A stretch of 26,123 nucleotides of DNA from a virus. Each line of letters opens with the position of its first letter. Positions within the stretch are counted from its first letter, which is position 1. Position numbers and translations under genes: made by a program. The DNA is taken from IMG/VR virus record IMGVR_UViG_3300047564_001200, positions 1 through 26,123 of that record, one strand, 5' to 3'. Shown here piece after piece: positions 1 to 26,123 of this stretch. The notes under the pieces are model-generated. The model was not told the origin of the DNA. It did not search any database and saw only the letters and a program-made list of their open reading frames with translations.

Positions 1-44
1 TTATTAGATTCAAGTCAAGCAAAACCAACAAAATTTGCAAAATA
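1..44. other. Unassigned left edge
   Basis: Short AT-rich stretch before the first promoter. It may hold the tail end of an upstream gene such as a portal gene, which would be expected before a prohead protease. It is too short to identify, and I see no start codon or motif in it. Confidence 0.3.
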
Positions 45-78
45 TTTTTTTTCTATATATTTGCTTAAACGAATAAGC
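45..78 (+). promoter_or_regulatory. Late promoter copy 1 (Bacteroidota type)
   Basis: A T8 tract (45-52) is followed by a -7 box TATATTTG (56-63), which fits the Bacteroidota consensus TAnnTTTG. Next comes TAAACGAATAAGC (66-78), and the protease ATG is at 81. The 34-nt block matches 8940-8973 with only three mismatches. The T tract stands where a -33 TTG would normally be. The 13-nt identical block lies at or just after the expected transcription start, so it may be part of the mRNA leader. Function is inferred from consensus and duplication. Confidence 0.75.
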
Positions 79-80
79 TC

Positions 81-764
81 ATGTTAACAAAAGGACTAAA
101 CCAAGGCTTTACAGATTCCGACATGAAACAAGGGATTGTTTCAGGGTATTTCTCCATGTTTGGATCAAAAGACCTTGACGGTGACATCATTGAGCAAGGG
201 GCATTCACAAAGACAATATCTGAGAGAGGCCCTAATGGAAAAGGATTGATCAAGTATCTCCTAGACCATGATCACAGAAAGGTAGTAGCTAAGATCACCA
301 ACCTATACGAAGATTCTAAAGGCTTGAGATATGAGGCTAAGATAGGCACTCATTCAGCAGGTCAGGACTTCCAGAAGATGATTGAATCTGAATTGATCAA
401 TCAGCATTCCTTTGGATTTAGAACGATCAAAGAGCAGTACGATGAGCAATCAAAATCTAATCGAATAAAAGAGGTTATGATGTATGAAGGTTCAGCTGTT
501 CAGTTCCTTGGGGCTAATCCTGAAACCACTTTTATTGATCTTAAATCAGAGACCGATGCATTTGAATACCTTGCAAAAATTGAGAAGTTTGTCAAGACCT
601 CAGATGCTACAGATGAAACACTTGAAAAACTAGAAAACCAGCTTAAATCACTTCTTGCAGTTCTGAAGCCGTCAAAAGACACTTCTAATGAGCAAAAAGC
701 CGACAAGGTGGAAATAATCACTTTAACCGACTTAAAACAATCATTAGAAACATGGAAAATCTAA
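81..764 (+). CDS. Prohead serine protease (HK97 type)
   Basis: Probable capsid maturation protease of 227 aa; it would cleave the capsid delta domain and scaffold during prohead maturation. The N-terminal part has the family pattern: 'VSGYFSMFGSKDLDGDII' at about residues 20-37, the His-containing segment 'LLDHDH' (about 60-65) and 'INQHSFGF' (about 106-113), whose Ser110 fits the catalytic serine. 'YEGSAVQFLGANPET' resembles the conserved segment after the active site. The Lys/Glu-rich C-terminus (about 165-220) could act as a scaffold-like tail. It directly precedes the capsid gene and overlaps it by 13 nt, the usual order in HK97-like phages. An ATG at 123 is an alternative start, but 81 follows the promoter closely and keeps the first residues. 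Confidence 0.9.
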   Translation: MLTKGLNQGFTDSDMKQGIVSGYFSMFGSKDLDGDIIEQGAFTKTISERGPNGKGLIKYLLDHDHRKVVAKITNLYEDSKGLRYEAKIGTHSAGQDFQKMIESELINQHSFGFRTIKEQYDEQSKSNRIKEVMMYEGSAVQFLGANPETTFIDLKSETDAFEYLAKIEKFVKTSDATDETLEKLENQLKSLLAVLKPSKDTSNEQKADKVEIITLTDLKQSLETWKI

Positions 765-2023
765 CCATCGATGCCGTAAAGGCAGTAATCGCTGAAGCAG
801 GTGAAGCCATTAAATCAAAGGCTATCAACGCAGAGGCAAAAGCAAACGAAGCTTTCGAAAAGGCTGAAACATTGCTTAAATCATTGGACAATGTCCTAAC
901 CAAGTCAGAGGCTGCCGAGATGCAGAAGCATTTGGATGCTCTTGACCTTGCTATGCAAAAGAGTGCAGTAGAGAAAGAAGTAAAGTCTGAAGACTTCCGA
1001 TCTGCATTCATCAAGGCTTACGAGCCAATCCAGAAAGAAATTGCAAGATTGAAGTCTGAGCCAAACGCTAGATTGAAGGCTCCTTTGACTTTCGAAATCA
1101 ATGAGAAGACCGTAGGTGCTATCTCTTTGGCTTCTACTATCTCAAACGTTGCTTCTTCTGGTCAGGTAACTATCTCTGAGTTCACAGGGGTTGTATCTCC
1201 AATCAGACAGAGACTTCTTACTTACCTTTCAAATGTATCTGTTGGTGCTATCGGTACTCAGTACGCTGTATGGGTTGAAGAATACGATGAAGAAGGTACT
1301 CCAGTATTCATCGGTGAAGGTGTTGAGAAGACTGCATTGGATGTTCAGTACAAAGAGCAGAGAGCCAAGGTTGAAAAGATCGGTGTTCACATGAAAGTGA
1401 CTATGGAACTTCTTGAAGATGCTGCTTACCTTGCCTCTTACATCCAGCAGAATGGTGTTAAGCGAGTTGAGACAGTTATCGAAAATCAGTTGTTTACTGG
1501 TAACGGATCTTCTCCACAGCTTCAGGGCTTGCTTGGTAAGTCTACTACCTTCACCGGTGGATCAATGGCAGGTGGTGTTGAGTCTGCAACTAACTGGGAT
1601 GTAATCCACGGTATCATTGCTCAGGTAAGAGCAGCTAACGGTTCTGTAAACGGTATCTTTGTTGAGACTGGACAGTATCATTTGATGCTATCTGAGAAAG
1701 ATGCTGATAAGCAGTACATCCTTCCTGCTGGTGTGACTTTCGATGCTCAAGGCGGAATCAACGCTTGGGGAGTTAGAATCATCCCAACTAACGCTTTGAC
1801 TGGTACTGCTGCTGATTTCGTAGGTGGTGACCTTTCTGTGATCAACGTTAGATTGAGAAGCGGTTTGCAAGTAGCTATTGGGGAGTCAGGCGATGACTTC
1901 ATCGATAACTTGAAGACTGTCAGAATCGAGCAGAGATTGGTTCAGTTTATTTCTCAGAATGACGTGCCAGTACTCGTGAAAGGCACCTTTGCTGGAGCCA
2001 AAGCTATTTTGGAGACAACTTGA
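752..2023 (+). CDS. Major capsid protein (HK97 fold)
   Basis: Protein of 423 aa, the usual size for an HK97-type major capsid precursor. Residues 1 to about 105 are charged, Ala/Glu/Lys-rich and helical, as expected for a delta/scaffold domain removed by the upstream protease. The mature part would begin near 'LKAPLTF'. It then has the pattern of the phage capsid family (PF05065-like): an N-arm, 'GVVSPIRQRLLTYLSNV', an E-loop rich in acidic residues ('VEEYDEEGTPVFIGEG') and 'ENQLFTGNGSSPQLQGLLG', typical of the spine/P domain. Codon usage is more regular than in neighbouring genes (repeated TCT, GGT, AAG), consistent with high expression. A terminator follows at 2055-2084. Confidence 0.93.
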   Translation: MENLTIDAVKAVIAEAGEAIKSKAINAEAKANEAFEKAETLLKSLDNVLTKSEAAEMQKHLDALDLAMQKSAVEKEVKSEDFRSAFIKAYEPIQKEIARLKSEPNARLKAPLTFEINEKTVGAISLASTISNVASSGQVTISEFTGVVSPIRQRLLTYLSNVSVGAIGTQYAVWVEEYDEEGTPVFIGEGVEKTALDVQYKEQRAKVEKIGVHMKVTMELLEDAAYLASYIQQNGVKRVETVIENQLFTGNGSSPQLQGLLGKSTTFTGGSMAGGVESATNWDVIHGIIAQVRAANGSVNGIFVETGQYHLMLSEKDADKQYILPAGVTFDAQGGINAWGVRIIPTNALTGTAADFVGGDLSVINVRLRSGLQVAIGESGDDFIDNLKTVRIEQRLVQFISQNDVPVLVKGTFAGAKAILETT

Positions 2024-2054
2024 TAAATAGTTAGTAAGTGTTTTGATCGACACG

Positions 2055-2084
2055 ACCCCTGATTGAAAAGTCAGGGGTTTTTTT
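2055..2084 (+). terminator. Rho-independent terminator after capsid gene
   Basis: The stem ACCCCTGA (2055-2062) / TCAGGGGT (2071-2078) has an 8-nt loop and runs into a T7 tract (2078-2084). It would end or reduce transcription coming from the capsid gene. Confidence 0.85.
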
Positions 2085-2093
2085 GTATCTTTG
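2063..2093 (+). promoter_or_regulatory. Promoter of first HNH gene, inside the terminator
   Basis: TTG (2063-2065) and TATCTTTG (2086-2093) are separated by 20 nt, fitting the Bacteroidota -33/-7 pattern. The TTG lies in the terminator loop and the -7 box directly follows the T tract, so a stop and a restart share one short segment. Transcription would begin around 2098-2101, at the right arm of the inverted repeat. Confidence 0.55.
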
Positions 2094-2114
2094 AATAGAT
2101 CAAACACTTACATT

Positions 2115-2642
2115 ATGGAAATTTGGAAATCAATCAAAGGATTTGAAGGCCTATACGAGGTATCAAATCAAGGAAGAGTAAAGGTTTTGCAAAGAACAGC
2201 AAGAGGTAGGCTGAATAACATTCAAACCTTTAAAGAAAGAATTTTAAGCCCAATAAATCAAAGTAATGGGTATTTAAAAGTTAATCTTGTAAAAGACGGG
2301 ATTCAGAAAACGTGTTTAATTCATAGGATTGTGGCATCTGCTTTTATTGAAGGTGATAATTCATTAACTGTAAACCACATAAACGGAATTAAAACGGATA
2401 ATAGGGTTGAAAATTTGGAATGGCTTTCTTTATCTGAAAATCATAAACACGCATTTAGAATTGGGCTAAAATGCATGAAGGGGGAGAAATCAAATGGTAA
2501 TAAATTATTAGAACACCAAGTGATTGAAATTAAAAAACTCCTTAATCAAGGAATTACTCATCAAAAAATTGCAGATTTGTATAATGTTAGAAGGCAAACT
2601 GTAACCGATATAAACCTAAAAAGACGCTGGTCACATATTTAA
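2115..2642 (+). CDS. NUMOD4/HNH homing-type endonuclease
   Basis: Free-standing HNH endonuclease of 175 aa. Residues 1-25 ('MEIWKSIKGFEGLYEVSNQG') form a NUMOD4 DNA-binding motif. The HNH core follows: 'HRIVASAFI' with His70, then 'VNHINGIKTDNRVENLEW' with His88, Asn90, Asn96 and Asn100. The C-terminus ('ITHQKIADLYNVRRQTV') looks like a small helix-turn-helix for target recognition. ATG 2115 is preferred because an in-frame upstream start would overlap the promoter. The gene lies between two terminators within the head gene region. A full-length paralogue of the same size lies at 11841-12368 on the other strand. Such genes usually spread by cutting alleles that lack them; its target is unknown. 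Confidence 0.88.
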   Translation: MEIWKSIKGFEGLYEVSNQGRVKVLQRTARGRLNNIQTFKERILSPINQSNGYLKVNLVKDGIQKTCLIHRIVASAFIEGDNSLTVNHINGIKTDNRVENLEWLSLSENHKHAFRIGLKCMKGEKSNGNKLLEHQVIEIKKLLNQGITHQKIADLYNVRRQTVTDINLKRRWSHI

Positions 2643-2674
2643 ATTTGTCTGTTTTGTTTTGTTGATGTGTTAAG

Positions 2675-2704
2675 GCCCTGAATATTTTCAGGGCTTTTTC
2701 TTTT
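2675..2704 (+). terminator. Rho-independent terminator after first HNH gene
   Basis: The stem GCCCTGAA (2675-2682) / TTCAGGGC (2687-2694) has a 4-nt loop and is followed by TTTTTCTTTT. It insulates the glycosyltransferase operon from the HNH gene. Confidence 0.85.
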
Positions 2705-2722
2705 ATTAAATAATCGATTTAT

Positions 2723-2730
2723 TAGATTTG
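2723..2730 (+). promoter_or_regulatory. Promoter -7 box for the glycosyltransferase operon
   Basis: TAGATTTG (2723-2730) fits TAnnTTTG. It is preceded by a T-rich segment with no clear TTG and followed by the leader ACAAAACAAAACATT and the ATG at 2746. The wider motif ATTAGATTTG recurs at the promoter at 24879-24888. Confidence 0.6.
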
Positions 2731-2745
2731 ACAAAACAAAACATT

Positions 2746-2913
2746 ATGAGAAAATACAAAATCCAAAAGATTGAAGGCTCAAAGATTACAGGCCTTTACA
2801 CAAAATTAGGTAGTGACTGCATTTGCACACCTTTCACGATCGAATTGCCTTCCAAGATGACCGCAAGCGAAATGAAGGCACATGTTGAACATCTATTAGA
2901 CAAGATGCCATGA
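2746..2913 (+). CDS. Small hypothetical protein, 55 aa
   Basis: First gene of the operon leading into the methyltransferase and glycosyltransferases. It is a 55-aa basic protein with two Cys residues in 'GSDCICTPF' and an amphipathic C-terminal helix ('TASEMKAHVEHLLDKM'). I do not recognise the family. The start at 2746 is chosen because an upstream in-frame TTG lies inside the -7 box; the chosen ATG follows the typical A/C-rich leader. Its stop overlaps the next start (ATGA), indicating translational coupling. Confidence 0.7.
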   Translation: MRKYKIQKIEGSKITGLYTKLGSDCICTPFTIELPSKMTASEMKAHVEHLLDKMP

Positions 2914-3461
2914 GAGCAAGGATAGACATCATTAACGGCTTGATTGATGAGAACGGATACAAGTCATACTTGGAGATTGGATTGGGTGATGGGAAGCATT
3001 TTAATGCAGTCAAGGCAGAACAAAAGATAGGTGTTGATCCTGCTTATCCAAATGAAGGCAATATTTACGGGGCTGAATCGGATACCTTTTTTGTGGCAAA
3101 CACTCAGTCATTTGATTTGATCTTTATTGATGGATTGCATCACTCGAGACAGGTAGAACGAGACATTTTCAATTCTTGGAAGTGCTTGAATAAGGGAGGT
3201 ACTATTTTGATTCACGACATTAAGCCTAAGAACTACGAAGAGCAGGTAGTGCCTATGGGAGACTATCCAACTTGGACAGGCGATGTTTGGAGGGCTTGGA
3301 ATGGACTAAAAAAGAAGTATGGCACTTTGAATTTGGATTACATCGAAGAAGAAAACGGACTAGGTGTGATCTATAAGTCACGGCACAAGATCGAACTAGG
3401 ATTTGTGGATATGGTTTCGACTTGGGAGGAATACGATCAGGCTAAAGGATGGAAGGTATGA
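2910..3461 (+). CDS. Class I SAM-dependent methyltransferase
   Basis: Protein of 183 aa with a compact Rossmann-type methyltransferase layout. Motif I is 'YLEIGLGDGKHF' (about residues 20-31), an acidic residue follows the second strand in 'IGVDPAY' (40-46), 'FDLIFIDGLHH' (68-78) is the motif II/IV region, and 'LNKGGTILIHDI' (93-104) the post-motif strand. The IDGxHH arrangement resembles the Methyltransf_24 group, often found beside sugar biosynthesis genes and glycosyltransferases. It overlaps both neighbours by 4 nt (ATGA), so it is probably made together with the glycosyltransferases and might methylate the glycan or its protein carrier. The substrate cannot be told from sequence. Confidence 0.82.
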   Translation: MRARIDIINGLIDENGYKSYLEIGLGDGKHFNAVKAEQKIGVDPAYPNEGNIYGAESDTFFVANTQSFDLIFIDGLHHSRQVERDIFNSWKCLNKGGTILIHDIKPKNYEEQVVPMGDYPTWTGDVWRAWNGLKKKYGTLNLDYIEEENGLGVIYKSRHKIELGFVDMVSTWEEYDQAKGWKV

Positions 3462-4771
3462 TCAAACTATCTATCCTAGTTCCTTCAGTAGCTGAAAGAA
3501 GATCGACATTTCTTCCAAAGTCTTTGGATATGCTTTATGGTCAGTTGGAAGCATTGCCAATAGAAAAGCAATCAGAGGTAGAAATAATTTATCTGATTGA
3601 CAATAAAACTATGATGCTTGGGGATAAAAGAAATATCATGGTAGACATGGCAAAAGGCAAATACATTGCCTTCGTAGATTGTGACGATAGGATAGAGCCT
3701 GATTACATTGCCACATTGCTACAAGCTACCGAATCAGATTCGGATTCTATTGTATTTCAGGTATCAGTTTCTTTGAATGGACAAGCACCTAAAATATGTT
3801 ATTATTCAAAGGACTATCCCAACGATTACAACACGGCAGAGGCTTATTTTAGGCTACCTAATCACATTCCATGCATCAAGCGTGAGGTATCAAAGAAAGT
3901 ATCTTTTCCTAGCCTTAAACGGGCAGAGGATGCGGGATACGCTAAACTGTTGAAGCCTTACTTGAAATCAGAATACAAGATCGATAAGGTGTTGTATCAC
4001 TACGATTACAACGATATGACCACGGTAGCACAAGAGGACATTCCACAAATAAGAAGTAAACGTATGGCAAATTCAGATATTACCGTTGATGTCGTCTTTG
4101 TATCAAATGCAAGCAAGGTAGGCACTAGAATGACTCAGAACGCTATCAACACTTGTATTCAAGGTGCAAACGGATTAAGAATTAATTGTATTGTGATTGA
4201 AGAGAAACTAGGCATTAACTATTCTAATGCCACTACCTACAATCCAGATCAGCCATTTAATTACAACTACTACCTAAACTTTGGGGCTGTCAGAGGTGCA
4301 GCACCTTGGATTATGTTTTGCAACAATGACTTAGTATTTCGTAATGGATGGCTTCATTCTTTATTGAATGCAGAATATCCGATTGTATCTCCAATATCCG
4401 TTGCTGACTTTAGACAGAAAGGAATTACCGAGAACGAGAAAGGTTGGGAATGTGGCAGGAATCTATCAGGATGGGCATTCATGATGAAACGAGACCTTTA
4501 CAATCAAATCGGAGGACTTGACAATGATTTTGACTTTTGGTTTGCTGATAATTCATTGATTGAACAGCTTAAGCGATTGGACTTACCTCCTATGCTTGTG
4601 CCTATGTCTAGAGTGGATCACCTTGGAAGCCAAACATTCAAGACTAAGAACATAAACGAGCGAAATGATCTGATGTGGGCAAAGCTTGACCTATTTAATC
4701 AGAAGTATAATCAGAATCTATTTACAGATCATCCAAAATTCATAGAATGGAAAAGATTGCGGTCGGTATAA
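3458..4771 (+). CDS. Two-domain family 2-like glycosyltransferase
   Basis: Protein of 437 aa that appears to contain two GT-A domains. The first opens with 'IKLSILVPSVAERRSTFLP' and has the metal-binding DxD-type motif 'AFVDCDDRI' (DCDD at about 74-77). The second begins near residue 208 ('ITVDVVFVSNASK'), has 'WIMFCNNDLVFRNGW' (NND at about 289-291) in the DxD position, and has the acceptor-side segment 'LSGWAFMMKRDLYNQIGGLD'. NND instead of DxD may mean altered metal binding. The start at 3458 gives an ATGA overlap with the methyltransferase; an in-frame ATG at 3449 is also possible. No membrane segments are seen, so it should act in the cytoplasm. Donor and acceptor are unknown; virion protein or surface glycans are possible acceptors. 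Confidence 0.85.
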   Translation: MIKLSILVPSVAERRSTFLPKSLDMLYGQLEALPIEKQSEVEIIYLIDNKTMMLGDKRNIMVDMAKGKYIAFVDCDDRIEPDYIATLLQATESDSDSIVFQVSVSLNGQAPKICYYSKDYPNDYNTAEAYFRLPNHIPCIKREVSKKVSFPSLKRAEDAGYAKLLKPYLKSEYKIDKVLYHYDYNDMTTVAQEDIPQIRSKRMANSDITVDVVFVSNASKVGTRMTQNAINTCIQGANGLRINCIVIEEKLGINYSNATTYNPDQPFNYNYYLNFGAVRGAAPWIMFCNNDLVFRNGWLHSLLNAEYPIVSPISVADFRQKGITENEKGWECGRNLSGWAFMMKRDLYNQIGGLDNDFDFWFADNSLIEQLKRLDLPPMLVPMSRVDHLGSQTFKTKNINERNDLMWAKLDLFNQKYNQNLFTDHPKFIEWKRLRSV

Positions 4772-5439
4772 CTACCCACAACAGAAAAGAGGTATTTGAA
4801 GAGACCTTGAAAGAATGGCAAAAGTATCTCCCATCTAACGGAGTTATTTTTGTGGTGGATGATGCATCAAAAGAGCCTGTTAAATCTGATTTTAGGTTTG
4901 AGGAAAATGTAGGCATAGCAAAAGCCAAGAATAAGTGCCTTGAATTAGCTGAATCATTTGATCATATCTTCTTGGTAGATGACGATGTAAGGCCAAAAAA
5001 AGCCGATTGGTTTAACCCATACATTGAATCGAATGTCAATCATTTGTGCCTTACGTTTGATAAAAAGAGCAATGGCAAGGTGTATAGTCCATCTATCCGG
5101 TGTGATGCAGAGATTTCAGGCTTGATGTCTTATACTGCCCCTAATGGCTGTATGCTTTACCTTAGAAAAGAATGCCTTGCTATTGCAGGAGGTATGAGGC
5201 CTGAGTTTGGATTGTGGGGATTTGAACACGTTGAATATTCGCAACGCATTCACAACCTTGGATTAACTCCAAAGCCTTTTATGGATGTAAAAAACAGCAT
5301 GGATTTATTTGATGTCTTGGATTGGCGATATGCGGTTACTTCTTCTTTGACTATTGAAGAAAGAAGGACAAGTGGCCAGAAGAATCTAAAGATTTACGAA
5401 AAGTTTATGCATTCTGCCGAATTTGTGCCTTACAAATGA
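4747..5439 (+). CDS. Family 2-like glycosyltransferase
   Basis: Protein of 230 aa with a single GT-A domain. 'IAVGITTHNRKEVFEETL' starts the nucleotide-binding fold, 'GVIFVVDDASKEP' is the second strand, and 'HIFLVDDDVRP' carries the DDD metal site (about 78-80). 'GFEHVEYSQRI' (about 158-168) matches the acceptor/base region of GT2 enzymes. It overlaps the upstream gene by 25 nt in another frame and the downstream gene by 4 nt (ATGA). All expected motifs are present, so it is probably active. Acceptor unknown. Confidence 0.87.
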   Translation: MEKIAVGITTHNRKEVFEETLKEWQKYLPSNGVIFVVDDASKEPVKSDFRFEENVGIAKAKNKCLELAESFDHIFLVDDDVRPKKADWFNPYIESNVNHLCLTFDKKSNGKVYSPSIRCDAEISGLMSYTAPNGCMLYLRKECLAIAGGMRPEFGLWGFEHVEYSQRIHNLGLTPKPFMDVKNSMDLFDVLDWRYAVTSSLTIEERRTSGQKNLKIYEKFMHSAEFVPYK

Positions 5440-5981
5440 AGATATGGTATTCTAACCCTTATAGCACCTCCTTAAACATTGGAGGTGCTTACAATGCATT
5501 CATAAAGCAATTAAGCCCTAACGAGGAAGATTGGATAGTCTTGCAAGATGGAGACATCATGTTTTTAACTCCTGATTGGGGGAAACGAATTGAATCAGCT
5601 TTAGCTTTAGATGGGGATAGGTTTGGCTTGGTTGGGTGTTACACTAATATGCTGATGAATACCCATCAATTGCATGAGAAAAGGCACAACAAAGACAGAG
5701 ACATCTTTAATCATTACCAAATAGCCTTACAATATGATCAGCAAGGCATTGAAGAGTATAAAGGCATTGTTGCAGGGTTCTTTATGGCCTTTCAATATAA
5801 GACTTGGAAGGCAGTAGGAGGATTCATAGAAAACAACATTGCTTGTGATACGATATTCAATCATATGGTAAGGGATAAAGGATTAAAGGTAGGATTGATC
5901 AAATCTTTGTATGTATTCCATCTTTACCGGATATGGGCAGAAAAAGAGCCTTGGAATGAGAGAAAGCATTTATTAAAGTGA
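5436..5981 (+). CDS. Short GT-A glycosyltransferase
   Basis: Protein of 181 aa, short for a glycosyltransferase. The N-terminus is trimmed compared with the two upstream enzymes, but the core is present: 'DWIVLQDGDIMFLTPDWG' with the DGD metal site at about residues 38-40, a central 'GIVAGFFMAFQYKTWKAVGG' that matches the acceptor loop, and a His-bearing C-terminus ('SLYVFHLYRIW') like GT-A enzymes in which a histidine completes the metal site. It is the last gene of the overlapping methyltransferase-glycosyltransferase set. A new -7 box follows directly. Confidence 0.8.
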   Translation: MKIWYSNPYSTSLNIGGAYNAFIKQLSPNEEDWIVLQDGDIMFLTPDWGKRIESALALDGDRFGLVGCYTNMLMNTHQLHEKRHNKDRDIFNHYQIALQYDQQGIEEYKGIVAGFFMAFQYKTWKAVGGFIENNIACDTIFNHMVRDKGLKVGLIKSLYVFHLYRIWAEKEPWNERKHLLK

Positions 5982-5989
5982 TATATTTG
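5982..5989 (+). promoter_or_regulatory. Candidate -7 promoter box
   Basis: TATATTTG (5982-5989) directly follows the last glycosyltransferase stop, and the A/C-rich leader GAAACAAAACAAAACAGAAC leads to the ATG at 6013. No TTG lies at the usual distance, so the call rests on the -7 box and the leader. Confidence 0.5.
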
Positions 5990-6012
5990 TTAGAAACAAA
6001 ACAAAACAGAAC

Positions 6013-6420
6013 ATGAAAGCAAATGAATTAAGGGTTGGAAATTACTTCTTTGATAGAGGAAAGACAATTTTAAGACTTGATTTTTGGGATTACGGAATGA
6101 AGCCAGCAATGAGAAATATAGTTAATCATGGTGGAAAAGATATTGTTCTTCATCCATTTACCGAAGATTTAGAAGAATGCCAACCAATCCCACTCACCGA
6201 GGAATGGTTGGTCAAGTTTGGGTTTCAAAATGATGACGATGATTGGTTGATTGATATTGATGACAGAAATTGCATCCATATTAATTTAAAAAAGAAAAGG
6301 ACATTGTTAGAAAGCTATGATGGGCTACTTACTGTAAAAAATATTGAATACGTACACTTCCTTCAAAACCTATACTTTGCCCTAACAGGAGAAGAATTGA
6401 CATTGAAAGAAAATTCCTAA
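6013..6420 (+). CDS. Hypothetical protein, 'LRVGNY' family
   Basis: Protein of 135 aa beginning 'MKANELRVGNYFFDRG', with 'CQPIPLTEEWLVKFGF' in the middle and 'YVHFLQNLYFALTGEEL' near the end. From memory this combination is common in Bacteroidota phages and mobile elements as an uncharacterised family; its function is unknown to me. The acidic 'DDDDDWLIDIDD' stretch (about 74-88) stands out. It has its own likely promoter, so it may be expressed apart from the glycosyltransferases. No catalytic motif is visible. Confidence 0.75.
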   Translation: MKANELRVGNYFFDRGKTILRLDFWDYGMKPAMRNIVNHGGKDIVLHPFTEDLEECQPIPLTEEWLVKFGFQNDDDDWLIDIDDRNCIHINLKKKRTLLESYDGLLTVKNIEYVHFLQNLYFALTGEELTLKENS

Positions 6421-6428
6421 ATTATGCC

Positions 6429-6569
6429 ATGATCAAACTAGTGCAGGACTATATTCCATTTAAGAAGGGAGAAATTCTTACCTTTGGAAAACAGCATGAT
6501 GCAAAGCTAGTTAGTGAAGGCATTGCAGTTTGGACTAAGATTGCAAATTTAGACATCAGAAGAAAATGA
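6429..6569 (+). CDS. Small hypothetical protein, 46 aa
   Basis: Short gene between the 135-aa gene and the connector gene. The product begins 'MIKLVQDYIPFKKGEI' and looks like a small SH3-like or beta-rich fragment. Small proteins of this type are often seen beside connector genes in Bacteroidota phages. Its stop overlaps the connector start (ATGA), which supports it as a translated gene. Function not known. Confidence 0.65.
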   Translation: MIKLVQDYIPFKKGEILTFGKQHDAKLVSEGIAVWTKIANLDIRRK

Positions 6570-7033
6570 GCGTTAAACGACCGTTGCAGATAGATTACCC
6601 ATCACAAGTAGATACCGAGCCTATCACGCTTGCAGAAGCTAAAGCATGGCTTCAAATCGATTATTCTGATTGGGATGCTGTGATATTAAATGATTTGATC
6701 CCAAGGGCTAGAATCGAATCAGAGAAAGCTTCAGGGATGCTTTATGTGGAAAGGGAAGTGACTATCTCAAACAACAAGAAAGACGAACGTATTTATCCTG
6801 TTGGGCCTTGGATTGAAGATGTGACCACGGATGATACCGAGGTGGAAAATTATAGCTACTTAGCAGGATTTAACGAAGATAATCCATTGCCTCAAGATTT
6901 GAAAGTGGCGATGCTTAAAAGGATTGCTACTGATTTTGCATTTAGGCAGAACATGATTGACATCCAAACCTATTACACGGCTAAATCTAGCTTTAGTGAG
7001 GAGACCAAATATAGAGCCGATCTATTCGTATGA
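6566..7033 (+). CDS. Head-tail connector (HK97 gp6-like)
   Basis: Protein of 155 aa with the signature of gp6-like adaptor proteins: 'PITLAEAKAWLQIDYSDWDAVILNDLIPRARIESEKASG' (about 18-56), a short helical bundle ending in a Tyr/Glu segment, then a beta-rich middle and a C-terminal helix 'PQDLKVAMLKRIATDFAFRQ'. Members form a ring under the portal and help seal the head after packaging. It is the first of a tight chain of overlapping head-completion genes (4-nt ATGA overlap with the next). Confidence 0.85.
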   Translation: MSVKRPLQIDYPSQVDTEPITLAEAKAWLQIDYSDWDAVILNDLIPRARIESEKASGMLYVEREVTISNNKKDERIYPVGPWIEDVTTDDTEVENYSYLAGFNEDNPLPQDLKVAMLKRIATDFAFRQNMIDIQTYYTAKSSFSEETKYRADLFV

Positions 7034-7410
7034 TCAACTTCGGAAAATATGATCAAAAGGTTTCATTCGTATCGTTTCAGGATGTGGATGATGGATTCGG
7101 TGGCAATGTTCCAACGGCTTCAACTGTGCTTACTACTTTTGCGAGAGTTCAGCAATTGAGAGGATCAAACGCAATAGAGGCTTCTCAATTAGTTTTGCCT
7201 AACACCTACGAGATAGCTATTCAATACAGGTCTTCATTCACTCCTGACGAGTCAATGCAGATTCTTTACAAGTCAACATATCACAAGGTGACAGGTATCA
7301 GAATCAACCATGAGAGACAGCACAAAGAGTATATTGTAACGGCAGTAAGTACCGGACAAACTCAGACCTTCCAAAATAACTTAGACTCAACTCTAGACTT
7401 AACACTATGA
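7030..7410 (+). CDS. Head closure / head-tail joining protein
   Basis: Protein of 126 aa resembling SPP1 gp16-type head-tail joining proteins (PF05521). Visible features are the N-terminal 'FGKYDQKVSFVSFQDVDDGFGG', 'VLTTFARVQQLRGSNAIEASQ', typical of the beta-barrel core, and 'YKSTYHKVTGIRINHERQHKEYIVTAV' at the end. The family stacks below the connector as a stopper. The order connector, closure, gp10-like, terminator is the usual one. Confidence 0.82.
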   Translation: MINFGKYDQKVSFVSFQDVDDGFGGNVPTASTVLTTFARVQQLRGSNAIEASQLVLPNTYEIAIQYRSSFTPDESMQILYKSTYHKVTGIRINHERQHKEYIVTAVSTGQTQTFQNNLDSTLDLTL

Positions 7411-7991
7411 CCAAGATAGCCTACACCAATAAAGTAGCTTTAGCGAGCAATCCAGTAGCCGAGATCAACAAGGTAACGGATGCAAACATGAACGAGATTA
7501 AAACTTCGGTCAACAAATTGTATGATGTGGCTGGATGGGTTGAGTACAAGGATTTGACAAACACCTCATCCAACAAGCAATCATTGACAGCAGGTCAAGA
7601 GACTGCATTGACTATTGATGGGGCTAGTACGATCAAAACTTATAAGCCTTTGGATATGGGAGTATCTGAACTTTGGGCAAGTAACAAGATTACACCTTTA
7701 AGACTTGGCGATGCTTATTCGATCAGAATAGACTTCAATGCAGAGATAGCAAACTCAAACGGATACTTTGACTTTGGAATCTATATTGATGGTGCTATCG
7801 GTTACGCTGTTCAGGATACCTACACATTTCCAAAGGGGGCTGGAACTGCTCATAGATTCAGCCTAAACTATACGATTTATTTCTTGCAGACATTCCTAAC
7901 TAATGGAGGTATCTTGAGAATTAATCCATCACATACCATGCTTGTATGGGATAAGAGGATTATTCTTTCACGCATTTACTCTAATGTGTAA
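7407..7991 (+). CDS. Beta-rich virion protein, possible fibre or decoration
   Basis: Protein of 194 aa. The N-terminal part ('SNPVAEINKVTDANMNEIK', about 16-34) resembles the anchoring segment at the start of Bacteroidota phage fibres and baseplate proteins. The rest is a beta-sandwich-like sequence rich in Gly, Tyr, Asn and Thr ('YSIRIDFNAEIANSNGYFDF'), resembling carbohydrate-binding folds. It lies among head-completion genes, with a 4-nt overlap to the previous gene and TAATG to the next, so a head fibre or decoration role is plausible. I know no established homologue. Confidence 0.65.
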   Translation: MTKIAYTNKVALASNPVAEINKVTDANMNEIKTSVNKLYDVAGWVEYKDLTNTSSNKQSLTAGQETALTIDGASTIKTYKPLDMGVSELWASNKITPLRLGDAYSIRIDFNAEIANSNGYFDFGIYIDGAIGYAVQDTYTFPKGAGTAHRFSLNYTIYFLQTFLTNGGILRINPSHTMLVWDKRIILSRIYSNV

Positions 7992-8491
7992 TGGCGGTTA
8001 GGATTGTAGGTCTTGATAAAGTTCTAAAAGACTTAGAAAGTAAAAATCAAGATGTACTTGATGCTGTTGGTGATGTTCTTGAACAAGTAGCAAAGGACAT
8101 TGAAATAAACGCATCCCAAGATGCTCCTGCGTTTGTGCCTCAAATTCCTGAAATTGATCTAAATATTGGGGCAAGGATTGAAGCAAAGCCTACTGAATTT
8201 ATCAAAGGTACTGCTGTGACTTGGGATGTATTTGTAAAGACAGACCCAGACAATGAATTAACTTTCTTTGATGGATACATGGAATTTAATACAGGTTTAG
8301 AGGCTGCCGAATTGCTTTCTAATCCTAATTATTCCCCTGAAATAAAAGCATTAGCAGAAAAGTATTTGGGTAAGATAAGACCAAGAACAGGTACACTAAG
8401 AGGAAAACCATATTTTTTCCCAAATGTTTTTAGATTTACGGCAAATCTTGAAGAAAAGCTAACCAAGGCAATTAACGATAACATTAAATGA
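7991..8491 (+). CDS. HK97 gp10-like head-tail protein
   Basis: Protein of 166 aa. It starts 'MAVRIVGLDKVLKDLESKNQDVLDAVGDVLEQVAKDI', the long amphipathic helix typical of HK97-gp10-like proteins (PF04883). 'FDGYMEFNTG' in mid-protein and 'GTLRGKPYFFPNVFRF' near the end match the family's GT...PYF pattern. Members complete the head-tail junction. It overlaps the next gene by 4 nt. Confidence 0.82.
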   Translation: MAVRIVGLDKVLKDLESKNQDVLDAVGDVLEQVAKDIEINASQDAPAFVPQIPEIDLNIGARIEAKPTEFIKGTAVTWDVFVKTDPDNELTFFDGYMEFNTGLEAAELLSNPNYSPEIKALAEKYLGKIRPRTGTLRGKPYFFPNVFRFTANLEEKLTKAINDNIK

Positions 8492-8934
8492 AAGAAGTAT
8501 CCTCAGAACTACGCAAGGCAGTAATTGAAGCAATAACACCGCTAACGGTTGCAGGGGTGACAATACCCGTGAGAGATACTTTCTTCCCTCCTACGGCTAA
8601 TCCTGCGACCTATCAAAACGGCCAATGCTATGTTTTGATCACAGATCAAGACGAGGCAGAGACCACAAATAACGATTGCTCAAGAAGGCAGAATGTAAGA
8701 TTGACAATTGACATTGTAACCAAATTCCCAACAGGAAACGGAGGGAAAAAAGCATCTGAGGACATTAGTAATGCAGTCCAACAGGCTGTTATCCTTGGGT
8801 CAATCAATCTACCTGTTGATTGGCAAATTCTTAACATCAGAAAGGACTTTAGCCGGACAATCATTGAGCAGGGGTCTACTCAGGTGGCTTACAGAAAGTT
8901 GATTAGTTATACTTTCGATATCTTTGAAGTTTGA
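8488..8934 (+). CDS. Tail terminator / tail completion protein
   Basis: Protein of 148 aa with a short N-terminal helix ('SSELRKAVIEAITPLTVAG') followed by a beta-rich body ('QCYVLITDQDEAETTNND', 'NVRLTIDIVTKFPTG') and a helix ('ASEDISNAVQQAV'), like the gp17/DUF3168-type tail completion fold. Its position directly before the tail tube gene fits a tail terminator capping the tube. Sequence identity to known families is modest, so the call leans on order and predicted fold. Confidence 0.72.
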   Translation: MKEVSSELRKAVIEAITPLTVAGVTIPVRDTFFPPTANPATYQNGQCYVLITDQDEAETTNNDCSRRQNVRLTIDIVTKFPTGNGGKKASEDISNAVQQAVILGSINLPVDWQILNIRKDFSRTIIEQGSTQVAYRKLISYTFDIFEV

Positions 8935-8939
8935 TATTA

Positions 8940-8973
8940 TTTTTTTTCTCTATATTTGGATAAACGAATAAGC
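8940..8973 (+). promoter_or_regulatory. Late promoter copy 2 (Bacteroidota type)
   Basis: A T8 tract (8940-8947), -7 box TATATTTG (8951-8958) and TAAACGAATAAGC (8961-8973) are followed by the tail tube ATG at 8975. The block differs from the promoter at 45-78 at three positions only. It would drive the most abundant tail protein. Confidence 0.78.
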
Positions 8974-8974
8974 A

Positions 8975-9391
8975 ATGGCAACTTACAATCTTGGAACTTA
9001 CTTTACCTTCAAGTGGAATAACATTCCAGTTGTTTGTAAATCATCCACTTCCGTGTCCATCTCCAATGAATCTGTTATCGTGAGAAACGATTGCACGGGT
9101 GACTATGGGGTAAGACTTGCAGGAGGTGACAAATCAGGGTCATTCTCTTTCTCTGGAGATGTTGACTTTGCATCTGCTGGAGTAACTGACCTTTCTGCAT
9201 TCGATCTATTCGACATGATCGGTGAGGTGTATGAAACTATCTGGGGCGGTTCGCAGTCAGGTGACAAGATCATCACCGTAGATGCTCAGTTGAACTCTTT
9301 GGAAATCACAGCAGAAAGAACCACGGCGGTATCCTTTACAGGAACTTTTGACTTTGCAGGTACTCCAGTTGTATCTGTAATTCCAACCTAA
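8975..9391 (+). CDS. Major tail tube protein
   Basis: Protein of 138 aa, the size of siphoviral tail tube subunits. It has a beta-barrel-like pattern with 'VVCKSSTSVSISNESVIVRND', 'GDKSGSFSFSGDVDFASAG', 'FDLFDMIGEVYETIWGG' and the closing 'ERTTAVSFTGTFDFAGTPVV', like the phage tail tube / TP901-1 major tail protein group. Its position between the tail terminator and the chaperone pair, and its dedicated promoter, both support the role. Confidence 0.88.
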   Translation: MATYNLGTYFTFKWNNIPVVCKSSTSVSISNESVIVRNDCTGDYGVRLAGGDKSGSFSFSGDVDFASAGVTDLSAFDLFDMIGEVYETIWGGSQSGDKIITVDAQLNSLEITAERTTAVSFTGTFDFAGTPVVSVIPT

Positions 9392-9401
9392 ATACTAATT
9401 C

Positions 9402-9728
9402 ATGGCTAAATACCATTCAGCACCTTTTAAGGAAGGTGAAATTTTCTTTTACCCTAATCTTGGGGCATTGGCTAACTTTGAAGATGCTACCGGAAAGGGA
9501 GTTGCAGAGGCTTTCGGCAATGGTGGAATACCAAAGCTAGATTTGATTTATGCAATGTTGCTTGAGTGTCATAAGGTAGCTTGTGCGAGAAAAACTTTGA
9601 ATCCTGTATCCTTGGAGGATATTAAAAATTGGATTGATGGCAAAGAAGTGATGAAGCTATTTAATGCCGTTCTTGCTGACCTATTGGAAGAGTTGGGCAT
9701 TAACGAACCAACAGAAAAAAAAACGTAG
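9402..9728 (+). CDS. Tail assembly chaperone (G product)
   Basis: Protein of 108 aa made without frameshifting. 'FYPNLGALANFEDATGKGVAEAF' and 'DLIYAMLLECHKVACARKT' resemble the small helical tail chaperones that coat the tape measure protein. It ends in 'TEKKT' on an A9 run (9715-9723). Its position between tail tube and tape measure is the classical location of lambda G / GT-like pairs. The A run lets a fraction of ribosomes continue in the -1 frame to 10072. Confidence 0.82.
   Translation: MAKYHSAPFKEGEIFFYPNLGALANFEDATGKGVAEAFGNGGIPKLDLIYAMLLECHKVACARKTLNPVSLEDIKNWIDGKEVMKLFNAVLADLLEELGINEPTEKKT
9715..9724 (+). promoter_or_regulatory. Slippery A9 site for -1 frameshift
   Basis: Nine consecutive A (9715-9723) then C. 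In the zero frame the codons are GAA AAA AAA ACG TAG. Two tandem AAA codons preceded by A form A AAA AAA, a heptamer that permits a -1 slip, after which translation continues AAC GTA GAA into the next reading frame. A 9-A run could also cause transcriptional slippage. I see no strong stem-loop just downstream. Confidence 0.8.
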
Positions 9729-9766
9729 AAGAGGATTCTGAGGTTTATTCGGCTAGAGAAAATTTA

Positions 9767-10072
9767 ATGCTGATTGTAGGGAGAACTAAAATACCTTACA
9801 ATCAGCTTTTTTATTTGAATAGGGCTGAATTAAAGGCATTGATCAAAGGTCATGAACTAGACCAAAAGGATTTGATTGAATCGCTTAGAATGCACGCTAT
9901 GATAGGTCTTCAGCCACATTTGAAGAAAGGAACTCATTTGGATGCTAAGTCTATTTGGTCGCTTCCTTGGGATAAAAAAGCAAAGCCTTATGTCTCCACG
10001 AATGAAGATTTAGAAAAAGCCAAAAAATTAATCGAAATTGCAAGTAAACTAAAGAAGGAAAAGCATGGCTAA
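9767..10072 (+). CDS. Tail assembly chaperone T domain (frameshift part)
   Basis: This open frame has its first ATG at 9767 but stays open upstream to the slippery site at 9722, so it is probably translated as the C-terminal part of a -1 fusion covering 9402-10072: 107 aa of the G part plus 116 aa, about 223 aa in total. Features include 'YNQLFYLNRAELKALIKGHE', 'LIESLRMHAMIGLQPHLKKG' and a basic C-terminus 'LKKEKHG'. By analogy with lambda GT, the extension would recruit the tail tube protein to the chaperone-coated tape measure. It overlaps the tape measure start by 8 nt. Confidence 0.78.
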   Translation: MLIVGRTKIPYNQLFYLNRAELKALIKGHELDQKDLIESLRMHAMIGLQPHLKKGTHLDAKSIWSLPWDKKAKPYVSTNEDLEKAKKLIEIASKLKKEKHG

Positions 10073-11840
10073 CCCAAGGATAGAGGTAGAAATTTCGGCA
10101 AATGTAGCTGATTTAAGCCAAGGTGTCAATCAGGCAACCCAACAACTTGACAAGCTTGGTGATGCTGCCAATCAGACAACACCTCAAATAAACAAGCTAA
10201 AAAACGCTACTGCTCAATATAACTCAGTAGGTACTGACTTTGCCCGTATTATCCAAGATGCTCCGTTTGGGATCATTGGTGTTGGTAATAATATTACTCA
10301 GCTTGCAGGATCGTTTCAGCAATTGCAAACACAAACAGGATCGACTTCAGCAGCTTTAAAAACTGCATTTGCTTCTATCTTTAGTTCTGGTAATTTGCTT
10401 GTCCTTGGTATTTCAGCACTTACCACGGCTTTTACTGTATTACAGCAACAAGGATTTTTTAAGAGTGAAGAGGCTGCAAAGTCTTTAAAAGATAGGCTTG
10501 ACGAATACAAGGATACATTAGAAGATCTGTCAAGGGCTAACCTTGAAGGGTCTGGTAATGCTCAGAAAGAAATACAAAATCTTCAGCTACTAAGAAAGCA
10601 AGCAGAAAACACGGCTGTATCTCAGGAAAAGAGATTAGAGGCCGTGAACGCTTTGCAAAAGCAATATCCAAGCTACCTTGGAAATATTAGCCAAGAAGAA
10701 ATATTAAACGGCAGAGCCGATGTAGCTTATAAAAATATCACTCAATCAATCTTAGCAAAGGCAAAGGCTCAGGCTTCAGCTAATCAGATTGCTCAGAATG
10801 CTATTCAGATTTTGACTTTAGAAACAAAGCTTGAAGAGCAAAGAACAAAAAGATTAATTGAAACTTCATCGGCTCAGGCTCAGATTGATGCTTTGTTGCA
10901 AAAAAGGCAAACACAAGGCTTTTTAACTCAAGGCGAGATTCAACTTTATGATCAGTTGATTTCAAGGATCAACAAGGCAAATGAAACACTCTCTGAAGAT
11001 GAAGAACTGTTAAAAGAAAAGCTTAGACTACTTGAGCAAAATGTAAAGCTTGAGAGTAATGTAACTGCCTTGATTGAGCAAGGTGCGACATTTACTAATG
11101 AGACTAATAATGCTAAAAAAGAATCAATTAAGCTTGAGGATGAATTAATAGCAAGGATAGAAGCTTCAAATAAATTAAGAGATGAAGCTGCCAAAAAATT
11201 AGTAGAATTAGGTTCAAAACTAAAAGTTGGAAGTCCTGATTTTAAGGATGTAAACGTTGATATTTCAGGATTTACACCTACTGACATAATTCCAGAATTT
11301 GACGATTCAAGGGCTACTCAATTTATTTTAAAGCTAACTGATTTTAGAAATCAAATATCTGAAATTTTAGAAGGTGGCGTTGCTAATACCATTGGAGATT
11401 TTGCTTTTTCAATAGGTGAAGCATTAGGAAATGGAACAAGTGTAGTAAAGGCTGCTGGTGCTGCTTTGTTGGGAGGATTGGCTGGGGTTCTCAATCAGCT
11501 TGGACAATTAGCAATCGGAACAGGTATAGCCATTGGGGGTATTAAAAAAGCATTACAAACGCTTAATCCTGTTGCTGCTATTGCTGGCGGTGCTGCTTTG
11601 ATTGCTTTAGCTGGTTTTGTCTCTGCAAAAGCTAGAAGCCTTTCAGGAAACTTTGGAGGCGGTGGAGGTTCATCCATTGGCACATCAAGCGTTGGAGGCG
11701 GTTCAGGATCAGCTTTTGCAGGCGGTGCTGTTGGTGGATTGTTCAATCAGAACCGAGAGATTAGAGGTGAATTGGTAGCCCGTGGGACTGATCTTGTCTA
11801 TGTATTTAACGAGGCAAACACAAGGATAAACAAGGGATAG
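10065..11840 (+). CDS. Tape measure protein
   Basis: Protein of 591 aa. The N-terminal half is coiled-coil-like and Gln/Asn/Ala-rich ('DLSQGVNQATQQLDKLGDAA'). A long helical region with many Lys/Glu residues follows ('IQNLQLLRKQAENTAVSQEK'). A hydrophobic segment at about residues 435-530 ('AAGAALLGGLAGVLNQLGQL', 'VAAIAGGAALIALAGF') is typical of tape measures, followed by a Gly-rich stretch. The C-terminus 'ARGTDLVYVFNEANTRINKG' resembles Bacteroidota phage tape measures. At roughly 0.15 nm per residue the tail would be about 90 nm, short for a siphovirus. Its transcript probably ends at 11907-11937, inside the antisense HNH gene. Confidence 0.85.
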   Translation: MANPRIEVEISANVADLSQGVNQATQQLDKLGDAANQTTPQINKLKNATAQYNSVGTDFARIIQDAPFGIIGVGNNITQLAGSFQQLQTQTGSTSAALKTAFASIFSSGNLLVLGISALTTAFTVLQQQGFFKSEEAAKSLKDRLDEYKDTLEDLSRANLEGSGNAQKEIQNLQLLRKQAENTAVSQEKRLEAVNALQKQYPSYLGNISQEEILNGRADVAYKNITQSILAKAKAQASANQIAQNAIQILTLETKLEEQRTKRLIETSSAQAQIDALLQKRQTQGFLTQGEIQLYDQLISRINKANETLSEDEELLKEKLRLLEQNVKLESNVTALIEQGATFTNETNNAKKESIKLEDELIARIEASNKLRDEAAKKLVELGSKLKVGSPDFKDVNVDISGFTPTDIIPEFDDSRATQFILKLTDFRNQISEILEGGVANTIGDFAFSIGEALGNGTSVVKAAGAALLGGLAGVLNQLGQLAIGTGIAIGGIKKALQTLNPVAAIAGGAALIALAGFVSAKARSLSGNFGGGGGSSIGTSSVGGGSGSAFAGGAVGGLFNQNREIRGELVARGTDLVYVFNEANTRINKG

Positions 11841-12368
11841 TTAATGATTCCAAGATTTACCAACATTTATTGAATAAATACAAGTAATAGATACGTTATA
11901 AATATTGGCTATTCTTGAATAAGAATAGCCTTTTTTTATTAAAAGCCTAATCTCTTCAACTTGTTGGTATTTTAATTTTGAATAATGATTTTTTTCACCT
12001 TTAACACCCTTTTTTAAGCCAATTTTAATTGCATGAATATTGTTTTCTTTTGCAGTCACCCATTCAAGATTTTCAACCCTATTATCTGATTTGATGCCGT
12101 TTTTGTGGTTTACTTGATCTTTAGAATCTTTGTTTTCTATAAACGCAATAGCAACTAATCTATGAACCTTAAAATGTTTCCTTGTTAATTTCCTTAATCC
12201 TACAATTTTATATCCGTAAGAATCTGTGGATTGACCCATTAAAATACTTTTTTCTTTTTGAAATCCCCATTTGCCTCCTTGAACAACTCTTTCTAAAGAT
12301 TTAACCCTTCCTAAATTACTGACTTGATAATACCCTTCGTATCCTTCAATATCTTTCCAGATTTCCAT
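11841..12368 (-). CDS. NUMOD4/HNH endonuclease, antisense in tail operon
   Basis: Protein of 175 aa, the same length as the HNH product at 2115-2642 and related to it throughout. NUMOD4 is 'MEIWKDIEGYEGYYQVSNLG' (1-20). The HNH core is 'KVHRLVAIAFI' (His69) and 'VNHKNGIKSDNRVENLEW' (His88, Asn90, Asn96, Asn100). A C-terminal HTH-like part ('YSYSRIANIYNVSITCI') follows. It runs antisense between tape measure and distal tail genes; its stop codon abuts the tape measure stop. A pseudoknot leader lies upstream. The DNA encoding 'GYSYSRIA' also forms a plus-strand terminator. This is a probable mobile gene; its cleavage target is unknown. Confidence 0.88.
   Translation of the reverse strand: MEIWKDIEGYEGYYQVSNLGRVKSLERVVQGGKWGFQKEKSILMGQSTDSYGYKIVGLRKLTRKHFKVHRLVAIAFIENKDSKDQVNHKNGIKSDNRVENLEWVTAKENNIHAIKIGLKKGVKGEKNHYSKLKYQQVEEIRLLIKKGYSYSRIANIYNVSITCIYSINVGKSWNH
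11907..11937 (+). terminator. Perfect terminator inside the antisense HNH gene
   Basis: The stem GGCTATTCTT (11907-11916) / AAGAATAGCC (11921-11930) is a perfect 10-bp helix with a GAAT loop, followed by T7 (11931-11937). It acts on the plus strand after the tape measure gene. On the minus strand the hairpin lacks a T tract downstream, so HNH mRNA should not be stopped by it. Confidence 0.85.
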
Positions 12369-12418
12369 AAATAAAACCGCCCGACTTCAAAGGGTCGCAG
12401 TCCTTATCCATCGGGCAT
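12346..12418 (-). other. Two upstream ORFs in the HNH leader
   Basis: On the minus strand, ATG at 12418 opens a 4-codon ORF (Met-Pro-Asp-Gly, stop 12406-12404). ATG at 12411 opens a 21-codon ORF (ends 12346) that runs through the pseudoknot and past the HNH start in another frame. Ribosomes on either would have to unfold or be blocked by the pseudoknot. They could be chance. Confidence 0.3.
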
Positions 12419-12450
12419 TTGGTTTTTAAGTTCTTGTTGTCACTGCGACC
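12373..12450 (-). ncRNA. H-type pseudoknot leader RNA of HNH gene
   Basis: Read on the minus strand. Stem 1 pairs GGTCGCAGT (12450-12442) with ACTGCGACC (12401-12393), a perfect 9 bp. Stem 2 pairs AAAACC (12426-12421) plus GCCCGA (12416-12411, reached through a 4-nt bulge AAAT) with TCGGGC plus GGTTTT (12384-12373), 12 bp in all. The order 1, 2, 1', 2' is a pseudoknot. Loops are 15, 9 and 8 nt. The 3' strand of stem 2 ends 4 nt before the HNH ATG, where it could mask the ribosome entry site. The predicted transcription start falls at its first base. A cis-acting regulator is the likely role; I match it to no named family. Confidence 0.7.
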
Positions 12451-12458
12451 TGACAAAG

Positions 12459-12495
12459 CAAAGATACTAAAAAAAGCTAAAAATAAGTATCTTTG
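12459..12495. promoter_or_regulatory. Symmetric divergent promoter
   Basis: The perfect 10-bp inverted repeat CAAAGATACT (12459-12468) / AGTATCTTTG (12486-12495) is separated by 17 A/T-rich nt. Each arm carries a -7 box TATCTTTG: minus strand 12466-12459 toward the HNH leader, plus strand 12488-12495 toward the tail gene at 12499. On the plus strand the ATG begins 4 nt after the box, so that mRNA would be leaderless or nearly so. No TTG -33 is visible on either side. The repeat could also be an operator. Confidence 0.6.
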
Positions 12496-12498
12496 ACT

Positions 12499-14700
12499 AT
12501 GGCAAATCAATATAGACTTATTTTATCAATTAGGGCTGGTGATGGAGTTATAACTGTAAACGGAGTTGATCCTTTGCCTTTTTATGAAGAAGGGACTTCT
12601 TTAACAATAGCCATATCTTTAGGAAGTGGATTTACTTCCGTTCAATGGAAGCAAGCTCCTTTAGCAAGTTTATTATCTTCGTCAACATCTTTTACATTTT
12701 TAATGCCATCTAATGACGCTAAAATATACGCTGAGTTAGCAGGAGAATATACGCCAACTGATTCATACGGATTAAAATACTCAGGCAACTACGGCACTAA
12801 CTACGGGGCTGACTGTTGGAATCTCAAGATATTTCAAGATGGCTATGGTGGTGCATCTTCGCCTATTGACATTGCAGACATCCAATATAATTGGGGCAAT
12901 CAGGGAGATGATCCGTTAAAGACTATCATAGGTTCATCGGTTGATTTTACAGTGGCAGGTGATAGCGGAGACTTTGACGAGTTCTTGATCGGAGGCAATC
13001 GGACATGGAAGGTTGAACTTTGGCAAGGTGTTGAATTGTGGTTTGTTGGCTTCATTGCCCCTGACTTCATTACCAATCCTTACTCATCAGGCAAAAAGCT
13101 TTATTCATTCACGGCTACCGATGGACTAAAGGGCTTTGATTCTATTCGGTCAAACTTTGGACTTTGGCCTAATCCTAGAACCTATGCTCTATCGGCTATA
13201 ATAGGCCCACTCAATCAATCCTTTGTAGAGCAAAGGCCTATAAATATCGGATGTGAAGTGCATGAGACAAGGATGGATAGGAACGACTGCGTATTTGAGC
13301 AGTTTAACATTCCTTTTAGTGCTATTTATTCAGATGGAGAGATTGCCAAATTTACCGATGGTGTGAGGATTCAAAATGAGGAATTGTTTATATCTGATAC
13401 GCTTGAGCGAATGGTCAATCCTTTCCTTTGTAAGGTGTTTTTGTGGAAGAATGAGTTTTGGGTAGTTAGATTGCCCGAACTAGCCAAGGCAAGCTACAAG
13501 AAATACAAGTTTCTTTCTGATTTGACTTTAGACAGCACCGGAACGATTATTAACGGTGAGGATATTTCTTGTGATATTAACTTGCCTGAAGAAACTGCAA
13601 GGCGTGTATTTACCGAGTTTAATGCTTTCTTAAATCTTGGTATTTTGGATTTAGCATCTAAAGGAGGTGTATTTGATGCTGATTTTGATCTTGAAGAGTG
13701 GTTTGTTAATTCTCCTAGATCACCTTACGCTGGAATATATCAGCTAAGATTATGGGATTATGTGAGGGCAATACCTACCAATCAGGTTGGGCCTGTTCCT
13801 AGTGGATCAACGGCTTTAGTTCAGTATGTATCTTCAAGCGGTTCAGAGTTTTGCCAAATATGGACAACCACAACCACGGCAGGAATAGCAGACCCAGATA
13901 TAAGTTTTATTTCTGCCAACACCTCAAGCACAGGAATAGAAATAGGCATTGCACAAGAAACGGCTAACACGCTATCTGTTCAGTTTGAATACATGGCAGA
14001 AAGGGTGTCTAAAGACGATCCAATCAATCCTGCTTCTCATTCGGTTGGGCTTATGATCCGAGTAGGTACAAACTACCTATTCAGAGATACTGCAACCACG
14101 TTCGATTGGACATTAACTCCAACCGTGATGGAGTTTGCAGTAAGTTCAGGATCAGTTTGGAATAGCATTGCAATCAATAACGTACCTGTCCCTGTTGATG
14201 GAACGGTGGAGGTTAGATTGTATCAACTTATTTGCAACGGAGGAACACCACATAGATATGTGGTCAGATACCGAAACTTCTCGCTAAAGGTAGAAGAGAC
14301 TGAAGGTCTATCTTTGGAAAAGATCGGGGTTAAAGGCATAACCGATAACCCTTATTCTAACGTTCATCCTGACTATGAAACATACATAGGCGATGCGGTG
14401 ACCAATAACTCTGCATCAGCAATTACTTTGCTAACGGCTGGAGACCCTGTATCAGAAGGATGGACAAGAGATGGCATAGAGGATTTACCTTTATTAGATT
14501 TGATCGTTCAGGACTTGGCGAATCTAAAAGGAAGGACAAATCTTCGTATCTTAGCAAAGCTTGAAAGAAAGGATATAGAGCCTTATAGGGCGGTCTTGTA
14601 TAAAGGTAGATATTGGGCGATTTTGTACTATCAACTAGATTGCAGACGAGGCACGGCAAGGATAGAACTATTTGACTTGGGCATTAACCCTGTTACTTAA
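12499..14700 (+). CDS. Distal tail / baseplate hub-like protein
   Basis: Protein of 733 aa following the tape measure. Residues 1 to about 85 form a small beta domain ('GDGVITVNGVDPLPFYEEGTS') like the bacterial repeat domains with a Gly-x-Tyr/Phe...W core. From about 95 ('SYGLKYSGNYGTNYGADCW') comes a region resembling Bacteroidota distal tail proteins, with 'ELWFVGFIAPDFITNPYSSG'. A beta-sandwich module ('LSVQFEYMAERVSKDD') and a conserved-looking C-terminus ('RAVLYKGRYWAILYYQLDC') follow. It probably forms the tail tip and anchors the fibre, whose gene overlaps by one base (TAATG). ATG 12499 is preferred over an in-frame TTG at 12493 that lies in the -7 box. Confidence 0.75.
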   Translation: MANQYRLILSIRAGDGVITVNGVDPLPFYEEGTSLTIAISLGSGFTSVQWKQAPLASLLSSSTSFTFLMPSNDAKIYAELAGEYTPTDSYGLKYSGNYGTNYGADCWNLKIFQDGYGGASSPIDIADIQYNWGNQGDDPLKTIIGSSVDFTVAGDSGDFDEFLIGGNRTWKVELWQGVELWFVGFIAPDFITNPYSSGKKLYSFTATDGLKGFDSIRSNFGLWPNPRTYALSAIIGPLNQSFVEQRPINIGCEVHETRMDRNDCVFEQFNIPFSAIYSDGEIAKFTDGVRIQNEELFISDTLERMVNPFLCKVFLWKNEFWVVRLPELAKASYKKYKFLSDLTLDSTGTIINGEDISCDINLPEETARRVFTEFNAFLNLGILDLASKGGVFDADFDLEEWFVNSPRSPYAGIYQLRLWDYVRAIPTNQVGPVPSGSTALVQYVSSSGSEFCQIWTTTTTAGIADPDISFISANTSSTGIEIGIAQETANTLSVQFEYMAERVSKDDPINPASHSVGLMIRVGTNYLFRDTATTFDWTLTPTVMEFAVSSGSVWNSIAINNVPVPVDGTVEVRLYQLICNGGTPHRYVVRYRNFSLKVEETEGLSLEKIGVKGITDNPYSNVHPDYETYIGDAVTNNSASAITLLTAGDPVSEGWTRDGIEDLPLLDLIVQDLANLKGRTNLRILAKLERKDIEPYRAVLYKGRYWAILYYQLDCRRGTARIELFDLGINPVT

Positions 14701-17609
14701 TGGCAGATATTAGCATCAATAAATTTAGAACAGCCATCACTAGGGGTGGGGCTACTCCTGCAACTCCAGGATTTGCCGAGACTGAAGGGCAAGACCCTGT
14801 TAATCCTAGCACAGGCAATGGTACTGTAAATGAGTTTTTACAGTTAATTGATGTGTCAGATAAGACTTATGTTGGCAAAGAAGGGTTTGTCCCTATTGTA
14901 AGCAATGAGTCAGGATTAACTCTTGTGCCATTACCACAAATTGAACAGAATGGATTAATTAGTGGTGGTGTGGTTCAATGGACAGGATCAGGATACAACT
15001 TCAATATTTCAGGGGCTGTTTATCGAATTGCAGGAACTCTTTACAATTCTGATCCTACATTATTAACACTATCAACACCAGACCCAACAAATGACAGAAT
15101 AGATGTTTTTGCGGTTGATACAAATGGTGATGTGGTTATAATAGCAGGTACTCCTGCTGCTTCTCCTGTAAAGCCACAAGTAAATCCGCTGACTCAGTTG
15201 GAGTTGACTTCTGTAATTGTTACAGCTGCAAGCACTAGCCCAACGTTAACAGAGGATATAATTTATGATCAAAATACTGAATGGGTTGGTACAAGTTCAG
15301 GAACTGGTACGGCTAATTTTGCCTCTACAAACAATCCATTCCAAGGATCAGTATCACTTGAAACAACAAATATTCAAAATAATTTTGCGGTAGTTTGGAC
15401 TAGAGGTAGTGATTTGACTATTTCTAATTATCTGACCTTAGGTCTTCAAATAAGACTTAAAGCATCAATGGGTGCTTCTCAAAATATTAGAATTGAATTT
15501 TTAGATAACTCTAACAATCCAGTTTCTACTGCTCAAAATTTAGCACTTGATAAGTCTTTATCTGGCTCTTATCAATTTATCGGTATTGCATTAAGCACTT
15601 TCACATTTACCTCATCAACTGTAAGGAAAATAAGATTTACTTTTTTGAGGGCTAGTGGAACTGTTACCTATTCAGGGTATAATATGGATGTGGTAAAGTT
15701 GGAAGGCGGAATAAATCCTCCTATAACTGTAAACACTTTCTTAGGACTTCAAGATACTCCGAAAACTTACTTAGGACAATCTGGAAAAGTAGTAGCTGTA
15801 AAGTCAGACGAGACAGGGCTTGAATTTATTACAGGTGGTGGTGGTGGATCATTACCTTCAGGTGGAGCAACAGGTCAAGTATTAACCAAACTAAGTGCAG
15901 CGGATGGTGATGCAGACTGGCAAGATATTCCAGCTGTAAATGGTGGTAATGAACCAACAGTAAAAACAACAGCATCAGCAGATCAATCATTACCATCTGG
16001 GGTTTTGACTATTCTTGATTACGATTCTACATTAAACAATAATGCGACTAGTGTTTATACAGTTGGAACAGATGGAAGAATAACTGTATCAGAAGAAGGT
16101 GTATATGATATTACAGCAGGAGTAGTAATTGAGGCTAACGCTGTAACTGCTTTGGAAAGTGCTTTTTTTGGAATATTTAGAAATGGTAATTTAATAGCAA
16201 TTCAATCAATAAACACTACTTTAGCAGCAGCTAGTAGTAATGGATTAACTTGTTCAACTCAAGTATTTTTAGCTGGTGGTGATATTATCGATTGCAGAGC
16301 CTTAGTAAATTCTGTTGGCGGATTAGCACCTGGTCTAGCAAGAAGATTGGGGGTAATTGTTGGTGCAAACGCAACTCAAGTAAATAGTTTGGCTATTGTA
16401 AAATGTGTGGCTACAAGTCATGATGCTGTAACAATCGGCTCACCTGCTAACGGTCTATCTATTACGGGTGCTCAAGTCCTATCTTTAGGACTAGCATCAG
16501 CAGGTGTGACAGGTGCTTTGAGTGGTGCAGATTGGTCAACTTTCAATGGAAAGATTGCAGGAACTATTGCAAGTGGTCAAATAGCGTTTGGTACTGCTTT
16601 AGACACCATTGGTGGATCAAATAACCTTTGGTGGGATTCTGCAAATAGTAGGGTGGGTATATTGACTAATTCTCCAACCAACTCTTTAGATGTCAACGGC
16701 ACTACCAGAATCAGGACTATCTCTAACCTCGGATCAACAGCTACTCGGTTCTTGGTTGCATCGGCTACTGGGGTAATCAGTGAGAGGACGGGGGCGGAGT
16801 TGATTACTGATTTGGGTATCAGTGGGGGGTCTAATTGGACAATTGTTGGATCTGATATTTATCGAAATTCAAATGTAGCGATAGGAAGAACCACAATTCC
16901 ATCTAATGGGACAGGTTCTTATACATTTTCTGTTAAATCAAAAGTAACTGGTGCTGGAGGTGATGTTGAATATTTTTTACTTGAAAACAGTGCTGGTGTT
17001 GCTGGATTTATAGGTCAGGAATCAGGATTAATGCAAATTAATCCAACAGGTGCTTCAACTGGTTTGTTAACAGTTGGAAATATTACGGGATTTTCAGGGA
17101 GTAGGGGGGTATTAATAAGACCTTCTTCAGCAGGAGCATCAATAATTACAACAGATACAGACGGGACTACTGGTAGGTTTAGGATAGATAACAACGGATC
17201 ATTTTGGGTCAATGGACTTGTAAGCTTTGGGACTGCTATTGGAACAACGGTAAATGCATGGGGGACAGGAATTAGAGGATTCGGCAACAATGTTGCAGCA
17301 AGAAAAAGTTTAATAGTACAAAGATCAACAGGAACTGAAGATTTTTATGTTGCATCAAATGGTGAAATAGGTTTTTTTGACGGGGGTGTTATGGTTTTTG
17401 GAACTGTGACAGGAATGAAATTAGGAACAGCTACATCACAAAAAATAGGTTTCTGGAACGCAACCCCTATTGTTCAGCCTACTACTGGTGTGGCTGCTGC
17501 AACATTGGCAAGCAATGCAGGGACAACATTAACAAGTACAGATACATTTGATGGATATACACTACAACAAGTAGTAAGAGCGTTAAGGAACACAGGTTTA
17601 CTTGCATAA
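14700..17609 (+). CDS. Modular tail fibre / receptor-binding protein
   Basis: Protein of 969 aa, the largest in the window. Two copies of a fibre repeat are visible: 'FLQLIDVSDKTYVGKEGFV' at about residue 45 and 'FLGLQDTPKTYLGQSGKVV' at about 346. Between them (about 185-340) lies a jelly-roll-like, probably carbohydrate-binding module. Residues about 416-555 look like a C1q/TNF-like beta domain. Then come fibre-shaft motifs ('LSGADWSTFNGKIAG', 'NSLDVNGTTRIRTI') and the closing 'YTLQQVVRALRNTGLLA', a C-terminal motif I associate with Bacteroidota phage fibres. Trimeric receptor binding is the expected role. No intramolecular chaperone domain is evident. Confidence 0.82.
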   Translation: MADISINKFRTAITRGGATPATPGFAETEGQDPVNPSTGNGTVNEFLQLIDVSDKTYVGKEGFVPIVSNESGLTLVPLPQIEQNGLISGGVVQWTGSGYNFNISGAVYRIAGTLYNSDPTLLTLSTPDPTNDRIDVFAVDTNGDVVIIAGTPAASPVKPQVNPLTQLELTSVIVTAASTSPTLTEDIIYDQNTEWVGTSSGTGTANFASTNNPFQGSVSLETTNIQNNFAVVWTRGSDLTISNYLTLGLQIRLKASMGASQNIRIEFLDNSNNPVSTAQNLALDKSLSGSYQFIGIALSTFTFTSSTVRKIRFTFLRASGTVTYSGYNMDVVKLEGGINPPITVNTFLGLQDTPKTYLGQSGKVVAVKSDETGLEFITGGGGGSLPSGGATGQVLTKLSAADGDADWQDIPAVNGGNEPTVKTTASADQSLPSGVLTILDYDSTLNNNATSVYTVGTDGRITVSEEGVYDITAGVVIEANAVTALESAFFGIFRNGNLIAIQSINTTLAAASSNGLTCSTQVFLAGGDIIDCRALVNSVGGLAPGLARRLGVIVGANATQVNSLAIVKCVATSHDAVTIGSPANGLSITGAQVLSLGLASAGVTGALSGADWSTFNGKIAGTIASGQIAFGTALDTIGGSNNLWWDSANSRVGILTNSPTNSLDVNGTTRIRTISNLGSTATRFLVASATGVISERTGAELITDLGISGGSNWTIVGSDIYRNSNVAIGRTTIPSNGTGSYTFSVKSKVTGAGGDVEYFLLENSAGVAGFIGQESGLMQINPTGASTGLLTVGNITGFSGSRGVLIRPSSAGASIITTDTDGTTGRFRIDNNGSFWVNGLVSFGTAIGTTVNAWGTGIRGFGNNVAARKSLIVQRSTGTEDFYVASNGEIGFFDGGVMVFGTVTGMKLGTATSQKIGFWNATPIVQPTTGVAAATLASNAGTTLTSTDTFDGYTLQQVVRALRNTGLLA

Positions 17610-17611
17610 TT

Positions 17612-18028
17612 ATGACAGAACTAATCACACCAATCAGCAATCATCCCGTACTCAATAAGACTCGGGCAATCAGGTTAAAACAAATCAGTTACATTGACTT
17701 TGACATCAAAGAGGCTCAGGTCATTTGGGAGGAATTATTCACGGATGATAAAGGCGAACCAATCATCGATGAAACGGTAGCCAAAAGGGCAATAGTTAGT
17801 CATATCTCAAACAATAGCCTTGTAACAATGCAAGGAATCGTCATTGACTCAGAAAACTTCCCTAAATTGGAAACAGAAACAGACGAAGAATATCAGGAAC
17901 GATTTGAAGGTATTAAAGCAAAAGGATTTCCTGAGTTTGATTTCTACATTGGAGCGGTTCTCAATGTACAAGCAATCGGACAAGCAATTTTAATTTTAGA
18001 CAGTTTAAACAGATTTAACAGAAAATGA
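17612..18028 (+). CDS. Hypothetical protein after tail fibre
   Basis: Protein of 138 aa, translated 2 nt after the fibre stop. It is acidic and soluble with no membrane segment. It includes a strand-rich N-terminal half ('RAIRLKQISYIDFDIKEAQVIW') and a mid-region 'TETDEEYQERF'. The position suggests a virion accessory or fibre assembly factor, but nothing in the sequence proves this. It overlaps the following 47-aa gene by 4 nt. Confidence 0.7.
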   Translation: MTELITPISNHPVLNKTRAIRLKQISYIDFDIKEAQVIWEELFTDDKGEPIIDETVAKRAIVSHISNNSLVTMQGIVIDSENFPKLETETDEEYQERFEGIKAKGFPEFDFYIGAVLNVQAIGQAILILDSLNRFNRK

Positions 18029-18168
18029 ACGTACAACTCGACCAAGCAAAACTAAACGAGATTCAAAGTCTATTGAATAGACTGCCAATAGAAACACTTC
18101 CAATTGTTCAAAAGATAGTAGAAATTTTGAATTCTGGAGTGCAACAAAGTGAAGAAAAAGAGAAATAA
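18025..18168 (+). CDS. Small hypothetical protein, 47 aa
   Basis: 47-aa product starting 'MNVQLDQAKLNEIQSLLNRLP', predicted mostly helical with a coiled-coil-like start and an acidic/Lys-rich end. It begins at an ATGA overlap with the previous gene, and its stop codon lies in the terminator stem at 18167-18186. It resembles small helical proteins that occur after fibre genes in Bacteroidota phages. Function unknown. Confidence 0.65.
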   Translation: MNVQLDQAKLNEIQSLLNRLPIETLPIVQKIVEILNSGVQQSEEKEK

Positions 18169-18186
18169 ACTGTATTCAGTTTTTTA
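18167..18186 (+). terminator. Terminator after tail module
   Basis: AAACTG (18167-18172) / CAGTTT (18177-18182) has a 4-nt loop and runs into T residues to 18186. The stem is short and AT-rich, but placement at the end of the tail operon is right. No good -7 box lies between it and the next gene. Confidence 0.6.
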
Positions 18187-18226
18187 AATCGAGTTGATTT
18201 CATATTTTTACTAACAACTTAAAAAT

Positions 18227-18469
18227 ATGGAGTCAACTCAACCCTTCTTGGACATCCTTATGAATCAAAGCCCTATCGTTATCGGTATGGCTTTTATTGT
18301 TTACACCCTTTGGAAATCCTATCAGAAAGAAAAAGATCAGAAAGAAGCCCTAGCGGATAAGGTAATCACAAATAACATCCTTATTCAGGAGCAGATGAAG
18401 GATATGATTGAACTCCAGAAGCGTATTGTGGACAAATTAGACCAAATGCATCATGGGAAAGCTATCTGA
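18227..18469 (+). CDS. Holin-like small membrane protein
   Basis: 80-aa protein with one N-terminal membrane segment ('PIVIGMAFIVYTLW', about residues 16-29), then a charged coiled coil ('EKDQKEALADKVITNNILIQ'). This layout, a single span followed by a Lys/Glu-rich helix, resembles BhlA/UviB-type holins. It opens the cluster containing the M15 endolysin (19997-20386), which supports a lysis role; hole formation is inferred. It overlaps the next gene by 17 nt. Confidence 0.6.
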   Translation: MESTQPFLDILMNQSPIVIGMAFIVYTLWKSYQKEKDQKEALADKVITNNILIQEQMKDMIELQKRIVDKLDQMHHGKAI

Positions 18470-18899
18470 TTACATTTTACCTAGAAAGAGGGATTTCAAG
18501 TATGAGTTGGCAATGGAATCTACCAAAGCCATCACAAGCCTATTTAAGCTATACAGGGAAGGCGACTTAGATGTAAACATAGATACTCACGCCTTTGTAA
18601 AGATTCATCCCAATGATGAGTCTAGTCCTGCTTTGTATTGGTTAGCGAAAGATCAATACATCATTAGATACCCAGAGCATTCAACACCATACAATCACAA
18701 GTTCTTTGACAAGTGCAAGTTTATTGAATGCTTGTCCGGCAAGATTTACGATAAGAACTCGAATACAAAACTTTTTAAAGGCGATCAATTAAAAGTAACT
18801 CCAAAAGACAACTTCGTTCCTTACACCTTGGATGAGGTATGTTTTCTTCGGGTTGTCATTGGTGATTGCGATTCTACTTTGAACCAAATCCTAAAATAA
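18453..18899 (+). CDS. Hypothetical protein, possible cupin-like fold
   Basis: 148-aa soluble protein. An N-terminal helix ('FKYELAMESTKAITSLFKLY') is followed by many beta strands: 'YIIRYPEHSTPYNHKFFDKC', 'FIECLSGKIYDKNSNTKLFK' and 'GDQLKVTPKDNFVPYTLDEV'. The pattern of a Gly turn after a 'C-L-S-G' strand and a later 'GD-L-V-P' strand is like cupin barrels, but a full metal site is not evident. It is coupled to the metallophosphoesterase by TAATG. Function unknown. Confidence 0.65.
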   Translation: MGKLSDYILPRKRDFKYELAMESTKAITSLFKLYREGDLDVNIDTHAFVKIHPNDESSPALYWLAKDQYIIRYPEHSTPYNHKFFDKCKFIECLSGKIYDKNSNTKLFKGDQLKVTPKDNFVPYTLDEVCFLRVVIGDCDSTLNQILK

Positions 18900-19771
18900 T
18901 GGTAGAAAAAATCCAAAGGAATGTACACCTAATCAACCTGCCTACAAACGCAAGATTAGCCGTACTTTCCGACCTGCATTGGGATAACCCTAAATGCGAC
19001 CGAAAGCAATTAAAGAGACATCTTGACTATTGCAAAGAAAACGATATTAAGATTTTTGTCAATGGAGACTTTTTCTGCTTGATGCAAGGAAAGTACGATC
19101 CAAGGAGATCAAAGAAGGATATTCTACCTGAACACAACAAAGCCAATTACATTGATGCAGTAATTGAAGATGCGGTTCAATGGTGGTCTCCTTATGCTGA
19201 TTTATTGACTGTTATTGGATACGGTAACCATGAGACATCCATAGTCAAGAACTTGGAAACAGACCCTTTACAACGCTTTGTAGACCTTTTGAATTACACC
19301 AATAAAAGCAACGTGTTCACTGGCGGATATGGTGGGTGGTTGGTTTTAAGGATGGAGGTTAGAGGCGGATCAATGATTAAGAGAATAAAATATTTCCACG
19401 GGTCAGGTGGTGGAGGTATTGTCACAAAGGGAGCGATAAACCTTACAAGAGCTTTAGAGACCTATGAAGGAATGGATATCTTTTTGCTTGGACATATCCA
19501 TGAGAATTGGTGCAGAAATGATATGAGAGATGTTCTTGAGTTTAATAGAGGCAAAAAAATATTTGAGTTGAAGCAAAAACAGATTCACCACTGCATTACG
19601 GGAACTTACAAAGAGGAATACGGTGATGGTGCTTTTGGTTGGCATGTTGAGAGAGGAGCACCAATCAAACCAACTGGGGGAAGGATTTTAACGTTTGACA
19701 TTAAACGTGATAGATCACCAGAGCACGATAATGTTGAAATTTTAGTAGATTCAATCAAGTTTCCGGTATGA
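18899..19771 (+). CDS. Calcineurin-like metallophosphoesterase
   Basis: 290-aa enzyme with the full set of metal-binding motifs: 'SDLHWDN' (D25, H27), 'NGDFF' (D57), 'GNHE' (109-112), 'YFHGSG' (H167) and 'GHIHENW' (198-204). It should hydrolyse a phosphomonoester or phosphodiester with two metal ions; candidates are nucleic acid ends or a small nucleotide, which cannot be distinguished here. The start at 18899 overlaps the previous stop (TAATG). An in-frame TTG at 18866 would lengthen it into the preceding gene and is less likely. A place in the lysis/late cluster is unusual for this family. Confidence 0.85.
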   Translation: MVEKIQRNVHLINLPTNARLAVLSDLHWDNPKCDRKQLKRHLDYCKENDIKIFVNGDFFCLMQGKYDPRRSKKDILPEHNKANYIDAVIEDAVQWWSPYADLLTVIGYGNHETSIVKNLETDPLQRFVDLLNYTNKSNVFTGGYGGWLVLRMEVRGGSMIKRIKYFHGSGGGGIVTKGAINLTRALETYEGMDIFLLGHIHENWCRNDMRDVLEFNRGKKIFELKQKQIHHCITGTYKEEYGDGAFGWHVERGAPIKPTGGRILTFDIKRDRSPEHDNVEILVDSIKFPV

Positions 19772-19986
19772 AAGCAAAACTAATCTTCGATCTAACAGAC
19801 CCTAATGAGTCAATGGATTTCAAAAAGGCTGTAATGGCTAATGAAATGGCTAATGTCATTTGGTCAATTAAAAATGTGGTTTTGCGTAAGGCATATAAGG
19901 AAGAATTGAATGCCGAAGAGATAATTGATTTGCTTAATATGGAATTGTATGAATTGCCGTTCGATATAGATGAATTGGTAAAATAA
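19768..19986 (+). CDS. Small hypothetical protein, 72 aa
   Basis: 72-aa acidic protein with the pattern 'FDLTDPNESMDFKKAVMANE', reminiscent of a small family frequent in phages where 'LP/DP..E..F..A' precedes a helix with 'IWSIKNVVLRKAYK'. It overlaps the metallophosphoesterase gene by 4 nt (ATGA). No enzyme motif. Function unknown. Confidence 0.65.
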   Translation: MKAKLIFDLTDPNESMDFKKAVMANEMANVIWSIKNVVLRKAYKEELNAEEIIDLLNMELYELPFDIDELVK

Positions 19987-19996
19987 TGAATGAGAT

Positions 19997-20386
19997 ATGA
20001 GACTAACGGAAAACTTCAACCTATCAGAATTTGCATCTAAAGATGGATCAGGTTTTCCTGAGAAAGTAAAAGAAAACCTTGCTGAACTTGCTGTAAATTT
20101 GCAGGTGCTTAGAGATCATTTCGGTAAGTCTATCACAATTACTTCTGGGTATAGATCATCAGAACACAATCTAAGGATAGGTGGTGCAAAAGATTCATAT
20201 CATGTTCGTGGAATGGCTGCCGATATTCAAATACAAGGAGTTTCACCAAGAATGGTATACAATGCCATTGAATTGCTAATTAAGTCTGGCAAGATGAAAG
20301 AAGGTGGGTTAGGTCTTTATAACTCATGGTGTCACTATGACATTCGTGGCAAGAAAATCAGATGGGATAAATCAACCAAAAAATAA
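19997..20386 (+). CDS. Peptidase M15 endolysin
   Basis: 129-aa peptidoglycan peptidase of the M15 family (VanY/L-Ala-D-Glu peptidase-like). The zinc motif SxHxxGxAxD is seen as 'SYHVRGMAAD' (residues 67-76: H69, D76), and the third zinc ligand and active-site region as 'WCHYDIRG' (H113, D115). The N-terminal 'NFNLSEFASKDG' is the typical opening of phage M15 lysins. No signal peptide is seen, so it would need a holin, fitting the product of 18227-18469. Confidence 0.88.
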   Translation: MRLTENFNLSEFASKDGSGFPEKVKENLAELAVNLQVLRDHFGKSITITSGYRSSEHNLRIGGAKDSYHVRGMAADIQIQGVSPRMVYNAIELLIKSGKMKEGGLGLYNSWCHYDIRGKKIRWDKSTKK

Positions 20387-20389
20387 ACT

Positions 20390-20839
20390 ATGAAAAAACT
20401 AATCAACCAAATCAAATTAACCCTATCTCGGGTGTTCGGATCATTCCTTAACTTTCTTGTTGAGCGAGGAAACGTAGCTGTAAAAGTTACCGACATCGTA
20501 AAGTCATTCATTGAGAATCCTGCGGTGGACTTGGTAGTAAGCCTTACACCAACCAAGAAAGACGATCTTATCCTAATGAAGGCTAAAAAGCTAATTCCAA
20601 AGGTATCTCTTCAGATCGGTATGGCAATGGCTATTATCTCAGAAGCAGAGGCAGCAGAGAACGAAGCAGAAGCATTTAGCAAGGTTTTGGCCTATGTATC
20701 TTCTAATCTACCTGAAGACGGAAAGGCTATCTTTTATCGTGAATTGTCTGGCAGAGTTGCAGAGGCTTTGAGTGATGGAACTGTATCAACTGCCGAAGCG
20801 ATTAGTATCGTTCAGTTGATCTTTAAAAAGGTATTGTGA
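20390..20839 (+). CDS. Hypothetical protein downstream of endolysin
   Basis: 149-aa mostly helical protein. A basic start ('MKKLINQIKLTLSRVFGSFL') is followed by 'VKVTDIVKSFIENPAVDLVV' and an Ala/Glu-rich stretch ('AIISEAEAAENEAEAFSKVL'), ending 'GTVSTAEAISIVQLIFKKVL'. Proteins of this composition are common beside lysins in Bacteroidota phages, but I know no function. The amphipathic N-terminus might associate with the membrane. Confidence 0.68.
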   Translation: MKKLINQIKLTLSRVFGSFLNFLVERGNVAVKVTDIVKSFIENPAVDLVVSLTPTKKDDLILMKAKKLIPKVSLQIGMAMAIISEAEAAENEAEAFSKVLAYVSSNLPEDGKAIFYRELSGRVAEALSDGTVSTAEAISIVQLIFKKVL

Positions 20840-20961
20840 AACTTCCAGACCTGCCTTTCTCAGGATCGTTTTATAGCCGTTCTAAGGACATAAGGCACAG
20901 GATTAGTATCAAAATACCGATTGCATTTTTGATGCGTTTATTCAAAAGAAAAAGCCCCTAA
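20836..20961 (+). CDS. Possible 41-aa basic protein (GTG start)
   Basis: Reading from GTG 20836, which overlaps the previous stop by 4 nt, gives a 41-aa basic peptide 'KLPDLPFSGSFYSRSKDIRH...' ending 'RLFKRKSP'. The stop lies in the terminator stem at 20952-20972, as seen for other last genes here. The GTG start and small size make it uncertain. Confidence 0.35.
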   Translation: MKLPDLPFSGSFYSRSKDIRHRISIKIPIAFLMRLFKRKSP

Positions 20962-20979
20962 AACAGGGGCTTATTTTTT
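20944..20979. terminator. Bidirectional terminator between convergent operons
   Basis: AAGCCCCT (20952-20959) / AGGGGCTT (20965-20972) has a 5-nt loop and is flanked by T residues on both strands: TTATTTTTT downstream on plus, TTTTTCTTTT on minus. It ends the plus-strand lysis operon and the minus-strand operon at 20999-23017. Confidence 0.85.
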
Positions 20980-20998
20980 GGGTGACTACTCAACTTTA

Positions 20999-22480
20999 CT
21001 AAATCCTACTAAACTCATCCAAACTCATTATTTGAGACTTTATCTCTCCGCTATAATTAAACTCATCTTTGAAGCCTTGGCAGTTGGTCATAAAGTAACC
21101 TAAACTTTTTCCTGTTCGGCTTGTCTGGCGATAGTATCCTTTTTGGATTACATTCTCAGCATAAATGGTGATCTGTTGGTGGTTATACATATTGTGACCC
21201 ATTACCATGCCTCTAAGAATCTCCCAGCTTTTACCAAATTCTGTATGTGGATAGGTTCGGAAGAAATCATTCCCTTTACTGATTAGGTATGCATCTTGTT
21301 CAATGCCTTCCTCATCCCATGAAGAACTCCACATAACCGACATATTATCGGATAAACCTTCAGTAGATGAAGGAATAAGATAGGGGTGGTAAGCTATTTC
21401 AGAGCCTTTAGGGTTAAAGTTATTAGACCATATCGGATGCTCATCCCTCCACTTTTCATTCATTCTTACAAGTCCTATTCTGTCTCCGGCATGACTTTCC
21501 CTTTGTGGGGTATATATCTTGCCATCAATCAAACGAATCCTTGTTACACCATCTGCATTAGGTCTAAGCTTTATTCTCTTCTCGTCAATAATTGCCTCAA
21601 TGTCATCAATCATGAAGGTAAACCTTCCGATATGCAAGATATGAGCGTAATTGTCTCCCTTGTCTGAGTTAAAGAAGTGATTGAATAAGAAATTGGTTTT
21701 GTGTTCGGAAGTGATGGTAAACACATTGTTTTTCACAAAGCCTCTAACCAGTAATCGGTTGCTTCCAAACTCCTCCTCGTTTGATCCATCGGTCATCACA
21801 TCCTTTAGGTATACTTTTAGAATACCCCCAATATTATCTCCTATCGATGCTTTGCCTTCTATAAATCCATTGCCAAGGTGTTTATAATTGATTGCTCCTA
21901 CAAGGTTTCCTTTGTTTGATCCGTAAAGTGTACCAAGACCAAAACCACCATTTCTGCCCATCTTAGTAGTATCGCAATCTTTGACAATAGCAGACCATTG
22001 AGCATCTGGATTTTGAACGGAACTAAACAAAGTAGGCATCCAAGGTTCAACATTGATTATCTGCTTTTGCTGACAATAGTTTATTCCTTCACTGTAAAAT
22101 CTAGCACCATCCATCAGGTGAAACAATGAACTATCTTGTGCCGGATCATTCCACTTGTCATAGTTTTCTTTGCCGAATATGATTGTGGTATCATTGCCTT
22201 TTAGAGTAAATGGACTGTTTAGGTTTTGTCGTTTGATGGCTTTAACCTCGTACGTACTGCCTATAAACTCCCATTTATCAAAACCTTGAGAAACAACATC
22301 ATTAAACTCATCAGTAATATTCTGAATACCAACAGATATGACAGGCTCGGGCTTAGTGATTGGGGTAGGAGTTGGAATTGATGGCACAATAGGCTCAGGT
22401 GTAACCAACTGCACACCTGATTCTACCTCATAATTGACTTCAATAGTCTGCTCTGGAATCTTGATCTTGATCTTGTTCAT
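20999..22480 (-). CDS. Putative beta-helix spike-like protein
   Basis: 493-aa protein, minus strand, with no clear family match. A short N-terminal strand region ('IKIKIPEQTIEVNYEVESG') is joined by a Pro-rich linker ('TPEPIVPSIPTPTPITKPEP', about residues 27-46) to a Gly/Asn/Ile-rich body: 'FTLKGNDTTIIFGKENYDKW', 'SLFHLMDGARFYSEGINYC', 'GNLVGAINYKHLGNGFIEG'. The spacing of small and aliphatic residues suggests a right-handed beta-helix such as tail spikes or pectate-lyase-like enzymes. No signal peptide is seen. It is antisense to the late genes and last in an operon of tiny membrane proteins, so a host-surface or accessory function is as likely as a virion role. Confidence 0.55.
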   Translation of the reverse strand: MNKIKIKIPEQTIEVNYEVESGVQLVTPEPIVPSIPTPTPITKPEPVISVGIQNITDEFNDVVSQGFDKWEFIGSTYEVKAIKRQNLNSPFTLKGNDTTIIFGKENYDKWNDPAQDSSLFHLMDGARFYSEGINYCQQKQIINVEPWMPTLFSSVQNPDAQWSAIVKDCDTTKMGRNGGFGLGTLYGSNKGNLVGAINYKHLGNGFIEGKASIGDNIGGILKVYLKDVMTDGSNEEEFGSNRLLVRGFVKNNVFTITSEHKTNFLFNHFFNSDKGDNYAHILHIGRFTFMIDDIEAIIDEKRIKLRPNADGVTRIRLIDGKIYTPQRESHAGDRIGLVRMNEKWRDEHPIWSNNFNPKGSEIAYHPYLIPSSTEGLSDNMSVMWSSSWDEEGIEQDAYLISKGNDFFRTYPHTEFGKSWEILRGMVMGHNMYNHQQITIYAENVIQKGYYRQTSRTGKSLGYFMTNCQGFKDEFNYSGEIKSQIMSLDEFSRI

Positions 22481-22482
22481 GA

Positions 22483-22587
22483 TTAGAATATGGTTTTTTC
22501 GAGTTCTAACCCAAAAAAATATCCAATCACCAAGCAGATGATAATGATTCCAAAAGCTATTCCGGTTGAAATGATGTCCTTTTTCAT
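22483..22587 (-). CDS. 34-aa single-span membrane protein
   Basis: The short ORF 'MKKDIISTGIAFGIIIICLV...' has one hydrophobic segment (about residues 8-26) and a charged tail 'LELEKTIF'. The leader AACAAACAAAACA precedes its ATG, typical for this genome. It is 2 nt from the start of the 493-aa gene, suggesting joint expression. Unknown function. Confidence 0.6.
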   Translation of the reverse strand: MKKDIISTGIAFGIIIICLVIGYFFGLELEKTIF

Positions 22588-22599
22588 TGTTTTGTTTGT

Positions 22600-22737
22600 T
22601 TAAAGTGTTACTTCGTGATCTAATTTTGTTACTCTACTTCTAGATGAAGTCTCCGCTCTTACAGGATTTACAATCACATAAACGATAGCAAGCATCAAAA
22701 GTGCCAGAATCCAAAGTTTTAATCTGTCCTTGCTCAT
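22600..22737 (-). CDS. 45-aa single-span membrane protein
   Basis: 45-aa protein 'MSKDRLKLWILALLMLAIVY...' with a hydrophobic segment at residues 8-23, then a polar tail ('AETSSRSRVTKLDHEVTL'). The 'NPVRA-E' junction after the hydrophobic part could be read as a signal-peptide end, but an uncleaved anchor is equally likely. Its start overlaps the stop of the 25-aa gene by 4 nt (ATGA). Spanin-like or exclusion roles are possible; nothing decides. Confidence 0.55.
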   Translation of the reverse strand: MSKDRLKLWILALLMLAIVYVIVNPVRAETSSRSRVTKLDHEVTL

Positions 22738-22811
22738 AGTTTTGAAAATTGAAGTAGTATAATCAAATAAGAAATCAATACGATACATCCGAAAATTATT
22801 CCGATTGTCAT
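22734..22811 (-). CDS. 25-aa membrane micropeptide
   Basis: 25 aa, 'MTIGIIFGCIVLISYLIILL...', almost entirely one membrane helix. The start overlaps the stop of the upstream 69-aa gene (ATGA) and its stop overlaps the next start (ATGA), so coupling on both sides supports translation. An in-frame ATG 21 nt upstream would give 32 aa. Confidence 0.5.
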   Translation of the reverse strand: MTIGIIFGCIVLISYLIILLQFSKL

Positions 22812-23017
22812 TTTTGCTCGTTGCTCTTGCATTTGAAATTTGTTTTTGCTCTACATAATGCAAGTTCTTCCGTTTCCTCCACGCCACTATCAAAAGTGTG
22901 GCCGTTCCAAAACCAATACGCATAGCCGTACTTGGTCTTACATACACCGATTGAATCAATCGGGTATCTGTCCTTGAGGATCATCTCCTCCGCTTGTTTG
23001 CCTGTGAATACTTTCAT
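22808..23017 (-). CDS. Small hypothetical protein, 69 aa, first of minus operon
   Basis: 69-aa soluble protein 'MKVFTGKQAEEMILKDRYPI...' with 'KYGYAYWFWNGHTFDSGVEE' in the middle and a Cys/Lys-rich end. Start 23017 is preferred because further upstream in-frame starts lie before the -7 box at 23050-23043; the leader AACAAAACAGAAAGATC precedes the ATG. Function not recognised. Confidence 0.62.
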   Translation of the reverse strand: MKVFTGKQAEEMILKDRYPIDSIGVCKTKYGYAYWFWNGHTFDSGVEETEELALCRAKTNFKCKSNEQK

Positions 23018-23042
23018 AAATGATCTTTCTGTTTTGTTGAAC

Positions 23043-23050
23043 CAAATGTA
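23043..23050 (-). promoter_or_regulatory. -7 box for the minus-strand operon
   Basis: TACATTTG on the minus strand (23050-23043) fits TAnnTTTG and lies 26 nt before the ATG at 23017, with an A-rich leader between. The upstream region is T-rich without a well-placed TTG. Confidence 0.5.
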
Positions 23051-23093
23051 AATCAATTTTCCAAATAATTGAAAAAAATCTAACAAATTTTTT

Positions 23094-23121
23094 TTGTTCT
23101 AATTTTTTCCTTCTAATTTTG
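23094..23121 (+). promoter_or_regulatory. Promoter for the early/replication operon
   Basis: TTG (23094-23096) and TAATTTTG (23114-23121) are separated by 17 nt, followed by the leader ACAAACAAAACACCAAAACA and the ATG at 23143. Together with the box at 23043-23050 this forms a divergent promoter region. Confidence 0.65.
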
Positions 23122-23142
23122 GACAAACAAAACACCAAAACA

Positions 23143-23418
23143 ATGGCAAAAATTTATCGAGAATCGCAACGCTACGATGATGCAGTAGTGGATTTTGAAC
23201 ACATGGGAGAAGACTACCGATGGGAGGGAGACTATGATGTCAACGAGGAAGGAGAGGTAGACACTTATGATTGTCCTGGGTGGTCAGAGCGAGATGTTGA
23301 AATAGTTTACACAAAATCATTTTCAAAGTATGATGAAGAACAGGATATGTGGTTTGAAGTTAAACCTACTCCTAGTTTACTTATTTGGCTTGAATTATTA
23401 ATCGAATCACAACTTTAA
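23143..23418 (+). CDS. Acidic hypothetical protein, 91 aa
   Basis: 91-aa strongly acidic protein ('YDDAVVDFEHMGEDYRWEGD', 'DVNEEGEVDTYDCPGWSERD'). It is the first gene after the promoter, 12 nt before the ERF gene. ATG 23143 is used because an in-frame upstream TTG at 23119 is within the -7 box. Its acidity could suit a DNA-mimic or inhibitor, but this is only a guess. Confidence 0.68.
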   Translation: MAKIYRESQRYDDAVVDFEHMGEDYRWEGDYDVNEEGEVDTYDCPGWSERDVEIVYTKSFSKYDEEQDMWFEVKPTPSLLIWLELLIESQL

Positions 23419-23430
23419 CAAAACAAACAA

Positions 23431-23988
23431 ATGGAAAAATCACAATCAATCACAAATCTAACCAAGGGGCTGGCTAAGTTCCACTCCTTGGTAGGCAAGA
23501 TTAGCAAGGATTCAAAAAATCCTTTCTTCAAATCAAGCTATGCCTCATTGCCTCACATCCTGACTGAGATCAGCGATCCACTTGAGCAAGCAGGACTTGT
23601 CATCACTCAGTTTCCAAATGAGTCAGGATTAACTACCATGTTGATCCACGCTGAATCTGGTGAGTACATTTCAGCAAGCTACACTTTGCAAGTGGTGAAG
23701 CAGAACGATCCACAGGCTCAAGGGTCTGCCATCAGCTATGCAAGGCGTTATGCGATTACGAGCATTTTAAACCTAGCTATCGCAGACGATGATGCAGAGG
23801 CTGCGACTAAGCCTGTACGGCAAGCACCACAAGCAGAAGACAACAGGCCTTGGTTGAACAAGTCAGATTTTGACAAGGCCTCAGATTACTTGCGTAAAGG
23901 TGGAAATATAGATGTGATCAAAGCCAAATACAGGATCAGCAAAGAAATGATGGATAACCTAAACACTCTAATTAAACAACTAGCATGA
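23431..23988 (+). CDS. erf: ERF-family single-strand annealing protein
   Basis: 185-aa recombination protein of the ERF family (P22 Erf-like). The core is visible as 'KFHSLVGKISKDSKNPFFKSSYASLPHI', 'LEQAGLVITQFPNESGL', 'ISASYTLQVVKQNDPQAQG' and 'SAISYARRYAITSILNLAIADDDAEAA', the last being the hallmark GSAxxYARRYA...DDDA segment. It would anneal ssDNA during phage recombination or replication. The C-terminal 'DKASDYLRKGGNIDVIKAKY' is a small helical domain. It is followed by a 4-nt overlap with the Gp157 gene, a frequent pairing. Confidence 0.9.
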   Translation: MEKSQSITNLTKGLAKFHSLVGKISKDSKNPFFKSSYASLPHILTEISDPLEQAGLVITQFPNESGLTTMLIHAESGEYISASYTLQVVKQNDPQAQGSAISYARRYAITSILNLAIADDDAEAATKPVRQAPQAEDNRPWLNKSDFDKASDYLRKGGNIDVIKAKYRISKEMMDNLNTLIKQLA

Positions 23989-24470
23989 ACTCATTATTTA
24001 ACATCACAGCAAGGGCGAAGCAGTTAGCCCTTGCATTAGAAGAAGGAGAACTTACTCCTGATTTGGAAAACGAATTAGTCATCAATCAGAATGAACTTCA
24101 AATCAAGGCCGAAAATTACGCCTATGCGATCAAATCACTTGAAGGCGATGTGAGTATCATTGATGAAGAGATCAAGCGTCTAAGGGCTTTAAAAGAGGCT
24201 AAAACTAACGCTATCGATCGGATGAAGGAAGCGGTGTTAAATGCCTTTCAAGTTTACGGCATTACAGAGGTTAAATCTCCAACCTTGAAGCTATCTCTTA
24301 GACGATCCGAGGCGGTGCAAGTGACAAATGAAAATCAATTATCTGGAGGATACCTTCGAGAGAAAATAACATTTACACCAGATAAAGAATTAATCAAAGC
24401 TGCAATCAAAGCAGGAAAAACGGTAGAAGGTGCGGTATTAGTTGAAAATTTTAGCTTACAAATCAAATGA
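23985..24470 (+). CDS. Siphovirus Gp157 family protein
   Basis: 161-aa protein matching the Gp157 pattern (PF05565): a long coiled-coil N-terminal half ('IKSLEGDVSIIDEEIKRLRA', 'AIDRMKEAVLNAF'), then 'VKSPTLKLSLRRSEAVQV' and the closing 'AGKTVEGAVLVENFSLQIK'. The family lies next to recombination genes, and in Streptococcus phages has been linked to resistance to phage infection; its molecular role is unclear. It overlaps both neighbours by 4 nt. Confidence 0.87.
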   Translation: MNSLFNITARAKQLALALEEGELTPDLENELVINQNELQIKAENYAYAIKSLEGDVSIIDEEIKRLRALKEAKTNAIDRMKEAVLNAFQVYGITEVKSPTLKLSLRRSEAVQVTNENQLSGGYLREKITFTPDKELIKAAIKAGKTVEGAVLVENFSLQIK

Positions 24471-24802
24471 AACATTCAGCAGAACTCATCAAACAAGTAA
24501 AAGACCTATACTTTCAAAGGGTAAAAGCTAGAAAGATTTGTGAAATCACAGGGCTAACTATCGGGCAATTTCAAGCTATGGTGTACCACAAGTACCAATG
24601 GCATTTAAGATGTCCACGGAAGGAAGTCAAGGTGACCAAGGAAAGGCCAATTGATACGTATACTGTTGAAAAAATCATACGGCTTACCAACTGGGGCTAT
24701 CATTGTGCCGAGATAGCAGAGGATCAAGGCTTACCACTAAGTCAGGTTTACAAGATAGTAGAAGAGGCCAAAAGCTTTGGAAGGATTCAGAAAATGGTAT
24801 AA
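24467..24802 (+). CDS. Double helix-turn-helix DNA-binding protein
   Basis: 111-aa basic protein with two HTH-like units: 'RKICEITGLTIGQFQAMVYH' (about 23-42) and 'CAEIAEDQGLPLSQVYKIVE' (about 80-99), each beginning after an amphipathic helix. It might regulate early genes or act in replication. It is last in the early set before the terminator at 24804-24826. Confidence 0.72.
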   Translation: MKHSAELIKQVKDLYFQRVKARKICEITGLTIGQFQAMVYHKYQWHLRCPRKEVKVTKERPIDTYTVEKIIRLTNWGYHCAEIAEDQGLPLSQVYKIVEEAKSFGRIQKMV

Positions 24803-24803
24803 A

Positions 24804-24826
24804 GGCGGGTAAATCCCGCTTTTTTT
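24804..24826 (+). terminator. Terminator after early operon 1
   Basis: GCGGG (24805-24809) / CCCGC (24815-24819) with a 5-nt loop, followed by T7 (24820-24826). Confidence 0.85.
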
Positions 24827-24860
24827 ATCTTTTTGAAAAAATATTTTTGGAATTGCTTGC

Positions 24861-24888
24861 ATTGAATCTAATAAATATATTAGATTTG
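24861..24888 (+). promoter_or_regulatory. Promoter with overlapping palindromic operator
   Basis: The -7 box TAGATTTG (24881-24888) has a TTG at 24862-24864 (16-nt gap). The perfect 8-bp inverted repeat AATCTAAT (24865-24872) / ATTAGATT (24879-24886), 6-nt spacer, covers most of the -33 to -7 spacer and part of the -7 box. A protein bound there would block the promoter. The gene at 24920 lies 31 nt downstream. Confidence 0.6.
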
Positions 24889-24919
24889 TATCAACAATAA
24901 CATCAAAACACACAAAGCC

Positions 24920-25120
24920 ATGACAACTCAACAAAACACTTACCAAGTAATCTACTCAGACGGAAAAAGAGTATTGGATCAATTTACTGCTTCAAACCTG
25001 ACTGAGGCAAAGCAAATCGCTAAATCAAGAGCAAGAAATTACAGAACAGCATACTACAAGGTTTCTAGATGCTACAATGGAGGAGTAAGAGGATCATCAA
25101 GTGAAACCAACTGGCACTAA
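24920..25120 (+). CDS. Small hypothetical protein, 66 aa
   Basis: 66-aa basic protein ('QVIYSDGKRVLDQFTASNLT', 'AKQIAKSRARNYRTAYYKVS'), rich in Arg/Tyr, ending in a Gly/Ser-rich tail. It might bind nucleic acid. First gene behind the palindromic promoter, so possibly regulated separately from the ERF operon. Function not recognised. Confidence 0.68.
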   Translation: MTTQQNTYQVIYSDGKRVLDQFTASNLTEAKQIAKSRARNYRTAYYKVSRCYNGGVRGSSSETNWH

Positions 25121-25124
25121 AAAC

Positions 25125-25140
25125 AGCCCCTTCTGGGGCT
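25125..25140 (+). terminator. Weak terminator or attenuator hairpin
   Basis: AGCCCC (25125-25130) / GGGGCT (25135-25140) with a 4-nt loop. It is a stable stem with a poor T tract (TAACCTTT), so termination may be partial. Confidence 0.45.
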
Positions 25141-25154
25141 TAACCTTTACACTT

Positions 25155-25244
25155 ATGAAACTACTTATCAAAATCATCTACACAATCATAGCTTTTAGTC
25201 CTATCATTGGGCTAGGCTACTTACTAGGTCTTAAACTATTTTAA
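25155..25244 (+). CDS. 29-aa membrane micropeptide
   Basis: 'MKLLIKIIYTIIAFSPIIGL...' is a single hydrophobic helix with a Lys start. It lies between the hairpin at 25125-25140 and the next gene, with ordinary spacing. Too short to be certain; unknown role. Confidence 0.45.
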   Translation: MKLLIKIIYTIIAFSPIIGLGYLLGLKLF

Positions 25245-25256
25245 ACACAAACACCG

Positions 25257-25541
25257 ATGAAAATCACAATCAACAAAACAACAGCACAGGAAGTAGAACT
25301 TCCAAAGTATTTCAAAAATGACCGATACGGTCTTTTTATGATTATTGACGATAGTCGATTCTTAAAGGTTTATGACATTCCTTTTGATGGCTCTTATGCT
25401 GCCATTCCTTACTTCAGAATAGAAGAGATGGCAGGACTACCTTACAACATTGATACTGGATTTACTCCAATATCTGAGTCAGAATTTAAGGCTGCATATC
25501 TTAGAGTTAGTGTGTTGTACGATGAAATCTTTTCGAACTAA
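25257..25541 (+). CDS. Hypothetical protein, 94 aa
   Basis: 94-aa soluble protein with alternating strands ('KYFKNDRYGLFMIIDDSRFL', 'YAAIPYFRIEEMAGLPYNID') and a C-terminal helix ('SESEFKAAYLRVSVLYDEIF'). Not recognised. Its stop overlaps the next start (TAATG). Confidence 0.68.
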   Translation: MKITINKTTAQEVELPKYFKNDRYGLFMIIDDSRFLKVYDIPFDGSYAAIPYFRIEEMAGLPYNIDTGFTPISESEFKAAYLRVSVLYDEIFSN

Positions 25542-25687
25542 TGAAACGACACAAATCAATATTCCAAGAAGTCAGGCAGACACTTGGAAACAATTCAGAT
25601 AAGGCTATCATTAGATACTACGAGATGCAAGGAGCTGATAAGGCACAATTGGAAGAAATCAAGGGTAATAAACAATACTGGAAATGA
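25541..25687 (+). CDS. Small hypothetical protein, 48 aa
   Basis: 48-aa basic protein ('MKRHKSIFQEVRQTLGNNSD', 'YYEMQGADKAQLEEIKGNKQ') with two short helices. Start and stop both overlap the adjacent genes (TAATG and ATGA), which supports translation. Unknown function. Confidence 0.65.
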   Translation: MKRHKSIFQEVRQTLGNNSDKAIIRYYEMQGADKAQLEEIKGNKQYWK

Positions 25688-26067
25688 CTAAAGAAGAGAT
25701 AATCGCTGAGATTCAGCACCGAGCAACGCAGAAGTATCTGATATACCTAGCCATGCAGGAGATTATGTTGGACAATAATGAGGATTGCACGTTTTTGAAG
25801 GATTACGACCACGATCTAACAAATAAGCACCGTAACCTTATAAACTCTTTTAAACGCAACGCAACGAAGGCTTATAGGTTCTTAGAGAATTACGAAGATG
25901 GAGAAGCAACGATAAAGCAATTCCATGATTTCGTAAGGCTGTTTGAGGGGCTACACCAAGCCATTGATTCTGGTGGTCCTATATTCCATGACTGTCTAAA
26001 TGAATTTGAAAAAATCCTGATCAAAAATGGACTCAAAGAAAGTACTCATCTTCCAGAGCAAGCTTAA
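25684..26067 (+). CDS. Hypothetical helical protein, 127 aa
   Basis: 127-aa mostly helical protein ('EEIIAEIQHRATQKYLIYLA', 'LTNKHRNLINSFKRNATKAY', 'FHDFVRLFEGLHQAI'). No motif recognised; in the run of small early genes. It overlaps the next gene by 41 nt in a different frame. Confidence 0.7.
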   Translation: MTKEEIIAEIQHRATQKYLIYLAMQEIMLDNNEDCTFLKDYDHDLTNKHRNLINSFKRNATKAYRFLENYEDGEATIKQFHDFVRLFEGLHQAIDSGGPIFHDCLNEFEKILIKNGLKESTHLPEQA

Positions 26068-26123
26068 CGATCCACCAAAGCCACGAAAGGCTGATGAGAT
26101 CATAAAGTGGATGTACACACCTA
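26027..26123 (+). CDS. Partial CDS running off the window
   Basis: ATG 26027 opens a frame with no stop to the window edge, 'MDSKKVLIFQSKLNDPPKPR...IIKWMYTP'. Its start overlaps the preceding gene by 41 nt. Only about 32 residues are visible, too few to name. Confidence 0.5.
   Translation, partial: MDSKKVLIFQSKLNDPPKPRKADEIIKWMYTP

Follow-up and report, generated by a model that had tools for sequence, protein, structure and literature searches.

Gene Content of the Locus

The DNA analyzed here, referred to below as the window, is the 26,123-nt stretch of virus record IMGVR_UViG_3300047564_001200 covering positions 1 to 26,123. A minus-strand NUMOD4-HNH homing endonuclease gene lies between a tape-measure-like gene and a tail gene, and a structured leader was found directly before its start codon (Table 1). 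In the relative L219, whose tail protein is 75% identical, the tape-measure-like gene directly adjoins the tail gene (TAA-G-ATG), which identifies the HNH gene, leader and promoters of the window as an inserted cassette in antisense orientation.

On the plus strand, a -7 box (TATCTTTG, 12488-12495) that is palindromic with that of the leader stops 3 nt short of the ATG (12499) of the tail gene. By its insertion, the cassette may provide a new, nearly leaderless promoter for the downstream late genes.

The window contains a second NUMOD4-HNH gene at 2091-2642 (ORF from 2115). It has a separate -7 box, TATCTTTG, which follows a terminator-like hairpin. Only a short leader, without the kissing-hairpin arrangement, was found before this gene, and nothing else in the window scored above 50 as a second leader. 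Many HNH genes were likewise found without such a leader. Three ORFs between head genes, at 3449-5981, appeared glycosyltransferase-like by eye.

Table 1. Features of the cassette and leader in the window (strand and basis as assigned in the analysis).
Feature	Sequence	Position	Strand	Basis or remark
Inserted cassette (HNH gene, leader, promoters)		11841..12498		between tape-measure-like gene and tail gene
NUMOD4-HNH homing endonuclease gene		11841..12368	minus	175 aa, C-terminal HTH; Pfam PF07463 3.5e-16, PF13392 5.5e-11
HNH start codon	ATG	12368-12366	minus	
Bacteroidota -7 promoter box	TATCTTTG	12459..12466	minus	sequence
P0 hairpin, 5' arm	TTGTCA	12451..12456	minus	pairs with 12437-12442
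P0 loop	GGTCGCAG	12443..12450	minus	GTCGCAG (12449-12443) is the P1 5' strand
P0 hairpin, 3' arm	TGACAA	12437..12442	minus	inverted repeat and covariation
9-bp helix, first strand	GGTCGCAGT	12450-12442	minus	sequence
P2a, 5' strand (A-rich lower stem)	AAAACC	12421..12426	minus	sequence and alignment
P2, 5' strand	GCCCGAT	12410..12416	minus	covariation; GCCCGA at 12416-12411
P3, 5' strand	AAGG	12402..12405	minus	variants across relatives; pairs with 12393-12390
Hairpin-2 loop	ACTGCGAC	12394..12401	minus	CTGCGAC (12400-12394) is the P1 3' strand
9-bp helix, second strand	ACTGCGACC	12401-12393	minus	sequence
P3, 3' strand	CCTT	12390..12393	minus	alignments A5, A6
P2, 3' strand	GTCGGGC	12379..12385	minus	alignments A5, A6; TCGGGC at 12384-12379
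P2a, 3' strand	GGTTTT	12378-12373	minus	sequence
U-rich tail to AUG	GGTTTT + ATTT	12369..12378	minus	P2a 3' strand followed by ATTT

Architecture of the Leader

The initial annotation had described an H-type pseudoknot built from a 9-bp helix and a 6+6-bp helix. All of the claimed strands were confirmed base for base on the minus strand, as was the HNH ATG 4 nt past the final helix strand. Helices P1 and P2 were found to interlock in the order 1-2-1'-2', as in H-type pseudoknots, and both covary; this part of the description stands, but helices P0 and P3 had been missed. When they are added, the pseudoknot becomes two hairpins joined by the 7-bp kissing-loop helix P1. The features of kissing hairpins, namely separate stem-loops with complementary loops, were present, with double changes in each of P0, P1, P2 and P3.

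The plan of the RNA, from 5' to 3', comprises the P0 hairpin, hairpin 2 (P2a/P2 and P3), a U-rich tail and the AUG, while P1 is the loop-loop pairing. Hairpin 2 was recovered by RNAfold without pseudoknots (z = -2.26). The region was shuffled 2000 times with dinucleotides preserved and scored with the descriptor of the whole arrangement behind the -7 box; no shuffle matched the score of the window.

Searches for Related Leaders

Several search strategies differing in reliability were employed. The exact long pattern (strict) recovered only two leaders in IMG/VR, L082 and L083, while a looser pattern added members before NUMOD4-HNH genes. A scan of the regions before about 121 distinct HNH starts yielded leaders of quite different sequence and identical plan. 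Comparison of the bare leader with phages by BLAST gave chance matches only. Descriptor scans without the promoter box had a high false-positive rate (331 matches versus 258 in controls), and the box-anchored descriptor was trustworthy only at scores of about 58 or more.

A covariance model, R1, was built from P0, P2a, P2 and P3 only, with P1 left out. Its use retrieved new members ending at the AUG in divergent HNH loci. Matches to R1 and to model R2 with E above about 0.02 were mostly terminators or noise; those that were retained also have P1, which is absent from the model. The strict-pattern match L084 in genome contigs (a Clostridia MAG) was discarded as a chance match in coding sequence, and the pattern matches L087/L091, L099 and L100/L102 as chance matches without the architecture.

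Covariation of the Helices

The covariance-model analysis proposed in the initial annotation was run across relatives, and compensatory double changes were found. For the two alignments, A5 (13 leaders) and A6 (20 leaders), 28 pairs were scored. In A5, standard pairs occupied 97.8% of pair cells (36-55% in slid controls), and both-side changes were observed in 18 of the 28 pairs. The corresponding values for A6, in which the nested helices were fitted to the search model, were 94.7% (35-50% in slid controls) and 24 of 28, a level reached by none of 500 shuffles; the A6 covariation score was 0.644 versus 0.178.

Among individual helices, P0 was 100% paired, with double changes in both alignments, and P2a was the weakest (84.5% paired in A6). 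P1 was 100% paired in A5 and 94.7% in A6. Since P1 is absent from the search model, it is free of model-fitting bias, and the newly found members keep this helix although the model omits it. In P2, a series from GCCCGA/TCGGGC through GCCTCA/TGAGGC to CCACCA/TGGTGG was observed, and the P3 variants among relatives comprised AAGG/CCTT, TAGG/CCTA, ACGG/CCGT, AGGG/CCCT and AAAG/CTTT. The pseudoknot strands also changed in a compensatory manner among the looser-pattern members, from GGTCGCAG/CTGCGACC to GGTAGCAG/CTGCTACC.

The loop-loop pairing was specific to each leader: cognate loops pair over 6-8 bp, whereas loops exchanged between leaders pair over 2.4-4.6 bp on average. In phages with two leaders (G032: L192 and L206; G002: L195 and L208; FCV-1: L231 and L260), the kissing sequences differ between the two, as if cross-pairing were avoided, in the few cases available.

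Chance complementarity or an alignment artefact is extremely improbable as an explanation of these patterns. Some low-scoring descriptor matches are indeed due to chance; against it stand the shuffles of the window region, the double changes in A6 and the independent recovery of the leader in cultured phages. Chance complementarity is refuted by the covariation, and the compensatory changes back the earlier proposal of a compact cis-acting leader RNA.

Members in Cultured and Uncultured Phages

Cultured members were identified with the R1 and R2 models, P1 serving as a check. In Flavobacterium phage FCV-1, one leader precedes an HNH/AP2 gene (40365-40459) and a second precedes gp52 (35876-35988). 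In Polaribacter phage P12002L, the leader (34377-34464, minus strand) lies before gp44, a replication protein (phrog_678, 1.1e-37), and in Polaribacter phage Danklef_1 (28579-28660) before a GIY-YIG gene (PF01541, 1.2e-6). Croceibacter phage P2559S, Flavobacterium phage 11b and Cellulophaga phages phi10:1 and phi19:1 were further carriers. When 15 cultured phages were scanned with the box-anchored descriptor, eight matches scored at least 58, compared with 0.4 expected, and Flavobacterium phage elemoA was added; one of the eight, the AT-rich match in RAP44 (L283), is doubtful. The sample of cultured phages was hand-picked, and prevalence is therefore indicative only.

A recurrent gene order was observed in elemoA, phi10:1, FCV-1, P2559S and 11b: a small ORF comes first, and the gene after it is annotated as, or similar to, a replication gene. 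The replication-linked genes are gp44 of P12002L, gp53 of FCV-1, gp49 of P2559S and gp25 of phi10:1. In elemoA, phi10:1 and FCV-1, a primase/helicase or helicase comes after the replication-like gene. The link is indirect for 11b, whose gp63 has phrog_19415 and DUF6291 in common with the annotated replication protein of elemoA.

The 113-nt leader of the HNH gene of P12002L (NC_028924 27917-28031; L227 1382-1494) contains a T10 run and a -7-like box, but no clear copy of the architecture was seen in it.

Among metagenomic contigs, the IMG/VR members L082 and L083 carry a nearly identical leader directly before the ATG of different genes, encoding a Mom-family protein (PF25680, 8.7e-24) and a C5 cytosine methyltransferase (PF00145, 9.5e-45), respectively. 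The site lies between portal and minor-head genes and is empty in L221. Replication genes were also found downstream, namely a replication initiation protein in L093 (phrog_2562, 1.7e-25) and a primase on the contig of L178 (PF08800, PF08708).

L082 (318-1209) and L083 (2051-3337), from two related phages, share the leader and a short 3' end (TATTTTTACACC) on either side of their different genes, and the exchange of cargo falls exactly at the ATG. A leader-like pseudoknot with a U-run was observed in L045 (+6361; L216, minus strand, before 2710) upstream of a 110-aa ORF without a Pfam match, P0 being indistinct. Small H-type pseudoknots were also noted at HNH starts of the Shine-Dalgarno type (L060 upstream of 1022; L134-L136 upstream of 2501), where the second helix masks the Shine-Dalgarno sequence (e.g., CTCCAATC/GATTGGAG then G), perhaps as a convergent solution.

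The special tie to the endonuclease proposed earlier was not upheld, as the same leader precedes Mom-family, C5 methyltransferase, replication-initiator, primase and GIY-YIG genes. The early survey had been built around HNH genes and was thus biased toward them, and the HNH association is partly a matter of ascertainment. The idea of an HNH-specific leader was dropped once replication genes turned up behind the leader in cultured phages. Autoregulation by the HNH protein, also suggested initially, is unlikely as a general role because the leader is common to unrelated genes.

For the same reason, it is very improbable that the leader acts as a target or operator of the endonuclease, or as a DNA-level homing-site element. 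I-TevI does bind an operator over its own promoter (PMC2988022), and the P0 dyad overlaps the predicted transcription start; P1, P2 and P3, however, covary as RNA helices.

Promoter, Start Context and Proposed Translational Gate

According to the initial annotation, the -7 box would start the RNA at the first base of the 9-bp helix. The box was confirmed upstream of the RNA, but the start was displaced: in the F. johnsoniae register, T-12...G-5 (PMC6847099), the predicted +1 lies near 12454, a few bases upstream. In most members, TAHHTTTG-like boxes were located 7-16 nt before the P0 loop, and P0 starts a few nucleotides from the predicted +1.

Bacteroidota hosts start translation without Shine-Dalgarno sequences, and none was found in the leader. 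The distance from the fold to the AUG was about 10 nt in most members and nearly constant (9-11 nt) in those before homing-endonuclease genes; for some members in replication operons (phi10:1, FCV-1 gp52), this distance is larger. Positions -12 to -3 contained 71% U and 11% A in 16 leaders, compared with 27% U and 53% A in 361 other phage genes, and the commonest base at -3 was U in the leaders, whereas A was dominant in the other phage genes. In Flavobacterium, A at -3, -6 and -12/-13 and low structure from -20 to +20 go with high translation, while in F. johnsoniae structure within about -20 to +20, or U at -3, goes with low translation (PMC6847099).

The placement directly before the start codon bears out the earlier view that the position is suited to translational control. 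Initiation should be impeded by a stable fold that ends about 10 nt upstream of the AUG, and a translational gate is therefore the preferred reading; since the fold near the AUG is combined with U in place of the A-rich start context, the leader probably gates translation. The full proposal, a cis-regulatory 5' leader RNA of Bacteroidota phages acting as a translational gate, is considered to have an even chance of being correct. Transcription would start at P0 from a host-type promoter, and the P0 loop would kiss the loop of hairpin 2 over 7-8 bp, ahead of the U-rich tail and the AUG. The folded leader would lie within the ribosome footprint, with U replacing the A-rich initiation context, and translation of the downstream gene would remain low or conditional for as long as the kissing complex stays closed.

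The main rival to the translational gate is transcription attenuation, which is possible but judged clearly less likely. Hairpin 2 and the U-tract would then form a conditional intrinsic terminator, with P0 kissing setting termination or read-through. The U-rich tail right after P2 in nearly every member and the A-rich strand upstream of P2, as in many terminators, are consistent with it. However, the terminator scan did not flag P2 in the window or in FCV-1, since the hairpin loop is long and interrupted; the near-constant distance to the AUG in the homing-endonuclease members is unneeded for attenuation, and part of the U-tract pairs with the A-rich strand in the main subfamily.

Stabilization of the mRNA, in which the 5'-terminal hairpin and the kissing complex would shield early mRNAs of the phage against host RNases and hardly affect initiation, appears improbable. 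It would account for the start of P0 close to the predicted +1 and for a shape kept while the paired sequences vary freely, but it leaves unexplained both hairpin 2 near the AUG and the U-rich, A-poor initiation region.

Comparison with Known RNA Elements

As the initial annotation had found by eye, known RNA patterns were not recognized: with Rfam 15, no match at the gathering threshold was obtained for the window and 11 leader-bearing loci, and the matches with E of 2-9 were due to chance.

The T-even homing endonucleases (I-TevI, I-TevII, I-TevIII, segB, Aeh1 mobE) are held back by 5' RNA structure (PMC2988022). The likeness consists in a structured RNA right before the start of a phage homing endonuclease, thought to limit translation. 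The T-even leaders are simple hairpins that mask a Shine-Dalgarno sequence and are escaped via a shorter late transcript (PMC2988022). In contrast, the present leader has no such sequence to sequester, its -7 box lies outside and upstream of the whole structure, its kissing-loop plan is conserved, and non-endonuclease genes also carry it.

In I-complex plasmids, replication is controlled through stem-loop I and an antisense RNA (PMC10724649); the pseudoknot leaders of ColIb-P9 repZ and IncL/M repA are cited in the same paper. The likeness to plasmid rep leaders lies in a loop-to-distal pairing before a replication initiator; in several phages, a small ORF is also close by. Differences are the phage genes, the SD-less hosts and the location of the 3' partner strand in a hairpin loop, and a relationship in sequence would not be expected. 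Control by a counter-transcript that binds the loop and switches the leader (I-complex/pT181 type) would fit the replication-operon position, the loop-loop pairing and the small ORF before the replication gene, but it is highly improbable: no antisense promoter signal was found, as -7 boxes on the opposite strand within 200 nt were unenriched (3 of 25 leaders versus about 3.2 expected). The leader resembles the T-even and plasmid leaders in part, without their tested defining features.

The preQ1, SAM-II and T4 gene 32 pseudoknots are H-type pseudoknot leaders or riboswitches. In contrast to these, the present leader has no invariant unpaired core, and its downstream genes share no metabolite. 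A ligand riboswitch was rejected, as unpaired positions diverge between subfamilies, the downstream genes are metabolically unrelated and Rfam was unmatched. For the cleaving element suggested initially, no positive evidence was obtained, and a universally conserved core is absent once paired positions vary; known self-cleaving ribozyme classes (HDV-like, twister, pistol etc.) were rejected, as their Rfam models were unmatched.

HEARO, the omega RNA of IscB, is also structured and lies directly before an ORF with an HNH domain. It is far larger and acts as the guide of an RNA-guided nuclease. In the present case, no Rfam match was found and the NUMOD4-HNH proteins are not IscB.

STAXI (PMC2864571) and HMP2_4078, a candidate RNA from Bacteroidetes found close to a phage primase domain (PMC8040213), are likewise structured elements near genes acting on DNA. 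STAXI is a pseudoknot repeated in tandem, and HMP2_4078 has been described as palindromic; the leader is set apart from both by these descriptions only.

Origin, Role and Significance

The leader probably controls when the downstream genes are expressed, and its original home was probably the phage replication operon, from which endonucleases would have captured it. Homing-endonuclease and DNA-modification cassettes with the leader may be expressed in step with replication. It is tentatively proposed, with somewhat less than even confidence, that a kissing-hairpin switch times the replication-initiator operon and was captured by two unrelated homing-endonuclease families and by DNA-modification cassettes for such expression.

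No description of a kissing-hairpin leader of this kind was found in the open-access literature. Structured 5' leaders as such are already known, and the leader is apparently an undescribed RNA family, compared with HMP2_4078 by description only.

To our knowledge, little is known about post-transcriptional control in Bacteroidota phages. The leader provides a structurally defined element with strong covariation for a phage-host setting without Shine-Dalgarno sequences, and its presence in cultured phages (FCV-1, P12002L, phi10:1, P2559S, elemoA) makes its role directly testable. It is a candidate part for regulated expression in Bacteroidota, and, as one RNA module, it links replication control, homing and DNA modification.
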